This document shows, in pieces, positions 1-64,000 of a DNA stretch of 64,000 nt (position 1 is its first letter; each line of letters starts with the position of its first letter). The stretch spans positions 1,672,001 through 1,736,000 of the forward strand of contig NZ_CP076135.1 of assembly GCF_018736105.1 (NCBI RefSeq). Reading direction: 5' to 3'. The DNA comes from Bradyrhizobium sediminis (GTDB lineage Bacteria > Pseudomonadota > Alphaproteobacteria > Rhizobiales > Xanthobacteraceae). The notes beneath the pieces were generated by a model. That model saw only the letters and a program-made list of their open reading frames with translations. It did not search any database and was not told the DNA's origin. The position numbers were made by a program, and so were the translations under genes.

Positions 1-1416
1 GATGGTCGCGGTGCGGCGGCTCGGAATCGACAGCGCCATGCCGTGACAACCGATGCCGGCCATCGCGCGGCTGCCCTCCGGTACCTTGGTGGAGGTGTTG
101 TGCGGGCAACCCGAACAGAAATAAGGCGTCCGCTGCAGCGCCAGCGGCGCGCGCACCGTCGCCGGGTGTTCGAATGCTTCGAGCCGCGCCAGCCGCTGTT
201 CCAGAGCCGGACTTTGGTGACCGAGGCGGCGCAGGCGCGAAACCAGGGCTGCTGCGACCATGGTCGGCGTCAGCTCGCCCTCGCTCGGCAGCAGCACCGC
301 GCCGGATTCGTCGCGCTTGCCGACCACCGATGGTCGCCTCGATGCGTCCATGTTGTAGAGAATTCGCACCAGCTGATCTTCGATGAAGCCGCGCTTTTCC
401 TCGACCACCAGCACATCCTGCAGGCCTTCGGCAAAGCCTTTCGCGCCGTTCTCTTCGAGCGGCCAGGTCATCGCGACCTTGTAGATGCGCAACCCCAGTT
501 CCTGGGCGTCGCGCTCGCTGATACCGAGGTCGGCCATCGCCTGCCGCAGATCCAGGTAGGCCTTGCCGGTGGCGATGATGCCGAGCCGCGCCGGCTTGCT
601 GTCGAGCACGACGCGGTCGAGCTGGTTGGCGCGCGCAAAGGCTGCGACGGCCGCCATTTTCGCACCGTGCAGCCGCCGCTCCGCTTCGAGCGGAGGATCG
701 GGCCATCGGATGTTCAGTCCGCCCGGCGGCATCTCGAAGTCCGTCGGCAGCACCACCTGAATGCGGGATGGATCGCTGTAGATCGAGGCCGAACTCTCGA
801 CGGTTTCCGAGATCGCCTTGAAGCCGACCCAGCAGCCGGAGAAGCGGGAAAGCGCAAAGCCGTAGGTTCCGAGATCGAGGTAGTCCTGCAGCGTCGCCGG
901 ATTGAGGATCGGCATCAGGGCTGCGGCAAAGATCTGTTCGCTCTGGTGCGCGAGCGTGGAGGATTGGCAGCCATGATCGTCGCCGGCCAGCGCCAGAACC
1001 CCGCCATGCCGCGCCGAGCCCGCCGAATTGGCGTGCTTCAGCGCGTCGGCCGAGCGATCCACGCCGGGCCCCTTGCCGTACCAGATCCCGAACACGCCAT
1101 CGACCTTGGCGCCGGGAAACAGTCCTACCTGCTGGCTGCCCCAGACCGCGGTTGCCGCAAGGTCCTCGTTCAGTCCGGGGACAAAAGCGATATCGTGCGA
1201 CTGCAGGAACGGTTTGGCGCGCCACAACGCGTTGTCGTACATGCCGAGCGGCGAGCCGCGATAACCGGAGATGAATCCGGCGGTGTTGAGCCCCTGGATG
1301 CGGTCGCGTTCGCGCTGCAGCATCGGCAGCCGCACCAGCGCCTGGGTTCCGGAAAGGTAGATCCGCTTGGCCTCGAGCCGGTACTTGTCGTCCAACCCGA
1401 CCTGCATCAGGGTCAT
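1..1416 (-). CDS. Indolepyruvate ferredoxin oxidoreductase family protein, N-terminal part (truncated by window edge)
   Basis: The frame starts at ATG 1416 and stays open to base 1, giving 472 codons with no stop, so the C-terminal part lies outside the window. The protein would oxidatively decarboxylate aryl-pyruvates (indolepyruvate) to aryl-acetyl-CoA with ferredoxin as acceptor. The start region contains GFISGYRGSPLG, typical of the N-terminal pyrimidine-binding domain of fused IorA/IorB-type 2-oxoacid oxidoreductases. Around residue 433 is CSGCPHN, followed by a GIGCHGM motif, both typical of the thiamine-diphosphate half. Whole proteins of this fused type are about 1150 residues. The 270 bases upstream hold no gene. 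The family call is firm; the exact 2-oxoacid substrate cannot be read from the sequence. Confidence 0.85.
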   Translation of the reverse strand, partial: MTLMQVGLDDKYRLEAKRIYLSGTQALVRLPMLQRERDRIQGLNTAGFISGYRGSPLGMYDNALWRAKPFLQSHDIAFVPGLNEDLAATAVWGSQQVGLFPGAKVDGVFGIWYGKGPGVDRSADALKHANSAGSARHGGVLALAGDDHGCQSSTLAHQSEQIFAAALMPILNPATLQDYLDLGTYGFALSRFSGCWVGFKAISETVESSASIYSDPSRIQVVLPTDFEMPPGGLNIRWPDPPLEAERRLHGAKMAAVAAFARANQLDRVVLDSKPARLGIIATGKAYLDLRQAMADLGISERDAQELGLRIYKVAMTWPLEENGAKGFAEGLQDVLVVEEKRGFIEDQLVRILYNMDASRRPSVVGKRDESGAVLLPSEGELTPTMVAAALVSRLRRLGHQSPALEQRLARLEAFEHPATVRAPLALQRTPYFCSGCPHNTSTKVPEGSRAMAGIGCHGMALSIPSRRTATI

Positions 1417-1686
1417 CTCGTTGCTCCGTTAAATCGTCAGGGGGAGGGCGTGGCGAGGAGTCTTGTTGTTCGTTATTGGACGCTATCCGGACGGCGGCCG
1501 ACTGCAAGCCGGTCAAATCCAGCGCGGCAGTGAAAACCATATGCCGTCAATGTCAATATCGGTTTGCGCGGGCCTCACCCGGCGGGTGTGGGTGGCAGCG
1601 CGTCATGGCAGCGCACGTTGCTGCTGCGTTCGCATCCGACGAAGCATGTAGTCTCTGGAAAATCAGGCCGCAGCCATGCGGCCGTC

Positions 1687-2430
1687 TCAGCCGTTGCGCG
1701 ATCCGTAAGCGAGGTCGCGGCTGCGCAGCCGGCCGCGGCGGATCGACCACTGCTCATTGTAGTTGTTGCGCATCGCATCGGCGAGCGCCGGGCGCGCATT
1801 CAATTGCCGTTCCGGGATGCAGGCGATGATCGCGTTGCGGTCTTCGATGCCCTGCTCGTCGACGACCCATACCTTCAAGCTGTCGCCGGCGAGCCGCGCC
1901 GCAATCCGGTCGGGCAGCGGATCGATGTCGTTCTTCACCAGGACGTTCATGACGATGCGGCCGCCCGGCGCCAGCCGCGCGCGGATCGCCTCGCAGGTCT
2001 CGACGTCGAACTCGTCGTTGAACTGGAAACCGGGGCCGCCGATGTCGATGGCGATGCCGTCGTAGAGCGTGTCGTCCTGATAGATGAACCTGCGGAAATC
2101 GGAGACCATGCAGTTCAGGTCGTCGGGCAACCCGAAGAACTTGTGCGCGATCACGAAGCTGATCGGATTGTTGTCGACGATGGTCAGCGTCTTGCCGCGG
2201 CGGACCAGCCGGGTGGCGAGGTTGCCGCCGCCGCATCCAAGCACGAGGATGTTGGCCGAGCGATGCAACAGCTCGTCCATCAGCTTCACATAGGTGAATA
2301 CGCTCTCACCGTCGGGCGTCGCCTGGCTCTGCCGCACGCCTTCTTCGAAATAGATGCGGGTGCCGTCCCACGAACATTCGACGATCTCGATCTCGCCGCT
2401 TCTTCCCTGGTAGCGCCCCAACAGCCGCAC
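1687..2430 (-). CDS. Spermidine-synthase-like SAM-dependent methyltransferase fold protein
   Basis: The protein has a class I methyltransferase core with the SAM-type glycine loop LGCGGGN (about residues 66-72), an acidic residue after the second strand (IVDNN) and a later DGIAIDIGG strand, as in spermidine-synthase-like proteins. I place the start at GTG 2430 (247 aa), where the conserved sequence begins. The frame stays open to 2661 but that stretch is AT-rich and looks like promoter DNA, and TTG 2439 is an alternative. The true substrate is unknown; bacterial members of this family often lack polyamine synthase activity. It stands alone between the ior gene and a divergently transcribed XRE gene. 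Confidence 0.65.
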   Translation of the reverse strand: MRLLGRYQGRSGEIEIVECSWDGTRIYFEEGVRQSQATPDGESVFTYVKLMDELLHRSANILVLGCGGGNLATRLVRRGKTLTIVDNNPISFVIAHKFFGLPDDLNCMVSDFRRFIYQDDTLYDGIAIDIGGPGFQFNDEFDVETCEAIRARLAPGGRIVMNVLVKNDIDPLPDRIAARLAGDSLKVWVVDEQGIEDRNAIIACIPERQLNARPALADAMRNNYNEQWSIRRGRLRSRDLAYGSRNG

Positions 2431-2647
2431 TGTCGACAACCCCGTCCGAGTTAAGACATTAAATAATATGCATGAAACATCTATTATAATGCAATATGCA
2501 GAAGCGCTAATCCGGCCGGCGACCGATACAATGGCGGCCCCGGCCGCGGCGGCGATGGTTCGCTGATATACTGCGCTTGTAAATTGATGCGTGAGGCCGT
2601 AATTTGCATGGCACGAATATATTCGGCCGCAACCGGGGCGAGGTTTC
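2431..2647. promoter_or_regulatory. AT-rich divergent intergenic region
   Basis: This 217-base stretch separates the minus-strand methyltransferase gene from the plus-strand XRE gene. It is conspicuously AT-rich around 2458-2502 compared with its surroundings and contains repeated ATGCA/ATATGCA words (2466-2500). It therefore probably carries promoters for both genes. I cannot assign a -35/-10 pair with confidence. A GAGG ribosome-binding site stands just before ATG 2648. Confidence 0.35.
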
Positions 2648-2959
2648 ATGATCACCGCCAATCAACTCAGGGCCGCGCGTGCGCTCCTGAGCATCGATCA
2701 GCGGCAGACGGCCGAGCTGGCGGGCCTTTCGGTGCCGACGATCCAGCGCATGGAAGCCAGCGACGGCGTCATCCGCGCCAATGTCGATTCCCTCATGAAG
2801 CTGGTTTCGGCGCTCGAAAATGCAGGCATCGAGCTGATCAATCCGGGCGTTCCGAGCATGGCCGGAGGCCGCGGCGTCCGGCTCCGGGAACACGTCGCAA
2901 AGGAGCCGGTGCGGCAACCCAAGGCGTCCGCAGCGCGCGCCCTGGAGCGGGCCCGATGA
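2648..2959 (+). CDS. XRE-family helix-turn-helix regulator (left copy)
   Basis: A 103-residue protein with an N-terminal Cro/C1-type HTH at about residues 5-60, including LAGLSVPTIQRMEAS as the recognition-helix region, and a basic C-terminal tail. It is a clear paralogue of the regulator at 10170-10463: the first 60 residues align almost position for position (MITA-QLRAAR, IDQRQ-AEL, LSVPTIQRMEAS, NVDSL-KL). It points towards the 3' end of the hydrogenase-4-like operon and ends 62 bases from it. GAGG at 2640-2643 supports ATG 2648. It probably regulates itself or the neighbouring operon; this is inference from position only. Confidence 0.8.
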   Translation: MITANQLRAARALLSIDQRQTAELAGLSVPTIQRMEASDGVIRANVDSLMKLVSALENAGIELINPGVPSMAGGRGVRLREHVAKEPVRQPKASAARALERAR

Positions 2960-3021
2960 ATTGATGCGTGCCGCGATGGGCTCGCGCGGGACCAGCGCAG
3001 ACGACGGCATCGAGATGATCT

Positions 3022-3549
3022 TCAGGACGCAACGGCATCCACGCGTTCGAGCAGCGCCAGCAGCCCTTGCAGCATGGCCATCGGATTGGGGGGGCAGCCC
3101 GGTATGTGCAAGTCGACCGGGATGACTTCGGCGACGCCGCCGACGATCGCATAGCTGCCGGCGAAACAGCCGCCATCGCGCGCGCAATCTCCGACCGCCA
3201 CCACCCATTTCGGATTGGGGGTCGCATGATAGGTGCGCTCCAGCGCCTCGCGCATGTTCTTGGTGACGGGACCGGTCACCATCAGGACATCGGCATGGCG
3301 CGGCGAGGCTACGAAGCGGAGGCCGAAGCGTTCGACGTCGTAATAGGCGTTGTTGAGTGCGTGGATTTCCAGTTCGCAGCCGTTGCAGGACCCGGCGTCG
3401 ACCTCGCGGATCGAGAGGCTGCGGCCGAGCCGCCGCCGCGCCGCGCCGCCGACCGCGGCTGCAAGCTCGCTCAGCGCGGCATCGTCCGGCGACGGCGCCG
3501 TTTCCGTGAACGGCCGGCGAAACAGGCTTTCAAACAGCAGCTTGCGCAT
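3022..3549 (-). CDS. hyfI: Hydrogenase-4/complex I-like small subunit (NuoB/HyfI type)
   Basis: A 175-residue protein of the NuoB/HyfI family, which carries the proximal [4Fe-4S] (N2-type) cluster of complex I-like enzymes. The ligand cysteines are all visible: SCNGCE, then GDCARDGGC, then PGCPPNP. This subunit should therefore still bind its cluster. The start at ATG 3549 lies 2 bases after the stop of the large-subunit gene, and a longer reading frame upstream would overlap that gene. It is the last gene of the operon. It would sit on the cytoplasmic side of the membrane arm together with the large subunit. The family call is firm; the electron donor is unknown. Confidence 0.85.
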   Translation of the reverse strand: MRKLLFESLFRRPFTETAPSPDDAALSELAAAVGGAARRRLGRSLSIREVDAGSCNGCELEIHALNNAYYDVERFGLRFVASPRHADVLMVTGPVTKNMREALERTYHATPNPKWVVAVGDCARDGGCFAGSYAIVGGVAEVIPVDLHIPGCPPNPMAMLQGLLALLERVDAVAS

Positions 3550-3551
3550 CG

Positions 3552-5063
3552 CTAGAGATCCTGGCCCGAATAGGAGCAGTTGAACGACTTGTTGCAGAGC
3601 GGAAAGTCCGCGACGATGTTGTTCTCGATCACGGCTTCGAGCAGCGGCCATTGAAACCAGCTGGGGTCGCGCAGGTGGCAACGTTCGATCCGGCCATCCC
3701 GCAGGCGGAGCCAGACCAGAACGTCGCCGCGGAATCCCTCGACGATCGCCATGCCTTCCCGCGCCTCGCGGATATGGCCGGCATGAGTCCCCAGCGGTCC
3801 GTCGGGGAGCCGTTCCAGGATCTGGTCGATCAGGGAAAGGCTCTGCTCGACCTCGCGGATACGGATCCAGACCCGCGCGTTGACATCGCCCTCATTCAGG
3901 ACCGGCACCTCGAAGCGCAGATTGTCATACGGCGCATAGGCAAGCGTGCGGCGCGCGTCGAAGGACCGGCCGGCGGCGCGGCCGACATAGCCCCCCGCGG
4001 CATATTGCTGGGCCATGGCCGGTTTGAGCATGCCGGTATCGACGGTGCGATCCTGCAGCGATGCGGTGTTGTCGTATAGTTCGATCAAATCGGGGAAGCG
4101 CAGGCGAATGTTGTCGAGCGTCGCCTGGATGGTTTCCGGCCCTTGCTCGTCGATGTCGCGGCTCACGCCGCCGGGCACGATGATATCCCGCAGCAATCGA
4201 TGACCGAACGCGGAATTGGATGCACGCAGCACGCTCTCGCGCAGCACGCTGCAATGCGCGTGCATCAGCGTGAAAGAAGCATCGTTGCAGACGGCGCCGA
4301 TGTCGCCGAGATGGTTGGCGAGCCGCTCGAGTTCGGCGAGCAGCGCGCGCAGCCACACCGCGCGATCCGGCACGGTGATCTGCAGGGCAGCTTCGACGGC
4401 TCGCGAGAACGCGTAGGAATAGGCGACGGTGCTGTCGCCGGAGACGCGCCCGGCGAGCTGGACGGCCCGCTCGTAACCGGCGCCGGTCATCAGTCCCTCG
4501 ATGCCCTTGTGGACGTATCCGAGCCGCTGCTCGAGCCGGACCACGGTCTCGCCGCTCGCCGTGAAGCGGAAATGGCCGGGCTCGATGATTCCCGCATGCA
4601 CCGGACCGACCGCGATCTGGTGCAGGCCGTCGCCTTGCGTCGGCAGGAAGCGATAGGGCGTCGCCTTCGGCAACGCATCGAGGCGGTCGCCGAGGGGAAA
4701 CCGCACGCCCCACCTGACGTGATCGAGCCAGGGGCGGGTATCCGGCAAGCCTTCCGCCGCCAGTCCGAACAGGTCGTTGACGGTGCGCTCCAGCCGAAGC
4801 GCCGGCGGGTGCTGCCTGCCGACCGAAGGAAAAGTGCGATCGGGACAATCCAGGCTGACCACGGCGACGTCGGCGGTGCGCGCATCCAGGATCGCCATGT
4901 GCATGGTTGCGGGTTCGCCCCACAGGCCGAGCAGGCTCCAGTTTCCCTGCGCCAGCTCCCCTGCTGCAAATCGCCAGACCGAAGCATCCACCACGGCGCG
5001 CGGCCACGGACCGTGTTGCTCGACCTTGCGGCCTTCCTGGATGAGATCGATCAGTGACGGCAT
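3552..5063 (-). CDS. hyfG: Hydrogenase-4/complex I-like large subunit lacking NiFe ligands (HyfG/NuoCD-like)
   Basis: A 503-residue fusion of a NuoC-like N-terminal domain (about residues 1-115) and a NuoD/hydrogenase-large-subunit domain (from about 155). True group 4 hydrogenases bind NiFe through RxCGxC near the start of this domain and DPCxxC near the end. Here the first motif reads RVSGDS (about 206-211) and the last reads NKSFNC (about 491-496). Three of the four ligand cysteines are gone, as in complex I and the Ehr complexes. The protein is otherwise full length and well conserved, so it looks functional but not as a hydrogenase. It starts 19 bases after hyfF and is followed by hyfI after 2 bases. 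Confidence 0.85.
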   Translation of the reverse strand: MPSLIDLIQEGRKVEQHGPWPRAVVDASVWRFAAGELAQGNWSLLGLWGEPATMHMAILDARTADVAVVSLDCPDRTFPSVGRQHPPALRLERTVNDLFGLAAEGLPDTRPWLDHVRWGVRFPLGDRLDALPKATPYRFLPTQGDGLHQIAVGPVHAGIIEPGHFRFTASGETVVRLEQRLGYVHKGIEGLMTGAGYERAVQLAGRVSGDSTVAYSYAFSRAVEAALQITVPDRAVWLRALLAELERLANHLGDIGAVCNDASFTLMHAHCSVLRESVLRASNSAFGHRLLRDIIVPGGVSRDIDEQGPETIQATLDNIRLRFPDLIELYDNTASLQDRTVDTGMLKPAMAQQYAAGGYVGRAAGRSFDARRTLAYAPYDNLRFEVPVLNEGDVNARVWIRIREVEQSLSLIDQILERLPDGPLGTHAGHIREAREGMAIVEGFRGDVLVWLRLRDGRIERCHLRDPSWFQWPLLEAVIENNIVADFPLCNKSFNCSYSGQDL

Positions 5064-5082
5064 TTGCTGTGATCCCTTTGGA

Positions 5083-6534
5083 CTATCCTAGCAGGCGAGC
5101 GACATGCTGGAACCAGACCACGAGCGGCGCGGGAAGATAGATGCCCGCGCCCAAGACCAGCGCGAGATGGGCGAACATCGGCACGTAGGAGGCCTCGGCC
5201 GACGCCGTGCTGCCGCGGGGTTCGCCGAACGCGACGCTGGTCAGGCGCAGCATCAATGCGCCGAAGGCCAGCAGGATCCCGAACACCAGCGCGATCGCGA
5301 GCAGCGGCTGCCGCGCGAAAGTGGAACTCACGACGAGAAATTCGCTCATGAAGATGCCGAGCGGCGGCAATCCGGCGATCGCCGCGACGCCCACCACGAG
5401 GCCCCAGCCGAGCGCCGGATGGGTCACCGTCAGGCCGCGGATCCTGGATATCCGCTGGGTGCCCTTGATCTGTGAAATGTGGCCGACGGCGAAGAAGATC
5501 GCCGACTTGGTCAGGCTGTGCATCACCATGTGCAGCAGCCCTGCGAAGTTGGCGAGCGGGCCGCCCATGCCGAACGCAAACACGATGATGCCCATGTGCT
5601 CGATCGAGGAATAGGCGAACAGGCGTTTGATGTCGCGCCGACGGTAGAGCATGAAGGCGGCGAAGATCAGCGAGACCAGCCCCATCGTCACCATCAGCGG
5701 GCCGGGCGCGATCGCGGCCGGATTGGCGGCGAGCAATATCTTGAAGCGCAGCAGCGCATAGAGTGCGACGTTCAGCAGCAGGCCCGACAGCACCGCCGAG
5801 ATCGGGGTCGGGCCTTCGGCATGCGCGTCGGGCAGCCAGGCATGCAGCGGCGCGAGGCCGACCTTGGTGCCGTAGCCGAGAAACAGAAACACGAAGGCGA
5901 CGTTGAGCAAGGCAGGGTCGAACGTCGCAGCATGCTGGATCAGCAGCGTCCAGACCATGCCGTCCTGGCCTTCGCCGACCACTGGGCGCGCCGCCATGTA
6001 GACCAGGATGGTGCCGAACAGCGCGAACGCGATGCCGACACTGCCGAGGATGAAATACTTCCACGCCGCTTCCAGCGCGGCGTGGGTGCGATAGATGCCG
6101 ACCATCAGCACCGTCGTCAGCGTGGCGATTTCCACCGCGACCCACATCAGGCCGATATTGTTCGACACGAAGGCGAGGTTCATGCCGAACATCATGATCT
6201 GGTACATGGCGTGGTAGAAACGCAGATATACCGGGGTCAGCCGGCCGGTCTCCAGTTCGTGGCCGATGTAGCTGGCGCTGAAGATGCTGGTCGTGAAACC
6301 CACGAAGGTGTTGAGCACGATGAAGACGATGTTGAGGTCATCGATCAGTACGTAGGGCCCGGGGTGCGGACGGTCGATCGCGAACAGCGACAGCGCCGAG
6401 AGAAAGGTCGAGAGGCTGGCGACCACGTTGAGGCGCGCCGTCAGCCGGTAGCCGGGCAACACGGCCAACAGGGCCGCCGAGACGATCGGAATCAGCAGCA
6501 CGGCCGTCACGGGATTGAAGGAAGTCACGCTCAT
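5083..6534 (-). CDS. hyfF: Hydrogenase-4 subunit F-like proton-translocating membrane subunit
   Basis: A 483-residue polytopic membrane protein of the NuoL/M/N-MrpD family with about 14 hydrophobic segments. Key charged residues of the antiporter-like fold are visible: a Glu in the VAVEIATL helix, Lys in GTKVGLAPLHAWLPDAHAEGP, and conserved His/Lys in the SSIEHMG and HMVMHSLTKSAIF helices. This is one of two antiporter-type subunits in the operon, HyfB being the other, and should form a proton or sodium channel in the membrane arm. Its start overlaps the hyfE stop by 4 bases (ATGA), indicating translational coupling. Confidence 0.88.
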   Translation of the reverse strand: MSVTSFNPVTAVLLIPIVSAALLAVLPGYRLTARLNVVASLSTFLSALSLFAIDRPHPGPYVLIDDLNIVFIVLNTFVGFTTSIFSASYIGHELETGRLTPVYLRFYHAMYQIMMFGMNLAFVSNNIGLMWVAVEIATLTTVLMVGIYRTHAALEAAWKYFILGSVGIAFALFGTILVYMAARPVVGEGQDGMVWTLLIQHAATFDPALLNVAFVFLFLGYGTKVGLAPLHAWLPDAHAEGPTPISAVLSGLLLNVALYALLRFKILLAANPAAIAPGPLMVTMGLVSLIFAAFMLYRRRDIKRLFAYSSIEHMGIIVFAFGMGGPLANFAGLLHMVMHSLTKSAIFFAVGHISQIKGTQRISRIRGLTVTHPALGWGLVVGVAAIAGLPPLGIFMSEFLVVSSTFARQPLLAIALVFGILLAFGALMLRLTSVAFGEPRGSTASAEASYVPMFAHLALVLGAGIYLPAPLVVWFQHVARLLG

Positions 6535-7196
6535 CGCCGCTCGCCCCGGAAGTCGTCGAGTGCGGAGACGTCAACGGAATCGAAGCGTTCGCGAATCCGG
6601 AACAGGAAGATGCCGATGACGATGAAAGCGATCAGGATCGAGAAGGCCACGCTGATCTCGACCACCAGCGGCATGCCCTTGGCGCCGGTCGCCGCCAGCA
6701 CCAGTCCGTTCTCCAGCGACATGAATCCGACGACCTGACTGACGGCATTGCGGCGCGTCACCATGACCAGCAATCCGAGCAGCACCACCGACAGCGCAAA
6801 GGCGAGATCCTCGCGCGCCAGCGGGTCGGCTTCGGAGGTCACCCGCAGCATCAGCACCATGGAGAGCGCGACCAGTCCCATCCCGGCCAGCATGGTCGGG
6901 CCGATGCCCACCGCCGACTCGATGTCGCGATGAATGCCGAGCTGCTTGACGATGCGGTGCAGTCCCACCGGAATCACGATCGCCTTGAAGACCAGCGCGA
7001 TGACAGCGGTGACGTAGAGATGCGGCGCGTCCTGGACATAGGCCTGCCAGGCGACGGAGAGCGCGAGCACCACGGCATGCAGCGCAAAGACGTTGAGCAG
7101 CGAATAGAGCCGGTCCTGGTACAGCATCATGAAGCTGATCAGGACGAGTCCGCCGGCCAGCGTATGCGAGATGTCGAAGGCGAGGTTGTGCATCAA
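6531..7196 (-). CDS. hyfE: Hydrogenase-4 subunit E-like membrane protein
   Basis: A 221-residue membrane protein with about seven hydrophobic segments. The C-terminal half resembles NuoK, including GFMSLENGLVLAATG with the membrane-embedded Glu used in proton transfer. The N-terminal half is the extra helical part found in HyfE. It overlaps the hyfC stop and the hyfF start by 4 bases each, so it is made as part of the coupled operon. It would connect the NuoH-like and antiporter-like subunits of the membrane arm. Confidence 0.85.
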   Translation of the reverse strand: MMHNLAFDISHTLAGGLVLISFMMLYQDRLYSLLNVFALHAVVLALSVAWQAYVQDAPHLYVTAVIALVFKAIVIPVGLHRIVKQLGIHRDIESAVGIGPTMLAGMGLVALSMVLMLRVTSEADPLAREDLAFALSVVLLGLLVMVTRRNAVSQVVGFMSLENGLVLAATGAKGMPLVVEISVAFSILIAFIVIGIFLFRIRERFDSVDVSALDDFRGERR

Positions 7197-8149
7197 AGGC
7201 TCCTCGACACGAACAGCAGGAGGGTACCGAGCAGGCCCAGCATGAGGGCCGCGCCGAGAAACTGCGGAACGCGGAACACCCGCATCTTCGCCGTGGCGGT
7301 CTCGAACAGCGCGAGCAGGAAGCCGGCCACCGCCAGTTTGACGATGTAGACGCCGGCGCCGACCGCGTAGGCCAGCGGTCCGGTGCCGAACAGCGCGATC
7401 TTCCAGGGAAAGAATACGCAGGCGATCAGCGAGATATAGAGCAGGAGCTTGAGGAACGCGCCGAATTCGATCATGGCGAGATGGCGTCCCGAATATTCGA
7501 GCACCATCGCTTCATGCACCATGGTGAGTTCCAGATGCGTGGCCGGGTTGTCGACCGGGATTCGCGCGTTCTCGGCCAGCGCCACCATGATCAGCGCGAT
7601 CACCGCCATTCCCAGCGACACCCGCAAGCCGACGCCGGACGAGCCCATGAAATTGGCGACCGTGGAAAGCTGGGTGGAGCCCGCGACCAGCGCCATGCAG
7701 AAGAAGATCAGCAGCATCGCCGGCTCCGCCAGTGCGGCGATCATGACCTCGCGGCTAGAGCCGATGCCGCCGAAACTGGTGCCGACGTCCATGCCGGCCA
7801 GCGCCAGGAAGAAGCGGGCGCTTCCGAGCAGCGCAACGATGGCGATCAGGTCGGCGGTCCAGTTGAACAACAGGCCGGTGGCGAAGGTCGGCACCAGCGC
7901 GGCGGCGACCCAGATCGCCGCAAAGGTCACGTAGGGCGTGACGCGGAACAGCCACGAGGCGTTGTCGGCCAGCACCACTTCCTTGCGCAAAAGGCGCAGC
8001 AGGTCGCGATAGGGCTGAAACACCGAAGGTCCCTGGCGGCGCACCATCCGGGCCTTGATCTTGCGCACGAAGCCGGTCAGCAGCGGCGCCAGCAGCAGCA
8101 CCAGCAGCATCTGGATGCCCTGAACGAGGATGTCCGAGATCACGACCAT
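7193..8149 (-). CDS. hyfC: Hydrogenase-4 subunit C-like / NuoH-like membrane subunit
   Basis: A 318-residue protein of the NuoH/HycD/HyfC family with about eight membrane helices. Loop signatures of the family are present: RRQGPSVFQPYRDLLRLLRK after the first helix and AENARIPVDNPATHLELTMVHEAM in the centre, with the conserved Glu and Asp residues. In complex I this subunit joins the peripheral arm to the membrane arm. It overlaps the end of hyfB by 10 bases and the start of hyfE by 4. Confidence 0.9.
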   Translation of the reverse strand: MVVISDILVQGIQMLLVLLLAPLLTGFVRKIKARMVRRQGPSVFQPYRDLLRLLRKEVVLADNASWLFRVTPYVTFAAIWVAAALVPTFATGLLFNWTADLIAIVALLGSARFFLALAGMDVGTSFGGIGSSREVMIAALAEPAMLLIFFCMALVAGSTQLSTVANFMGSSGVGLRVSLGMAVIALIMVALAENARIPVDNPATHLELTMVHEAMVLEYSGRHLAMIEFGAFLKLLLYISLIACVFFPWKIALFGTGPLAYAVGAGVYIVKLAVAGFLLALFETATAKMRVFRVPQFLGAALMLGLLGTLLLFVSRSL

Positions 8150-10173
8150 ATCGCGAGCACCAGGAGCAGCGTGACGAGGGTGGCAAAGACGAGACTGAGA
8201 TAACGGCGGATGGTCAGGAACTGCAGCCGGTTGAGCCGGTCGGCGGCGAAGCCGACCGCGCCTGCGAGCGGCTGGTACATTCCCTCCCAGACCAGGTCGT
8301 GCAGTTCGATCCGAAGCCGCGCCGGCCGGGTATCGCCGGGGGCGGGCATGTCGACATGGTCGCGGGCGTGGAACACCATGGTGCCGAACACCCGGCGGAT
8401 CGGCTGCGCGAAGCTCGCGCCCGAATACTGCGCCAGGGGCGTCGGATCGGTGAAGCCGCAGCCCCAGGCCGGTCCCCGCCGCAGCGCATGCGAAGCGAAG
8501 CGGTGAATGAAATAGACCGCGAGCGAAGCGGATATCGTGATGAACACCATCACCAGCAATCCATTATAGGAGCCGCGGCTTTCGCTGATCGGCACGATCG
8601 TAAGCCACGGCACATGGGCCTGCACCGGCAGGCGGCCGCCGAGGATCTCGACCGCGACCGGCGACAGCGCGTCCATCACCGGCCCCGGCAGGATGCCGGC
8701 CAATAGGCAGAGCGCGGCGAGGATGAACATCGCCGAAAGCGAGTAGCGGTCGACTTCGCCGGCGGTTTCCGCCGCCGGGCTGCGCGGCCGTCCGAGAAAG
8801 GTCACGCCGAATGCCTTGACGAAGCAGGCGGCCGCCAATGCCGCGGCCAGCGCCAGCATGGCGCCGACCGCTGGCACCATGATCTTCAAGGCCCATTGCG
8901 GCAGTTCCGGACTCTGCAGCACGGCCTGGAACATCAGCCATTCCGAAACGAAGCCGTTGAACGGCGGCAGCGCCGAGATCGCGACGCAGCCCACCAGCAC
9001 GACGAAGCTGGTGAACGGCATCCGGTGGATCAGGCCGCCCAACTTGTCCATGTCGCGCTCGCCGGTCGACATCAGGACGGCGCCGGCTCCGAAGAACAGC
9101 AGGCTCTTGAAGAACGAGTGGTTGAGCACATGAAACAGCGCGGCCGTGAAGGCGAGCGCGGCCGCCAGCTTCAGGCCGTTGGCCTGAAACGCCAGCGCCA
9201 GGCCGAGGCTGACGAAGATGATGCCGACGTTTTCGATCGTGCTGTAGGCCAACAGGCGCTTCAGGTCCTTCTCCATCATTGCGTACAGAATGCCCATGAC
9301 GGCGGTGATGCTGCCGAGGAAAAGCACGATCACGCTCGCCGGCCAGCTCGGCTGTCCCAGGAGATCGAAGACGACGCGAATGAAACCGTAGATCGCGACC
9401 TTGGTCATGACGCCGCTCATCAGCGCCGAAACGTGGCTCGGAGCCGCCGGATGCGCGAGCGGCAGCCAGACATGCAGCGGCACGAGGCCGGCCTTCGAAC
9501 CGGCCCCGAGCAGCATCAGGATCAACACCAATGCGGCCACATACGGCGTATGCGGCGCATTGCGAATGGCGGCAAAGCCGTAATCTCCGGCCGCTCCGGC
9601 CAGCAGGCCGAACGCCAGCAGCAGCGCCAGCGTGCCGAAGCTCGCCATCACCAGATAGACGTAGCCCGCCTTGGCGTTGCCGGCTTCGCGGTGGTGCGCC
9701 ATCACCAGCGCCCAGGATGCGAGCGACATGAATTCCCAGCACAGGAGATAGGAGAAGGCATCGTCCGCCAGCACCACGAGGTTCATGCCGGCCAGGAAGG
9801 CGGGGAAGAACGGCAGCACGCGATACGGCGTAGGTTCGTGGTGGCCGTAGCCGAGCCCGTAGAGGCTTGCCGCCGCGCCGCCCAGGTTGACGACGATCAG
9901 GAAGAACGCAGCCAGGGCGTCGAGGCGAAAATGGGCGCCGAGCCACGGCAATCCGATCGGCAGGATCAGTTCGGTGGCTTTGGCCGCGCCGCCAAGCAGC
10001 CAAATGAGGGACCCGGCCAAGGCGGCCAGGCAGATTGCCAACGTCGCGCCGTAGATCACCGTGGTGGCGCTCTTGCTGCGGCTCAATGCGATCGCGACAA
10101 TCGCGAGCCCGAGCAACCCAGCGACGCAGGACATTTGCAGGACGACGGCAGAGACAGCGAGCGCAGCAATCAT
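8140..10173 (-). CDS. hyfB: Hydrogenase-4 subunit B-like antiporter-type membrane subunit
   Basis: A 677-residue polytopic protein of the NuoL/HyfB/MrpA family, the usual length for HyfB. Antiporter-fold residues are visible in CWEFMSLASW (membrane Glu), GSKAGLVPLHVWLPLAHPAAP (Lys and His), YSTIENVG and HVLNHSFFKSLLFF. The C-terminal part has the additional hydrophobic segments typical of HyfB. It is the first structural gene: its ATG overlaps the stop of the XRE gene upstream (ATGA). The operon lacks the HyfA/HyfH ferredoxin-like and HyfD subunits and has no formate dehydrogenase gene nearby. Confidence 0.9.
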   Translation of the reverse strand: MIAALAVSAVVLQMSCVAGLLGLAIVAIALSRSKSATTVIYGATLAICLAALAGSLIWLLGGAAKATELILPIGLPWLGAHFRLDALAAFFLIVVNLGGAAASLYGLGYGHHEPTPYRVLPFFPAFLAGMNLVVLADDAFSYLLCWEFMSLASWALVMAHHREAGNAKAGYVYLVMASFGTLALLLAFGLLAGAAGDYGFAAIRNAPHTPYVAALVLILMLLGAGSKAGLVPLHVWLPLAHPAAPSHVSALMSGVMTKVAIYGFIRVVFDLLGQPSWPASVIVLFLGSITAVMGILYAMMEKDLKRLLAYSTIENVGIIFVSLGLALAFQANGLKLAAALAFTAALFHVLNHSFFKSLLFFGAGAVLMSTGERDMDKLGGLIHRMPFTSFVVLVGCVAISALPPFNGFVSEWLMFQAVLQSPELPQWALKIMVPAVGAMLALAAALAAACFVKAFGVTFLGRPRSPAAETAGEVDRYSLSAMFILAALCLLAGILPGPVMDALSPVAVEILGGRLPVQAHVPWLTIVPISESRGSYNGLLVMVFITISASLAVYFIHRFASHALRRGPAWGCGFTDPTPLAQYSGASFAQPIRRVFGTMVFHARDHVDMPAPGDTRPARLRIELHDLVWEGMYQPLAGAVGFAADRLNRLQFLTIRRYLSLVFATLVTLLLVLAIWS

Positions 10174-10463
10174 TTGTTGTCCGATCGAGCGCCCGGAAGC
10201 GGCTTGGCCGAACCTGAAAGGGCTCTCAGCCGCACCCCGCGCCCCTGCGAATGACTGACGGCTCCTTCGTCGATCATCTCGATCCCGGCGGCGTCGAATG
10301 CGGCGATCAGCTTGACCAGTGAATCGACGTTGCCCCGAACCATCGTTTCACTTGCCTCCATGCGTTGAATGGTGGGCACCGAAAGTCCGGACAGCTCCGC
10401 GAGCTGGCGCTGATCGATGCCGAGAAGCACCCGGGCCGCCCGCAACTGAGCTGCCGTGATCAT
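10170..10463 (-). CDS. XRE-family helix-turn-helix regulator, first gene of the hyf-like operon (right copy)
   Basis: A 97-residue Cro/C1-type HTH protein with recognition-helix region LSGLSVPTIQRMEAS at about residues 24-38. Its stop overlaps the hyfB start by 4 bases, so it is co-transcribed and translationally coupled with the complex. It is paralogous to the regulator at 2648-2959 at the other end of the operon. It probably controls the operon, and the palindrome at 10500-10531, upstream of the gene, is a good candidate binding site. The effector is unknown, and there is no ligand-binding domain besides the HTH and a short tail. Confidence 0.8.
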   Translation of the reverse strand: MITAAQLRAARVLLGIDQRQLAELSGLSVPTIQRMEASETMVRGNVDSLVKLIAAFDAAGIEMIDEGAVSHSQGRGVRLRALSGSAKPLPGARSDNK

Positions 10464-10499
10464 GCGTTTGCCTCACTGGCGGGTCCCCGGCGGATATCA

Positions 10500-10531
10500 A
10501 ACATCATTGGTACATGATAATTAATGATGTT
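10500..10531. promoter_or_regulatory. Palindrome upstream of the XRE-hyf operon (candidate operator)
   Basis: AACATCATT at 10500-10508 and its exact reverse complement AATGATGTT at 10523-10531 flank a 14-base AT-rich centre. The site lies 36 to 68 bases upstream of the XRE start codon in an AT-rich promoter-like region (10498-10560). A perfect 9-base dyad with an AT-rich spacer is what an XRE-type dimer would bind. Use by the XRE protein is inferred. Confidence 0.5.
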
Positions 10532-10732
10532 AAACTGTCAACAAGTGATAGATAGGATATCTATTCTGAGGGGGCGCTTCCGGGGCGATGCCCACAGGAA
10601 AGCCAAGCCATGATGGGGCGGGGCAGCTCGCAGCACCCGCCGCGCTAACCTTGCCGGCAGGATCGGCTGGCATTTCGGGTTCTGCTTCCTAGATGATGGG
10701 CGTTCCTCTTCGAGTGTTTCAGGAAGCCTGCG

Positions 10733-11104
10733 ATGGTCGCCAAGAATGTCTGCCGGAACGGCCTGGCTGCCTTGAGCTGCATCATGCTGCTGGCATGGAG
10801 TGGCGCTTCGATCGCGGACGAGTATCGTCCGGACGAGTTCCTCGGTCTCGACCTTTCCAGGGCGGCGCTGTCGCCGAAGCGGCTGGGGCCCGACGCCCGC
10901 TTCGCGCCGGTTCGGATCGAGGCACGGGCCGACCGCGCCACACCGACCAAGGCTCGCATTGCGCATCAGCGCACGGAGGAGCCGCGCCGCGCCGCCCGCA
11001 CCAAGCTGGCGCGGCGGCACGGCAATCCGCTCGATGCGCAGGCGTCGGATACGCGGATTCAGGCCTGGCCATGCAGGACCGGCGGCATCTGCAACTGGAA
11101 GTGA
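10733..11104 (+). CDS. Small secreted protein of unknown function
   Basis: A 123-residue protein with a Sec-type signal peptide (hydrophobic stretch at about residues 11-26, likely cleaved after GASIA). The mature part is basic and Arg/Ala-rich and ends in a conserved-looking tail with two cysteines (WPCRTGGICNWK). I recognise the tail as typical of small rhizobial periplasmic proteins, but no function is known. It stands alone; the gene on its right is transcribed towards it. Confidence 0.6.
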   Translation: MVAKNVCRNGLAALSCIMLLAWSGASIADEYRPDEFLGLDLSRAALSPKRLGPDARFAPVRIEARADRATPTKARIAHQRTEEPRRAARTKLARRHGNPLDAQASDTRIQAWPCRTGGICNWK

Positions 11105-11135
11105 CCGGGCGCCGGCGCGATCAAGCGCGGGCGCT

Positions 11136-11264
11136 TCAGCGCGTCACCCACAGATAGCCGCCCAGCACCAGCAGCAGCGACAGCACCAACAGCACGCCGA
11201 CCACGCCGGCGACGATCGCGGGCAGTTCATGGCTCTCCAGCCACTGTCGCAATGCCTTGCCCAT
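11136..11264 (-). CDS. Single-span membrane peptide
   Basis: A 42-residue protein from ATG 11264. It has an amphipathic N-terminus (MGKALRQWLESHELPA) and then one long hydrophobic helix (about residues 17-38) ending in YLWVTR. An in-frame upstream extension to 11360 is possible but unlike a protein start. It converges on the secreted protein gene at 10733. Function unknown. Confidence 0.45.
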   Translation of the reverse strand: MGKALRQWLESHELPAIVAGVVGVLLVLSLLLVLGGYLWVTR

Positions 11265-11408
11265 CGTCCATCCAACCCGATCTTGATTTGAGCCCGGCGC
11301 CGCGGGCAGACTATAGCTGATACGCCGTCTGACCGATCCCCTCAACAAAAACCCGTTCACGCCGCATCGCCGCTGGCTCGTCCGGCGGTTCGAGCCTCAG
11401 GAGTATCC

Positions 11409-12227
11409 ATGGAACCTCTGCAAACCCAGGGCATCAGCCTGCCGCGGCTCGGGCTCGGCACCTTTCGCCTGCAGGGCGATGCCTGCCGCGCAGCGGTCGA
11501 AAGCGCGCTCGGTCTCGGCTACCGGCATATCGACACCGCGGAGATGTATGGCAACGAGGAAGCGATCGGCGCCGCGATTGCCGCTTCCGGCCTCGCGCGC
11601 GGCGATCTGCACGTCACCACCAAGGTCTGGCACGAGAACCTGGCGCCGGATGCGATCCGCCGGGCGTTCGACGCCAGCCTGAACAAGCTCCGGCTCGATC
11701 GCGTCGATCTCTATCTGGTGCATTGGCCGTCGAGAAACATGAACCTGCCGGCGATTTTCGAGACGCTAGTGAAGCTGAAGCAAGAGGGCCGCACCCGCGC
11801 CATCGGGGTCGCCAATTTCAACCTCGCGCTGCTGAAGACCGTGGTCGAGGAGATCGGGGCGCCGATCGCCTGCAACCAGGTCGAATATCACGTCATGCTG
11901 GATCAGACGCCGCTGCGCCGGTATCTCGGCGCAAGGTCGATCCCGCTGATGGCCTATTGCCCGCTGGCGCAAGGGCGCGTGGCGTCTGACGAGACGCTGA
12001 TGGCGATCGGCCGCAAGCATGGCGCCAGCGCGGCGCAGGTGGCGTTGAAATGGCTGCTCGACCAGGACGGCGTGGCTGCGATCCCGAAAGCGTCGCGCAG
12101 CGCGAGTCAAAAGGCCAATCTCGACGCGCTGCATGTCGGGCTCGATGACGAGGACATCAAGGCGATCGCGGCGCTGCCGAAGGACAGGCGCTGCGTCAAT
12201 CCCGGCTTCGCGCCGGTGTGGGATTAA
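11409..12227 (+). CDS. Aldo/keto reductase (2,5-didehydrogluconate reductase type)
   Basis: A 272-residue AKR5-like protein that would reduce aldehydes or ketones with NADPH in the cytoplasm. The catalytic tetrad is visible: Asp and Tyr in HIDTAEMYGNE, Lys in TTKVWHENL and His in LVHWPS. The NADPH-binding C-terminus carries AAIPKASRSA, with the Lys/Ser/Arg that hold the 2'-phosphate. The length is normal for DkgA/DkgB-type enzymes. It appears to be a single-gene unit; the next gene is convergent. The physiological substrate is not evident. Confidence 0.85.
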   Translation: MEPLQTQGISLPRLGLGTFRLQGDACRAAVESALGLGYRHIDTAEMYGNEEAIGAAIAASGLARGDLHVTTKVWHENLAPDAIRRAFDASLNKLRLDRVDLYLVHWPSRNMNLPAIFETLVKLKQEGRTRAIGVANFNLALLKTVVEEIGAPIACNQVEYHVMLDQTPLRRYLGARSIPLMAYCPLAQGRVASDETLMAIGRKHGASAAQVALKWLLDQDGVAAIPKASRSASQKANLDALHVGLDDEDIKAIAALPKDRRCVNPGFAPVWD

Positions 12228-12242
12228 GGCGGGGCGCGTCCG

Positions 12243-12695
12243 CTACTTGCACTTGTGCTGCGCCGGGCTTGGATTGCCGTTGGAGGTGAAGTTGCCGTCC
12301 TTGATGGTGTATTCTTCCTTCGCATTGCGATTGTACATCGCCCGTATCGTTCCGTCGGGCTGCTTCATCATGCCGTATTCGCGGGTTTCCTTCAGGCCCG
12401 GAAACGAAACCCGCAGATTCAGCATACCGTTGGAGGAGACCGCAGCCCCCACCACCTGGTTTTCATCCTTGACGTCGCCGAAATTGCGCCGGTGGACGAC
12501 GCGGCCGCCGGGCGCGACCTCATAGGCGAGCACGGCCCCCTTGCCCTTGTCGGGAGCCAGCGAACAATCCAGCGCCCACGATCCGATCAATCCCCACTTG
12601 CTCGCGGTCTGAGCCACCGTTTCCGCTGACGCGTCGCGTGCGAGCGTCAGGGAAAAAGCCAGCGCCAGCGCCAATCCAGCCAAAAGCCGCTTCAC
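12243..12695 (-). CDS. Secreted protein of unknown function
   Basis: A 150-residue protein with a signal peptide (MKRLLAGLALALAFSLTLA, cleavage near DASA). The mature part is soluble, contains a cysteine in the motif WALDCS after a LIGSW segment, and a second cysteine two residues from the C-terminus (HKCK), which could form a disulfide. This layout is common in small periplasmic rhizobial proteins that resemble lipocalin-like or DUF-type beta barrels. I do not recognise a specific family. Confidence 0.6.
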   Translation of the reverse strand: MKRLLAGLALALAFSLTLARDASAETVAQTASKWGLIGSWALDCSLAPDKGKGAVLAYEVAPGGRVVHRRNFGDVKDENQVVGAAVSSNGMLNLRVSFPGLKETREYGMMKQPDGTIRAMYNRNAKEEYTIKDGNFTSNGNPSPAQHKCK

Positions 12696-12843
12696 GTCGC
12701 ACCCCCCGCCTTCGTGAGACGGAGCGAGCTTAACACTTCGATGCCGCCGCGCAACGCGCCGACGTCATGTGCAGGCGATTTGATCCGCGTCAATGCGGCC
12801 GCCCGGGCGCCTGGGCGACCATGCCGGCCGTAAGGGCTCAACC

Positions 12844-13125
12844 GTGGCAAACAGCGAACCTCAAATGCGGGCGAAAGCGCCCTCCGGCTTTGCCGCGCAG
12901 GCGGCTGCGCCCGGCGAAGCATTCGGTTGTTCGGAAAGCGAATTTCTCGCCCAGCTCGGCGAACGCGTGCGCGACACGCGCATGCTCCGCGGGATGTCGC
13001 GCCGGGAACTCGCCCGCAGGTCCGGCATTTCCGAGCGCTACATTGCCCAGATCGAGGTGGGCAAGGGCAACGTGTCCATCGTGCTGCTGCTCCGGATCGC
13101 GCAAGCATTCCGCAGCGCCCAATAG
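12844..13125 (+). CDS. XRE-family regulator fragment (probably lost its C-terminal domain)
   Basis: The frame from GTG 12844 encodes 93 residues. It consists of a short leader and a Cro/C1-type HTH (LGERVRDTRMLRGMSRREL, then RRSGISERYIAQIEVGKGN). It stops just after the HTH in RIAQAFRSAQ. HTH domains with this sequence (ARRSGISERYIAQIE-GKGN) normally head BzdR/BoxR-type aromatic-degradation regulators that continue into a shikimate-kinase-like domain of about 170 residues; that domain is missing here. The adjacent ring-cleavage dioxygenase fits such a role. It may be a decayed gene or a free-standing HTH protein. ATG 12793 is an alternative start. Confidence 0.55.
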   Translation: MANSEPQMRAKAPSGFAAQAAAPGEAFGCSESEFLAQLGERVRDTRMLRGMSRRELARRSGISERYIAQIEVGKGNVSIVLLLRIAQAFRSAQ

Positions 13126-13144
13126 CGCCGAGGAGAGGAATTCG

Positions 13145-14068
13145 ATGGGACAGCTCGTTCTTGCCGCCAAGGTCAGCCACGTCCCGTCGCTGATGCTGTC
13201 CGAGGCGGAGGGTAGTCCGCTCAAGTCGGCGCGGGCGGGTGCGGTGCGGGCACTGCGCGAACTCGGCCGCCGCGCCAGGGACCGCCGCGTCTCGACCTTC
13301 GTGGTATTCGATACGCACTGGCTGTCGAATTTCGGCTACCACATCAACGCCAATCCTCACCATCAGGGGTCGTTCACCAGCCACGAAGCCCCGCAGATGA
13401 TCCAGGATCTGCGCTACGACCTGCCGGGAGATACCGCGCTCGCCGAGGCGATCGCCAAACAGGCCGGCGAGGCCGGGCTCAATGTCATCGCCCACAAGGT
13501 CGCGAGCCTCGGCCTCGAATACGGCACCATCGTGCCGATGCACTACATGAACCCCGACGGCTGGGCCAAGGTGGTCTCGGTCGCCTCGCCGCTGTTCACC
13601 TCGCTGGAGGAGAGCCGCCTTCTCGGTGAGGCGACGCGGCGCGCGATCGAAGGTTCAGGCGAACGGGTGGCGATTATCGCCAGCGGATCGCTGTCGCACC
13701 GGCTCTGGCCCAACAAGCAGCTCGGGCCGGAGGCATGGACGTCGGTGGCGAGCGAATTCAACCGTCAGGTCGATCTGCGCGTGCTCGAGCTGTGGCAGCA
13801 GCGCCGCTACCGTGAATTCATCGACATGCTTCCGGACTACGCCATCAAGTGCAACGGGGAGGGCGGCATGGCCGATACCATCATGCTGTTTGCGGCACTC
13901 GGCTGGGACGGTTTTCACGGCGCCGCCGAGCAGCTCTGCGACTACTTTCCGTCCAGCGGCAGCGGTCAGGTCAACGTCGAGTTTCACGTCGACGGTTGGT
14001 CCGGACCGGGCGACGCCCGTGCCCGCCCTGCCGGCGACAGCACGTCCGCGGTCACGTCCTCGACATGA
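13145..14068 (+). CDS. hpaD: Class III extradiol ring-cleavage dioxygenase (3,4-dihydroxyphenylacetate 2,3-dioxygenase-like)
   Basis: A 307-residue protein with a LigB-type fold, cutting catechols such as homoprotocatechuate next to the hydroxyl groups using Fe(II). The ligand histidine region near the N-terminus (AAKVSHVPS) and the VVFDTHWLSN motif are present, as is SGSLSHRLWP further on. The family is usually near 285 residues. Here recognisable sequence ends at about GQVNVEFHVDG and is followed by about 20 low-complexity residues that overlap the convergent PAS gene by 85 bases, so the natural stop seems lost. A GAGGAG ribosome-binding site precedes ATG 13145. No other hpa genes are near. 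Confidence 0.75.
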   Translation: MGQLVLAAKVSHVPSLMLSEAEGSPLKSARAGAVRALRELGRRARDRRVSTFVVFDTHWLSNFGYHINANPHHQGSFTSHEAPQMIQDLRYDLPGDTALAEAIAKQAGEAGLNVIAHKVASLGLEYGTIVPMHYMNPDGWAKVVSVASPLFTSLEESRLLGEATRRAIEGSGERVAIIASGSLSHRLWPNKQLGPEAWTSVASEFNRQVDLRVLELWQQRRYREFIDMLPDYAIKCNGEGGMADTIMLFAALGWDGFHGAAEQLCDYFPSSGSGQVNVEFHVDGWSGPGDARARPAGDSTSAVTSST

Positions 14069-14637
14069 TGCAATAGAAAGATCAGGACGCCGTCCCGGTC
14101 GTGAATCGGCGAGTTGACCGGTTGCCAGTGACGTTCGACGAATTCGCCGTCGGGATCGCGGATATCGTAGCGCTGGATAGCCATGGCGTGCGCCTGGCCG
14201 GTCTTCACCACCGTCCGCAGCGAGGTGTAGAGGTTGCTGACACCGTCGGCGAGCGCGTCGTCGGGGTTGTCCGGAAAGATTTCGAACAGCGAGCGGCCGA
14301 CCACGTCTTCGCGTCTGGTGAGGGTGGCCTGGGCGTAGGCGTCGTTGATGTCGACGATCAGCAGGCCGGGCGCCGGATCGAGCAGCATATAGGGATGCGA
14401 CGAAGCTTCGAACTCGGGTTGAAATTGCTGCCTGATTCCATTTGCGTCGCCGTTCCGCCGCCGGCGTGCTTCGAGCGGCGATTCCTCTGCGCCGAACTCC
14501 GCCGATTCCAGGATCGCGAGATCGCGCCGCGCCGACTTCAGCAGGCCATCAAGTGTTCGGCGCAGGGCGGGGTCCGTCGCCTCTGCTAGAAGTTTCTGAA
14601 AATGAGCGATGTTTTGTTCGCAAATGAACCTTTGCAT
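13984..14637 (-). CDS. PAS-domain protein
   Basis: A 217-residue cytoplasmic protein from ATG 14637. The N-terminal 50 residues are helical (FICEQNIAHFQKLLAEATD). A PAS domain follows at about 85-205 (PYMLLDPAPGLLIVDIND, VGRSLFEIFPDNP, ending HWQPVNSPIHDRDG). It has no output domain, so it probably acts through protein contacts, as many stand-alone PAS proteins of these bacteria do. Ligand unknown. Its last 85 bases overlap the tail of the dioxygenase gene coming from the other side. Confidence 0.75.
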   Translation of the reverse strand: MQRFICEQNIAHFQKLLAEATDPALRRTLDGLLKSARRDLAILESAEFGAEESPLEARRRRNGDANGIRQQFQPEFEASSHPYMLLDPAPGLLIVDINDAYAQATLTRREDVVGRSLFEIFPDNPDDALADGVSNLYTSLRTVVKTGQAHAMAIQRYDIRDPDGEFVERHWQPVNSPIHDRDGVLIFLLHHVEDVTADVLSPAGRARASPGPDQPST

Positions 14638-14796
14638 CGTCCGACCTCCAACCGAAGCCGCAGTCCGAATCTGCGGCCATCGCCATCTTGTCGAAGAAAG
14701 GCATTTTGCCTCAGGACGCCGTTGTCGCACAAGCGCGTAAATTGAGGGGCTGGCAGGCTGCAATCGCAATTGCGTGATCTCGGAACCGTGTTCCGA

Positions 14797-16047
14797 TCAG
14801 GCGCGAACCTGCTTCTCCACATTGGCAATTCGCGCCGGGACGCCGAATTCCTTGCGGCAGACTTCGGCCAGCACCGCTACGCCCTCGCGGATCTGCTCGT
14901 GCGACGGACTGGCGAAGCACAGCCGCAACCGGCTGCCGGCATAGGCCTTGTCGGTCGACCATTCCGGCCCCGGATTGATGGCGACGCCGGCCGCAAGTGC
15001 GGCCTGGTACAGCTTCAGCGTATCGACATGGTCTGGCAGTTTCACCCACAGGAAGATGCCGCCCTTGGGGTCTTCGAATTCCGCCGACGTGCCGAACTGC
15101 TCGTTGAGCGCCTCCATCAGCGTGTCGAGCTTGGCGCGCAGGCCTCGCGTCAGCTTCGGCACATGTTCGGCGAAATGCGGCGTGCAATATTCCGCCAGCA
15201 CCATCTGCTCGAGCGCGCCGGAGCCGGCGTCGGTCTTCAGCGCCAGCATCCGCGACAGGATGGCCCAGGGCGCGACGATGAAGCCGACCCGCAGCGCCGG
15301 CGCGATCGATTTCGAGAACGAGCCGATGTGAATCACGCCGCCGGTCTTGCTCATGGCGTAGAGCGCGGGCGGGCGCTTGCCGTCCCAGACCAGGTCGGCG
15401 TAGCAATCGTCCTCGAAGATGGGCACACCATATTGCTGCGACAGTTTGAGAAGTTCGGCGCGGCGCGATTCCGGCATGATGGTGGCGGTCGGGTTTTGCA
15501 CGGTGGGGATAGTGTAGATGTATTTCGGCGTGATGCCTCTGCCCTTGAGGTCGGCCAGCGCCTTCTCCAGCGCATCCATCCGCATTCCCTGATCGTCGAG
15601 CGGAATGCCGACGATGTTGACGCCGAGCCGGGTCAGCCGGTTGATTGCCCCCTGATAGGTGTCCTGCTCGATGATGACGGTATCGCCGCGCGAAAGCAGC
15701 GTGGCGTTGACGAGATCGAGCGCTTGCAGCGAGCCGGAGACGATCAGGATGTCGTCGGCGGTGCAGTCGATGCCGGCATCGCGCTTGAGTTTCTTGGTGA
15801 GGAATTCGCGCAAGGGACGATAGCCCTGCGGGCCGCTGGCCAGCCCGTAGGTGGCAAGCGTTTGCCCCTCGCGCCGGAGCACCGCGTTGACGGCGCCGAT
15901 CAGGCCTTCGACCGGGACCTGGTCGGGATCGTTGTTGCCGCCGACGAAGCTGTACTTCGCCAGTCCGGTCCACTTCGCGGCCGGCGCCGGCAATCCCGCC
16001 GGAAGCAATGGTGCGAAGTCGAATTGCGCTGCGGTCATGGACGTCAT
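14797..16047 (-). CDS. PLP-dependent aminotransferase, class I/II (2-aminoadipate transaminase-like)
   Basis: A 416-residue fold-type I aminotransferase of the MocR/LysN-like subgroup, without a GntR domain. The PLP-binding lysine lies in GSFSKSIAPALRVG. The Asp and Tyr that hold the ring are in FEDDCYADL, and the Asn is in PTVQNPT. The C-terminal Arg for the substrate carboxylate is in SRLRLCF. It would transfer amino groups between amino acids and 2-oxo acids; the substrate is not certain. The gene stands alone, between the PAS gene and a DUF3124 gene in the same direction. Confidence 0.85.
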   Translation of the reverse strand: MTSMTAAQFDFAPLLPAGLPAPAAKWTGLAKYSFVGGNNDPDQVPVEGLIGAVNAVLRREGQTLATYGLASGPQGYRPLREFLTKKLKRDAGIDCTADDILIVSGSLQALDLVNATLLSRGDTVIIEQDTYQGAINRLTRLGVNIVGIPLDDQGMRMDALEKALADLKGRGITPKYIYTIPTVQNPTATIMPESRRAELLKLSQQYGVPIFEDDCYADLVWDGKRPPALYAMSKTGGVIHIGSFSKSIAPALRVGFIVAPWAILSRMLALKTDAGSGALEQMVLAEYCTPHFAEHVPKLTRGLRAKLDTLMEALNEQFGTSAEFEDPKGGIFLWVKLPDHVDTLKLYQAALAAGVAINPGPEWSTDKAYAGSRLRLCFASPSHEQIREGVAVLAEVCRKEFGVPARIANVEKQVRA

Positions 16048-16102
16048 CCCCGTTTGATTTTCTTGCTTGAGGGACCCGGATGTTCCGGGCTTCGATGGCA
16101 GG

Positions 16103-16645
16103 CTAGTTCCTGCCGATTACCTTTACAGGCCGGCCCTGGGTCGTAAAGGCGTAATGCCCGCTGCCGATGCTGCCGACCATCAGCGCCTCGATCACGGGTT
16201 CGGCGATCTCGCCGGACGCGGCCCAGTCCACCACGAAATTGGCCCCGGTGCCGCCGCGGATGTCGGTGGTGGGGACGAACACCTCGACGGTCGAGAACGG
16301 CTTCAGGGCCACCGGGGCCTTGAGGTAGCTTTCCACCAGCTTGCCCGCGGTGTCGAAATAGGCGATCCGCCGCAGCACCAGCGGCCGGGTTTCCGAGGCG
16401 TTGTGGATGCTCAGCGTCACCGAGAAATCCGCGCGCAGCTTGCCCTGGCTCATCGACACGCTGGAATAGACCGGAACATAGAACGCGCCCGACACGCCGA
16501 GACTTTCGGTGGGCATCGCGGTCAGGGAACTCGCAAAAGCCTGCTCGATGCCGGCCATCGCCTGGGCGTGCGCGGCAGGCGCGCAAGGCATCGACAGCAG
16601 GGCCAGAATCGCGAAAAGAACGTATCCCGTCCGGATGTGACACAT
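16103..16645 (-). CDS. DUF3124-family secreted protein
   Basis: A 180-residue protein from ATG 16645 with a signal peptide (hydrophobic stretch ending APAAHA). The mature part is a beta-rich DUF3124 domain (VSGAFYVPVYSSV, FSVTLSIHNAS, VEVFVPTTDIRGGTGANFVVDW). Function unknown; members often sit near cation transporters. Here the divergent neighbour is a KefB-type antiporter whose start is only 58 bases away, so they may share a regulatory region. Confidence 0.7.
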   Translation of the reverse strand: MCHIRTGYVLFAILALLSMPCAPAAHAQAMAGIEQAFASSLTAMPTESLGVSGAFYVPVYSSVSMSQGKLRADFSVTLSIHNASETRPLVLRRIAYFDTAGKLVESYLKAPVALKPFSTVEVFVPTTDIRGGTGANFVVDWAASGEIAEPVIEALMVGSIGSGHYAFTTQGRPVKVIGRN

Positions 16646-16703
16646 TGCTTGTTTGACCTTCAAGCTCCTGCCTTTAGGCTGCGGCGAGGGAAAGTCCTTA
16701 GTC

Positions 16704-18434
16704 ATGCATGAGCTTATTCGCGATATCACCTTATGCATCCTGTTCGCCTGGGGGCTCGGGCTTCTCGCCCACTTCTTCCGCCAGCCGCTGATCCTCGCCT
16801 ATCTTATCGCCGGCTTCTTCATTGGTCCATTCGGGATGGGCTGGGTCAAGTCGCAGGAATCGATCACCGTCATCTCCGAGCTCGGCCTGATTTTCATGCT
16901 GTTCATGATCGGGCTGGAAATCGACCTCAAGAAGATCGTGCGCGCCGGCCGGGTGATCCTGTTCGCCGCCGGCGGGCAGCTGGTCGGCGGCTGCGTGCTC
17001 GGCATCGCCTTCTTCGTGGGGATCGGGCTCGCGATGGGCGGCGGCGGTTTCGACGCGCTGTATCTTACCATCGCCTGCGCGCTCTCCTCCACCGTCATCA
17101 TCGTCAAGGTGCTGTACGAAAAGCGCGAGCTCGACACGCTGCCCGGACGCATCACGCTCGGCGTGCTGGTGCTGCAGGACATCTTCGCCATCCTGTTCCT
17201 GGCGGTGCAGCCGAGCCTCGCCAATCTCCAGGTCAGCGTGATCCTGCTGTCGGTCGGCCGGGTCGGCGTGCTGGTGGCGACCGCGCTGGTGCTCAGCCGC
17301 TACGTCCTGCCGCGGCTGTTCCACCAGATCGCGCGCCGCCCCGAACTGATCCTGCTCGGCGCGCTGGCGTGGTGCTTCCTGATCGGCGAGATCGCCGAGC
17401 AGCTGCATTTGTCGCGCGAAATGGGATCGCTGGTGGCCGGCGTCTCGCTCTCGACCTTTCCCTATGCGCTCGACGTCACCGCCAAGGTCACGACCTTGCG
17501 CGATTTCTTCATCACGCTGTTCTTCGTCGCATTGGGCATGACGATCCCGATCCCGAACATGTCGGTGATCGGGCTGGCGCTGGTGATCGCGGCTTTCACC
17601 GTGGTGAGCCGCGTGGTGACGACGTTCGCGCCGCTCTATCTGATGAAGCAGGGCCTGCGTGCCAGCCTGCTGCCGGCGCTCAATCTGGCGCAGATCAGCG
17701 AGTTCTCGCTGGTGGTGATCCAGACCGGCGTCGCCGCCGGGCATATCCAGACCCAGACCGCGAGCGCGGCCTCTTTCGCCTTCGTGGTGCTGGCGGTGCT
17801 CTCCACCTTCGTGATCATGCGCAGCGACCAGATCACGCGGTTTGCGATCGGCCCCTTGAAGCGGATCGGCCTGCGCGATCTCGACCACGGCCATGCGCAC
17901 GATTCCGGCCACGACGACGGCGGCCACGGCGAGGCGCGACGGATCGTGATCCTCGGCTTTTTTCGCGCCGCCAGCGCGCTCTTGAGCGAGATCGGACGCC
18001 AGAACGAATCCCTGCTCGATCAGATCAGCGTGGTCGACTTCAATCCGAACGTGTTCCGCACCCTGGCGGATCGCGGCCTGCACGTGATCTACGGCGATAT
18101 CAGCAACGTCGATACCCTGGTGCATGCCGGGGTCGGCAAGGCCGAACTCATCATCCTGAGCGTGCCCGACTCGCTGCTGAAGGGCGCCAACAACGAAAAG
18201 CTGGTCCGGCACGTGCGTGCGCTCAACCCGACCGCCAAGATCGTCGCCACCGCCGATCTGTTGTCCGACGTCGGGGATCTCTACGCCGCCGGCGCTGATT
18301 ATGTGACCGTCACCCGGATTACCGATGCCCACGAACTCTACGCGGTGATCGAGGCCGCCGACGCCGGCCTCCTGGAAGACAAGCGCGCCGAGATCGACGC
18401 GCAGCTCGCCGAACGCAAGGAAGTGCTGCCGTAA
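16704..18434 (+). CDS. KefB-type cation:proton antiporter with degenerate RCK domain
   Basis: A 576-residue CPA2 antiporter. About 12 membrane segments (residues 1-385) form the Na/H exchanger domain, followed by a His-rich linker (HGHAHDSGHDDGGHGE) and a cytoplasmic TrkA-N/RCK domain from about 413. The RCK Rossmann loop normally reads GxGxxG, but here it is ILGFFRAASA, so nucleotide binding is doubtful. It would move K+ or Na+ against protons across the inner membrane. The start is ATG 16704 (MHELIRDIT), which opens straight into the first helix. A divergent DUF3124 gene lies upstream. Confidence 0.85.
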   Translation: MHELIRDITLCILFAWGLGLLAHFFRQPLILAYLIAGFFIGPFGMGWVKSQESITVISELGLIFMLFMIGLEIDLKKIVRAGRVILFAAGGQLVGGCVLGIAFFVGIGLAMGGGGFDALYLTIACALSSTVIIVKVLYEKRELDTLPGRITLGVLVLQDIFAILFLAVQPSLANLQVSVILLSVGRVGVLVATALVLSRYVLPRLFHQIARRPELILLGALAWCFLIGEIAEQLHLSREMGSLVAGVSLSTFPYALDVTAKVTTLRDFFITLFFVALGMTIPIPNMSVIGLALVIAAFTVVSRVVTTFAPLYLMKQGLRASLLPALNLAQISEFSLVVIQTGVAAGHIQTQTASAASFAFVVLAVLSTFVIMRSDQITRFAIGPLKRIGLRDLDHGHAHDSGHDDGGHGEARRIVILGFFRAASALLSEIGRQNESLLDQISVVDFNPNVFRTLADRGLHVIYGDISNVDTLVHAGVGKAELIILSVPDSLLKGANNEKLVRHVRALNPTAKIVATADLLSDVGDLYAAGADYVTVTRITDAHELYAVIEAADAGLLEDKRAEIDAQLAERKEVLP

Positions 18435-18588
18435 GCGCTTCCGGACTGCCTGCCGGGCGCCCGCGGCCTTGCCGGGATCGCCGCCATCCGGCCCCCCGGC
18501 AGCGCCGTTCTGCCCTGCGTAATGACGCTGGCGCGGCGTTCCGAGTCCGGCTAATGCTGCCCGGCACGAAGCGAGAGACTTTGAGAAT

Positions 18589-19665
18589 ATGGCCGACCCG
18601 ATCCAGGAAGTTCTGCATGCCTTCGCCCACGGCGAACTCGTCGTCGTCACCGACGACGAAGACCGCGAAGGCGAGGGCGATCTGATCGTCGCAGCGTCGC
18701 TGTGCACCGCCGACAAGATGGCGTTCATCATCCGCCACACCTCAGGCATCGTCTGCGCGCCTATCACCACCGAGGACGCGCGCCGGCTGCGGCTCGATCC
18801 GATGGTGGCGCACAACGAATCCGCCCACACCACCGCGTTCACGGTGTCGATCGACTACAAGCCGGACAACGGCACCGGCATTTCGGCCGACGAGCGCGCT
18901 TCCTGCTGCCGCGCGCTGGCCAATCCGAACGTCGGCGCCAATGATTTCGCCCGGCCCGGCCACATCTTCCCGCTGATCGCCCGCGACGGCGGCGTGCTGC
19001 TGCGCTCCGGCCATACCGAGGCCGCGGTCGACCTCTGCAAGCTTTCGGGCCTGCCGCCGGTCGGCGTCATCAGCGAACTGATGAACGACGACGGCACGGT
19101 CATGAAGGGCGAGCAGGTCGCCAAATTCGCGGCCAGCCACAAGCTCAAGCATGTCACCATCGCCGACATGATCGCCTACCGCCAGGCGCGCGAGAAACTG
19201 ATCGAGCGGGTTTCGACCTTCACGACCGATAGCCCGATCGGACCGCTGCAGGGCTACGCCTATCGCTCGCCGTTCGATTCCATCGCCCATGTCGCTTTCG
19301 TCTATAACGGGGTCGGCGACGGCAAGAACGTGCTGACGCGGTTTCACAAGCCCAATATCGTCAAGGACATCTTCACCGGGCCGAAGCGCATGCAGGCGGT
19401 GCTGGAGCATTTCAGGAAGAACGGCAGCGGCGTGCTGATCTACCTGCGCGATGGCGCGGCCGGCGTTCCGGTCTCGCCGCTCCCGGAGGAGAAGTCGGCG
19501 GAAGCCGACCGCAACCGGCAATGGCGCGAAGTCGGCGTCGGCGCGCAGATCCTGCGCGATCTCGGCGTCACCTCGATCCGTCACTTGACGTCGTCGGTGC
19601 ACGACTACAAGGGACTGTCCGGTTTCGGGATCGAGATCCTCTCCAACGAACAGCTTGAAGGCTAA
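18589..19665 (+). CDS. ribB: 3,4-dihydroxy-2-butanone 4-phosphate synthase with degenerate GTP cyclohydrolase II-like domain
   Basis: A 358-residue RibBA-like protein. The N-terminal 200 residues are RibB, which turns ribulose 5-phosphate into the four-carbon riboflavin precursor. The acidic metal loop DDEDREGEGDL, the RPGHIFPLIARDGGVL segment and RSGHTEAAVDL are intact. The C-terminal part follows the RibA outline but lacks the zinc cysteines (C-x2-G-x7-C-x-C): the corresponding place reads RFHKPNIVKDIFTG and contains no cysteine. GTP cyclohydrolase activity is therefore unlikely, and a separate RibA is needed. Single gene, 154 bases after the antiporter. Confidence 0.88.
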   Translation: MADPIQEVLHAFAHGELVVVTDDEDREGEGDLIVAASLCTADKMAFIIRHTSGIVCAPITTEDARRLRLDPMVAHNESAHTTAFTVSIDYKPDNGTGISADERASCCRALANPNVGANDFARPGHIFPLIARDGGVLLRSGHTEAAVDLCKLSGLPPVGVISELMNDDGTVMKGEQVAKFAASHKLKHVTIADMIAYRQAREKLIERVSTFTTDSPIGPLQGYAYRSPFDSIAHVAFVYNGVGDGKNVLTRFHKPNIVKDIFTGPKRMQAVLEHFRKNGSGVLIYLRDGAAGVPVSPLPEEKSAEADRNRQWREVGVGAQILRDLGVTSIRHLTSSVHDYKGLSGFGIEILSNEQLEG

Positions 19666-19731
19666 ACTCCAAAGATTTAACCTGTTTCCGCCGTGCGAGC
19701 GGCCGGTAGCAGCGATGCGAAAGGAACTTTC

Positions 19732-20946
19732 ATGAGCGTGCGCCCTCAGGCCAAGGACAAGCCGGCTTCGGTCGAATTCCAGTGGGACGATCCGTTCATG
19801 CTCGACGAGCAGCTCACCGAAGACGAGCGCATGATCCGCGACACCGCGCGCGCCTATGCGCAGGACAAGCTCTTGCCGCGCATCACCAAGGCCTATCTCG
19901 AAGAGAAGACCGACCGCGAGATTTTCAACGAGATGGGTGAGCTCGGCCTGATCGGTATCACGCTGCCGGAGGAATATGGCTGCGCCAATGCGAGCTACGT
20001 GGCCTATGGCCTGGTGGCGCGCGAGATCGAACGCGTCGATTCCGGCTATCGCTCGATGAACTCCGTGCAGTCGTCGCTGGTGATGCACCCGATCTACGCC
20101 TATGGCGACGAGAACCAGCGCAAGAAGTACCTGCCCAAGCTCGCCACCGGCGAATGGGTCGGCTGCTTCGGCCTGACCGAGCCGGATGCTGGCTCCGATC
20201 CCGGCGGCATGAAGACCCGTGCCGAGAAGACCTCGGACGGCTACCGGCTGACCGGTTCCAAGATGTGGATTTCCAACGCGCCGATCGCCGACGTGTTCGT
20301 GGTGTGGGCCAAGTCGGCCGAGCACAACAATCAGATCCGCGGCTTCATTCTCGAGAAGGGCATGAAGGGCCTGTCGGCGCCGAAGATCGGTGGCAAGCTT
20401 TCGCTTCGCGCCTCCATTACCGGTGAGATCGTGATGGAAGGCGTCGAGGTGCCGGAAAGCGCGCTGCTGCCCAACGTGTCGGGTCTGAAGGGTCCGTTCG
20501 GCTGCCTCAACCGCGCCCGCTACGGCATTTCCTGGGGCGTGATGGGGGCTGCGGAAGACTGCATGGCGCGCGCGCGGCAATACACGCTCGACCGCAAGCA
20601 GTTCAACCGGCCGCTGGCGGCGACGCAACTGGTGCAGAAGAAGCTTGCGGACATGCAGACCGAGATCGGGCTCGGCCTGCAGGGCAGCCTGCGGGTCGGC
20701 CGCCTGATGGACGAAGGCAAGATGGCGCCGGAGATGATCTCGATCGTCAAGCGCAACAATTGCGGCAAGGCGCTCGACATCGCCAGGATGTCCCGCGACA
20801 TGCACGGCGGCAACGGCATCCAGATCGAATATCACGTGATGCGCCATACCGCGAACCTGGAAACCGTCAACACCTATGAAGGCACCCACGACGTCCACGC
20901 CCTGATCCTGGGCCGCGCGATCACGGGCATTCAGGCGTTTTCGTAG
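19732..20946 (+). CDS. gcdH: Glutaryl-CoA dehydrogenase-like acyl-CoA dehydrogenase
   Basis: A 404-residue FAD enzyme that would oxidise and decarboxylate glutaryl-CoA to crotonyl-CoA in lysine/tryptophan breakdown. The signature [17 protein letters not shown], the glutaryl-binding-type [13 protein letters not shown] segment and the catalytic Glu in TYEGTHDVH are present. The whole length aligns with bacterial GcdH. AAAGGAA upstream supports ATG 19732. Other acyl-CoA dehydrogenases share the fold, but the sequence is close to GcdH. Confidence 0.85.
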
Positions 20947-20963
20947 GTTTCGAAGTCCTCCGA

Positions 20964-21068
20964 CCTCATCCTGAGGAGCCCGCGCTTGGCGGGCGTCTCG
21001 AAGGATGGCCGCGCGACAGATCTTGCCCGATGCTTCGAGACGGCCCTGCGGGCCTCCTCAGCATGAGG
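20964..21068. repeat. Dispersed palindromic repeat, family A, copy 1
   Basis: Two inward-facing arms: CCTCATCCTGAGGAG followed by GCGGGCGTCTCGAAGGATG, then ATGCTTCGAGACGG with GGCCTCCTCAGCATGAGG. Each arm is itself a hairpin. Similar copies are at 37222-37320, 44266-44356 and 49444-49550. All four are intergenic, as expected for REP-like elements of Bradyrhizobium-type genomes. Confidence 0.75.
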
Positions 21069-21106
21069 GCCCGGTGGAAAGCGCGGCGGCACATACAGGC
21101 ACCCCT

Positions 21107-22024
21107 ATGGCCGACAACGACGACATCCCGTTCAACCGCGATTTCCCGCTCAAGCCCGGCGTGGTCGAGGAGGTCCGTCCCGGCGTGCGCCGCGTGCTCT
21201 GCGACAATCCGAGCCCATTCACCTTCACCGGCACGGTCAGCTACATCGTAGGCAAGGGCAACGTCGCGATCATCGATCCCGGCCCCGCCGACGAAGCCCA
21301 TGCGGCGGCGCTGCTCGACGCCGTGCGCAATGAGACCGTGACGCATATCCTGGTCACCCATACCCACCGCGACCACTCGCCGAATACCGCGCGGATCAAG
21401 GCGGCCACCGGCGCCACCGTCTATGCCGAAGGGCCGCACCGCGCCTCGCGGCCGCGTTTCGAGAGCGAGAAGCACAGTCCGGAATCCGGCGCCGACCGCG
21501 ACTTCAGGCCGGACGTCGAGGTCAAGGACCGCGACGTGATCGAAGGTTCGGGCTGGCAGCTCGAGGCGGTGGCGACGCCGGGCCATACCGCCAATCACCT
21601 GGCGTTCGCCTGGGCGGAGCGTGGAATCAATTTCGTCGGCGATCACGTGATGGGCTGGTCGACCTCGATCGTGGCGCCGCCGGACGGCTCGATGATCGAC
21701 TACATGGCCTCGCTCGACCGGCTGGCGGAGCGCAGCGAGGATATCTACTTCTCCGGCCACGGCCCGGAAATCCCGGAAGCCCGGCGCTATGTGCGTTTTC
21801 TGACCAGGCATCGCCAGGGGCGCGAAGCTTCGATCCTGCATCGCCTCGCCAAGGGCGAGGCCGACATCCCGACCATCGTGCGCGCGGTCTATATCGGCAT
21901 CGACCCGCGGCTGACCAATGCGGCCGGCTATTCGGTGCTGGCGCATCTGGAAGATCTGGTCGGCCGCGGCATCGTCGCGACCGACGGCGACCCGGTGATC
22001 GGGGGAAGCTATCGGATGGTGTAG
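21107..22024 (+). CDS. Metallo-beta-lactamase-fold hydrolase (LACTB2-like)
   Basis: A 305-residue protein from ATG 21107. The dinuclear metal motif is HTHRDHSP, with further metal ligands in PGHTANH, GDHVMG and SGHGPEI. A C-terminal winged-helix-like part (about 240-305) is typical of the LACTB2/CPSF-like hydrolase group with RNase or thioesterase-like members. It would act in the cytoplasm; the substrate is unknown. It follows gcdH after a family A repeat and is not clearly in its operon. Confidence 0.8.
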   Translation: MADNDDIPFNRDFPLKPGVVEEVRPGVRRVLCDNPSPFTFTGTVSYIVGKGNVAIIDPGPADEAHAAALLDAVRNETVTHILVTHTHRDHSPNTARIKAATGATVYAEGPHRASRPRFESEKHSPESGADRDFRPDVEVKDRDVIEGSGWQLEAVATPGHTANHLAFAWAERGINFVGDHVMGWSTSIVAPPDGSMIDYMASLDRLAERSEDIYFSGHGPEIPEARRYVRFLTRHRQGREASILHRLAKGEADIPTIVRAVYIGIDPRLTNAAGYSVLAHLEDLVGRGIVATDGDPVIGGSYRMV

Positions 22025-22098
22025 GGGCGAAAGGCGCGAATAGCGAAGGGAGCCTCGTCTGCGGCTCCTCTTTCTACTCGCTATTCGCCACTCGCCCC
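22023..22098. repeat. Nested inverted repeat, family B, copy 1
   Basis: GCGAATAGCGA (22036-22046) pairs with TCGCTATTCGC (22078-22088), with an inner pair GGGAGCC/GGCTCC and an outer pair GGGGCGA/TCGCCCC. It lies between two convergent genes and could end transcription from both sides. A second copy with the same GCGAATAGCGA arms is at 26021-26094. Confidence 0.65.
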
Positions 22099-22099
22099 T

Positions 22100-22948
22100 T
22101 CACTTCTTCACCGTCTTGCCCTGCGGCTTCGCCGGCGCCTGCGGTTTCTTCACCACGGGTTTGGCGCTGTCGACGGCGCTGTTGATGTCCTCGATCAGCT
22201 TGGCGATGCGCGCGGCGTTGCTGCCGAGATCGCTCTCGAAATAGCGCGACGAGGAGCGGATGTCGACGCGCGAACCCTCGCCGTCCGGGGTGATGCGGAT
22301 CGAGACGTCCTCGCGGAATCCCATGATCGGCGTCCGCGCCACCGCCTCGATGCGGCCGATGCGGCGCGGCGGCTGCGGCGCGCGTTCGTCGATCACGAGC
22401 CACTTGCGCTTGGTGACGAGCGCCAGCGTGACCTCAAAGGCCCGCTGCGGCGGAACCTCGAGCTCGACCGTCTCGATATCGGGATAGGCCAGCCGCTGCT
22501 GTTCGGCGGAATAGAGACCGGCATAGACCGCGGTATTGGCGCCTTCGCCGGTGCGCAACCGCGCCAGCGCCTCGAAACGCGGCGGATCGATCGGATCGGT
22601 GGTGATGTCGTGGATCGGCGGCAGCTTGCGGTATTGCAGGCCGAGATAGGCCGGGTAGGCCAGCACCAGCGCGTCGATCAGGAACGCCAGCAGGATGCGG
22701 CTCATGCCGCGCGATCCGTTCTGCCAGATCGCGGCGAAGGCGGCGAAGCCCGCCAGGATGGAAAGGCCGGCGCAGGCCAGCGCACCGAAGAACGTCGCCA
22801 GCGCCGGTTTCACTTCGAGGAAGCCGAAGCGGACGATCAGAATCGAAACCAGCACCGCGACGACCGAGAACACCGCGAGGTTGCGCGCCAATGTGGCGAG
22901 GCTGGACACGGGCTCCGACTGGTAGGGAGCGGAAAACCTGCGGGCCAT
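22100..22948 (-). CDS. DUF1499-domain membrane protein
   Basis: A 282-residue protein with three hydrophobic segments in the first 105 residues (around 22-42, 52-75, 85-103). A DUF1499 domain follows (DPPRFEALARL, YPDIETVEL, VTKRKWLVIDE, GFREDVSIRITPDGEGSRVDIRSSSR) and the tail is Lys/Pro-rich. It would be anchored in the inner membrane with the DUF1499 domain outside the bilayer. Function unknown. It is transcribed towards the metallo-hydrolase gene with the family B hairpin between them. Confidence 0.75.
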   Translation of the reverse strand: MARRFSAPYQSEPVSSLATLARNLAVFSVVAVLVSILIVRFGFLEVKPALATFFGALACAGLSILAGFAAFAAIWQNGSRGMSRILLAFLIDALVLAYPAYLGLQYRKLPPIHDITTDPIDPPRFEALARLRTGEGANTAVYAGLYSAEQQRLAYPDIETVELEVPPQRAFEVTLALVTKRKWLVIDERAPQPPRRIGRIEAVARTPIMGFREDVSIRITPDGEGSRVDIRSSSRYFESDLGSNAARIAKLIEDINSAVDSAKPVVKKPQAPAKPQGKTVKK

Positions 22949-23068
22949 GGCTCAGAAATCTGCCGGGTTTGAAGCCTTGCCGGGCAAATCGCGCCGGGCT
23001 GCACACTGGTCCGCTTGAGACCACGGACTAACGGCAAATTCAAGGGTGGATTGGGCTGCGGCCCTTGC

Positions 23069-23260
23069 TTCCCTCTCCCCTAGTGGGAGAGGGTGGAGGC
23101 GACGCAAAGCGTCGCGGACGGGTGAGGGGTCTGCTCCGCGGATGCAAACCCCTCATCCGGCGCGGACTGCGCATAGCCGATGCAAAGCATCGGCGTCCAT
23201 CTGAAGGACAGCGGCCAAAGGCCACCTACGGCCACCTTCTCCCACAAGGGGAGAAGGAAA
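23069..23260. repeat. Dispersed repeat, family C (long copy)
   Basis: A 192-base element bounded by CCCTCTCCCCTAGTGGGAG on the left and CCTTCTCCCACAAGGGGAG on the right. Inner dyads GACGCAAAGCGTC and GATGCAAAGCATCGG lie between them. It sits between the DUF1499 and acyl-CoA ligase genes. A fragment with the same end sequence is at 52719-52753. It is probably a non-autonomous palindromic repeat. Confidence 0.65.
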
Positions 23261-23268
23261 TAGGATCC

Positions 23269-24897
23269 CTAGGCCGCGGCGTTGGGGAAACGGTAGCTCT
23301 TGAACTGGTCGCGCAACGCGGTTTTCAGGATCTTGCCTGTTGCCGTGTGCGGAATGCCGTCGACGAAGGCGACGTCATCGGGCATCCACCATTTGGCGAT
23401 CTTGCCGTCCATGAATTTGAGGATCTCCTCGCGCGTCGCGGCCTGGCCCTGCTTGAGCTGCACGATCAGCAGCGGGCGCTCGTCCCATTTCGGGTGATAG
23501 ACGCCGATCACGGCGGCTTCCGCCACCGCGGGATGTCCGACCGCGAGGTTTTCCAGATCGATCGACGAGATCCACTCGCCGCCGGACTTGATCACGTCCT
23601 TGGAACGGTCGGTGATCCGCATGTAGCCGTGCGCGTCGATGGTGGCGACGTCGCCGGTGTCGAAATAGCCTTCCTCGTCGAGGATGCTGGAGTCGAGCCG
23701 GAAATAGGCTTTCGCCACCGCGGGACCGGAGACCTTGAGCCGGCCGAAGGTCTTGCCGTCCCACGGCAGTTCCTTGCCGGCATCGTCGGTGATCTTCATC
23801 TCGACGCCGAACGGCGGGTAGCCCTGGGTCTGCAGGATATCGAGCCGCTCCTCGCCGGTGAGTTTGTCGAACGGCGGCTTCAGCGTGGCGAGCGTGCCGA
23901 TCGGGCTCATTTCGGTCATGCCCCAGGCGTGGCGTACCTTCACGCCCATGTCGATGAACGATTTGATCATCGTGCGCGGCATTGCCGATCCGCCGCACAC
24001 CACCATGCGCAGATGAGGCAGCTTGAGATTGCCGGCCGCCATATGGTTGAGCAGCATCAGCCACACCGTCGGAACGCCGGCGGTATGCGTCACCTTCTCG
24101 GTATCCAGCAGTTCATAGACCGAGGCGCCGTCGAGCTTGGCGCCGGGCATCACCAGCTTGGTGCCCATCGAGGGCGCCGAGAATGCGATGCCCCAGCTGT
24201 TGGCATGAAACAGCGGAACCACCGGCAGCATGGTGTCGGCAGCGTTGGCGCCCAACGAGTCGCCGTTGTTGGCCATCAGCGCGTGCAGCACGTTGGAACG
24301 ATGCGAATACAGCACGCCCTTGGGATCGCCCGTGGTGCCCGAGGTGTAGCACATCGCGGCGGCGGTGTTTTCGTCGAAATTCTTCCATTCGAACTTGCCG
24401 TCGGCTTGCGCGATCCAGTCTTCGTAAGCGACCGCGTTCTTCAGCGTGGTCTGCGGCATGTGCGCCTTATCGGTCAGCACGACGTAGCGTTCGACGCTCG
24501 GCAGCTGGTCCGCGATCTTTTCCAGGATCGGCACGAAGGTGATGTCGGTCATCACCACGCGGTCCTGGGCGTGGTTGATGATCCAGGCGATCTGGTCGGG
24601 GAACAGCCGCGGATTGACGGTATGGCAGATCGCGCCGATGCCCATGATGCCGTACCAGGCTTCCAGATGGCGCCAGGTGTTCCATGCGATGGTGGCGACC
24701 CGGTCGCCGAGCTTGATGCCGTCGTGCTCCAGCCGTTGCGAGACTTTCAGCGCACGGGCATGAATTTCGGCGTAATTGGTCCGATGAATGGGACCTTCGA
24801 CCGACCGCGTTACGACTTCCTGCGTGCCGTGATACTTCGCCGCATGCTCGATAATCCGGTGACAAAGCAAAGGCCAATCTTGCATCAATCCGAGCAT
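23269..24897 (-). CDS. Acyl-CoA ligase of the ANL superfamily (medium-chain / 3-methylthiopropionyl-CoA ligase type)
   Basis: A 542-residue AMP-forming ligase that activates a carboxylic acid with ATP and CoA. The P-loop-like motif [12 protein letters not shown], the A5 motif WGMTEMSP, the hinge and A8 region [17 protein letters not shown] and the A10 lysine in [11 protein letters not shown] are all intact. The sequence is closest to the FadD/DmdB-like group. The acid cannot be fixed from sequence; medium or short fatty acids and methylthiopropionate are candidates. The family C repeat follows directly after the stop. Confidence 0.85.
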
Positions 24898-25114
24898 ACG
24901 GACGTCCCTCCTGATCGTTATTGTCTCGCCCGAGACCTGCCCAGATACGGGCGGTTTGGCGAAAAGTTGCTGCGCTCTTCATATTTTACCGCGCGATCGG
25001 ATGCAAAACCGGTTCCCAGTTTTGCTGGTCGCGCTATGGGTTGTCATGAACTGTAGCGCGGAGAAATCAAGCCGCAAATGGCCTAGTGGCGTCTTTGGTG
25101 GCAAGGAAGCGGCA

Positions 25115-26029
25115 ATGGTTACCGTCGCCGCGGTCCTGCTGCTGCTCGGCGGGCCGGCCGACCCGGCGGCGGCCCGCAAGGCAGGGCAGGACCCGTGGGG
25201 CGACCTGTTCGGGCAGGGCAAGCCGAAGCTGCGCGGAGCCATGCTCCCCGGCGCTGTCCCGTTGCCGCGGCCGCGCCCGGCCGAGGCGCCCAGGGATTCC
25301 AACAAGGTAGACACCGACAAGCCCGAGCCCGAACCGCCTGCGGCCGACAAGCCGGCGTCCGCCGGCCCCGACAAGGCTGCCGAACAACCGCCGCCGCCGC
25401 CCTCGGCCTGCCGGCTGGCACTGACGGAGGCGATCGCGATCGCCCCCAGCATCCCCGACATCAAGGGCGCCGGCGGCTGCGGCGGCGAGGATCTGGTGCG
25501 GCTGGAGGCCGTGGTGCTGCCGGACAAGCGCAGGGTCGCCGTGAAGCCCGCGGCGATCCTGCGCTGCGCCATGGCGTCGGCGATCGCCGACTGGATCCGC
25601 ACCGACATGGCGCCGCTGGCGGCCACCCTCGGCAGCACGTTCAGCGATCTCGACAATTTCGACTCCTTCGAGTGCCGTGGCCGCAACCGGGTGGTCGGCG
25701 CCAGGCTGTCGGAGCACGGCCGCGCCAACGCGCTCGATGTGCGCTCCCTGAAATTGGCCAACGGCCAGTCGATCTCGCTGACCGATCGCACGGTGCCGCG
25801 GGAGTTGCGCGAGAACGTTCTGCGTTCGGTCTGCACGCGGTTCGCCACCGTGCTGGGGCCGGGTTCGGACTGGTACCACGAGGACCACATCCATCTCGAC
25901 CTCGCGGCGCGAAACAACAATTACAGGATCTGCCAGTGGAACGTGTGGGATCCGCTGCCGCAGGTGGCTCCGCTGCTGCCGTCCGCGCGGCCGGAGGAGG
26001 CTCCGCCGCGCGAGGGGAAGGGCGAATAG
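25115..26029 (+). CDS. Extensin-like secreted protein
   Basis: A 304-residue protein from ATG 25115, supported by an AAGGAAG ribosome-binding site. A signal peptide (MVTVAAVLLLLGG) is followed by a Pro/Ala-rich linker (about 30-95). An extensin-like C-terminal domain then runs from about 100 to 285 with cysteines in SACRL, GGCGGEDL, ILRCAMA, FECRGRN, SVCTRF and RICQWN. The motif LSEHGRANALDVRS and the ending DWYHEDHIHLDL recall the D-Ala-D-Ala metallopeptidase fold, which includes extensin-like domains. It probably works on the cell envelope. Confidence 0.75.
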   Translation: MVTVAAVLLLLGGPADPAAARKAGQDPWGDLFGQGKPKLRGAMLPGAVPLPRPRPAEAPRDSNKVDTDKPEPEPPAADKPASAGPDKAAEQPPPPPSACRLALTEAIAIAPSIPDIKGAGGCGGEDLVRLEAVVLPDKRRVAVKPAAILRCAMASAIADWIRTDMAPLAATLGSTFSDLDNFDSFECRGRNRVVGARLSEHGRANALDVRSLKLANGQSISLTDRTVPRELRENVLRSVCTRFATVLGPGSDWYHEDHIHLDLAARNNNYRICQWNVWDPLPQVAPLLPSARPEEAPPREGKGE

Positions 26030-26094
26030 CGAATAGTGAATGGGGAAAGAAGGTTCGGCCAACTACTCGCTATTCGCCACTTCCTATTCGCCAG
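26021..26094. repeat. Inverted repeat, family B, copy 2
   Basis: GGCGAATAGCGA (26021-26032) pairs with TCGCTATTCGCC (26067-26078). GCGAATAG-like words are repeated on both flanks (GAATAGTGAA, CCTATTCGCC). The left arm overlaps the last codons of the extensin-like gene. It has the same arm sequence as the element at 22023-22098. Confidence 0.6.
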
Positions 26095-26106
26095 GAAAGC
26101 CGCCAA

Positions 26107-26136
26107 CAAAAAAGCGCCGATAGAACCGGCGCCTTT
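26107..26136 (-). terminator. Rho-independent terminator of the first L,D-transpeptidase gene
   Basis: On the minus strand GGCGCCGG, an 8-base loop region and CGGCGC are followed by TTTTTT. It begins 24 bases after the stop codon of the gene at 26160-26843. Confidence 0.75.
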
Positions 26137-26159
26137 GGTATCTCGCTATCGATGGGCGA

Positions 26160-26843
26160 TTAGTGCGTCGTGGCCTGGCCGCCGCCCTGCAGCGCCATCT
26201 TCGAATTGTACGGCGAGTCGCCCTGCTTGGGAGCCAGCACCACCACGATGGTGCCTTGCTTGACCCGGCTGTAGAGGTCGATGACGTCCTCGTTGGTCAT
26301 GCGAATGCAGCCTGAGGAAATCGATGCGCCGATATATTCCGGCTGGTTGGTGCCGTGAATCCGGAACAGCGTGTCGCGGTTGCCCTGGTACAGATAGAGC
26401 GCGCGGGCTCCGAGCGGGTTGTCGACGCCGCCGGGCACCGACGCGGGCAGGCCCTCGATGCGCTTGTGGATATCGGCGGTTGGGGTCCATTTCGGCCATT
26501 CCGCCATGTTGCCGACGCGCGCGATGCCGGAGAAGGCCAGCGCTTCCTCGCCCACGGTGATGCCGTAACGGATCGCCTTGCCGCCGTCCTGCACCAGGTA
26601 GAGATAGTGGTTGTCGGAATCGACCACGATCGAGCCCGGCTGTTCGCGGCGGTGGTAATCGACGATGGCGCGGCGGAACGGTTCGGCGACCGCGACCTTG
26701 GCGTAGCGCGCCTTGGCCAGCTGGGCCTTGTCCGCAGGCTTGAGCGTGGCCTCCGGGGCGGCCTGATAGGTCGTGGCCTGCATGCAGCCGGACAGCATCA
26801 GGCCGGCGGCCAGGATTCCCAACTTTGCCCTCAGCGACGACAT
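26160..26843 (-). CDS. L,D-transpeptidase (YkuD) lipoprotein, copy 1
   Basis: A 227-residue protein from ATG 26843. The signal peptide ends in a lipobox (LMLSGC), so it is a lipid-anchored periplasmic protein. The YkuD catalytic domain (about 75-215) holds the His and Cys motif HGTNQPEYIGASISSGCIRM. It would make 3-3 cross-links in peptidoglycan or attach proteins to it. It is almost identical to the next gene upstream (27183-27863), differing mainly at a few positions and at the last residues (GGGQATTH against GSGNSAF). It has its own terminator. Confidence 0.9.
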   Translation of the reverse strand: MSSLRAKLGILAAGLMLSGCMQATTYQAAPEATLKPADKAQLAKARYAKVAVAEPFRRAIVDYHRREQPGSIVVDSDNHYLYLVQDGGKAIRYGITVGEEALAFSGIARVGNMAEWPKWTPTADIHKRIEGLPASVPGGVDNPLGARALYLYQGNRDTLFRIHGTNQPEYIGASISSGCIRMTNEDVIDLYSRVKQGTIVVVLAPKQGDSPYNSKMALQGGGQATTH

Positions 26844-27050
26844 CTGCAGTTCCAATCGAAAGTCTCGCGATCGCGCACGCCAACATTGCGCATGAAACGC
26901 CACAAATCCATTGATCGTATTATCGCCGAAATCGGCCACAATTCCAGCATTTACATGGCTGTTCGGCATTGCGGCAGGCCGGATGTGTCCTTTTTGCCGC
27001 AAACCTTGCGGTTTTCCGGCGATTTCGGGCAGAAGCGGCTGCCGCCGGAC
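26844..27050. repeat. Upstream part of the duplicated L,D-transpeptidase unit (copy 1)
   Basis: The 5' flank resembles the flank of the second copy (27864-28067). Shared blocks include the first 30 bases before the ATG (ATCTGCAGTTCCAATCGAAAG complement) and the TTTTGCCGCAA / CTTTCCGGC segments. Similarity drops with distance from the gene. It should contain the promoter. Confidence 0.55.
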
Positions 27051-27128
27051 GGTCGCCGCTTGGCGCCGTCATCCCGCCGTTAACCGATCGCGCCAGCCGG
27101 GGCGGCCCCCAAGGACTGCGCCGCAAAC

Positions 27129-27158
27129 AAGAAAGCGCCGGCAAAACCGGCGCTTTCC
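27129..27158 (-). terminator. Terminator of the second L,D-transpeptidase gene
   Basis: GAAAGCGCCGG (27131-27141) and CCGGCGCTTTC (27147-27157) form an 11-base perfect stem, 25 bases past the stop codon. The T-run is short (CTTTC), so it could work in both directions. Confidence 0.65.
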
Positions 27159-27182
27159 CCGTGCTTGAAGGTGATCGGTGGA

Positions 27183-27863
27183 TCAGAAGGCGCTATTGCC
27201 GCTGCCTTGCAGCGCCATCTTCGAATTTTGCGGCGAGTCGCCCTGCTTCGGGTCCAGCACCACCACGATGGTGCCTTGCTTGACCCGGCTGTAGAGGTCG
27301 ATGACGTCCTCGTTGGTCATGCGAATGCAGCCTGAGGAAATCGATGCGCCGATATATTCCGGCTGGTTGGTGCCGTGAATCCGGAACAGCGTGTCGCGGT
27401 TGCCCTGGTACAGATAGAGCGCGCGGGCTCCGAGCGGATTATCGACGCCGCCGGGCACCGACGCGGGCAGGCCCTCGATGCGCTTGTGGATATCGGCGGT
27501 TGGGGTCCATTTCGGCCATTCCGCCATGTTGCCGACGCGCGCGATGCCGGAGAAGGCCAGCGCTTCTTCGCCCACGGTGATGCCGTACCGGATCGCCTTG
27601 CCGCCGTCCTGCACCAGGTAAAGATAGTGGTTATCGGAATCGACTACGATCGAACCCGGCTGTTCGCGGCGGTGGTAATCGACGATGGCGCGGCGGAACG
27701 GCTCGGCGACCGCGACCTTCTCGTAGCGCGCCTTGGCCAGCTGGGCCTTGTCCGCAGGCTTGAGGCTGGCCTCCGGGGCGGCCTGGTAGGTCGTAGCCTG
27801 CATGCAGCCAGACAGCATCAGGCCGGCGGCCAGGATTCCCAACTTTGCTTTCAGCGACGACAT
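27183..27863 (-). CDS. L,D-transpeptidase (YkuD) lipoprotein, copy 2
   Basis: A 226-residue protein from ATG 27863 with lipobox LMLSGC and the same HGTNQPEYIGASISSGC active site as its neighbour. The two coding sequences are nearly identical, including long runs without a DNA change (for example 27291-27440 against 26271-26420). The repeat distance is 1020 bases. This is a tandem duplication that is either recent or kept uniform by gene conversion. Both copies look functional. Confidence 0.9.
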   Translation of the reverse strand: MSSLKAKLGILAAGLMLSGCMQATTYQAAPEASLKPADKAQLAKARYEKVAVAEPFRRAIVDYHRREQPGSIVVDSDNHYLYLVQDGGKAIRYGITVGEEALAFSGIARVGNMAEWPKWTPTADIHKRIEGLPASVPGGVDNPLGARALYLYQGNRDTLFRIHGTNQPEYIGASISSGCIRMTNEDVIDLYSRVKQGTIVVVLDPKQGDSPQNSKMALQGSGNSAF

Positions 27864-28242
27864 CTGCAGTTCCAATCGAAAGTCTCGCGCTCAAGCGCCA
27901 ACATTGCGGCCCAAACGCCACGATTCCATTCAGCGGTAGTATCGGCGAAATCATTCATAATTCCCAGCGCTTGGACGCCTGTTCGGCGCTGCAGCGCGCT
28001 GGCTGTGTCTTTCTTGCCGCAACTTCTCCGCTTTCCGGCTGATTTTTGGGCAAGGAGACCGTCGGTTGCCGAATCCTTGCCACGCCGTCGCCATTCCGCC
28101 GCCGCAAATATGGATCGGCGGTAAATCCGCCGGTCATGAAGCGCTTGCCAGAATCGAGTTAAGTCCTGTTGGGTGCTCATAGCGTTTTCGAGCGAAGTGG
28201 GTGCCAAAACAGGCCCTCGCGTGCCAGGTTCCGGAGTTGTCC
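27864..28242. other. Intergenic region upstream of the second L,D-transpeptidase and of corA
   Basis: This 379-base gap holds the diverged upstream block of the duplication (27864 to about 28067), presumably with the promoter, and then a fragment of a family D repeat at 28180-28208. I see no gene in it. Confidence 0.5.
28180..28208 (-). repeat. Family D repeat, fragment
   Basis: AGCGTTTTCGAGCGAAGTGGGTGCC is the reverse complement of the end of the longer element at 31699-31794 (GGTACCCACTTCGCTCGGAAACGCT), with few changes. It overlaps the promoter region of corA. Confidence 0.6.
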
Positions 28243-29223
28243 ATGTTCGCGGTGTTCGTTCCTGCCGAATCCTCGCTGAAAAAAGTCGCGGCCGCCGACC
28301 TCACGACGCTGCCTGAGAACGCGGTCTGGATCGACCTCGTCAAGCCGACCGGGGTGGAGGACAAGGCGGTGGAGCAGCTGGCCGGGATCGCGGTGCCGAC
28401 CCGGGAAGACATGCAGGAGATCGAGATTTCCAGCCGGCTCTATATCGAGAATGGCGCGCGCTACATGACGGCGACGCTGATGTGCGCGGCCGACACCCAG
28501 AATCCCCGCACCACGGCGGTGACCTTCATCCTCGCCAGCCACCGGCTGGTGACCGTGCGCTACGACGAGCCGAGGCCGTTCGTGCTGGTGGAAAACAAGC
28601 TGGCGCGTTCCTGTCCGGGCGGGATCACCGGCGAAATGGTGCTGATGGAACTGCTGGATGCCGTGATCGACCGCAATGCCGACATCCTGGAACGCGCCGG
28701 CAGCGACATGGACTCGATCAGCCACGACATTTTCGAGCCGGAAGGCGCCGCGCGCACCGGCCATGCCAAACGCTATTCCGACATCCTGATCGCGATCGGC
28801 CGCAAGGGCGACTTGACCTCGAAGGTGCGGGAGAGCCTGGTCTCGATCGGGCGGGTGGTGACCTTCGTCGCCGCCGCCACCGACGGCGTCAAATGGTCGA
28901 AGGACATGCGCGAGCAGCTCAAGACCATGCAGCGCGACGTCACCTCGCTGACCGACCATGCCAGCTACCTCTCCAACAAGATCACCTTCGTGCTCGACGC
29001 CATGCTCGGCGTCGTCAATCTCGAGCAGAACAACATCATCAAGCTGTTCTCGGTGATGGCGGTGGTCCTGATGCCGCCGACCCTGATCGCCTCGGTCTAC
29101 GGCATGAATTTCAAGATGATGCCCGAGCTGGAATGGGCCCATGGCTACCCGATGGCGCTGATCATGATGCTGCTCGCCGCGGTCGGGCCGTACCTCTTTT
29201 TCAAATGGAAGAAGTGGCTGTAG
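28243..29223 (+). CDS. corA: CorA-family magnesium/divalent cation transporter
   Basis: A 326-residue protein. The large N-terminal cytoplasmic domain has long helices (about 1-260). Two membrane helices follow at the C-terminus, the first ending in the pore signature YGMNF and the second near PMALIMMLLAAVGPYLFF, with a final basic KWKKWL. It forms a pentameric channel for Mg2+ in the inner membrane. The length and layout are standard. Start ATG 28243 (MFAVFVPAESS). Single gene. Confidence 0.9.
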   Translation: MFAVFVPAESSLKKVAAADLTTLPENAVWIDLVKPTGVEDKAVEQLAGIAVPTREDMQEIEISSRLYIENGARYMTATLMCAADTQNPRTTAVTFILASHRLVTVRYDEPRPFVLVENKLARSCPGGITGEMVLMELLDAVIDRNADILERAGSDMDSISHDIFEPEGAARTGHAKRYSDILIAIGRKGDLTSKVRESLVSIGRVVTFVAAATDGVKWSKDMREQLKTMQRDVTSLTDHASYLSNKITFVLDAMLGVVNLEQNNIIKLFSVMAVVLMPPTLIASVYGMNFKMMPELEWAHGYPMALIMMLLAAVGPYLFFKWKKWL

Positions 29224-29384
29224 TCACCGATATATTAAGCCGAACGGCTGTCCTCCGGGGCGTTCATATACCTGCGAAGAACCAGGGAACCCGCCTCAAT
29301 TGCTCCGCTAAAATTTGAGCGTTGCGCTGAACGTTTGCGCCAAACCTTTCTGCGATAACGCTGTCACAAGCGGCGAGGACAGCG

Positions 29385-29612
29385 ATGGTTGAGAAAGTCA
29401 TAACGTCACCCCGTAACGTGGTTGATTTCGCGAGCTATCAGCGCGGTCGCAATGCTGTGGGCAAGGCGCCGGCGATCTCGGCGCGGCTCTGCCGCTATTG
29501 CGGCGCGGCGCTTTCCGAAGGCGAGCGCGAGGACGAATGTTCCAGCGCCTTCAACGTCGAGGATGCCAGCCTGCGCTGGCAGGCCGCGCAAATTTTGCGC
29601 GGATTGATTTGA
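29385..29612 (+). CDS. Small protein with CxxC motif
   Basis: A 75-residue protein. The basic N-terminus (RNVVDFASYQRGRN) is followed by RLCRYCGAALSEGEREDECSS, a possible half zinc ribbon with CxxC and one later Cys, and a C-terminal helix (LRWQAAQILRGLI). There is no signal peptide. Unknown function; small cytosolic zinc-binding proteins of this shape are frequent in Bradyrhizobium-type genomes. It stands alone between corA and an SDR gene. Confidence 0.5.
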   Translation: MVEKVITSPRNVVDFASYQRGRNAVGKAPAISARLCRYCGAALSEGEREDECSSAFNVEDASLRWQAAQILRGLI

Positions 29613-29663
29613 TCGGGAACCGCTTGCTCCAGGACGCTCGATGACGGCGATGGCGCGTCGCCG

Positions 29664-30419
29664 CTACACGTGCTGGCCGCCGTTGATGTGGATCTCGGCG
29701 CCGTTCACGTAGGACGACGTTTCCGTGCACAGCACGTAGATGATCTTCGCCACCTCGTCCGGCGTGCCGAGCCGGCGCAGCGGGATCTGCTGCTCGACGA
29801 TCTTCTCGGTGCCCGGCGACAGGATCGAGGTGTCGATTTCGCCCGGTGCGATCGAATTGACGCGGACGCCGTGGCGGCCGAAATCCGACGCCATCTCGCG
29901 CGTCAGCGAGGCCAGCGCCGCCTTCGAGGTGGCATAGGCCGCGCCCGCGAACGGATGCACGCGGGAGCCCGCGATCGAGGTGACGTTCACCACCGAGCCC
30001 CTGACGGCCTTCAGCTCCTCGATCAGCCCGCGCGCCATCATGATCGGGGCGAAGAAATTGACCCTGAACACGTGGCTCCAGGTCTCGATGTCGGTATCGA
30101 TCGAGCCGAGCCGGGCGCCGCCCGCGGCCTTGGGCGAAATCGCGGCGTTGTTGACCAGCGCGTGCAGCTCGCCGCCTTCCAGCCGTTGGCGGATTTCCGA
30201 AATCGCCCGCGTGGTGTCGTCGTGGTCGGCGAGGTCGACCTGGATGTGATCCTCCGGTCCCGCGTCCCACGGGCAATCCTCGGGGAACGGATGCCGCGAG
30301 CAGGTGATGACGCGCCAGCCGGCGGAGGAAAAGCGGATCACGGTGGCATGCCCGATGCCGCGGCTGGCGCCGGTCAGGAGCAGCGTGCGCCGCGGGCCGT
30401 GGTTGGTCGAACTGGCCAT
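29664..30419 (-). CDS. SDR-family oxidoreductase
   Basis: A 251-residue classical short-chain dehydrogenase. The nucleotide-binding motif is TGASRGIG (about 16-23), NNAA follows the fourth strand, and the catalytic residues are Ser in NVTSIAG and Tyr/Lys in YATSKAA. The NADP(H)-type C-terminus is PGEIDTSI and NGGQHV. It probably reduces or oxidises a small carbonyl or alcohol; the substrate is unknown. It lies 23 bases downstream of pdxH in the same direction, so the two are probably one operon. Confidence 0.85.
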   Translation of the reverse strand: MASSTNHGPRRTLLLTGASRGIGHATVIRFSSAGWRVITCSRHPFPEDCPWDAGPEDHIQVDLADHDDTTRAISEIRQRLEGGELHALVNNAAISPKAAGGARLGSIDTDIETWSHVFRVNFFAPIMMARGLIEELKAVRGSVVNVTSIAGSRVHPFAGAAYATSKAALASLTREMASDFGRHGVRVNSIAPGEIDTSILSPGTEKIVEQQIPLRRLGTPDEVAKIIYVLCTETSSYVNGAEIHINGGQHV

Positions 30420-30442
30420 GGAGGTCCTTCAGACTCTGGAAT

Positions 30443-31084
30443 TCACGGATAAAGCCGCGTCTTGGACCATGGCTGGCCAGGCGCCCCGCGGTCGAATTCG
30501 ATGCGGTCATGCAGCCGGAACGGCCGGTCGTGCCAGAATTCGAACCGTGCAGGCTCGATGCGCCAGCCGCTCCAGCCCGGCGGGCGCGGCACCTCGCCGA
30601 CGAGATACCTGGCCGCCACCTTGGCGATCGCCTGCTCGAAGGCAAAACGGCTTTCCAGCGGCTGCGACTGCTTGCTGGCCCAGGCGCCGATCTGGGCCTG
30701 CCTCGGCCGGGTTGCGAAATAGGCGTCGGCTTCCGCTTCCGTCACCGGCGACACCTTGCCGCGGATGCGGACCTGCCGGCGCAGCGACTTCCAGTGAAAA
30801 AGTAAAGCCGCCTTAGGATTTGCGGCGAGTTCGCGGCCTTTTTGGCTGGCGATGTGGCTGTAGAAGACAAAACCGTCGGCATCGTAGCCTTTCATAAGCA
30901 CCATCCGCACGTCGGGCAGCCCGTCGGTGTCGACGGTCGCCAGCGCCATGGCATTGGGATCGTTCGGCTCGGCCTTCACGGCTTCCGCGAACCAGTCGCC
31001 GAACAGCGCAAACGGCTCCTCCGCCGCGGTGAAATCACCTGATGTTAACGGTGTCGGGTGTTTGATGGAGGTCGTGTCGGTCAT
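30443..31084 (-). CDS. pdxH: Pyridoxamine 5'-phosphate oxidase
   Basis: A 213-residue FMN enzyme that makes pyridoxal 5'-phosphate from pyridoxamine or pyridoxine phosphate. FMN-binding residues lie in [25 protein letters not shown] and [14 protein letters not shown]. The C-terminal substrate motif is WSGWRIEP, with [15 protein letters not shown] and the end RLYP. The length is typical. It is probably transcribed together with the SDR gene. Confidence 0.95.
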
Positions 31085-31207
31085 GTCAGGAGTTCCGAGT
31101 TGCGTCCGCCCGCGTCCGAGAGCGCGTTGCAGTCCCGGTGTAGGCTCGCCCTATATAGGACATGGGAACGCATTGGCCTATCGGCGATCCGCCCCGTGGG
31201 CGCGGTG

Positions 31208-31609
31208 ATGACAGCGATTCTAATTGGCATCGGCTCGGGCGGCTGCAGCCTCTCCCGCGGCGACGGCGCCTTCGCCAAGATGGATGACAATGAGGTGACC
31301 GGCTCGATCGGTCCCGCCAAGCCCCCGGTGCCGACCGAGAGCGACCTCGCCTTCACCCGCAACGCCGCCTCCGACGTGCTGACCAAGGGCGACAAGGATT
31401 CCAGCCAGCCTTGGGAAAATCCCGAGACCGGCGCGCGGGGCTCGGTGACGCCGCTGGCCCAGGCCTATTCCTCCGAGGGACGCACCTGCCGGGATTTCCT
31501 GGCGAGCTATGTCAACGGCCACTCGGAAAGCTGGCTGCAGGGCGCCGCCTGCAAGGCCGGCCATGGCCGATGGGAGATTCATACGCTAAAGCCGTGGACA
31601 CGGGGCTGA
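31208..31609 (+). CDS. RT0821/Lpp0805-type surface lipoprotein
   Basis: A 133-residue protein from ATG 31208. A short hydrophobic start with lipobox SGGC suggests a lipoprotein. The C-terminal domain (about 65-133: QPWENPETGARGSVTPL, TCRDFLASYV, LQGAACKAGHGRWEI) matches the RT0821/Lpp0805 surface-protein family related to the 17-kDa rickettsial antigen. Function unknown; probably outer-membrane associated. The frame extends upstream to 31058, so a start at a nearby GTG is possible. Confidence 0.6.
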   Translation: MTAILIGIGSGGCSLSRGDGAFAKMDDNEVTGSIGPAKPPVPTESDLAFTRNAASDVLTKGDKDSSQPWENPETGARGSVTPLAQAYSSEGRTCRDFLASYVNGHSESWLQGAACKAGHGRWEIHTLKPWTRG

Positions 31610-31698
31610 ACCCCCGTTGCAGAAATGCAACGGCCACCCCAGATGAAGCCTGAAGCGGGCCAATCGCCCGGAATCGATGATCTGATTTCCCTGGAGCC

Positions 31699-31794
31699 TT
31701 TCGGTTCTGATTGCATCAGAATCGGGCTCTAGTCTTTTGTTTGGACGCGTTTTCTTCATGCGAACCGGTACCCACTTCGCTCGGAAACGCTTTA
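31699..31794 (+). repeat. Family D dispersed repeat
   Basis: The element starts with the dyad TTCTGATTGCATCAGAA and continues GGGCTCTAGTCTTTTGTTTGG, ACGCGTTTTCTTCATGCGAACC, ending in CACTTCGCTCGGAAACGCT. I recognise this as one of the frequent intergenic elements of Bradyrhizobium-type genomes. A reverse-complement fragment is at 28180-28208. It lies directly upstream of the DnaJ-like gene. Confidence 0.65.
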
Positions 31795-31809
31795 GAGGAG
31801 ACGTGACGG

Positions 31810-32754
31810 ATGCGCGACCCCTATGAGGTCTTGGGGGTGCCGCGGGGCGCCAGCGCTGCGGCGATCAAGAGTGCCTATCGCAAGCTCGCCAAGAAGCATC
31901 ACCCCGACGCCAACAAGAACGATCCGAAATCCGCGGCGCGCTTTGCCGAGCTGAACTCGGCCAACGAGATCATCGGCGACGAGACCAAGCGCAAGCAGTT
32001 CGACCGCGGCGAGATCGACGCCGAGGGCAAGCCGCGCTTCCAGGGTTTTCCCGGGGGCGGCGACCCGCGCGGCCGCGCCGGAGCCGGCGGCTTCGAGACC
32101 CACACCTTCCGCAGCGGTGGCGGCGGCGGCTTCGAGGACATCCTCAACAGCATGTTCGGCGGTGCAGGGCGCGGCGCGCGGCCGGGGCCGGGCGGCGGCT
32201 TCGAGTTCGAAACCGGCGGCATCGGGCTCGATCTCGATCTTTCCGTCGCCATGACGGTGTCGCTGGAAGAGGCGGTCAGGGGCGTGGAAAAACGCGTCCG
32301 GCTACCGACCGGCAAGGAGCTCAACGTCAAGATTCCCGCCGGCGTCACCGCCGGCCAGCAGATCCGGCTCAAGGGGCAGGGCGAGACCGCGCACGGTCAC
32401 CGGCCCGGCGATCTCCTGATCACGGTCTCAATCGCGCCGCACGCCTTCTTCAAGGTCGACGGCAGCGACCTGCGCGTCGATCTGCCGATCACGCTTTATG
32501 AAGCGGTGCTCGGCGGCAAGGTCCGCGTGCCGACACTGGGCAGCGCGGTCGAATTGTCGATTCCGAAGAACACCTCGAGCGGGAGGACGTTTCGCCTCAA
32601 GGGCAAGGGACTGCCGAAGCCCGCCGCCGGCGCGACCGGCGATCTGTTCGTCACCACCCGCATCATGCTGCCGGACGGGAACGATTCCGAACTCGAGACG
32701 TTGATGCAGAAGTGGCGCGACGCACATCCGTACAATCCGCGCAGCGACCTGTAG
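31810..32754 (+). CDS. DnaJ-class chaperone without zinc domain (CbpA-like)
   Basis: A 314-residue co-chaperone for DnaK. The J domain (1-65) has the HPD motif in KKHHPDANKN. A Gly/Phe-rich linker (about 78-140) follows, and then two beta-barrel substrate domains (DLDLSVAMTVSLEEAVRG, IPAGVTAGQQIRLKGQG, VPTLGSAVELSIPKNTSSG). There is no CxxCxGxG zinc region, which separates it from DnaJ. A family D repeat sits just upstream. Cytoplasmic protein folding under stress is the likely role. Confidence 0.88.
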   Translation: MRDPYEVLGVPRGASAAAIKSAYRKLAKKHHPDANKNDPKSAARFAELNSANEIIGDETKRKQFDRGEIDAEGKPRFQGFPGGGDPRGRAGAGGFETHTFRSGGGGGFEDILNSMFGGAGRGARPGPGGGFEFETGGIGLDLDLSVAMTVSLEEAVRGVEKRVRLPTGKELNVKIPAGVTAGQQIRLKGQGETAHGHRPGDLLITVSIAPHAFFKVDGSDLRVDLPITLYEAVLGGKVRVPTLGSAVELSIPKNTSSGRTFRLKGKGLPKPAAGATGDLFVTTRIMLPDGNDSELETLMQKWRDAHPYNPRSDL

Positions 32755-32790
32755 CGTTTGGAAAGATTTATCGCCTTTGAAAAAAGGTGC

Positions 32791-32837
32791 GGCCTCGACC
32801 GGGGGACCAGCGCGGTACAAAAACCCCAGTCGAGGCC
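32791..32837. terminator. Long stem-loop between convergent genes
   Basis: GGCCTCGACCGGGG (about 32791-32804) pairs with CCCCAGTCGAGGCC (32824-32837) with one mismatch. It lies 36 bases after the DnaJ-like stop and before the convergent anti-sigma gene. There is no strong T-run, but the position fits a bidirectional terminator. Confidence 0.5.
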
Positions 32838-32971
32838 GACTTCGCGGTCGATCGGCGGATCGAGCGCACCTCAACTTCGCGTGATCACCCGGTGCGTTTT
32901 TGAGACGTGCCGATGACTTGATTCCAGATTTTCGGTGTCGGAATTGGGACGCCTAGTCTACCCGCGGTTAT

Positions 32972-33742
32972 CTAGCCACCGCTCTTCTCGTTCTGATCGT
33001 AGACCATCCGCGCCACCTGCGTCAGGCGCTCGCGGTCGCTGCTGCCGCTGACCACATAGGCCACGCCGCGGTCGGCCCAGAACAGCGCTCCGTCATTATC
33101 CTGCTTGGCATAACGCATCTGCGTCGTTTCGGCGTCGGCCTTGGCGGTGTAGATCGTGAAGCGTTCACCCGAGGCGCTCTCATACATCAGGAACGACGCT
33201 GGTCCCGTCGGGCCGGGCAGCAGCCTGCCGCCGACCAGCTTCAATCCCGTGGCGTCCAGTTCCGGCGCGCGGACGTCCCAGCCGCAGCGCTTGGTCAGCC
33301 ATGCCTGCAGATGCGTGCGTTCGCTGCCGGGAACTTCGACCGGATGGCGAACCTCGACGACGTAGAGCCGGTGCGCGTCCAGCGCATCCACCGTGAAACT
33401 CCGGAACGCCGACGGCGAAGCCGCCACGCCATGCGCCAGCCAGCCGGCGCCGCCGCCGGCGATGAACGCCGCCAGCGTGGCGGCGATCGCGCCGTACATC
33501 CATTTACGCGGCTGTTGCGCCAATCGCTCGATCTCGAGCCGCTTCGGCACCGGCTCGTCGGCGACCGGGTCGTAGCGCGCATGCAGCGCCTCGGCCATCG
33601 CGCGCCACGATTGCACCCGCTCGGCATCGTCGGGGTGCGTTGCGAGCCATGCCTCGACATCGCCGCGCCGCTCCGGCGGCAGTTCGTTGTCGACGAAGGC
33701 GTGCAGTTCGTCTTCGGTGACGGGAATGTTCGGCTCGGTCAT
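32972..33742 (-). CDS. Anti-sigma factor, membrane-anchored
   Basis: A 256-residue protein. The N-terminal anti-sigma domain (about 1-70, with ELHAFVDNELPPERR and a repeated helical pattern) precedes one membrane helix (about 84-104: AAFIAGGGAGWLA) and a periplasmic domain. It has the outline of the RsiW/FecR-like anti-sigma proteins common in alphaproteobacteria. It is encoded 67 bases downstream of an ECF sigma factor in the same direction and should hold that sigma factor at the membrane until a periplasmic signal arrives. Confidence 0.8.
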   Translation of the reverse strand: MTEPNIPVTEDELHAFVDNELPPERRGDVEAWLATHPDDAERVQSWRAMAEALHARYDPVADEPVPKRLEIERLAQQPRKWMYGAIAATLAAFIAGGGAGWLAHGVAASPSAFRSFTVDALDAHRLYVVEVRHPVEVPGSERTHLQAWLTKRCGWDVRAPELDATGLKLVGGRLLPGPTGPASFLMYESASGERFTIYTAKADAETTQMRYAKQDNDGALFWADRGVAYVVSGSSDRERLTQVARMVYDQNEKSGG

Positions 33743-33809
33743 GGTCGTTGTCTCTTCTGGAACGAAAGGTTCGCGGCTTCTCTGGAAATCTCACGCATGG
33801 GGCTCGCCA

Positions 33810-34304
33810 TCATTTCACCCGCCGCAGCGCCGGCCGCTCGCCCTCGAGCGCGGCTTTGACATGGGCGCGGGCGCGGGCAAGCCGCGACATCACGGTGCCG
33901 ATCGGCACGCCCTGGATGTCGGCGACCTCGCGGTAGCTCAATCCCTCCAGCATCACCAAAAGCAGCACCGAGCGCTGCTCCTCCACCAGCGTGGCGAGCG
34001 CGCGGGCGATGTCGCGGCCTTCGGCCTCGGTGCCGCTGGCGTCGGGATTGTTGTCGAGCAGCGGCATGAATTGCGGCCGCCGCGCCAGCGATCGCCGCCG
34101 GTTCTTGTTGAGGTTGGTCAGGATGGTGTAGAGCCAGCTCCTGACGTCGCCGCCGAGAAACAGCCGTTCCGAACGCAGGGCCCGCACCAGCGTGTCCTGC
34201 ACCAGGTCGTCGGCGACATCGGCATCGCGCGCCAGCGCGCGCGCATAGCGGCGCAGGGCCGGAATCATGGCTTCGACACTCTGACGAAATGCGCTCATCG
34301 ACAT
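33810..34304 (-). CDS. ECF-type RNA polymerase sigma factor
   Basis: A 164-residue sigma factor. Region 2 (about 10-75) contains ALARDADVADDLVQDTLVRA and DVRSWLYTILTNLNKNRRR. Region 4 (about 105-155) contains LLLVMLEGLSYREVADIQG and GTVMSRLARAR. The start is ATG 34304; ATG 34298 is an alternative. It forms a pair with the anti-sigma gene downstream. The sequence is of the type close to the EcfG general stress group, but the partner here is a membrane anti-sigma factor, not NepR/PhyR, so it is probably a different ECF group. Confidence 0.85.
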   Translation of the reverse strand: MSMSAFRQSVEAMIPALRRYARALARDADVADDLVQDTLVRALRSERLFLGGDVRSWLYTILTNLNKNRRRSLARRPQFMPLLDNNPDASGTEAEGRDIARALATLVEEQRSVLLLVMLEGLSYREVADIQGVPIGTVMSRLARARAHVKAALEGERPALRRVK

Positions 34305-34360
34305 CGGTCTCGGGTTGCTGCGGCCGGCATCCGGATCAACGCGAACGCCTACTACAGCAT

Positions 34361-34385
34361 AACACCCGGATGACGGGACTATTCC
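34361..34385 (-). promoter_or_regulatory. Possible ECF promoter of the sigma/anti-sigma operon
   Basis: On the minus strand GGAAT, 16 bases, TGTT stands 57 bases upstream of the sigma-factor start codon. It resembles the alphaproteobacterial stress pattern GGAAC-N16/17-CGTT but differs in both boxes. This is only a candidate for autoregulation. Confidence 0.25.
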
Positions 34386-34496
34386 GGCTGTCAAGGCTGC
34401 GCGCCGACGGCCCGAACCGGGGTGAATTTGGGCTGTACCGGCCGGGAGGGCTGGTGTACCTCCAAACCCCCGGGAAAGCTCGATTGGAAACCCCAG

Positions 34497-35327
34497 ATGT
34501 CGCAAAATTCAGGTCTTATGCAGGGTAAGCGCGGCGTGGTGCTGGGCGTCGCCAATAACCGTTCGATCGCCTGGGGCATCGCCAAGGCCTGCCGGGCGGC
34601 CGGCGCCGAGATCGCGCTGACCTGGCAGGGCGACGCGCTGAAGAAGCGGGTCGAGCCGCTCGCCAAGGAACTCGGCGGTATCCTGCTCGGTCACTGCGAC
34701 GTCACCGATCCCTCGACCATCGACGCGGTCTTCGAGGTGCTGCGGGAGAAATGGGGCAAGATCGACTTCGTGGTGCACGCCATCGCCTTTTCCGACAAGG
34801 ATCAGCTCGACGGCCGCTATCTCGAGACCACCGCCGACAATTTTTCCAAGACCATGCTGATCAGCTGCTACTCGCTGACCGCGATCGCCCAGCGCGCCGA
34901 AAAGCTCCTCGTCGACGGCGGCTCGATCGTGACGCTGACCTATTACGGCGCCGAGAAGTGGATGCCGCACTACAACGTGATGGGCGTTGCGAAAGCGGCG
35001 CTGGAAGCCAGCGTGCGCTATCTTGCCGCCGATCTCGGCGAGAAGAACATCCGCGTCAACGCGATCTCGGCCGGACCGATCAAGACGCTGGCGGCGTCGG
35101 GCATCGGCGACTTCCGCTATATCCTGAAGTGGAACGAATACAACGCGCCGCTGCGGCGCACCGTCTCGATCGAGGAAGTCGGCGACAGCGCGCTCTATCT
35201 GCTCTCGGACATGTCGCGCGGCGTCACCGGCGAGGTGCATCATGTCGATTCCGGCTACCATGCCGTCGGCATGAAGCGTCCGGACGCGCCGGATATCTCG
35301 CTGAGCAATTCGCTGAGCAAGGATTGA
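34497..35327 (+). CDS. fabI: Enoyl-ACP reductase (NADH)
   Basis: A 276-residue FabI, the last step of each fatty-acid elongation cycle. The nucleotide-binding part GVANNRSIAWGIAKA is typical of FabI (GxxxxxSxxxG). The catalytic Tyr and Lys lie in PHYNVMGVAKAAL, preceded by LTYYGAEKW. The C-terminal SRGVTGEVHHVDSGYH is also typical. Start at ATG 34497. It is followed by a histidine phosphatase gene and aroC in the same direction. Confidence 0.93.
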   Translation: MSQNSGLMQGKRGVVLGVANNRSIAWGIAKACRAAGAEIALTWQGDALKKRVEPLAKELGGILLGHCDVTDPSTIDAVFEVLREKWGKIDFVVHAIAFSDKDQLDGRYLETTADNFSKTMLISCYSLTAIAQRAEKLLVDGGSIVTLTYYGAEKWMPHYNVMGVAKAALEASVRYLAADLGEKNIRVNAISAGPIKTLAASGIGDFRYILKWNEYNAPLRRTVSIEEVGDSALYLLSDMSRGVTGEVHHVDSGYHAVGMKRPDAPDISLSNSLSKD

Positions 35328-35387
35328 ATAAGCTCGCCATGCCCGGCACGAGGTCGGGCATGACGAACTGGGAAAACGCGATTCTGT

Positions 35388-35981
35388 ATGCCTGTCATCT
35401 ACTACATCCGCCACGGCGAGACCGCATGGAATGCGGCAGGCCGTTTCCAGGGCTCGCGGGATATTCCGCTCAACGACCTCGGCCGCAGCCAGGCGGTCGC
35501 CGCCGGCGGCATCCTCGCCGATCTCCTGGCGCAGAACGGCCACGCGGCGACCGCGCTGCCGTTCGTGGCGAGCCCGCTCGGCCGTGCCCGCATGACCATG
35601 GAGCTGGTGCGTGGCGCGTTGCAGCTGCCGCACCACGATTACGCCGTCGACGACCGCCTGCGCGAGATCGGCTACGGCCAGTGGGAAGGCCTGACATTGC
35701 CCGAGATGGCGCAGCACGACGCCGCGACCTTTGCCGCGCGCCGCGAAGACAAATGGGGCGTCGCCGCGCCTGCGGGCGAGAGCTACGCCAGCGTCACCTT
35801 GCGCATGCGCGAGTGGTTCGACTCGCTGGCCGGCGACACCGTCACGGTCGCCCATGGCGGCACCATGCGGGCGCTGATGGTCGCACTCGGCATTTCGACG
35901 CCGCATGAGGCCTCGGAAATACCGATCGGGCAGGGCGTGGTCTACGTGTTCAGCGACGGCGGGCTGCAGAAGTATGGTTAA
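35388..35981 (+). CDS. Histidine phosphatase family protein (phosphoglycerate mutase-like)
   Basis: A 197-residue protein with the catalytic RHGE motif near the N-terminus (IRHGETAWNAAGRFQG). The second catalytic histidine is in VAHGGTMRAL, and a conserved Glu and Arg occur in LREIGYGQWEG. It would remove phosphate from a small molecule or act on sugar phosphates; the exact substrate is open. Its place between fabI and aroC suggests a shared transcript, with 60 and 129 bases between the genes. Confidence 0.85.
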   Translation: MPVIYYIRHGETAWNAAGRFQGSRDIPLNDLGRSQAVAAGGILADLLAQNGHAATALPFVASPLGRARMTMELVRGALQLPHHDYAVDDRLREIGYGQWEGLTLPEMAQHDAATFAARREDKWGVAAPAGESYASVTLRMREWFDSLAGDTVTVAHGGTMRALMVALGISTPHEASEIPIGQGVVYVFSDGGLQKYG

Positions 35982-36110
35982 GGGTGGAGGTCGCCAGACC
36001 CACCCACCGTCAAGCCCGGCCATGACGAACGAGAGGGCATTTGACCCCTCGAACCACGCGCGTTACGACACAGTCAGCATCGACCTACATTCGGCGTTCA
36101 GGCCCTCCAA

Positions 36111-37199
36111 ATGTCCTTCAACACCTTCGGTCACCTGTTCCGGGTCACGACCTTCGGCGAGAGCCACGGGATTGCGATCGGCTGCGTGGTCGACGGCTGC
36201 CCGCCGCTGCTGCCCCTGACCAACGAGGATATTCAGCGCGATCTCGACCGCCGCCGTCCCGGCCAGTCGCGCTTCACCACCCAGCGCCAGGAAGCCGATG
36301 CGGTGAAGATCCTGTCCGGCGTGATGGCGCATCCGGAGACCGGCGTGCAGGTGACGACCGGCACGCCGATTGCGCTGTTGATCGAGAACACCGACCAGCG
36401 CTCCAAGGACTATTCCGAGATCAAGGACAAGTTCCGCCCCGGCCACGCCGACTTCACCTATGAGGCGAAATACGGCCTGCGCGATTATCGCGGCGGCGGG
36501 CGTTCTTCCGCGCGGGAAACCGCGACCCGCGTCGCCGCCGGCGCCATCGCCCGCAAGATCCTGCCGGGGGTGAACGTGCGCGGCGCGCTGGTGCAGATGG
36601 GCCCGCACAAGATCGATCGCGACAAATGGGATTGGGACGAGATCGCGCGCAATCCGTTCTTCTGCCCGGACAAGGACAAGGCCGCGTTCTTCGAAGGCTA
36701 TCTCGACGGCATCCGCAAGAGCGGGTCGTCGATCGGCGCCGTCATCGAGGTAACAGCCGAAGGCGTGCCGGCGGGATTGGGCGCGCCGATCTACGCCAAG
36801 CTCGATTCCGATCTGGCGGCGGCGCTGATGAGCATCAACGCGGTGAAGGGCGTCGAGATCGGCGCCGGCTTTGGTGCTGCCGAACTGTCCGGCGAGGAAA
36901 ACGCCGACGAGATGCGGATGGGCAATCAGGGCATCAGCTTCATGTCCAATCATGCCGGCGGCGTCCTCGGCGGCATCTCCACCGGCCAGCCGGTGGTGGC
37001 GCGCTTCGCGGTGAAGCCGACCTCGTCGATTTTGTCGCCGCGCCGCACCATCGATCGCAGCGGCGCCGACACCGACATCCTGACCAAGGGCCGCCACGAC
37101 CCATGTGTGGGAATCCGCGCGGTGCCGGTCGGCGAAGCCATGATGGCCTGCGTGCTGGCGGATCATTTCCTGCGGCACCGCGGGCAGGTGGGCGGTTAA
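36111..37199 (+). CDS. aroC: Chorismate synthase
   Basis: A 362-residue enzyme making chorismate from 5-enolpyruvylshikimate 3-phosphate, with reduced FMN as cofactor. Diagnostic segments are [50 protein letters not shown] and [27 protein letters not shown] ends, all intact. The length is normal for proteobacteria. Family A repeat copy 2 follows the stop. Confidence 0.96.
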
Positions 37200-37221
37200 C
37201 GCATTTTCCAGTTCGGTGGCT

Positions 37222-37320
37222 TCATCCTTCGAGACGCCGCGCAAGCGCGGCTCCACAGGATGAGGTCTTGGACCCTCATGGTGAGGAGCGCGGCAACGCC
37301 GCGCGTCTCGAACCATGAAG
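37222..37320. repeat. Family A repeat, copy 2
   Basis: TTCATCCTTCGAGACGCCGC and GCGGCTCCACAGGATGAGG form one arm. CCCTCATGGTGAGGAGCG and CGCGCGTCTCGAACCATGAAG form the other. It has the same architecture as the element at 20964-21068, with more sequence changes. It lies between aroC and the cyclase gene. Confidence 0.7.
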
Positions 37321-37420
37321 CCCGGGCATGCGCGGGGGATGACGGTAATACCGGCGCCGAAACGCAAAGCGTTCGTCTCGCCTTGACGTCTCCGAAACTT
37401 GCGCCGCAAATGGACCTCCC

Positions 37421-38605
37421 ATGAACGCATCGGAACTGCGGAAAATTACCGACTGGCTGATCGATGGCGCGCGGTCGGCGGGCAGCCCGCTCAGGGTGAT
37501 GGCGGAGACCTGGGAACGCATGGCACAGGCGGGCTTGCCGCTATGGCGGGTCGGCGTCTTCATCCGGACGCTGCATCCCGATATTTTTGGTCGCAACTTC
37601 ATCTGGCGGCCCGGCGCCGAGGTCGAAATGGGCACGGTCGATTTCGATATCCGGGATTCGCCGCAATTTCAAAACAGCCCGCTGGCCGTCGTCTTCACCC
37701 AGGGAATAGAGGTGAGGGCCCGCGTCGACGACCCCGAGAGCAAGCGCTTCCCGATCATCGAGGATATGCGCGCCGAAGGCGTCACCGATTATATCGCGCT
37801 GCCGCTGCTGTTCACTGACGGCTCGATCCACGCATCGAGCTGGACTACGAAGCAGCCGGGCGGCTTCACCGACGAACAGTTGAGCGCATTGCGGTCGGTG
37901 ATCCCGCCGCTGGCGCGGGTAACCGAAATCATCAGCCTGCGCCGTACCGCGTCGATCCTGCTCGACACCTATGTCGGCAACCGCGCCGGCGCGCGGATCC
38001 TGGGCGGCCAGATCCGCCGCGGCCATACCGATACGATGGATGCGGCGATCTGGCTGTCGGACCTGCGCGGCTTCACCGCGTTGTCGGACCGGCTGCCGGC
38101 CGAAACCGTGGTCGATATCCTCAACGGCTATTTCGACTGCCAGGTGTCGTCGATCCGGAATCACGGCGGTGAAGTCCTGAAGTTCATGGGCGACGGGCTG
38201 CTCGCGGTGTTTCCGATCGACGAATATGTCGGCGACGTCCACCAGGTTTGCGGAAGCGTGCTGGAAGCCGCCCGCGAATCCCGCGCCAGCGTCGAGGCGA
38301 TGCAATACCCGGTCGGCGACGCCGTCGAGCGCTTCCGCTTCGGCGTCGCGCTGCATGTCGGCAGAATCCTCTACGGCAATATCGGCGGCGGCAACCGGCT
38401 CGACTTCACCTGCATCGGTCCCGCCGTCAATCTCGCAGCAAGGCTGGAAAAGATCGCAGGCCGGCTCGGCCGCACCGTGGTGGCGTCGGCCGGATTTGCA
38501 GGCATCTGCGCCGGCAGCTGGGCCGATCTCGGCGAGTTCCCGATCGCGGGTTTTTCGAAGGCCGAGCGGGTTTATGGGCTGGTGGATGAGGCGCCGGCGG
38601 CCTAA
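37421..38605 (+). CDS. Adenylate/guanylate cyclase, class III
   Basis: A 394-residue soluble protein. The N-terminal sensory-type region (about 1-190) has no membrane helices and looks GAF-like in layout. The class III cyclase domain (about 200-390) follows: metal-binding Asp residues lie in IWLSDLRGFTALSDR and KFMGDGLLAVFP, and the later substrate segment is NRLDFTCIGPAVNLAARLE. It would make cAMP from ATP in the cytoplasm. Its end overlaps the convergent membrane-protein gene by 4 bases. Confidence 0.88.
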   Translation: MNASELRKITDWLIDGARSAGSPLRVMAETWERMAQAGLPLWRVGVFIRTLHPDIFGRNFIWRPGAEVEMGTVDFDIRDSPQFQNSPLAVVFTQGIEVRARVDDPESKRFPIIEDMRAEGVTDYIALPLLFTDGSIHASSWTTKQPGGFTDEQLSALRSVIPPLARVTEIISLRRTASILLDTYVGNRAGARILGGQIRRGHTDTMDAAIWLSDLRGFTALSDRLPAETVVDILNGYFDCQVSSIRNHGGEVLKFMGDGLLAVFPIDEYVGDVHQVCGSVLEAARESRASVEAMQYPVGDAVERFRFGVALHVGRILYGNIGGGNRLDFTCIGPAVNLAARLEKIAGRLGRTVVASAGFAGICAGSWADLGEFPIAGFSKAERVYGLVDEAPAA

Positions 38606-39360
38606 GCGGCGCCGCGGAGGTAGGACTGCTTGAGGCCATAGGTCAGGACCAGCAGCGTCACCCAAAGGCGCATCGCCGCAAAGCCGAGAGTGACGGTGAA
38701 ATAGATTAGGGTCTTGGTCTGATGGCTGGACGCCGCGACGACTGAGGAGCCCCAGAATCCGTTCAAGACCACATTCTGAATGGGACCGAGCGCAACGTAA
38801 AATACGGCAAGGACCACGATCGCGGCGCCGAACCGGACACCCTGGTTGAGCAGACCGCGAAATGCCGACGCAAAGCTCGGCTTTCCGCTGTTGCGATCGA
38901 TGCCAAGAACGAGAAGCAGCACGAGTGCTGCCATGCATGCACTCCAGACTTTTCCGGAAATGCTGGACTGGTTGAATGCCATCGAGTCCAGCCCCAGCAT
39001 AAAGTAAGGCGCGATGGACGCATTGCCGAGATTGTGCAGCAACAGGGTGGCCGCAACCATCACCGCCATGATGCGGCCAAATATTCGGAGCGAGAGTCGT
39101 AGCTCCCGGTCGAGGGGCAGCGCATCGAGGTGGGAGGAGCGGTCGAATATCGCGAATACACGTCGGGCGACCGCCATGAAAGCCATCAGCACAGCGACCC
39201 ATGTGCCGCACGCGGCCAGCAGATTCAACAGTGGTTTATCTTCGGGGCCGACGATCCGGCAGGTCAGTGCCAACATCAGCCAGGGCACCGCCTCGACGAA
39301 ACGGAAGGGGCCGAACGAGGTGTCCGGCCACACCAGTCTCAGGGCCCGCGCGATCGCCAT
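38602..39360 (-). CDS. Membrane protein of unknown function, tandem paralogue 1
   Basis: A 252-residue protein with about six hydrophobic segments. The signatures TSFGPFRFVEAVPWLM at the start and AMRLWVTLLVLTYGLKQSYLRG at the end are shared with the gene immediately upstream (39365-40132), from which it is separated by 4 bases. The central parts differ more. I recognise no family. It is an inner-membrane protein, possibly acting as a pair with its neighbour. Confidence 0.65.
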   Translation of the reverse strand: MAIARALRLVWPDTSFGPFRFVEAVPWLMLALTCRIVGPEDKPLLNLLAACGTWVAVLMAFMAVARRVFAIFDRSSHLDALPLDRELRLSLRIFGRIMAVMVAATLLLHNLGNASIAPYFMLGLDSMAFNQSSISGKVWSACMAALVLLLVLGIDRNSGKPSFASAFRGLLNQGVRFGAAIVVLAVFYVALGPIQNVVLNGFWGSSVVAASSHQTKTLIYFTVTLGFAAMRLWVTLLVLTYGLKQSYLRGAA

Positions 39361-39364
39361 CGTC

Positions 39365-40132
39365 CTACGCGCCGCCGCTGCGGAGGTAGGACTGCTTCAG
39401 GCCCCAGGTCAGGATCAGCAAGGTGATCCAAAGCCGCAGCATCGCGAAGGAGAAGATGAAGACAAAGTAGATCAGGTTCTTGATGAACTGGCTGGAGGAA
39501 GATACCTGCCAGAAATTCCAGATCGCGCTGCGCACCCAGCCCTGGCCGAGACCAAGCCCGAGATAGACCGCGCCGAGCACGACCACCGCGGCTCCGACCC
39601 ACAGGCCGCGCCGGGCGAATTCGGCGAGCGCCCTCACGAAGCTGACCTGGCCATGATTGCGCTCGGCATCGACGATCATCAGCAGGACGAGGGCGGCGAC
39701 CATCGCACTCCAGAACTTGCCGATATTCGTCCACTGATCGAACGCCATGCCGTCGAGCCCGTTCATCATGTGCGGCGCGAACGATGTGAACCCTGCCGCC
39801 AGCAGGGCGCAGCCTGCCGCGAACATCAGCAGCGCGATCCGCCACAGCACCGCTCTCGACAGCCTGAACTGTTCGGTGAATTCGAGTTCGCCGAGGTTGG
39901 TCTGGCCGTCGTTGAGTTCGATCGAGCGTTGAGCCACGACGAGGAAGGCATGGAGCACCGCGATGCTGGCCACGACGATGGCCGGAAACGCCACCGCCCC
40001 GCCGCCGAACGCGATCACGCGCATCGCCGCGGCCATCACCAGCCAGGGCAACGCTTCGAGGAAGCGGAATGGCCCGAATGAAATTTCCGGGAGAGATTGC
40101 TGCCGGAGCTGCTTGCGGAGTGCGATGGTCAT
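39365..40132 (-). CDS. Membrane protein of unknown function, tandem paralogue 2
   Basis: A 255-residue protein with about six membrane segments. Shared signatures with the previous gene are ISFGPFRFLEALPWLV at the start, FWSAMVAALVLLMIVDAERN in the middle and MLRLWITLLILTWGLKQSYLRS at the end. The conserved C-terminal GLKQSYLR, just before the stop, suggests a cytoplasmic contact site. First gene of a two-gene unit; clpS lies upstream in the same direction after 74 bases. Function unknown. Confidence 0.65.
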   Translation of the reverse strand: MTIALRKQLRQQSLPEISFGPFRFLEALPWLVMAAAMRVIAFGGGAVAFPAIVVASIAVLHAFLVVAQRSIELNDGQTNLGELEFTEQFRLSRAVLWRIALLMFAAGCALLAAGFTSFAPHMMNGLDGMAFDQWTNIGKFWSAMVAALVLLMIVDAERNHGQVSFVRALAEFARRGLWVGAAVVVLGAVYLGLGLGQGWVRSAIWNFWQVSSSSQFIKNLIYFVFIFSFAMLRLWITLLILTWGLKQSYLRSGGA

Positions 40133-40206
40133 GGCGCGACCATGTCAGCCGAACCTGAAAACTCGGTGCGAGTGGTCGGTAAAATTGAAACTAAAACGGG
40201 AAGCTG

Positions 40207-40512
40207 CTATTCCTCGGGCTCGGTGGTGAACAGCAGCGGGTAGCCCTTGGCGCGGCCGGCGTCGGTGGCGCGCGTCGCCTTGGTTTCGGCGACGTCCCTG
40301 GTGAAGACGGCGACCACGCATACGCCGCGCCGGTGCGCCGTGATCATCACCTTGTGCGCCTGATCCTCGGTCATGTGGAATTCCGCCTTCAGGACGGTGA
40401 CGACGAATTCGCGGGGCGTGTAGTCGTCGTTGACCAGGATGACCTTGTGCAGGCGCGGCCGTTCGGTCTTGGTCTTGACCTTGGTCTTCGGCTTGGTGAC
40501 GGCGTCGATCAT
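40207..40512 (-). CDS. clpS: ATP-dependent Clp protease adaptor ClpS
   Basis: A 101-residue adaptor that passes N-degron substrates to ClpAP. The N-terminal extension is basic and flexible (TKPKTKVKTKTERPR). The binding-pocket segment VILVNDDYTPREFV, the helix with VMITAHRRGVCVVAVF and the Met/Leu gate residues are intact. Standard length. clpA is not in the window. Confidence 0.93.
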   Translation of the reverse strand: MIDAVTKPKTKVKTKTERPRLHKVILVNDDYTPREFVVTVLKAEFHMTEDQAHKVMITAHRRGVCVVAVFTRDVAETKATRATDAGRAKGYPLLFTTEPEE

Positions 40513-40548
40513 TCCGGCAGGCTCTCCCGACGGCGCCGTGCGCGGCGA

Positions 40549-40785
40549 TCAGTTGGCGCGGCATTCCGACTGGCACTGCGTCATGGTCGGATCGCCGCGG
40601 CCCGCGGCCGTCCCGATCAGTTTACAGGCTCCCGGTCTTTCCTGGAACCGGGCATTGCAACAGAAACAGCGCGCCGGATTCGTTCCAATCCGTGTCGCTT
40701 GCGGCGGCGGGCGCCGGCTAACCTGATTGTGTAGGGACAACCGATGTTCCCGCTTTTCGGAGCCCGGTTTGCGTGTCACGATCAC
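40549..40785 (-). CDS. Possible small Cys-rich protein (doubtful)
   Basis: A 78-codon frame in the 296-base gap between clpS and the DUF1194 gene. The C-terminal half has six cysteines (ARCFCCNARF, GACKLIG, TQCQSECRAN), which could be a real small protein, but the N-terminal half looks random and there is no signal peptide. The region may equally be only the clpS promoter. Confidence 0.2.
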   Translation of the reverse strand: MIVTRKPGSEKREHRLSLHNQVSRRPPPQATRIGTNPARCFCCNARFQERPGACKLIGTAAGRGDPTMTQCQSECRAN

Positions 40786-40808
40786 GTCATACGACGGGAG
40801 GGCCGCTG

Positions 40809-41660
40809 ATGCGCTGGTGTGTCTCGATCGGGGCGGTGCTTGTCGCAGGCGCCATGGCTGGAGGCGACGTCGTGGGGATCGCCGCGCCGACCCCCGGCAA
40901 CCAGCTCAGCCATCAACTCGCCAACAAGGAGGTCGACCCGTCCGTCGACGTCGAACTGGTGCTTGCGGTCGACGTTTCCTATTCGATGGACATGGACGAG
41001 CTCGCGCTTCAACGCGAGGGTTACGCGCAAGCCATCGTCTCCAGGGAATTTCTGCAGGCGCTGAAGACCGGCCCGAACGGCAAGATCGCGGTGACCTATT
41101 TCGAATGGGCGGCGTCGGGCGACCAGAAGATCATCATTCCCTGGCGGGTGATCGACGGCCCGGAGACGGCGGATGCCGTCGCCAACGAGATCATGAAGAC
41201 GCCGATCCGCCGGGCCTCGCGCACCTCGATCTCGGGGGCGATCCATTTCGCGATGCCGCTGTTCGACGAGAACCCGCATCGCGGCTTGAGGCGCGTGATC
41301 GATATTTCCGGCGACGGACCCAACAACAACGGCTCGCCGGTCACGGCCGCGCGGGATGCCGCGCTGGAGAAGGGGATCGTCATCAACGGCCTGCCGATCA
41401 TGGTGAAGGAGCCGTCCTATTCGACGATGGATATCGACCACCTCGATTTCTATTACGAGGACTGCGTGATCGGCGGCCCGGGTTCGTTCGTGGTGACGAT
41501 CAAGGACCGCGACAAGTTCAAGGAGGCGATCCGGACCAAGCTCGTGCTCGAGGTCGCCGGCCGCACGCCCGAGCGCCCGATCGTCCCGGTGGCTTCGAAG
41601 GAGCCGCGGGTCAACTGCATGATCGGCGAGAAGATCTGGCAGGACAGGTGGGGAAGGTGA
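40809..41660 (+). CDS. DUF1194 / von Willebrand factor A-like secreted protein
   Basis: A 283-residue protein from ATG 40809 with a signal peptide (hydrophobic region around 6-22). The DUF1194 vWA-like domain starts with a MIDAS-type motif (VLAVDVSYSMDMDE, DxSxS pattern). TSISGAI and VIDISGDGPNN supply the further metal-site residues. Two late cysteines (EDCVIGG, VNCMIGE) may pair. Probably a periplasmic metal-dependent adhesion or binding protein; partner unknown. Single gene, convergent with the RlmD-like gene. Confidence 0.75.
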   Translation: MRWCVSIGAVLVAGAMAGGDVVGIAAPTPGNQLSHQLANKEVDPSVDVELVLAVDVSYSMDMDELALQREGYAQAIVSREFLQALKTGPNGKIAVTYFEWAASGDQKIIIPWRVIDGPETADAVANEIMKTPIRRASRTSISGAIHFAMPLFDENPHRGLRRVIDISGDGPNNNGSPVTAARDAALEKGIVINGLPIMVKEPSYSTMDIDHLDFYYEDCVIGGPGSFVVTIKDRDKFKEAIRTKLVLEVAGRTPERPIVPVASKEPRVNCMIGEKIWQDRWGR

Positions 41661-41677
41661 TTTCTAGCGCGTGAACT

Positions 41678-42916
41678 TCAACGTGCGAACCGCGCCACCA
41701 GTTCGACATGCGAGGTATGGCGGAACTGGTCGACCGGCGTCACGCTCTGCATCTTGTAACCGCTATCGACCAGGATCCGGGCGTCGCGGGCAAACGTCGC
41801 GACATTGCAGGACACTGCGACCACGACCGGAATCTTGCTGGCGGCAAGCTGCCTGGCTTGCGCCTCGGCGCCCTGCCGCGGCGGATCGAACACGACGGCG
41901 TCGTAGTCGCGCAATTCCGGCGGCATCAGCGGCCGCCGGAACAGGTCGCGCGCCTCGGCCTTGACGGGCTTCAGGCCTGATGTCGAGGTCGCCGCCTTCT
42001 GCAGCGCGGTGACCGCGCCGGCATCGCTGTCGAAGGCCGTAACCCGGGCCTTCGCCGCCAGCCTCAGCGCGAACGGGCCAACCCCGCAAAACAGGTCGGC
42101 GACATGTTTGGCGCGTTTGCAGCGTTCCGCTACCAGCGCCGCCAGCGTTTCCTCGCCGGCAACGGTGGCCTGCAGGAACGAGCCCGGCGGCAAGGTGACC
42201 CGCGCGGACCCGATCGCGATCGTCGGCGGGGTGCGCATCAGCACCAGCTCGCCGTGGCGCGTCAGCCGTGCCAGCCGATGTTGCTCGGCGAGGCGCGACA
42301 GCGTGGCGATCATGGCCGGCGGCAGCGGCCCGGAGCCGCGCACGTCGACGTCGAGTCCGCTATCGGTCATGGTGATCTGGATGTCGAGCGGCTTTCCGAC
42401 CGCGATCAATGGCTCGGCCAAGGCCCACGCCGCATCGAGCGCGCCGCTCAGGCCGGGATCGAGAATCGGGCAGTGGTCGATCGGAATGACGTCGTGCGAA
42501 CCGGCCGCGGTGTAGCCCACCCTGAGCACTTCGTGCGTGCCCATCCGGGCATGCAGGGTGATCCGCCGGCGGCCGAGGCCATGGGCATCGATCAGCGGGT
42601 CTACCTCGCAGTCGAGCCTGGTGCGCGCCAGCGTCTCGACCACCATGTCGCGCTTCCAGGCGCGGTAGCGTTCGCCCTGCCAGTGCTGGATAGCGCAGCC
42701 GCCGCAGATGGCGAAATGCGGGCAGAACGGTGCGATCCGGTCCGGGCTCGCGACGTCGACCTGCAGCAGGCGGCGGCGGTCGGGGTGACCCGGCACCGGC
42801 GCCACCTCGATCGTCTCGCCGGGAAGCGCATACGGCACGTAGATCGACTGCCCGCCGACGATGGCGACGCCGTCGCCGTGATGGCCGACATGATCGATGG
42901 TGAGGTGCTCAACCAC
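41678..42916 (-). CDS. 23S rRNA (uracil-5-)-methyltransferase, RlmD/RumA family
   Basis: A 412-residue enzyme from GTG 42916, which overlaps the tlyA stop by 8 bases. An N-terminal TRAM-like domain (about 1-60: [20 protein letters not shown]) precedes iron-sulfur cysteines [15 protein letters not shown]. The SAM domain follows with [14 protein letters not shown] and [11 protein letters not shown], and the catalytic nucleophile is in [13 protein letters not shown]. It methylates a uridine in 23S rRNA. It is probably an RlmD-type enzyme, but RlmC-like specificity cannot be excluded. Confidence 0.88.
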
Positions 42917-43670
42917 GGCGCGCGCCGATGAAGAATTCGAAGTTGCCGTCGCCGCCTGCGATCGATGACGGAAACACCTTGATGTCGGTGCAGCCGAGCG
43001 AGGCGGCAAACGCCGCGATGTCGTCGCAGACTTGCTGATGCACCGCGGCGTCGCGGATGATGCCGCGCTTGGAATGTTTTCGCGGCGCCTCGAATTGCGG
43101 CTTGATCAATGCCAAGAGATGCATCGGCGCTGCCGCCAGCGACAGCGCTACCGGCAGCACGGCCTTCAGGGAAATGAAACTGACGTCGATGACGACGATG
43201 TCCGGCCGCGCCGGCAGGCGCTTGCCTTCAAGATTGCGAATGTCGGTGGCTTCCATGGAGACGATTTTGGGATGGCCGTGCAGCGAAGGATGCAGCTGGC
43301 CGTGGCCGACATCGATCGAGAACACCAGGCTGGCGCCGTTGGCGAGCAACACCTCGGTGAAACCGCCGGTCGATGCGCCGACGTCGAGGCAGACGTGATC
43401 CTCGATTTCGATCGGATATTGCTCCAGCGCGCCCGCCAGCTTGACGCCGCCGCGCGAGACGAAGGGATGCGCGGGCTGCGCCGTTATTACCGCATCGGCC
43501 GGAATGGTTTCGGAGGGCTTGGCGACCTGCCTGTCATTGGCGGTGACGAGGCCGGCTTCGATCGCGGCCTGCGCCCGTGCCCGGCTCTCGAACAGGCCGC
43601 GCTCGACCAGCAGCATGTCGGCGCGCTTGCGGGCAGGGGGAAGGCTGCGGTCGTGCCTGGCCACGGTCAA
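42909..43670 (-). CDS. tlyA: TlyA-family rRNA 2'-O-methyltransferase
   Basis: A 253-residue protein. An S4 RNA-binding domain (about 15-75: [20 protein letters not shown]) is followed by an FtsJ-like methyltransferase domain with [16 protein letters not shown] and the catalytic Lys-Asp-Lys-type residues in [11 protein letters not shown] and [10 protein letters not shown]. It modifies ribose in 16S/23S rRNA. It overlaps the RlmD-like gene (8 bases) and the nucleoside deoxyribosyltransferase gene (4 bases), so the three are one coupled operon. Confidence 0.9.
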
Positions 43671-44239
43671 CTCGATGCCCGCACATGGGCCGGAGACAAC
43701 CGCTCGGCCGCCATGCGCACGCAGGCCTCGAATGCGGTGAGATCGCGCCAGAGGTCTGCGGGCGCCTGCTGTGGCGTCACCAGCGTGCAGCCGTACAGAT
43801 CGAGCGCATGGATCATCATCAGGTTGTCGGTCAGCCCGAAATCCTCGACGGTCAGGCCGTGCCGGTCGATCAGGCGTCCATCGCGCGAATTCACGCCGGT
43901 GAATTCGCGGACGCGGTCGGCGTAGGACGAGGGATGATTGGAGTAGCCCAGGCAGAGCTTGCCGCGCCCCGCCATGTAGCCGAGTTCGTAGACGGTCCCG
44001 GCATCCGCGCCCGGTCCGCGGAACGGCGTGAGGTTGGCGATCACGGCGTCGGCCTCGATCATCATGGCCTGGTTGCCCTTGAAGATATTGAGCGAGGCAT
44101 CGGCTGCCGTCACGTCGACGGCATTATCCAGCGGATAGAGCCCGGTCAGGCCATGGCGCGCGCAAACTTCCGCCTTGCGCCGTCCTATATCAAGGGCGTC
44201 GGGCAGAAAAACGTCGGGACCGGCGAGGTAAATCTTCAT
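43667..44239 (-). CDS. Nucleoside 2-deoxyribosyltransferase family protein
   Basis: A 190-residue protein from ATG 44239. KIYLAGPDVFLPDA at the start, ANLTPFRGPGADAGTVYELGYM with the catalytic Glu in the middle, and the C-terminal layout match the nucleoside 2-deoxyribosyltransferase/DUF4406-like fold. It would move deoxyribose between bases or hydrolyse nucleotides. It is the first gene of the coupled operon with tlyA and the rlmD-like gene. A family A repeat lies just upstream. Confidence 0.8.
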   Translation of the reverse strand: MKIYLAGPDVFLPDALDIGRRKAEVCARHGLTGLYPLDNAVDVTAADASLNIFKGNQAMMIEADAVIANLTPFRGPGADAGTVYELGYMAGRGKLCLGYSNHPSSYADRVREFTGVNSRDGRLIDRHGLTVEDFGLTDNLMMIHALDLYGCTLVTPQQAPADLWRDLTAFEACVRMAAERLSPAHVRASS

Positions 44240-44265
44240 TTCGATTGAAGCAGCAGATGGCTCGT

Positions 44266-44356
44266 GGTTCGAGACGCGCAGCGTCGCTGCGCTCCTCACC
44301 AAGAGGTTTGGGACCTCATCCAGAGGAGCCCGCTGTTGCGGGCGTCTCGAAGGATG
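44266..44356. repeat. Family A repeat, copy 3
   Basis: GGTTCGAGACGCGCAGCGTC to CTCCTCACCAAGAGG form one arm, and CCTCATCCAGAGGAGCC to GGGCGTCTCGAAGGATG the other. It fills the gap between the dxs 3' end and the deoxyribosyltransferase promoter. Confidence 0.7.
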
Positions 44357-44370
44357 TGGCCACCGGACCG

Positions 44371-46296
44371 TCAGGCCAGCTTCACCGTCTCGGCCTTGAA
44401 GTCCTTGCCGAGCGTCTCGAACACCTTGGCGACGATGCCCTTGGCGTCGAGGCCGGCGCGGCCATACATCGCGGCCGGCGTATCGTGGTCGAGGAACACG
44501 TCGGGCAGCACCATCGCCCGCATCCGCAAGCCGCCGTCGAGCATGCCGTTATCGGCCAGTAGCTGCATGACATGGGAGCCGAAGCCGCCGATCGAGCCTT
44601 CCTCGATGGTGAGCAGGACTTCGTGCTCGCGCGCGAGTTTCAGGATCATGTCGGTGTCGAGCGGCTTCATGAAGCGAGCATCGGCGATCGAGGTGGAGAG
44701 GCCATGGGCGGCGAGTTCGTCGGCGGCCTTTTCGCATTCGGCCAGACGGGTGCCGAACGACAGCAGCGCGATCTTGGTGCCCTCGCGGACGATGCGGCCC
44801 TTGCCGATCTCGAGGGGAATGCCGACTTCGGGCATCTCGACGCCGCGGCCTTCGCCGCGCGGATAGCGCAGCGCGCTCGGGCGGTCGTTGATCGCCACTT
44901 GCGTCGCGACCATGTGGACCATCTCGGCTTCGTCGGAAGCCGCCATGATGACGAAGTTGGGCAGGCAGCCCAGATAGGCGTTGTCGAACGAGCCGGCATG
45001 GGTGGCGCCGTCGGCGCCGACGAGGCCGGCGCGGTCGATCGCGAAGCGCACCGGCAGGCTCTGGATCGCCACGTCATGGACGACCTGGTCGTAGCCGCGC
45101 TGCAGGAAGGTCGAATAGATCGCGCAGAACGGCTTGTAGCCTTCGGTCGCAAGACCGGCGGCGAAGGTCACCGCGTGCTGCTCGGCGATGCCGACGTCGA
45201 AGGTGCGGGTCGGGAAAGCCTTGGCGAAAATATCGATCCCGGTGCCGGACGGCATCGCCGCGGTGATGCCGATGATCTTGTCGTCCTTCTGCGCTTCCTT
45301 GACGAGGCTCTGGCCGAACACGTTCTGGTAGGCGGGCGCGTTCGGTTTTGCTTTCGCCTGGGTGCCTGTCGCGACGTCGAACTTCACCACCGCATGGTAT
45401 TTGTCGGCGGAGGCTTCCGCCGGGCCGTAGCCCTTGCCCTTCTGGGTCACGACATGGACCAGGATCGGGCCGGTCTCCATGTCGCGGACGTTCTTCAGCA
45501 CCGGCAGCAGGTGGTCGAGGTTGTGGCCGTCGATCGGGCCGACATAGTAGAAGCCGAGCTCTTCGAACAGCGTGCCGCCGTCCATCATGAAGCCGCGGGA
45601 ATATTCTTCGACACGATTGGCGCGGTTGGCGATTATTTTCGGCAGATGGTTGCCGAGCTGCTTGGCGGCCTCGCGCAGCGTGCGATAGGTCTTGCCGGAG
45701 TAAAGCCGCGACAGATAGGCCGACATCGCGCCGACCGGCGGCGCAATCGACATGTCGTTGTCGTTGAGGATGACGATCAGCCGGGAATTCATCGCGCCGG
45801 CATTGTTCATGGCCTCATAAGCCATGCCCGCGGACATCGCGCCGTCGCCGATCACGGCGATGACGTTGTTCTTGCCGCCGGAGAGGTCGCGCGCCACCGC
45901 CATGCCGAGGCCGGCGGAGATCGAGGTCGAGGAGTGGGCGGCGCCGAACGGATCGTAATCGCTCTCGGTGCGCTTGGTGAAACCGGACAGCCCGCCGCCG
46001 GTGCGCAGGGTACGGATGCGGTCCCTGCGGCCGGTCAGGATCTTGTGCGGATAGGCCTGATGGCCGACGTCCCAGATCAGGCGGTCGCGCGGGGTGTCGA
46101 AGATGTAATGAATCGCCGTGGTCAGCTCGACGACGCCGAGGCCGGCGCCGAAATGTCCGCCGGTGACCGAGACGGCATCGATGGTTTCCTGGCGCAGTTC
46201 GTCGGCGACCTGCCGCACCTGCTCGACCTTGAGCCGGCGCAGATCGTCCGGGGTGTGGATCGTGTCGAGGAGCGGTGTCTTGCTAAATGTCGTCAC
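44371..46296 (-). CDS. dxs: 1-deoxy-D-xylulose-5-phosphate synthase
   Basis: A 641-residue thiamine-diphosphate enzyme, first step of the MEP isoprenoid pathway (pyruvate plus glyceraldehyde 3-phosphate). The start is GTG 46296 ([13 protein letters not shown]) with GGAAT upstream; ATG 46317 is an alternative. The key parts [15 protein letters not shown], the TPP motif [38 protein letters not shown] and [17 protein letters not shown] are intact. Full length. Its product feeds isoprenoids such as quinones, carotenoids and hopanoids. Confidence 0.95.
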
Positions 46297-46621
46297 AGCG
46301 ATATTCCAATTTTGCATGTCGGGACAAACCTCCCGACGTAAGATGGGTTGCGCAATATCAGCGCAGCGAAGACCCGGGCGCCGGGTGCCTTGACAGCCTA
46401 GACGCGCTCCGGATCGGTCAATGTGATATGCATCACCTTTGGCGGCTTCGCCCTTCCCAGTCAATTTTATCTGCTATTTGAAGCGCTTACCGTCGCCGGA
46501 AATCGAGGGCAGGCCGCCTTCAATAGCCCATAGCCCGCCAAGCTTTACACTAAAGCTGCGGCCAAAGCCAACCCGCCGAGGTCGTGAGGCGGGGCGGAAC
46601 GGGTCCGGAAAGGGCCGAATT
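46297..46621. other. Intergenic region upstream of dxs
   Basis: The 325 bases between dxs and the hydrolase gene upstream contain no convincing gene. AT-richer blocks at 46300-46350 and 46425-46500 are the likely promoter area for dxs. I see no repeat or clear riboswitch-like structure. Confidence 0.4.
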
Positions 46622-47920
46622 TCAACCCCGGCGGCGCGCCGGAGGTTCCCTCCCGCTCAAATCGGCGGCATCCGCGCTACCGGAGGCGGCGGATTCGAGC
46701 CTTTTCCACGCCTGTTCCCGGGCGGCGGCGTCGCCGGTAGCGACCGCCAGGGCCGCCTCGGGCAGCGCCATGCGCTCGCGCAAAGGGATCGGCCCGCAGA
46801 CGATCATGAAGAAGTCGTAGGCGTGCGGCTGCTCGTTGGCCATCACGAACTGGAAATGGACCCGGAAGAACTTCCAGCGGAACGCGTTGTAGTGTTCCGG
46901 TTTGATGATTTCACGGAACCGGACCGCCACGATGGTGGGGTTGCGTCCGGCGGCGCCGACGTCGATGCCATGGCCGGCGACCGGATCGAACGGAAAGAAA
47001 TTCATCACGTCCTTGCGCGACTGGCAGTCGATCCAGTCGATCGAAGGCTCGACCGCCAGTTGCCGCAGATGGTCGCGGAAATCCTGCGACGCCGCATGAA
47101 AACCGACGATCGGGAAATTGCCGCCGATGGTAAACAGGACGATGCGCGGGCCATGCCGGCCGAGGCCCGGGTCGAGCCTGAGCGCGCGCGCCAGGATCTC
47201 GGTTCCCAGGAACGATCCCGAACTGTGGCCGACGATCACGATTTCCTCGGCGTCGCTGGAGCGCGCGGTGTCGACGAGGTATTGCGCGAAGCGATCGATG
47301 CGCTGGTCCCATTCCGGCCGCTGGCGGTGCGAGAATTCCCAGGTCCAGATCGTGTCGGACAGCAGATAGAGCAAATAGGTGGCGTTTTCGGTGTATTTCA
47401 GCAGCGAGCCGAGCAGGGCGACGAACACGGTCGTCGCCGCTGCCATGCTGAACAGGTTGGGGACGCCGAGCGCTTGCAGGCCTTTCGCGCAGGCGTAGGC
47501 AATGCCGAGCGATCCCAGCGCCTCGAGCAGCAGCAGGAAATGCGGGTAGGTGATGAAGGTCGCGAACCGCCAGTTCGCCCGCCAGAATCGTGCAATCGTG
47601 CCGCGGAACACCAGCCGCCAGTAGATCCAGACCGCATGAAAAACCGTGCTCCAGATCGGCGCCGCGAGGTCGCGCTGGATCAGGTCTTCGAAACGCAGGA
47701 AATCGTAACTGGTGCGGGTCTGCCAGTCGCCGTCCCTGGTCTCGATGGTCCAGGACGCGGTCTCGCCGTCGGATGAACTCTGCGGGCGGCTGATGGTGGC
47801 GCTGAGCTGATACAGCCGGCCGAACTTCCGCAGCTCGGTCCTGAACATGCGGTAATACTGCGCGAGCCCGCGCGGATCGTATCCCTGCACATAGATGATA
47901 TGACGGTGCTGAACGCGCAC
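46622..47920 (-). CDS. Unrecognised alpha/beta-hydrolase-like protein with central membrane segments
   Basis: A 432-residue protein. The N-terminus HIIYVQGYDPRGLAQYYRMF resembles the first strand and oxyanion loop of an alpha/beta hydrolase. A central part (about 100-185) holds two or three hydrophobic stretches (FLLLLEALGSLGIAYACA, AAATTVFVALLGSLL). The nucleophile elbow VIVGHSSGSFLG (GxSxG) follows near residue 230, with IVLFTIGGNF later. The membrane block thus interrupts the hydrolase domain. There is no signal peptide. It may be a lipid-acting membrane hydrolase; I do not know a named family. It lies upstream of dxs in the same direction. Confidence 0.65.
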   Translation of the reverse strand: MRVQHRHIIYVQGYDPRGLAQYYRMFRTELRKFGRLYQLSATISRPQSSSDGETASWTIETRDGDWQTRTSYDFLRFEDLIQRDLAAPIWSTVFHAVWIYWRLVFRGTIARFWRANWRFATFITYPHFLLLLEALGSLGIAYACAKGLQALGVPNLFSMAAATTVFVALLGSLLKYTENATYLLYLLSDTIWTWEFSHRQRPEWDQRIDRFAQYLVDTARSSDAEEIVIVGHSSGSFLGTEILARALRLDPGLGRHGPRIVLFTIGGNFPIVGFHAASQDFRDHLRQLAVEPSIDWIDCQSRKDVMNFFPFDPVAGHGIDVGAAGRNPTIVAVRFREIIKPEHYNAFRWKFFRVHFQFVMANEQPHAYDFFMIVCGPIPLRERMALPEAALAVATGDAAAREQAWKRLESAASGSADAADLSGREPPARRRG

Positions 47921-48076
47921 GAAAAAGTGGTCCCCGGACTGACGGCGGGACTATAACAGGCTAGGTAACGCGCCAAGAGCTATTTCGGGCCTCGCCGCCC
48001 CGGTCGGCGCCGAATTCGCCAAATATTCCCATCTGTTGCCGGGGAGCGACGTCAATCCGGTCCCGACCGCCTTCCG

Positions 48077-48328
48077 TCACTGAACGTCGAGCGGCTCGGT
48101 GCCGGTGACCTGGCCGCTGGCGTCGGTGGTGATCTTGTCGACCCGCGCCTCGGCCTGCCGCAGCAATTCCTCGCAGCGCCGTTTCAAGGCCTCGCCGCGC
48201 TCGTAGATGGCCACCGATTCCTCCAGCGGCACCTTGCCGTCCTCGAGCCGCTTGACGATCGATTCGAGTTCCTCGATCGCGCGTTCGAAGGAGAGCTTCT
48301 TGACGTCCGTTTGGGTGTTTTCGGCCAT
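48077..48328 (-). CDS. xseB: Exodeoxyribonuclease VII small subunit
   Basis: An 83-residue all-helical protein. The LSFERAIEELESIVKRLEDGKVPLEESVAIYERG segment (residues 12-46 region) is the diagnostic sequence of XseB, which works with XseA in DNA end processing. xseA is not in the window. Gene order HDAC-like, xseB, then dxs further down is common in this bacterial group. Confidence 0.93.
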   Translation of the reverse strand: MAENTQTDVKKLSFERAIEELESIVKRLEDGKVPLEESVAIYERGEALKRRCEELLRQAEARVDKITTDASGQVTGTEPLDVQ

Positions 48329-48400
48329 ATCGCTTTCCCGGATGCGCCCTCACGGGGCGCAGACTCAAATCCATCTATGCGGACGCATTGTGGCGGGAAA

Positions 48401-49330
48401 TCACGCGCCCATCAATGCGCTGACGTGCGCCGCCACCGACTCTTTCAGGCCCTGCAGATCGTAGCCGCCTTCCAGCACTGAGACGATCCGGCCGCCGGCG
48501 CTGGAGTAGGCGACGTCCATCAGCTGGCGCGTGACCCAGCCGAAATCCTCGGCGTGAAGATTGAGCGACGCCAAAGGATCGCGGAAGTGCGCGTCGAAGC
48601 CGGCGGAGACGATGATCAGTTCGGGCGAAAATTTCCGCAGTTGCGGCAGGATGACGTTTTCGAACGCGGCGCGGAACTTGGCGCCGCCGTCTTCGGAGGC
48701 GAGCGGCGCGTTGACGATGGTGTCGTGCTCGCCGCGCTCGCCGCTGGCGCCGGTGCCGGGAAACAGCGGCATCTGGTGCGTCGAGCAGTACATCACTGTC
48801 GGATCGGACCAGAAGATATCCTGGGTGCCGTTGCCGTGATGCACGTCGAAATCGACAATCGCCGCGCGGGCGATGCCGTATTTGCGCTGGGCGTGGCGTG
48901 CGGCGATCGCGGCGTTGTCGAAGAAGCAGAACCCCATCGGCTTGTTGATCTCGGCGTGATGGCCCGGCGGACGGATCGCGACGAACGCATTGTCGTGCGT
49001 GCCCGACATCACCGCATCGGTGGCGGTGACCGCGCCGCCGACGCCGCGCATCACCGCTTCCCAGGTCCCCGGCGACATCGAGGTGTCGCCGTCGAGATAG
49101 ATCAGCCCGCTCGACGGCGCGATATGGCGGAGTTCTCCGACATAGTGCTCGTTGTGGCAGAGCGTGACCGAATCCAGGCTGCCCTCCGGCGCTTCGCCGC
49201 GCACCAGCCTGTTGAAGCGATCTTCGGCGAGCACCTCGCCGACCGCGCGCAGCCGGTCGGAGCGCTCCGGATGGCCCGGCGGCGTGGCGTGGTCGAGACA
49301 GGCCGGATGAGTGAGAAGCAGCGTGGTCAT
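48401..49330 (-). CDS. Histone deacetylase-like amidohydrolase
   Basis: A 309-residue zinc enzyme of the arginase/deacetylase fold. The catalytic His pair lies in IRPPGHHAEINKPMGFCFFDN, zinc ligands are in IVDFDVHHGNGTQ and SAGFDAHFRDP, and the C-terminal VLEGGYDL is typical. It would remove acetyl or acyl groups from lysine, polyamines or similar amides in the cytoplasm. It is followed by xseB after 72 bases. Acetoin-utilisation-type AcuC is a close alternative label. Confidence 0.9.
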   Translation of the reverse strand: MTTLLLTHPACLDHATPPGHPERSDRLRAVGEVLAEDRFNRLVRGEAPEGSLDSVTLCHNEHYVGELRHIAPSSGLIYLDGDTSMSPGTWEAVMRGVGGAVTATDAVMSGTHDNAFVAIRPPGHHAEINKPMGFCFFDNAAIAARHAQRKYGIARAAIVDFDVHHGNGTQDIFWSDPTVMYCSTHQMPLFPGTGASGERGEHDTIVNAPLASEDGGAKFRAAFENVILPQLRKFSPELIIVSAGFDAHFRDPLASLNLHAEDFGWVTRQLMDVAYSSAGGRIVSVLEGGYDLQGLKESVAAHVSALMGA

Positions 49331-49443
49331 GCAGTACCCTGGCGCGGCAAGCGCTTATGAGAAGAGACTAATCTAGGGGGTCGGCGTAGCTTGGGAAAGA
49401 GCCAGTACCTGACTATGTAAGGTTGGTGAGTCGCTTGCTGCCC

Positions 49444-49550
49444 ATGCTTCGAGACGCTCGCGCCGCTCGCTCCTCAGCATGAGGTTGCTGTGTTTCGACA
49501 AATTGAACCTCATCCTGAGGAGGCCACGAAGTGGCCGTCTCGAAGGATGG
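49444..49550. repeat. Family A repeat, copy 4
   Basis: ATGCTTCGAGACGCTCGCG to CTCCTCAGCATGAGG make one arm, and CCTCATCCTGAGGAGGCC to GGCCGTCTCGAAGGATGG the other. This is the best-preserved copy next to copy 1, with arms in the opposite order. It lies in the 274-base gap between the HDAC-like and nucleotidase genes. Confidence 0.75.
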
Positions 49551-49604
49551 GCTGCAATACCGATTTGTGATTTCAGTACTAGCCTTGGGGATATCTCTGC
49601 CATT

Positions 49605-51275
49605 TCAGTTCATTCGCACGATGCGATTCCCCGTCGCGGGCGCGATCGGGCTGTTGGCCTGGAAGTGGGCATACAAAGCATCGACGTCGTAGACGCCGAC
49701 CAGCGGCGCTGCTCCTTCCGTGAACACGGTAAATCCGTCGCCGCCGACCGCGAGAAAACTGTTCACCGTCACGCGGTAGCCCGTCGACGGATCGATGCGT
49801 TGTCCGTTCAGCGACAGGCTGTCGGCGGCCACGCGGTCGCCGATCGGCCTGGCGCCGTCCCAGGTGTAGCTGAAACCCTTTGAGACCTGCAGGATCCGCG
49901 GCCGCTTCGGGTCGAGCCATTGCTGCTCGAGCATGGTCTTGATCTGCGCCCCCGTGAGCGTCAGCGTCACCAGCTGGTTGCGGAACGGCTGGCTGGCGAA
50001 CACGTCGGCATAGGTCACCGCGCCGCCGTCCTTCTTCGGGATATCGCTGCGGACGCCGCCCGGATTGGTGAAGGCGATCACGGCCCCGCCATTGGCCTCG
50101 AGGCGGGTCGCGGCCAGCTGGGCGTCGGCGACGATATCGCCGAGCACGCTCTCGCCGGCCTCGTTGGGCATGCGCGACAGCGTTTCGGTGATCGAGCCCG
50201 CCGGGCGGCCGGCGATCGGGGCGGCCAGTCGGTCGTAAGCCTCGAGCAACGCGGTCTGCTCGGGATCTTTGGCGAAGGCTTCGGTGCGGACGATGACGTT
50301 GTCGGCGCGGGCGCTGATGACGTCGCGGGTGACGGGATCGAGCTTCAGATCGATCGCGGTGACGACGGTGCTGTACTTGTCGGCTGAGGTGACCAGCCGT
50401 CCGTCGATTTCGCAGACATAGGCCTGGTGGGTGTGGCCGCTGACGACGAGATCGACTGCGTGATCGAATTTCCTGACGATGTCGACGATGGGACCGGAGA
50501 TATCAGGGCACTCATTATAGTCGCCGCTCGGAAAGCCGCCTTCATGGATCAGCACGACGATGGCCTCGACGCCGCGCGCCTTCAGTTCCGGCACCAGCGC
50601 GTTCACGGTATCGGCCTCGTCCCTGAATTCCAGGTCGGCGACGCCGGTCGGCGCCACCAGCTTCGGCGTGCCCTTCAACGTCAGGCCGATGAAGGCGATG
50701 GGAACGCCGTCGAACTCCCTGATCGCGTAAGGCGGAAACAGCGTCTTGCCGGTGCTCTTCTCGAAGGTGCTGGCGGCCAGATAGCGGAATTTCGCGCCCT
50801 GGAAGGGATGCGGCCCCTGGCATCCGTCGATCGCGTGACAGCCGCCATTCTGCATCCGCAGCAGCTCGTCCTTGCCCTCGTCGAATTCGTGGTTGCCGAC
50901 GGAGGCAACCGCCAGGCCCATCATGCCGAGCGATTCGATGGTGGGCTCGTCGTGAAACATCGCCGACAGGAACGGGCTGGCGCCGATCAGGTCGCCGGCG
51001 GCGACGAAGATGTTGTTCTTGCTGTCCTGACGGAGCTGCCGGATCGCCGTCGCCATGTGCTCGGCGCCGCCGGCCGCGACTGTAATCTTTTTGGATTTGT
51101 CGCCGGGATCGGCGATCCGGATGCCGCCCTGCGGCGGCTGCAGATAGCCGTGGAAGTCGTTGATGGCCAGAATGCGCAGCTCGACCGGCGCGGTTTGCGC
51201 CCCTGCGCGCGACATTGGGGCGAGCGCCAACGCCAGCAGGACGGCTGCAAGGATCTGACCAAACGAATGTCTCAT
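49605..51275 (-). CDS. Secreted 5'-nucleotidase / UDP-sugar hydrolase family protein
   Basis: A 556-residue periplasmic enzyme from ATG 51275 with a signal peptide (ending SRAGA). The metallophosphatase domain (about 30-320) holds the metal motifs AINDFHGYL, AAGDLIGASPF, VGNHEFDEG and VSGHTHQAY. The C-terminal 5'-nucleotidase domain (about 340-555) includes FTNPGGVRSDI and VNSFLAVGGDGF. It would take phosphate from nucleotides outside the cell membrane. Single gene. Confidence 0.9.
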   Translation of the reverse strand: MRHSFGQILAAVLLALALAPMSRAGAQTAPVELRILAINDFHGYLQPPQGGIRIADPGDKSKKITVAAGGAEHMATAIRQLRQDSKNNIFVAAGDLIGASPFLSAMFHDEPTIESLGMMGLAVASVGNHEFDEGKDELLRMQNGGCHAIDGCQGPHPFQGAKFRYLAASTFEKSTGKTLFPPYAIREFDGVPIAFIGLTLKGTPKLVAPTGVADLEFRDEADTVNALVPELKARGVEAIVVLIHEGGFPSGDYNECPDISGPIVDIVRKFDHAVDLVVSGHTHQAYVCEIDGRLVTSADKYSTVVTAIDLKLDPVTRDVISARADNVIVRTEAFAKDPEQTALLEAYDRLAAPIAGRPAGSITETLSRMPNEAGESVLGDIVADAQLAATRLEANGGAVIAFTNPGGVRSDIPKKDGGAVTYADVFASQPFRNQLVTLTLTGAQIKTMLEQQWLDPKRPRILQVSKGFSYTWDGARPIGDRVAADSLSLNGQRIDPSTGYRVTVNSFLAVGGDGFTVFTEGAAPLVGVYDVDALYAHFQANSPIAPATGNRIVRMN

Positions 51276-51510
51276 GGCTTTACGGTTGGAGCGGAAGCAC
51301 AACGACATCATCAGGTCGCCGCCTGCCGCGTGGCCGCGCGAGTGCCGTATCCGTCGGTAATGATCAGGTGCCCGGGCATGATGCTGTCCTTGAACAAGAG
51401 GCTGCGCCTAGCGAGCGCAAGTCCACCCTACATGATCTCCGCGGCGCCCCAAACCGGCCTGGGGCGGGGGGTATATTGACGGACTTTGGCAGTGACGTAC
51501 CCGTCGTCAT

Positions 51511-51530
51511 GGCCGGGCTTCGTCCCGGCC
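51511..51530. repeat. Small REP-like palindrome
   Basis: GGCCGGG-CTTCGT-CCCGGCC is a 7-base perfect stem with a short loop, preceded by CGTCGTCAT. Related words occur after fabI (CATGCCCGGCACG..GGGCATGACG) and upstream of aroC, so it is part of a dispersed family. Confidence 0.6.
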
Positions 51531-51554
51531 ATCCGCGCCTTCTTGGCGGAATGC

Positions 51555-51643
51555 GTAGGGTGGGCTAGCGAAGCGTAGCCCACCACGCTCTTTCACCGTA
51601 TCGTGCTCATGATGGCGGGTTACGCTTCGCTAACCCGCCCTAC
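51555..51643. repeat. Large compound inverted repeat
   Basis: GTAGGGTGGGCTAGCGAAGC at 51555-51574 and GCTTCGCTAACCCGCCCTAC at 51624-51643 are arms of a roughly 30-base imperfect inverted repeat. Each arm is itself palindromic (GGGCTA..TAGCCC, GGGTTA..TAACCC). It could form two small hairpins or one large one. Confidence 0.7.
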
Positions 51644-51658
51644 GGGACCTTGAATTTG

Positions 51659-52006
51659 ATGGACCAGGACGACCCGATCGACGAGATTTCGCGGATCGAA
51701 GCGCGGCTCGAGGAGCTTGCCGAGGTCTCCGAGCGATGCCGAAAGATTATACTGGTTTCCAAGGCGGCAATCGCCGGCGGCGGCGCATTGCTGCTGGTTA
51801 TGCTGCTGGGCCTGTTCGGATCCAATCAGGTCGCCGCCATCGGATCGATTGCCGCAGTGCTGGGCGGAATCGTGGCGCTCGGATCGAACGTCAGTACGTT
51901 GCGACAGACGATGGCCGCCATCAGTGCCGCCGAGGTGCTCCGTTCGGATCTGATCGGCAGGATCGACCTTCAGGTGGTTGGCGACAGGACGATGAGACGG
52001 ATTTGA
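51659..52006 (+). CDS. Small membrane protein with coiled-coil start
   Basis: A 115-residue protein from ATG 51659. The acidic N-terminus (MDQDDPIDEISRIEARLEEL) looks like a short coiled coil. Two membrane helices follow (about 35-55 and 60-78: GGGALLLVMLLGLFG, IGSIAAVLGGIVALG) with a C-terminal helix after them. There is no named family that I recognise. It starts 16 bases after a compound inverted repeat. Confidence 0.55.
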   Translation: MDQDDPIDEISRIEARLEELAEVSERCRKIILVSKAAIAGGGALLLVMLLGLFGSNQVAAIGSIAAVLGGIVALGSNVSTLRQTMAAISAAEVLRSDLIGRIDLQVVGDRTMRRI

Positions 52007-52164
52007 CGCAGCGCGCGACGAAGAAACTCCCATCGGGCGGGGTGGTGCTGCGCAAGCCGGTAGCGCCCACAGTATTGCGATGGAGCCGCGCAATTTGATC
52101 CAGCAGATCACGATTGACTTCGCGCCCTTGCTCATCCTGCTGCGCCATGGCTGCGGCAAAATAA

Positions 52165-52197
52165 CCCGACGGGCAAAACTTCGCTTAACCCGTCGGG
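52165..52197. terminator. Stem-loop at the left end of the repeat block
   Basis: CCCGACGGG (52165-52173) and CCCGTCGGG (52189-52197) form a perfect 9-base stem with a 15-base loop. It lies 159 bases after the membrane protein gene and may end its transcript or mark the border of the repeat block that follows. Confidence 0.5.
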
Positions 52198-52209
52198 CAA
52201 ATCAGATTT

Positions 52210-52670
52210 ATCAGTTCGCCCGTCTCACCCGGCAAGAGGGGCGTATCGCGATCGTCACGAACGCGGGATGGGATGCGGTGGACGCGGCAGCGTCAGGCGC
52301 GCAAGGTGATCGCAGGGCGAGAAAAAACTCGTGAGCGGTGAACGGCACGCAGGACGACGGCGTTTGTTGCGTACGGCAAAACCGTGTGGTCCCGACACCC
52401 GTTGCTGGTGCCAAGCTGTCGGTGGCGAAATCGCTTCCTACCGGAGACGATCAGCCGTCAAGCCGGCAGCGACGGTGACAAGACGAATCCGTCGCCGGGG
52501 AGCGCGCGGCATAAGCCGTAAAGCCATTGCGCAGGGAATGTCGGATTGCCTCCGCTGAACCTGCATGCTCGTGTGCGTTCTCTTTCGCACATATTTGCAC
52601 ACGAGACCGCGGGTGCAGCGCGCATCCGGCATTCCCTGCTCCCTCTTTTCTTGAGGGACAACGTCATGCA
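52210..52670 (+). repeat. Long conserved intergenic element with nested stem-loop
   Basis: I recognise this stretch as a multi-copy intergenic sequence of Bradyrhizobium-type genomes. Its hallmarks here are GTCACGAACGCGGGATGGGA, GTGTGGTCCCGACACCCG, GCATAAGCCGTAAAGCCATT and a strong nested hairpin at 52531-52639. In that hairpin GCAGGGAATGTCGG pairs with CCGGCATTCCCTGC, CTGCA with TGCAG, and CTCGTGTGC with GCACACGAG. Short open frames inside it (for example 52080-52334 and 52438-52671) have no protein-like features. It may be transcribed as a structured RNA. It belongs to the 759-base gap 52007-52765. Confidence 0.6.
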
Positions 52671-52718
52671 AAACTCGGACGCATTGCGCCGCGGGATCGT
52701 TAAATCATGTTCGCTCTT

Positions 52719-52753
52719 CTTCCCTTCTCCCCTTGTGGGAGAAGGGAAGAAGG
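52719..52753. repeat. Family C repeat, fragment
   Basis: CTTCCCTTCTCCCCTTGTGG followed by GAGAAGGGAAG is the terminal palindrome of the longer element at 23069-23260. It ends 13 bases from the stop of the acyl-CoA dehydrogenase gene and may also help end its transcript. Confidence 0.6.
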
Positions 52754-52765
52754 ATCGCCGTCAGG

Positions 52766-54550
52766 TTACCCCAGCAGCACCGCGTCCGCGCCGTTGACCG
52801 CTTCGGCGCTGTCCATCACCGTGCGCTCCAGCGCGCCCGCCTGCACCGTGATGTTCTCGGCGAAGAACCGCGCCAGCGTGACATAGCGCTGCGGATCGCC
52901 AGCGCCTTCGCCGAGATCGCGGGCGGCGAGCGCCTCATTGGCCAGCATGCAGCCGCCGAGCGTTGATCCGAACAGCCGCAAGTAAGGCGTCGCGCCCGCC
53001 AGCGCCTCGTTTGGCGCCGAGCTGACGCGCTCCAGCAGCCATTGGCTGGTGCGCTCGAGCGAGCCCAGCGCGTCGCGCAGTTTGGCGCCGGTGGTGCCGA
53101 ACGCGGGATCGTTCGAGGCTTCGACTTGCTTGACGATGCCGGAGAGTTCGTCGAGCAGGGCCCACACCGATGCGCCGCCATTGGCGGCGAGTTTGCGGGT
53201 CACGAGGTCGATCGACTGGATGCCGTTGGTGCCTTCATAGATCGCGGTGATGCGCGCATCGCGATAGTGCTGCGCGGCGCCGGTTTCCTCGATGAAGCCC
53301 ATGCCGCCGTGGATCTGCACGCCGAGCGAGGTGACCTCGTTGCCGATATCGGTGGAGAAGGCCTTGGCGATCGGCGTCAGCAGCGCGCCGCGCGCGGTGG
53401 CCGCACCGCGCACCTTGGCATCGGTCGCGCGCGCGGCGACATCGAGCGCGACCGCGGTGGCGTAGCAGATGGTGCGCGCGGCGGCGGTCAGCGCGCGCAT
53501 CTGCATCAGCATCCGCTTGACGTCGGGATGCACGATGATGGGGTCGGACCCATTGCCGGCTTTGCCGGCGGCGCGGCCCTGGCGGCGTTCCTGCGCAAAG
53601 GCCAGCGCCTGCTGATAGGCGCGGTCGGCGATGCCGACGCCTTCGAGCCCGACGCCGAGCCGGGCCTGGTTCATCATGGTGAACATGCAGGCCATGCCGC
53701 GGTTTTCCTCGCCGATCAGGTAGCCGACGGCGCCGCCGTGATCGCCCATGGTCATGGTGCAGGTCGGCGAGGCATGCATGCCGAGCTTGTGCTCGACGCC
53801 GCTTGGAAAGATATCGTTGCGGCTGCCCAGCGAACCGTCGGCGTTGACCAGGAATTTCGGGACCAGGAACAGCGAAATGCCCTTGGTGCCATCAGGTGCA
53901 TCGGGCAGCCGCGCCAGCACGAAATGCACGATGTTGTCGGTCATGTCGTGGTCGCCATAGGTGATGAAGATCTTGCTGCCCTTGATGCGATAGGTGCCGT
54001 CGGCGGCGCGTTCGGCGCGGGTTCGCAACGCACCGACGTCAGAGCCCGCCTGCGGCTCGGTGAGCTGCATGGTGCCGGTCCATGCGCCGGTCACCATCTT
54101 CTCCAGATAGATACTCTTTAACTCGTCGCTGCCATGCGCATCCAGCGCCTCGATCGCGCTCAGCGTGAGCAGCGGGCAGAGCCCGAACGCGATGTTCGAC
54201 GCGCTCCAGATCTCGGTGCAGGCGGCATTGATCGCGAGCGGAAGGCCCTGGCCGCCGAACGCTTCCGGGCCCGACACCGCGTTCCACCCCGCCGCCGCCC
54301 AGCGCTGATAGGCATCGGGCCAGCCGGGGGCGGTGGTGACCTTGTCCGCCTCGAGCTTGATGCCGTGTTCGTCGCCGATGCGGTTGAGCGGCGCCAGCAC
54401 GTCGGAGGCAAATTTGCCGGCTTCCTCCAGCACGGCGGCGGTGATGTCGCCGTCGAAATCGCCGTAATGGCCGGCTTTCACGGCGGCCGCGAGGCCCGCG
54501 CCGTGGTTGAGGGCCAGCAGCATATCGTTAACAGGCGCGCGGTAGGTCAT
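52766..54550 (-). CDS. Long acyl-CoA dehydrogenase (3-methylmercaptopropionyl-CoA dehydrogenase / DmdC-like)
   Basis: A 594-residue FAD-dependent dehydrogenase from ATG 54550. The core carries TMQLTEPQAGSDVGALRT (substrate/FAD loop), GSKIFITYGDHD, HGGMGFIEETGAAQHYRD and the catalytic Glu region IYEGTNGIQ. An extra C-terminal domain of about 150 residues follows and is typical of the long AcdA/DmdC-type enzymes. It would introduce a 2,3-double bond into a medium or thioether acyl-CoA. The substrate is uncertain. Single gene. Confidence 0.85.
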   Translation of the reverse strand: MTYRAPVNDMLLALNHGAGLAAAVKAGHYGDFDGDITAAVLEEAGKFASDVLAPLNRIGDEHGIKLEADKVTTAPGWPDAYQRWAAAGWNAVSGPEAFGGQGLPLAINAACTEIWSASNIAFGLCPLLTLSAIEALDAHGSDELKSIYLEKMVTGAWTGTMQLTEPQAGSDVGALRTRAERAADGTYRIKGSKIFITYGDHDMTDNIVHFVLARLPDAPDGTKGISLFLVPKFLVNADGSLGSRNDIFPSGVEHKLGMHASPTCTMTMGDHGGAVGYLIGEENRGMACMFTMMNQARLGVGLEGVGIADRAYQQALAFAQERRQGRAAGKAGNGSDPIIVHPDVKRMLMQMRALTAAARTICYATAVALDVAARATDAKVRGAATARGALLTPIAKAFSTDIGNEVTSLGVQIHGGMGFIEETGAAQHYRDARITAIYEGTNGIQSIDLVTRKLAANGGASVWALLDELSGIVKQVEASNDPAFGTTGAKLRDALGSLERTSQWLLERVSSAPNEALAGATPYLRLFGSTLGGCMLANEALAARDLGEGAGDPQRYVTLARFFAENITVQAGALERTVMDSAEAVNGADAVLLG

Positions 54551-54852
54551 GGCGGTGTCTCGCTCAGTACGGGAACGACAGGCCGCCGTATTCCCACGAA
54601 AACCGGCTGCTCTCAACTCTCCGGGGGACGAAATCGGGACGTTAAGGCACGGCGAAGGCGTGCGTTTCGGGCCGGAATTCATCCGGCTCACCTGACGCAT
54701 TACTTTAAATGTGTGACGGGGGCGCGCCGGTTCCGATTCAGCCGGAAATTCGTCCCATAGGCTGTTGAAATGGCTCAACTCCCCCTATAGACCGGCGTGG
54801 CCTGAGGGAATCCGCGGGAGAGGTCATTCCCGCCGCATTCCGGACAGTCTGT
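54551..54852. other. Intergenic region between acyl-CoA dehydrogenase and tRNA-Gln
   Basis: This 302-base gap should contain the divergent promoters of the dehydrogenase and the tRNA. I see no gene, repeat or clear hairpin in it. Confidence 0.4.
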
Positions 54853-54927
54853 TGGGGCGTAGCCAAGCGGTAAGGCAGGGGATTTTGATTCCCCCATTCG
54901 GAGGTTCGATCCCTCCCGCCCCAGCCA
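54853..54927 (+). tRNA. tRNA-Gln (anticodon TTG)
   Basis: The acceptor stem TGGGGCG pairs with CGCCCCA. The anticodon stem GGGGA/TCCCC encloses the loop TTTTGAT, giving anticodon TTG. The T arm GGAGG-TTCGATC-CCTCC is perfect, and GCCA, with encoded CCA, closes the 75-base gene. The D arm CCAAGCGGTAAGGC is normal. It marks the left border of an accessory-looking segment. Confidence 0.95.
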
Positions 54928-55013
54928 GGCAGTGTGGCGTCCAGTTGAATGCTTGCCAATGGTGGGCTTTTGCGAACCAGGCACCGGTCTCCAGGCTCCA
55001 ATTTCCGGCATTC

Positions 55014-55436
55014 TCAGACCGAGATCGCCGAGAGTCTCCGGCGGGCGTTTGAAAAACTCCCATTCATCCCATTGGCAGGTCTCTCGGTGGCAGCAAGAGT
55101 CGACAGACCGAAGCTTTCGCAATCCAAGGTGGGGTAGGGCGCCATCATCTGGGCGATATTCCGCAAGTTAAATTTCTGTTCGATGGCGACGACCCATAGA
55201 TGAGCGAGCTCTCCTGCGTGAGCGCCGCCGAGAATGGATGCGCCGAGGATATGTCCGTTGCCGTGCACGACGAGCTTGACGGTGCCCGCCGTTGCACCCT
55301 CGGTTTGAGCCCGGTCGCTGGCCGAGAATGGGAGCCTCACGACTCGCAACTTCTCGCCGTATTCCTTGCGTGCGGCTTCTTCGGTCATTCCGATCTGCGC
55401 AAGTCCGGGGTCGGTGTAGGTCACCCAGGGCGAGAC
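55014..55436 (-). pseudogene. Fragment of a dihydrolipoyl dehydrogenase/mercuric-reductase-like flavoprotein (dimerisation domain)
   Basis: The minus frame contains VTYTDPGLAQIGMTEEAARKE, then LRVVRLPFSASDRAQTEG, GTVKLVV, GHILGASILGGAHAGELAHL and MMAPYPTL. This is the C-terminal dimerisation domain of the pyridine nucleotide-disulfide oxidoreductase family. The FAD and NAD domains (about 330 residues) are absent: sequence before residue SPW is unrelated and no start makes sense. The usual C-terminal end is also altered after PTL. It is a gene remnant directly behind tRNA-Gln. Confidence 0.7.
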
Positions 55437-55575
55437 CCGAACTCCGAAAGCGCCTCGTAGCCGGAGCGACGCGAGGATGAGCCTCGCCGCAGCGGTTCGA
55501 GCAGGAATAATGTTTCGATGACGACGGACGCAACGACGGAGAGTCGGCGATTGGCAGACCCCATGTCCGATGCAA

Positions 55576-56093
55576 TCATGCAAGCGTTCCGCGGATCGGA
55601 TAACTCCGTTCCTGAACGAATTTGAGACCCATTAGTACCGAATTCAGTTCCGGTCGTGCAAACGGGGCATTGGAAATATCAATGATCTGGAGTCTTCCCT
55701 CGGGATTGGTGATGAACAGTGCGGGCTCGGGAAACGGGCGGTCGGTTTCCTGCGGCGATCGAGGCTTCGAGATATAGAGGCCAAGGGTGCGCATCTGGTC
55801 CAGCGACAGATCGTAGCCGACGGGGAAGCGCCATTTTTCATTCCCAGCTTCGGTCTCTGCCTTTTCCCTTGGGTCCGCTGATACCGCGGCCACTTCGGTG
55901 CCGGCGTCCATGAACCGGTCAAGAAGTCCATCGAGTGTCTTCAGATAGGTGCGGCAAATGGGGCAGTGCTTGCCGCGGTAGCGACCAGCATCTTCCAACC
56001 CCCTGCGCCCCCGATCTGCAATTCGCCGCCTCCGACCTTGGGCAGCGAGATCGTCGGAAGGATTGAACCGGCTTCTAATTTTGGAGGCGACAT
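55576..56093 (-). pseudogene. AhpC/TSA-type peroxiredoxin, frameshifted
   Basis: From ATG 56093 the frame reads MSPPKLEAGSILPTISLPKV and goes through GGWKMLV, then hits a stop at 55941 after 50 residues. The rest of a redoxin domain follows in another frame: YRGKHCPICRTYLKTLDGL, then VAAVSADPREKAE, GYDLSLDQMRTLGLYIS and the end YPIRGTLA. One base is missing near 55980-55985, where GTC-GC-TAC replaces an expected GTC-GTC-TAC. The catalytic-type CPIC lies behind the break. It is either a decayed gene or a sequencing error. A SigF-type promoter stands 57 bases upstream of the ATG. Confidence 0.7.
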
Positions 56094-56445
56094 TCGTATT
56101 CTCCGCGCAACGATGCAAAACCCTGATTCTGTGCTTATTCAGATGCCAGTTCGTCCAAAGTGTCTGTGATGTTACGCTACGCATCCAATTAATGTCTTCA
56201 GAGTGCGTGCTCGGGCCGCCGGGGTCATGCGCAGCAGTGGGAGGAGCGCCCGCGAGGCGTGCTTCCTGGATCGGAGGGCAAGGCCGATCGCCGTATGAAC
56301 AAAATACACAACAGTCGCCTGCCTTGGGTTGGAGGCGAACGCCACATCCCGTGCAGTCATAGAAGAACTGGCACGCATTCGTTGGCATCGTTTCGAGCTT
56401 TGCCGTCCCGCAATGGGGACACGCAATCAGAGCGTCAAGCGTCAC
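55576..56445 (-). CDS. GDCCVxC-domain protein; frame runs on into the peroxiredoxin remnant
   Basis: From GTG 56445 the protein starts LDALIACPHCGTAKLETMP and contains CTGCG, KAGDCCVFCSYGDRPCPPIQ, the hallmark of the small GDCCVxC (putative heavy-metal-binding) proteins, which are about 70-80 residues long. Here no stop follows: the frame stays open for 289 residues and enters the second part of the frameshifted peroxiredoxin. The run-on is probably an accident of decay rather than a designed fusion, because residues about 75-150 look like translated non-coding DNA. The first 65 residues are the real domain. It lies 57 bases after nrsF. Confidence 0.6.
   Translation of the reverse strand: MTLDALIACPHCGTAKLETMPTNACQFFYDCTGCGVRLQPKAGDCCVFCSYGDRPCPPIQEARLAGAPPTAAHDPGGPSTHSEDINWMRSVTSQTLWTNWHLNKHRIRVLHRCAENTNVASKIRSRFNPSDDLAAQGRRRRIADRGRRGLEDAGRYRGKHCPICRTYLKTLDGLLDRFMDAGTEVAAVSADPREKAETEAGNEKWRFPVGYDLSLDQMRTLGLYISKPRSPQETDRPFPEPALFITNPEGRLQIIDISNAPFARPELNSVLMGLKFVQERSYPIRGTLA
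56150..56175 (-). promoter_or_regulatory. SigF-type promoter of the peroxiredoxin gene
   Basis: On the minus strand GTAACA, 16 bases, CGAA. The CGAA box ends 56 bases before ATG 56093. The pattern and spacing are the same as at 57921, 60240 and 60951. Confidence 0.7.
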
Positions 56446-56502
56446 TATCCAGCTCCAGGCTGGGCCAAAGGCGGGGCCCGGGATCGAGGTTAAACGTGCG
56501 AA

Positions 56503-57186
56503 CTAATGCGCTGCCAGATTGCGGCGAACCCTTGCGACCACAGGACGCCAATCCAGGAACAATCGGCCGGCCCATCCGCAAAGAATAGTCAGCATGAAGA
56601 CAGTTCCCATCTGCCAGACCAGTACCATCAAACTCGCGTCTTGATTGTGGAAGAGACGAAGACCGAAGTTGCCCAATCCCGCCGCCGCCAAGCCCCCAAG
56701 CGCCGCCGAAGCATGCGGCCAAAGCGGCGCTCCTTTTCGCAGCATGAATACCATCGCCGCGGCCGGCAGCGTTCCCACCAGTGCAATCGCCGGAATACAG
56801 ATGAAATCCGAGGCAAAATTCTGTAGAGCGTTTCCGCGCAACCACAGCTGAACACAGCCTTGCCCGAGGCTGACCAGCCAAACCGACAGCGGTACCAGCG
56901 GAAGCAACAGGAAGCGGCGGTTGTATCCGGGAACGATCGACTGAAAGGCGGCAACGGCGGCACCGATCGCCGTGCAAAGCGCAGCCACCTGCTCGAGAAG
57001 AAAACGAGGATCCGCGAACTTGACAGCGAGATCGTCACGCGGAGTCATCATCATGACGATGACCGCGACATAGGGGATCGCGATCGCAAGCCACGATGCA
57101 GTTCGAACCCAAGGCGACGGAAGCCGCTGGACGGGATCCGCTTTCTCGGTCAGACACGCTATCAGCTTGTCGGTATCCATGCCCAT
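56503..57186 (-). CDS. nrsF: NrsF-type anti-sigma factor (DUF1109 membrane protein)
   Basis: A 227-residue protein with six membrane helices of the DUF1109 family. It starts MGMDTDKLIACLTEKADPV, has the typical helix GYNRRFLLLPLVPLSVWL, cysteines in LCTAIG, QGCVQLW and ICIPA, and KGAPLWPHASAALGGLAAAGLG in the second half. In Caulobacter and relatives NrsF keeps the ECF factor SigF inactive at the membrane and its cysteines take part in sensing. Its start overlaps the sigF stop (TAATG), so the pair is translationally coupled. Confidence 0.88.
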   Translation of the reverse strand: MGMDTDKLIACLTEKADPVQRLPSPWVRTASWLAIAIPYVAVIVMMMTPRDDLAVKFADPRFLLEQVAALCTAIGAAVAAFQSIVPGYNRRFLLLPLVPLSVWLVSLGQGCVQLWLRGNALQNFASDFICIPAIALVGTLPAAAMVFMLRKGAPLWPHASAALGGLAAAGLGNFGLRLFHNQDASLMVLVWQMGTVFMLTILCGWAGRLFLDWRPVVARVRRNLAAH

Positions 57187-57749
57187 TACTCTCTGTTAAG
57201 AGCCTTCCGCAGGTTCAAGACCGCCCGGTGGATCGAAATCTTCAGCGCTCCAACAGTCGTTCCGCTCGCCGCTGCCGCCTCCTTGAGCGACATTTCGCGC
57301 AGTTTCAGCATTTCGATCGCCTTCCTCTGACCGTCCGGCAGGTTCTTGATAGCAATCGAAAGCTCTTCCGGGTCGCGATATTCCTCGTTCTCTACATTCG
57401 TCCAATCATCGGCAAAGGTTACGGGGAGTTCGTCCACTTGGACTTCATTTGATTTGCCCCGATAATACCGTCGTGCACTGTCGATTAGCCTGTTGTGGGC
57501 GATCGTAGATAGCCATGGCATGAACGGACGTTTTGGGTCGAAAGTCGCGCGTACGGCGTGGACCGATAGGAGGATCTCCTGAACCAGGTCCTCGACTTCC
57601 TCAGCCGTGAAAAATTGCCGACGCCTTCGCACGATCTGGCGCAACTTTGGCGTGATTTCCCTCAAGAGGCGCTCATAGGCGCGCATATCGCCGGCCTGTG
57701 CGGCCTGCATGAGCGCCTCCATGGTAGGCGAACTGGAATCCCGCTTCAT
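57186..57749 (-). CDS. sigF: SigF-type ECF sigma factor
   Basis: A 187-residue ECF sigma factor. Region 2 (about 20-90) contains ITPKLRQIVRRRRQFFTAEEVEDLVQEILLSVH in two pieces and PFMPWLSTIAHNRLIDSAR. Region 4 (about 125-180) contains LPDGQRKAIEMLKLREMSLKEAAAASG and ALKISIHRAVLNLRKAL. The coupled DUF1109 partner identifies it as SigF of the Caulobacter/Bradyrhizobium type, used under oxidative and metal stress. I find no GTAAC-N16-CGAA site in front of sigF itself, so its own promoter is of another type. Confidence 0.88.
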   Translation of the reverse strand: MKRDSSSPTMEALMQAAQAGDMRAYERLLREITPKLRQIVRRRRQFFTAEEVEDLVQEILLSVHAVRATFDPKRPFMPWLSTIAHNRLIDSARRYYRGKSNEVQVDELPVTFADDWTNVENEEYRDPEELSIAIKNLPDGQRKAIEMLKLREMSLKEAAAASGTTVGALKISIHRAVLNLRKALNRE

Positions 57750-57920
57750 GTCACCGTAACAGCCTCTGGGTCTCGCAAACCATCAAGCGTACATCCTAAA
57801 TGAACCGATATCCGGAGGTCGAGGGCGCAGACTAGCAGAGATCCGTCGACGGCGCGGCAAGAGCCGTGAAGACCCCGACCGGAGGTGGATGCCGGCAGAC
57901 TTATATTTTGCGGCGAGCGC

Positions 57921-57946
57921 GTAACTTCCGCCGGCTTCGAAGCGAA
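57921..57946 (+). promoter_or_regulatory. SigF-type promoter of the thioredoxin-ccdA operon
   Basis: GTAACT (57921-57926), 16 bases, CGAA (57943-57946). The start codon of the thioredoxin gene is 45 bases downstream. The match to GTAAC(C)-N16-CGAA, known for SigF of Caulobacter, is exact apart from the sixth base. Confidence 0.75.
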
Positions 57947-57990
57947 ACTCCAGAGCTGGCCGTCTTGGCTTCCTCGGAGATACATCGCAC

Positions 57991-58371
57991 ATGTTATTGA
58001 AATCCTTAAAGACACTGATCGCATCGGCTTTCCTTGTCGGGGGCGCGCTGGTCGCCCAGGCCGCGCAACCGTTCGATACGAGCGCGTTCCAGCAAGCGCA
58101 GGCGGCCGGGAAGTCCATCCTTGTCGATGTGACCGCACCTTGGTGTCCGACGTGCAAGCAGCAGCGGCCGATCGTGCAGGAAATCGAAAAATCGACGCCA
58201 AATCTGGTTGTCTATGAAGTGGACTTCGATAACGCGAAGGACGTCCTGAAGCGCTTTCGGGTTCAAAATCAGAGCACCCTCATCGTGTTCAAGGGCGCCA
58301 ACGAGGTTGGCAGGTCCGCGGGCGACACCAATCCTGCAAGCATCAGGGCTCTTGTCTCGAAAGGGCTTTGA
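57991..58371 (+). CDS. Periplasmic thioredoxin-fold protein
   Basis: A 126-residue protein with a signal peptide (MLLKSLKTLIASAFLVGG, cleavage near AQAA) and a thioredoxin domain with active site APWCPTCKQQ (about residues 50-59), cis-proline region NQSTLIVFKG and normal length. It would reduce disulfides or peroxidatic partners in the periplasm. The ccdA-like membrane protein gene begins 1 base after its stop, so electrons probably come through that protein. It is transcribed from the SigF-type site at 57921-57946. Confidence 0.88.
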   Translation: MLLKSLKTLIASAFLVGGALVAQAAQPFDTSAFQQAQAAGKSILVDVTAPWCPTCKQQRPIVQEIEKSTPNLVVYEVDFDNAKDVLKRFRVQNQSTLIVFKGANEVGRSAGDTNPASIRALVSKGL

Positions 58372-58372
58372 G

Positions 58373-59098
58373 GTGCCCGAAATCGGCAATCTGGCGCTCA
58401 GCTACGCCGCGGGCGCGCTATCGACTCTCTCCCCATGCGTGCTTCCATTGCTGCCGATTGTACTATTCGGCGTGCTTGAGAGGCATGCCTGGGGACCGGT
58501 TGCCCTGGCTGCCGGCCTTGCGACATCGTTCGCCGTGTTGGGTACCACGATCGCCTCCGTCGGCTTCAATATAGGTCTGGATCCCGCGGCGCTCAGATAC
58601 GCCATCGCGATGCTCATGCTCGCCATGGGCGTCGTACTGCTTATCCCCGCCCTGCAGGGAAGGCTGGCGGCCTTCGCAGCTCCCGTCGCAACCGGCGGAC
58701 AAACATTGCTCGATCGCATTCAGCCATCCGGACTTGGCGGACAGTTCGTACTCGGTGGTCTGCTGGGCGCCATCTGGTCGCCCTGTTCCGGTCCAACTCT
58801 CGGAGCCGCGATCGGACTTGCGGCTCAGGGTGACACCGTCATCAAGGCGGCTGCCGTGATGGCGCTCTTCGGGCTCGGAGCGGCGACGCCGATCCTGGCA
58901 CTCGCCTATGGTTCCAGGCAGGCGATCCTTACCCGCCGAGATCTGCTGGCAAAGACATCGCGCATCGCAAAGCCCGTCATGGGCGTGGCGTTTGCGTTCG
59001 TCGGCGCATTCGTACTTACCGGCATCGACAAGATTGTGGAAACGTCGTTGACGAATGCGCTGCCGGATTGGCTGACAGCTCTAACCACTCGGCTGTGA
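58373..59098 (+). CDS. CcdA/DsbD-type thiol electron carrier membrane protein
   Basis: A 241-residue protein from GTG 58373. It has six membrane helices with the two redox cysteines in LSPCVLPLLP (first helix) and WSPCSGPTLG (fourth helix), as in CcdA and the centre of DsbD. It would pass electrons from cytoplasmic thioredoxin to the periplasmic thioredoxin encoded just upstream. The two genes are 1 base apart. It could also serve cytochrome c maturation, but the neighbours point to stress repair. Confidence 0.85.
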   Translation: MPEIGNLALSYAAGALSTLSPCVLPLLPIVLFGVLERHAWGPVALAAGLATSFAVLGTTIASVGFNIGLDPAALRYAIAMLMLAMGVVLLIPALQGRLAAFAAPVATGGQTLLDRIQPSGLGGQFVLGGLLGAIWSPCSGPTLGAAIGLAAQGDTVIKAAAVMALFGLGAATPILALAYGSRQAILTRRDLLAKTSRIAKPVMGVAFAFVGAFVLTGIDKIVETSLTNALPDWLTALTTRL

Positions 59099-59237
59099 AA
59101 CCATCGAACTACGCGGAAAGAAGCAAAGGAAAGCCATCGCAGCAGGCATGGCAATGATGGCCTGGCTCACGGCAGGGTAGCGACGAATGCGAGATGCACG
59201 CCCGTCAGATTTCGTCGTCCAAGCGAAAGGACAAACC

Positions 59238-59717
59238 ATGGTACGATTGGCACTTTCGATGGCGGCAGTGTTCATCGGCCTTTCGGCAGCTTCCGCAGGC
59301 ACCGTCAAGACGCGCGCAGGGTGGGCCGTCATCGACACACGGCAATCCTTCCAGGCGCTGGTCGAGCGGCTTGAGGCAACCGTAAAATCTGAGAAAATGG
59401 GTATCGTAACCTCGGCGAGCGCGTCCGAGGGGGCGAAGGCGGCAGGCGTCGCGATTCCGGGAAACAAGGTGTTCGGCGTGTTCCGAAACGACTTCGCGCG
59501 ACGGATGCTGGGTTCGAGCGTGGCCGCCGGCATAGAGGCTCCCATTCGCATGTACGTCACGGAAAATCAGGACGGTACGGCGACGCTTTCCTACAAGAAG
59601 CCCAGCACTGTGTTTGCGCCCTATGCCGATGAAGGCGGAGATGCACTTAAATCGGTCGGCGCAGAGCTGGACGCGATATTCGCCAGAATCGCCGAGCGGA
59701 CAACTTCCGATAAGTAA
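59238..59717 (+). CDS. DUF302-family secreted protein
   Basis: A 159-residue protein from ATG 59238 with AAAGGA upstream and a signal peptide ending ASA. The DUF302 domain is visible in QSFQALVERLEATVKSEKMG, IPGNKVFGVFRNDFARRML, PIRMYVTENQDGTATLSYKKPS and the final helix. DUF302 proteins are small periplasmic proteins of unknown job, frequent near thiol and sulfur genes. It follows ccdA by 139 bases without an obvious promoter of the SigF type, so it may be read from the thioredoxin promoter. Confidence 0.8.
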   Translation: MVRLALSMAAVFIGLSAASAGTVKTRAGWAVIDTRQSFQALVERLEATVKSEKMGIVTSASASEGAKAAGVAIPGNKVFGVFRNDFARRMLGSSVAAGIEAPIRMYVTENQDGTATLSYKKPSTVFAPYADEGGDALKSVGAELDAIFARIAERTTSDK

Positions 59718-59775
59718 CGTTCGACCAATGCCGGATCGGTGCAAGCATATGTTCCAGCCCATGCGGCATGTGAAC

Positions 59776-60169
59776 TTCGAAGCAAAATCCCACGGAACAA
59801 CGCGCCGATGCCGTCGGACTGGATGCCGATGGTCGGCGGGTATTGCTGGAAGACGGGCGTTCAGTGTCAGGCGATCTGATTTCCGTCGACGTCGGCGCGG
59901 TAACCGACACATCGAAGGCGCCGCGAAACAACGGGTTGCTTGTTTCCGTAAAGCCGATGGATGAATTCGAGAATTTCTGGCCGATGATCGAGCAACGGAT
60001 GAAATCCGATTCGGGCATCCGGATCGCGGTGGTCGGCGCCGGCGCAGCGGGCGTCGAGCTTGCGCTCGCAATTCGATATCGGCTGGATCAGATGAACGCG
60101 GGGACCGACAAGCGTGCCGGGGTCGTCTTGGTGGAGAGGGACCGATTTGAGGACGGCAATTCCGGATAG
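59776..60169 (+). pseudogene. Fragment of an FAD/NAD(P)-dependent oxidoreductase (NDH-2/SelD-N-like)
   Basis: The plus frame carries RADAVGLDADGRRVLLEDGR, then SGDLISVDVG, VSVKPMDEFENFWPMIE, IRIAVVGAGAAGVELALAIRYRL and stops at 60169. This is the middle of a two-dinucleotide-binding oxidoreductase: the first FAD motif and the whole C-terminal half are missing. No start codon makes sense. It is a remnant lying between the DUF302 gene and the DoxX promoter. Confidence 0.65.
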
Positions 60170-60239
60170 ACCACGCCGAGGCAAAGTTTCGACCGGCGCA
60201 GTCCAGGCAAGATATTCGTCGTTTGCCGTATTGCAGCAA

Positions 60240-60265
60240 GTAACAAATCCGGCTCCCGAAGCGAA
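60240..60265 (+). promoter_or_regulatory. SigF-type promoter of the doxX gene
   Basis: GTAACA (60240-60245), 16 bases, CGAA (60262-60265). ATG 60308 follows after 42 bases. It lies just behind the oxidoreductase remnant. Confidence 0.75.
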
Positions 60266-60307
60266 CCCAGAGGGACGGTCCAGGGTGGCGAATACCAGGG
60301 AGAGACC

Positions 60308-60781
60308 ATGAAATCGATCGTATTTCTGTTAATAGCGCTGCCGGCGCAGATTGCTTCATATTTTCCGTGGATCGGACCGCTGATCATGCGGCTTGTCGTC
60401 GGTTACGTATTCATGCTCACCGGCTGGGCCAAGCTCAACAATCTTCCCCAGATGATCCAGAACTTCTCTGAATGGGGAATCCCGTTTCCCGCCATTCTGA
60501 CGCCGTTCGTCTCCGCCGTGGAATGCTTCGGCGGCGCCATGCTGATCCTGGGATTGTTTACCCGTATCCCGGCGGCCATGCTGACGGTCGTTATGATCGT
60601 CGCGATCAAGGCGGCAAAATGGGAAAACGCGGATTCCCTGGAAACGTTGCTTGGATTTGAGGAGGCGACCTACCTGGCGGCCTTCCTTTGGCTCGCGATC
60701 GCGGGGCCAGGCGCAGCCTCCCTTGACCGGCTGCTACTGCGGCTGACCGGCCAGGAAAGTGAGCGATCGAAGCTCGTTTGA
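60308..60781 (+). CDS. DoxX-family membrane protein
   Basis: A 157-residue protein with four membrane helices. The DoxX signature IMRLVVGYVFMLTGWAKL in helix 1-2 and FVSAVECFGGAMLILGLFTRIPA in helix 3 are clear. DoxX-like proteins belong to quinone- and thiol-linked membrane oxidoreductase systems and are a regular companion of bufferin and DUF692 gene clusters. Separate SigF-type promoter upstream (60240-60265). Upstream GGGAGAGACC acts as a ribosome-binding region. Confidence 0.85.
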   Translation: MKSIVFLLIALPAQIASYFPWIGPLIMRLVVGYVFMLTGWAKLNNLPQMIQNFSEWGIPFPAILTPFVSAVECFGGAMLILGLFTRIPAAMLTVVMIVAIKAAKWENADSLETLLGFEEATYLAAFLWLAIAGPGAASLDRLLLRLTGQESERSKLV

Positions 60782-61184
60782 GCAGACCAGAGTCGGCTTG
60801 AGCAAGCGTCCGCAGAAAATGGTTTTGCACCTGCCCTCTGAGAAACGCACCTGAGCCGCTTTCGCTGATTGTGTGAATTCGCGTTGGTGAGGATCAGCGT
60901 CACGGGGTTTCGCCTGCCGGGGGCTAAGGAAAAAATAGCCGCGGGTAGGTGTAACAATCCGGACTGCTCAATCGAAACATATCGCAGGCAACCGGTGAAA
61001 GGATCGAGGCGCAAGCAAAACCCACCGGCCATGACGACTTGGTGTGTGTAGGGAAATTTGACTTCGATATCGATCACACGTCGGTTGCCGAAGACGTTGC
61101 TCGGGGTTCTTTGAAGGCCGGATCAGTCAGCCTGGCTCGATAACGACCCTTTTCATTACCAACCCAAGTCTGGAGGAAAATATC
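60782..61184. other. Leader region of the first bufA2 gene
   Basis: This 403-base gap contains the SigF-type promoter at 60951-60976 and then a leader of 208 bases to ATG 61185. GGAGG stands before the start codon. An open stretch without a start codon ends at TAA 61141-61143 (GKFDFDIDHTSVAEDVARG); I do not trust it as a gene. Confidence 0.45.
60951..60976 (+). promoter_or_regulatory. SigF-type promoter of the first bufA2 gene
   Basis: GTAACA (60951-60956), 16 bases, CGAA (60973-60976). It is the only such site in the 403-base gap before bufA2 and lies 209 bases from the start codon, farther than at the other genes. Confidence 0.65.
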
Positions 61185-61442
61185 ATGAAGCTTAGCTCAA
61201 AGTCCGGTGCCACTCTCGCTGCTGCTGCCGCTACTCTGTTCCTGGCCGGTGCCACCATGTCGACCGTGACTTACGCGGCGGGTGAAGGTCACTGCGTCGG
61301 CGCAAATGCCTGCAAGGGCCAGAGCGCCTGCAAGAGCGCTTCGAACGCCTGCAAGGGCCAGAATGCCTGTAAGGGCCAGGGGTTCTCGGAGTTGACCAAG
61401 GAAAAATGCGCCGCAGTGAAGGGCAAATTCAAGGCGGGCTAA
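61185..61442 (+). CDS. bufA2: Bufferin-type (BufA2 family) secreted Cys-rich peptide, copy 1
   Basis: An 85-residue precursor. The signal peptide (residues 1-31, ending TYAA) is followed by a 54-residue mature part with six cysteines in a repeated pattern: GEGHC, GANACKGQSACKSASNAC, KGQNACKGQG and KEKC. This is the hallmark of the BufA2 bufferins, RiPP-like metallophores whose cysteines are modified by a DUF692 (MNIO) enzyme and which bind copper in the periplasm. TGGAGG stands before the ATG and a strong terminator follows the stop. No DUF692 or DUF2063 gene is in the window. A near-identical leader starts at 63888. Confidence 0.85.
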   Translation: MKLSSKSGATLAAAAATLFLAGATMSTVTYAAGEGHCVGANACKGQSACKSASNACKGQNACKGQGFSELTKEKCAAVKGKFKAG

Positions 61443-61463
61443 TCGCCTTCGTCCCGATCCAAG

Positions 61464-61495
61464 GGGCCCGGCTGCGCGCCGGGCCCTTTTTTTTT
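61464..61495 (+). terminator. Rho-independent terminator of bufA2 copy 1
   Basis: GGGCCCGG (61464-61471), a short loop, CCGGGCCC (61479-61486) and nine T. It begins 21 bases after the stop codon. This is the strongest terminator in the window. Confidence 0.92.
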
Positions 61496-61519
61496 GGCTA
61501 AAAGCGCGCTTTGGCCAAA

Positions 61520-63580
61520 TTACTTTCTTTGCGCAATTGTGGTGTCATCCCAGTCGTCGCCCGTTGGCGTTTCGAGTTGCGTTTTGCAGCGTTCGATCAT
61601 TACTGATGATGCCTGGTCTTGATTTCGAAGGTTCACGACCTTCTCAAAATCGAGAATTGCGGCGGCAAAATCACGTGCCCGATAAGACACAAGGCCGGAT
61701 TCGTAATGCTCCACCCAACTGGGAACGTCCGCGAATTCGTCGGCCATACCCAACAATTCATAAATCCGCAGCCCCCCAGACCGACCGTAGACGGCCAGCC
61801 GATCGAGCTCGCGAACGAGTATTTGATTGCCAGCCAGCCGGCGCGTTTCCGGTCCAATGATGATCCGGGATCCGTAGAGCTTGTTGGTGCCCTCGAGGCG
61901 GCTTGCGATATTTACCGCGTCACCAATGACCGTATAATTCAATCTGACTTCCGATCCGATGTTACCGACCAGCATTTCGCCGGAGTTGATACCGATACGA
62001 ATCGTCACGGCTGCGCCCTCATCGTCGACGAGAGCGAGCTCTCCAACCGCCTGCTGGCACGCCAGCGCGGCCCGGCAGCAGTCGACGGCATGATCGGGGT
62101 TAAGCGCAGGCGCTCCCCAAAATGCCATCACGGCATCGCCAATGAACTTGTCGATGGTGCCGCCATGGCGCTGAACCTGCGCCGATACCGAGTCGAAATA
62201 GCGGGACAGCAAGGGGATGATCCGATCACCCATGCGTTCCGACATTCCGGTAAAGCCTGCCAGGTCGACGAACATCACGCTCATCGATCGCACGGCGCCG
62301 CCGAGGCGCGCACCGCCGCCGTCGCTTATTAGACGCTTAACCAGATCGGCAGGGATGTATTTTCTGAACGCAGCGAGCCCCTGCGCCATATCTCCGATAG
62401 CTCCGGACAGGTTCTCGATCTCGGTCAGCCGCGACGGATGCCGTTCGACCTTTTCGAGATCGAATCGTTCGACGTGCCTGATTTCGTTGACAACCTTGAG
62501 GAGCGGGCCTGCGATCAGACGCTGGGCGAACCAGGCTGAGAACAGGCCGGCGGCAATGATCAGAGCCGCAAGGCCTACGAGCAGTCTCTGGATCGTCATC
62601 CGGACCGGTCCCAGAAACTCTGATTCAGGAACAACCGTCACCAGTGACCAGCCCGGAAACGAAATCGGCGTCAGTACCGCTTCGTAGGCTTGATCACCTT
62701 GAAGAACCCGCGTGCGATAGGCGTCTCCCTGCTCGGGGTCATAGCTCAGTGCGGATTGCCGGGCTGCAATCACCGCGACCGGAAAGAGCGGATGGTTGGT
62801 CTTGAGCGCGTTGATCTCGTCGGCGTCTGGGTCCGGCGAGGCGATGGCCGCACCGCTACGATCGAGGATGAAGGCTCCCGCCGACTTTCCAACCGTGAGC
62901 TGCGACAGGAATCGCGACACCCGGGTCAGTTCGATGACGATGCTGAGCACGCCCTGGCGCTTCTGATCGATGTCGATCGGACCGGCAAGCGCCACGGCAA
63001 GCCGGTCGCTTCCGGGCTGGCTGGTGAGATTGAACCAGCGCGGTCCCACCGATTGCATCGCCTCGTCGAACCATTCCTGCTTGATGACGGAATACGACGT
63101 TTCTTCGGATCGGGTGTCCTTGAAGCGGAGATCGCCGTCGACCAGCTCATAGCGGTCGATCCGCAGCTTCAACTGACTGTCGGGAGCTTTCTCGGGAAGT
63201 TCCAGCATCTCGACAGCCGCGTCGCCGAGTTTGTGAACAGCAGAGAGCGATCCGTCCGGCCAGCCGAACACCACCCATGAAATGGTCGGCTGGGCCTGCA
63301 ACTGCGAGAGGAAAACGAACCTGCGTTTCTCGGCTTCCCGCGGATCGAGGACGCCGCCCTGAAACAGGGTGCGGACGGCGGCATGGGCGGATCTGGCCTC
63401 CGTCGTGATCGACTGCAGCTCATCGCCGACGGCAGAGACGATCTGCTCGTTGATCGTGGTGGCAAGCGTCTGGCTGGTTTGTTCGGCGGTTCTCCACCAC
63501 AGCAGATGAACGCCTACAGCGCTGACGATGATAGACGCCAGCACAAGTCCTGAAATAGCGCTGCGAATTCCGATGCGCAT
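61520..63580 (-). CDS. Membrane adenylate/guanylate cyclase with extracytoplasmic sensor
   Basis: A 686-residue protein. Helix 1 (about 8-28), a periplasmic double-Cache-like sensor (about 30-325), helix 2 (about 331-351), a HAMP-type linker (to about 405) and a class III cyclase domain (about 425-600) follow in order. The cyclase has VMFVDLAGFTGMSERMG, FIGDAVMAFWGAP and LNYTVIGDAVNIASRLEG, all intact. A TPR-like tail (about 615-670) ends the protein. It would make cAMP in answer to a periplasmic signal. It lies between the two bufA2 genes on the opposite strand. Confidence 0.88.
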   Translation of the reverse strand: MRIGIRSAISGLVLASIIVSAVGVHLLWWRTAEQTSQTLATTINEQIVSAVGDELQSITTEARSAHAAVRTLFQGGVLDPREAEKRRFVFLSQLQAQPTISWVVFGWPDGSLSAVHKLGDAAVEMLELPEKAPDSQLKLRIDRYELVDGDLRFKDTRSEETSYSVIKQEWFDEAMQSVGPRWFNLTSQPGSDRLAVALAGPIDIDQKRQGVLSIVIELTRVSRFLSQLTVGKSAGAFILDRSGAAIASPDPDADEINALKTNHPLFPVAVIAARQSALSYDPEQGDAYRTRVLQGDQAYEAVLTPISFPGWSLVTVVPESEFLGPVRMTIQRLLVGLAALIIAAGLFSAWFAQRLIAGPLLKVVNEIRHVERFDLEKVERHPSRLTEIENLSGAIGDMAQGLAAFRKYIPADLVKRLISDGGGARLGGAVRSMSVMFVDLAGFTGMSERMGDRIIPLLSRYFDSVSAQVQRHGGTIDKFIGDAVMAFWGAPALNPDHAVDCCRAALACQQAVGELALVDDEGAAVTIRIGINSGEMLVGNIGSEVRLNYTVIGDAVNIASRLEGTNKLYGSRIIIGPETRRLAGNQILVRELDRLAVYGRSGGLRIYELLGMADEFADVPSWVEHYESGLVSYRARDFAAAILDFEKVVNLRNQDQASSVMIERCKTQLETPTGDDWDDTTIAQRK

Positions 63581-63775
63581 GCCGTCACCTTCGCTGCGGA
63601 CTACCGCGACAGATTCGCGAGCATATCGTCAATGGCGGTCGGAAGCCTATCCGGCAACCAGTCTCGGAGCGCCAATCTGGGGAAGCGTATCCGTCCTGAA
63701 CCCTCGAGAATTGGCCGATGATCCGGAATTCGGGGGTCCGGTCGAGGGGATCACCAAATAAATTCGAACTGCGGC

Positions 63776-63801
63776 GTAACCAACAGCAAACCTTGTGCGT
63801 A
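63776..63801 (+). promoter_or_regulatory. SigF-type promoter of bufA2 copy 2
   Basis: GTAACC (63776-63781), 16 bases, CGTA (63798-63801). The -35-like box is a perfect match and the second box differs in one base. ATG 63888 follows after 86 bases. It lies in the 307-base gap 63581-63887, which otherwise holds the cyclase promoter area. Confidence 0.6.
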
Positions 63802-63887
63802 CCTATGCTGGGTACAGGCCGGTCGGCTGGAGATCATTCGGCGGCCCAGGCCTGTCCTTGTCAGAACCCCATTTAGGAGGAATGCTC

Positions 63888-64000
63888 ATGAAACTTACTT
63901 CCCGGTCCGGCGCCGCCATCGCCGCCGCAGCCGCAAGCCTGTTCCTGGCGGGAACGACGCTGTCGACGGTTGCCTATGCGGCCGGCGAAGGTCACTGCGT
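63888..64000 (+). CDS. bufA2: Bufferin-type (BufA2 family) secreted peptide, copy 2 (cut by window edge)
   Basis: ATG 63888 with a strong ribosome-binding site (TAGGAGGAATG). The first 37 codons give MKLTSRSGAAIAAAAASLFL, then AGTTLSTVAYAAGEGHC. This is the same signal peptide and mature start as copy 1 (61185), with about nine changes in 38 residues. The rest, including the Cys repeats, is outside the window. In bufferin operons the DUF692 and DUF2063 enzyme genes come next, so this copy may head the full operon. Confidence 0.8.
   Translation, partial: MKLTSRSGAAIAAAAASLFLAGTTLSTVAYAAGEGHC

Follow-up and report, generated by a model that had tools for sequence, protein, structure and literature searches.

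A putative SigF regulon with bufferin genes in Bradyrhizobium sediminis and a candidate anti-sigma promoter inside sigF

Gene content of the locus

The window, meaning the whole 64-kb stretch of Bradyrhizobium sediminis DNA that was analysed, contains an ECF sigma factor gene, sigF (57186..57749, minus strand), encoding a protein of 187 aa that consists of sigma region 2 and region 4 domains only (Pfam PF04542, 43.5 bits; PF08281, 32.2 bits). It is adjoined by nrsF (56503..57186, minus strand), which encodes a membrane anti-sigma factor of the NrsF (DUF1109) family (PF06532, 95.3 bits, cut-off 26.8). Both the domain composition of SigF and the neighboring NrsF gene are those of the ECF16 (SigF-type) group, and the relatives of sigF are ECF sigma genes, mostly with nrsF next downstream. 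On the plus strand lie trx, for a thioredoxin-like protein with an export signal recognized by eye (57991..58371; PF00085, 57 bits), a ccdA-like membrane thiol transporter gene (58373..59098; PF02683, 36.8 bits, scanned as 58307-59098) and a DUF302 gene (59187..59717; PF03625, 37.6 bits), which is possibly on one transcript with trx-ccdA. They are followed by doxX (60308..60781, plus strand; PF07681, 75.2 bits; NF050144, 72.2 bits, below the cut-off of 80).

Two genes for bufferin precursors come next on the same strand. The first, bufA2-1 (61185..61442), encodes a six-cysteine precursor (NF050166 Cu_RiPP_BufA2, 86.1 bits, cut-off 60), and of the second, bufA2-2, only the start is in the window (63888..64000; whole gene at L028:9888-10145, 86.6 bits). 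Downstream of bufA2-2 and beyond the window are bufB (MNIO; NF050167, 384 bits) and then bufC (DUF2063; PF09836, 67.1 bits). Scores above the NF050166 cut-off, six cysteines, a signal-peptide-like N end (by eye) and the MNIO and DUF2063 partners identify the precursors as BufA2; by analogy with known relatives, they would bind copper. The identities first proposed for sigF, nrsF and the bufferin genes were thus upheld by family models. Between both bufA2 genes lies a dCache-adenylate/guanylate cyclase gene (61520..63580, minus strand; PF00211, 82.7 bits; PF02743, 51 bits).

A peroxiredoxin (prx) part is carried by a single long open reading frame (55576..56445, minus strand), with a GDCCVxC small protein at the N-terminal end (NF041374, 94.9 bits) and an AhpC/TSA peroxiredoxin at the C-terminal end (PF00578, 46.1 bits). 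Three-frame comparison with locus L060 indicated that prx is frame-shifted here relative to its closest orthologue, in genome G006.

SigF-type sites in the window

Five SigF-type sites had been proposed in the original prediction, and all were found to be exact at their coordinates and strands, four with CGAA and one with CGTA. They lie at 57921..57946 (plus strand), 44 nt from the trx start codon and serving trx-ccdA; at 60240..60265 (plus), 42 nt from doxX; at 60951..60976 (plus), 208 nt from bufA2-1; at 63776..63801 (plus; the CGTA form), 86 nt from the start codon of bufA2-2 in bufA2-2-bufB-bufC; and at 56150..56175 (minus), 56 nt from the start codon of the peroxiredoxin frame. Each was said to stand before a gene start, which is so for trx, doxX, bufA2-1 and bufA2-2, but the prx site falls in the middle of the longest open reading frame, a consequence of the frame shift that separates prx from its closest orthologue. 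A sixth exact match had been overlooked: it lies within codons 110-118 of sigF (57397..57422, minus strand) and faces nrsF, with 210 nt from the site end to the nrsF start codon. The statement that sigF has no such site applies to its upstream region (350 nt without a match of at least 8/9) but not to the gene itself.

All six sites have a spacing of 17. As had been proposed, the pattern is that of the Caulobacter SigF consensus, in that GTAAC-N17-CG[AT]A equals the published ECF16/SigF promoter (PMC3511200, PMC3420878, PMC8315932); the six sites match GTAACN-N16-CG[AT]A exactly, in agreement with the ECF16 target motif tGTAACc-N16-CGAA.

Six exact matches compare with 0.20 expected by chance in the window, a number reached in 0/100 shuffles. 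In a genome-wide scan, suggested earlier as a check, 27 matches were counted against 64 for the reversed pattern, so the motif is not over-represented across the genome, as would be the case if short motifs had gathered here by accident. Against such an accident, 6 of the 27 matches fall within 7.65 kb (Poisson P(>=6) = 9e-13) and the sites are conserved in relatives, and we regard chance clustering as very nearly inconceivable.

Conservation of the sites in relatives

In five close orthologue loci, the site was retained before bufA2 (5/5 genes), inside sigF (5/5), before trx (4/4), before prx (1/1) and before doxX (1/4). It precedes trx in L096-L099, and it precedes the DUF302 gene in L060, where trx has no match. 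The single doxX site is that of L098; in the remaining three loci doxX is downstream of trx-ccdA. The prx site occurs at the same position in G006/L060, the sole close orthologue locus having this prx. In the window, the frame of this proposed target is broken.

Among Bradyrhizobium-titled loci, where a spacing of 16 or 17 was accepted within 300 bp upstream, every bufA2 gene tested had a site (67/67), as did 31/33 doxX genes in BufA2 loci. No site was found in that interval before bufB (0/34) or bufC (0/33), and each of 40 permuted control motifs gave at most 1 match. The cyclase gene has no exact SigF-type site in front of it in the window, and 3/28 of its homologues in Bradyrhizobium-titled loci have one. 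Altogether, the cross-species comparison of sequences supports a promoter function for the sites.

A second ECF16 pair in the genome

The locus had been thought to form a self-contained regulon. This view was not borne out, because another ECF16/NrsF pair, with a promoter of the same type, is encoded elsewhere in the genome, and there are remote sites as well. This pair is of the EcfF/OsrA type (sigma gene at C1:2080714), with a site ahead of its own sigma gene. Sites elsewhere in the genome precede msrA and a cytochrome b561/YedY-like pair. Outside the cluster there are 21 spacing-17 sites, 9 of them inside genes predicted by a rough length and GC3 rule; for the other 12 the downstream frames were read, and two were judged likely targets. 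Sites before a response regulator gene (82 nt) and a transporter-like protein gene (88 nt) were considered uninformative. Three of the 15 sites with spacing 16 were examined, and among these the site ahead of ecfF alone seemed to be of significance. In addition, 33/35 Bradyrhizobium-titled BufA2 loci carry the Buf2 unit with its sites and have no sigF/nrsF in the flanks examined.

The second ECF16 factor could share the same promoters, and it is conceivable, though less likely, that the sites are ECF16 promoters controlled by the EcfF-type factor with its OsrA-type anti-sigma, or by both factors. All of the Bradyrhizobium genomes with BufA2 that were searched (24/24) encode a pair of the EcfF/OsrA type preceded by a site; 19/24 have a single NrsF-family match, and bufA2 sites are nonetheless present. 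The motif described for EcfF of B. japonicum, GTAAC(g,a)-N14-15-(c,t)CG(t,a), permits both spacings and CGTA, and ecfS expression is up in an osrA mutant (PMC3420878). On the other hand, a dedicated sigF-nrsF pair lies amid the targets in the window clade, and all window sites have spacing 17 as opposed to spacing 16 at the EcfF-type genes examined in the genus, both of which speak against this alternative.

A promoter-like element embedded in sigF

The site within sigF matches 9/9 in all six members of the window clade. With a threshold of at least 8/9, the element was found in 60/98 distinct alphaproteobacterial sigF genes, in one register within the sigma linker and about 210 nt ahead of the stop codon (202-241 nt in 58/59); it is absent from the other 38/98. 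Apart from those of the window clade and of three more loci in the family (L303-L305), most embedded sites have GAAAC as the -35 box, with one mismatch. Where a valine replaces the usual glutamate, which is the case in the window clade, the match to the promoter is perfect. The outside sites and the embedded element have the extended form GTAACCTTT...GCGAAC in common.

Codon choice at the element is constrained. Of the usable codons before AA, 62/63 have the form xCG (42% expected), though the residue varies; the third base before Thr is A in 61/65 (36% expected), and that of F/Y is T in 54/63 (22% expected). The constraint is still significant after clustering at 60% identity, which leaves 36 lineages, 19-21 of them usable. 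In the six-member window clade alone it is not outstanding (rank 31). The element might be no promoter at all and might simply result from codon bias acting on a conserved peptide of the linker (ETFA..AN); the glutamate is widely kept in the protein even without the element, the commonest form carries one mismatch, and 22 further sigF genes, 21 from other families of the order, gave no codon signal (element in 3/22). Such an origin nevertheless seems unlikely, given that the third-base preference exactly at the boxes is far stronger than codon usage would produce, including in distant families, that the constraint persists where the residue before Asn varies (A, T, S, P), and that elsewhere in sigF any column has an 8/9 match in at most 1/49 sequences.

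The element and an upstream promoter seldom occur together. No site of at least 8/9 was found within 350 nt upstream of sigF in the window or its five orthologues (6/6), so the autoregulation that is usual, if not universal, in ECF16 is not apparent for sigF. Among the 98 sigF genes, 2 had both an exact upstream site and an embedded one, 58 the embedded only, 11 the upstream only and 27 neither (P 4e-4); genes with an exact upstream site are thus mostly without the embedded one. In a held-back set, the element was present in 4/5 further sigF genes and the fifth had an upstream site instead, and EcfF-type genes had the upstream site in 24/24 cases and the element in 0/24. The element was found in 59/92 genes with nrsF compared with 1/4 without it (P 0.15), which gives no clear association between loss of the element and absence of nrsF.

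These data suggest that SigF would likely drive the gene of its anti-sigma factor, and not its own, from the embedded element. A real DNA or RNA element with another role, such as a sigma-dependent pause site or the start of a region-4 SigF fragment, could also account for the near-constant distance to the stop codon, and a start at the element would also span the region-4 codons. We consider this quite improbable, as the form, spacing and flanks of the element are those of the outside promoters and orphan nrsF genes (L102, L228, L230) have an identical SigF-type motif directly upstream, as an ordinary promoter. It is therefore proposed, with somewhat better than even confidence, that many alphaproteobacterial ECF16 sigma genes may hold their own promoter among the linker codons between sigma2 and sigma4, some 210 nt ahead of the stop codon, that the reading frame evolved around it, and that it would confer feedback through the anti-sigma factor only, replacing the usual positive self-regulation in the window clade. 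No embedded SigF promoter was found in the open-licence literature. A precedent may exist in E. coli, where a sigmaE promoter ahead of rseA would lie within rpoE.

Comparison with known ECF16 systems

The prototype of ECF16, SigF-NrsF of Caulobacter crescentus, resembles the window in sigma/anti-sigma order, promoter (GTAACC-N16-CGAA) and bufferin-type targets, described as DUF2282-DUF692-DUF2063-DoxX (PMC3511200). Caulobacter sigF has its own promoter, the precursors are DUF2282 proteins (Buf1) and NrsF has C131 and C181, whereas the window has Buf2 precursors, no upstream sigF site, an embedded site before nrsF and an NrsF with C111 and C130 and without C181. In Sinorhizobium meliloti RpoE7/EcfR7 the motif is the same and a DUF692/DUF2063 target unit is divergent from the sigma gene, but rpoE7 has its own site, and the available portion of the text mentions neither trx-ccdA nor Buf2 (PMC6180224). 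Bradyrhizobium japonicum EcfF/OsrA shares the motif and an NrsF-family anti-sigma factor, has MsrA among its targets, and differs in being self-regulated, in its C129/C179 anti-sigma factor and in its peroxide/singlet-oxygen signal (PMC3420878). Brucella BcrS/AbcS recognizes (T/C)GTAAC-N17-CGAA, but its target operon bcrXQP encodes a methionine-rich protein and its signal is hypochlorite (PMC8315932). In Cupriavidus metallidurans, a bufferin operon (gig) responding to copper is divergent from the ECF pair rpoQ-rsqA, with RpoQ dependence only putative (PMC10304878, PMC13192273), and the modelled bufferin is Buf1 (PMC12452194).

By alignment, NrsF of the window has cysteines at 111 and 130 and none at the 181 position, and so departs from the C131 and C181 (C129/C179) pair of Caulobacter and OsrA in lacking C181 and having C111 in addition. 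The same form is common to 85/93 aligned NrsFs, gathered by similarity to two sigF proteins. An AlphaFold2 model of NrsF from three sequences was discarded (mean pLDDT 41, pTM 0.32). The distinct cysteine pair hints that this branch may sense a signal other than the one sensed by the EcfF/OsrA system within the same bacterium.

Proposed circuit and significance

Motif, positions, conservation, codon constraint and gene families form the observed basis of the circuit, which is probably a bufferin-type copper/thiol stress regulon under ECF16 SigF with six nearby promoters, including that of nrsF inside sigF. Binding by SigF and the nature of the stress are taken from known relatives. NrsF in the membrane would hold SigF, and stress acting on NrsF would release it. 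Free SigF would then direct transcription of the prx frame, trx-ccdA-DUF302, doxX, bufA2-1, bufA2-2-bufB-bufC and, from the promoter within the sigF coding sequence, nrsF. If that promoter fires and raises NrsF, active SigF would yield more NrsF and no extra SigF. Feedback would involve the anti-sigma factor only because the promoter copy sits in the sigma gene ahead of the anti-sigma gene, and the loop through SigF would be negative only because sigF has no upstream promoter and is divergent from the adjoining target operon. The five sites originally listed thus become six, and the sixth would alter the wiring of the regulon.

A recent survey placed sigma/NrsF genes in Buf1 clusters and not in Buf2 clusters (PMC12452194). 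The present locus would tie copper-binding Buf2 peptides to ECF16 control, through linked sigma and NrsF genes in the window clade, and through Buf2 units that have the promoters but no linked sigma gene in other members of the genus. If the embedded element is what it seems, the sign of a feedback loop would be set by a promoter that lies concealed among codons and has shaped their choice.

Promoter motifs and gene content of the locus

A pattern search of the window recovered the five SigF-type sites of the original prediction at exactly the claimed positions, together with a sixth exact match to GTAAC-N17-CG[AT]A (spacing 17; one base shorter is spacing 16) within sigF at 57397-57422 (-), directed at nrsF. 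Shuffled windows gave a mean of 0.20 matches and never reached six in 100 trials. The pattern itself is not over-represented genome-wide, because 27 matches were found in 5.45 Mb compared with 64 for the backward-read pattern; 6 of the 27 fall within 7.65 kb (expectation 0.03; P 9e-13). The ECF16-group promoter has been published as tGTAACc-N16-CGAA for Caulobacter SigF (PMC3511200), and promoters of the same type are described for Bradyrhizobium EcfF (PMC3420878), Brucella BcrS (PMC8315932) and Sinorhizobium RpoE7 (PMC6180224). The window sites fit GTAACN-N16-CG[AT]A with zero mismatches, in agreement with the proposed identity with the Caulobacter SigF consensus, and the sites are very likely ECF16-type promoters.

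The genes sigF (57186-57749, -; PF04542, PF08281) and nrsF (56503-57186, -; PF06532, 95 bits) are accompanied by genes that family models assign to a thioredoxin (trx), a CcdA/DsbD-type membrane protein, a DUF302 protein, DoxX and a dCache-cyclase (61520-63580, -), and by two BufA2 bufferin precursors (NF050166, 86 bits each, cut-off 60). The BufB MNIO maturase (NF050167, 384 bits) and its DUF2063 partner (bufC, by family model) lie past the window end. The cyclase is found between or beside tandem bufA2 genes, accompanying them in 28 Bradyrhizobium-titled matches. In the stretch running past the window end (L028), a 348-aa protein at L028:11931-12977 overlaps the end of bufC and has zero matches in Pfam and NCBIfam; a 57% identical protein follows the Buf2 unit in locus L102. 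Between DUF302 and doxX, 59760-60170 holds a stop-bearing remnant of an FAD-type oxidoreductase-like frame, recognized by eye, with zero Pfam matches over 59843-60169.

At the closest prx-bearing orthologue, genome G006 (locus L060), a small GDCCVxC protein is followed by the promoter and then by a separately started peroxiredoxin. The window peroxiredoxin frame (55576-56445, -) is shifted relative to G006, and therefore a single ORF spans all three parts, reflecting gene decay or, alternatively, a sequencing error. As a proposed target, the peroxiredoxin retains its exact site, but the gene is not intact.

Conservation among close orthologues

Among 265 genomes in the genus, counting the own one, 28 carry a sigF at E<=1e-40, and five other sigF genes are 86-90% identical to that of the window. 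In these five loci, the site recurs before trx (4/4 trx-bearing loci), before bufA2 (5/5 genes), inside sigF (5/5) and before prx in G006, the sole locus with prx. Before doxX it occurs in one of four; doxX in G254, G255 and G258 lies behind trx-ccdA without its own site, and trx, doxX and buf genes are absent from the 20 kb fetched of G006. The claim that sigF has no site of its own holds upstream of the gene, where none matching at least 8/9 box bases was found in the six clade members.

The promoter motif embedded in sigF

The embedded site reads GTA ACC TT[TC] ... [AG]CG AA[TC] in codons of the six clade members, and many more distant sigF genes have GAA ACC TTT ... NCG AAC in the same register. 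The frequent GAAAC variant, off by one base, retains a glutamate whose wide conservation extends to genes without the element; valine in its place gives the perfect match in the window clade and three other family loci (L303-L305). In a panel of 98 distinct sigF genes, fetched from genus, order, class and family searches and not covering every listed match, 60 matched at least 8/9 at this register. Among 49 sequences tested by column, every other column gave at most one match.

Because codon choice is biased at the box positions, the embedded element is, on comparative grounds, more than a peptide motif. The A/T/S/P codon before an AA-starting codon ends in CG in 62/63 (expected 42%), the Glu/Val codon before Thr ends in A in 61/65 (36%), Thr is ACC in 60/67 (43%), and the Phe/Tyr codon ends in T in 54/63 (22%). 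Restricted to the 28 class-level sequences of other orders, the same tests gave, in this sequence, 20/20, 20/21, 17/22 and 16/21, and clustering at 60% identity into 36 lineages, with 19-21 usable per test, gave P values of 8e-7, 2e-7, 2e-4 and 1.5e-8. When 27 sequences of the same genus are compared, the top rank among column sets of the same geometry goes to the four promoter columns, with or without the window clade; within the six-member clade by itself these columns are unremarkable. Another 22 sequences (21 from other families of the order) showed zero codon signal, and the element is mostly absent there. In the sigF-bearing loci, the 78 exact outside sites show a preference for CTTT following GTAAC and for GCGAAC at -10, an extended form that the embedded element shares.

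Five sigF genes not in the panel served as a check: four carry the element without an upstream site, whereas the fifth shows an exact upstream site and lacks the element. In EcfF-type sigma genes, which share 36-40% identity with the sigF of the window, an exact site lies 71-76 nt upstream of the matched start in 24/24, and the embedded element occurs in 0/24.

A second ECF16 pair and distant Buf2 units

A second ECF16/NrsF pair is encoded in the own genome at C1:2080714/2081265, and its sigma gene is preceded by a spacing-16 site. Among 21 remote spacing-17 sites, one lies 75 nt before msrA (PF01625, 207 bits) and another 48 nt before a cytochrome b561 gene (PF01292, 90 bits) followed by a frame that is YedY-like by eye; MsrA and YedY genes are described as EcfF and SigF targets in other systems (PMC3511200, PMC3420878). 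Nine of the 21 are inside predicted genes, and reading the frames downstream of the ten others revealed no telling gene. Three remote sites (L003, L004, L026) share the start GTAACGAAGC and a CGTA box, near the EcfF motif form; the first alone clearly precedes a gene. The second pair and the sites before msrA and the cytochrome b561/YedY-like pair speak against a self-contained local regulon. The SigF regulon as originally predicted is broadly right and incomplete, since the sigF-internal site and the other sigma factor that shares the motif are missing from it.

With both BufA2 proteins as queries, 69 loci were retrieved, 35 with Bradyrhizobium in the record title. In these 35, a site of spacing 16 or 17 lies no more than 300 bp upstream of all 67 bufA2 genes whose upstream sequence was long enough, against a maximum of 1 for any of 40 permuted motifs; sites also precede doxX (31/33) and the cyclase (3/28), and neither bufB (0/34) nor bufC (0/33). 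In loci not so titled, 13/42 bufA2 genes have one. The loci are related, so these counts are not independent events. Of the 35 Bradyrhizobium-titled loci, only L116 and L118, both of the window clade, showed sigF or nrsF within fetched flanks of up to 10 kb per side. Of such genomes searched for NrsF, 24/24 carry an EcfF/OsrA-type pair that has a spacing-16 site of its own, and 19 have a single NrsF-family match; because of this, and of sites without linked sigF/nrsF, the Buf2 unit in these genomes looks like a distant EcfF target. In the window clade, in contrast, a dedicated sigF-nrsF pair adjoins Buf2. A published bufferin-cluster survey places sigma/NrsF genes with Buf1, not Buf2 (PMC12452194).

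Sensor cysteines and proposed feedback

In Caulobacter NrsF, C131 and C181 are both reported to matter (PMC3511200), whereas the window NrsF (56503-57186, -) has C130, equivalent to the conserved C131, and C111, and no C181. The C111+C130 form occurs in 85 of 93 aligned NrsFs, a set biased by its selection for resemblance to two sigF proteins, and the second NrsF of the own genome (C1:2081265-2081873) has C131+C181. The two forms in one genome possibly answer different signals. A Caulobacter sigF mutant is described as copper-sensitive (PMC8224329); because of this and the bufferin targets, copper is our best guess for the C111+C130 form.

In 58/59 cases, 202-241 nt separate the end of the embedded element from the stop codon of sigF downstream, and the nrsF start lies no more than 27 nt from this stop, likewise in 58/59. 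Across the 98 sigF genes, 2 have both upstream and embedded sites, 58 embedded only, 11 upstream only and 27 neither, so exact-upstream and embedded sites are mostly mutually exclusive (P 4e-4, in a test ignoring kinship). A SigF-driven anti-sigma alone seems to recur, since the nrsF genes of L102 (18688-19341), L228 and L230, next to which no sigma gene was seen, are directly preceded by a SigF-type site. In L102, the nrsF-like gene and a bufA2-bufB-bufC unit are divergently oriented.

Positive autoregulation is described for most ECF factors (PMC8103513). The sigF gene of the window clade lacks its own site and is oriented divergently to the trx operon (in G006, to the DUF302 gene), and for this reason feedback through the sigF sigma factor should be negative only. 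The system is of a known kind, set apart by its linkage to Buf2, by a sigF that is not self-regulated as far as its upstream region shows, and by the embedded (predicted) promoter; the putative negative-only feedback would keep the stress response short and graded.
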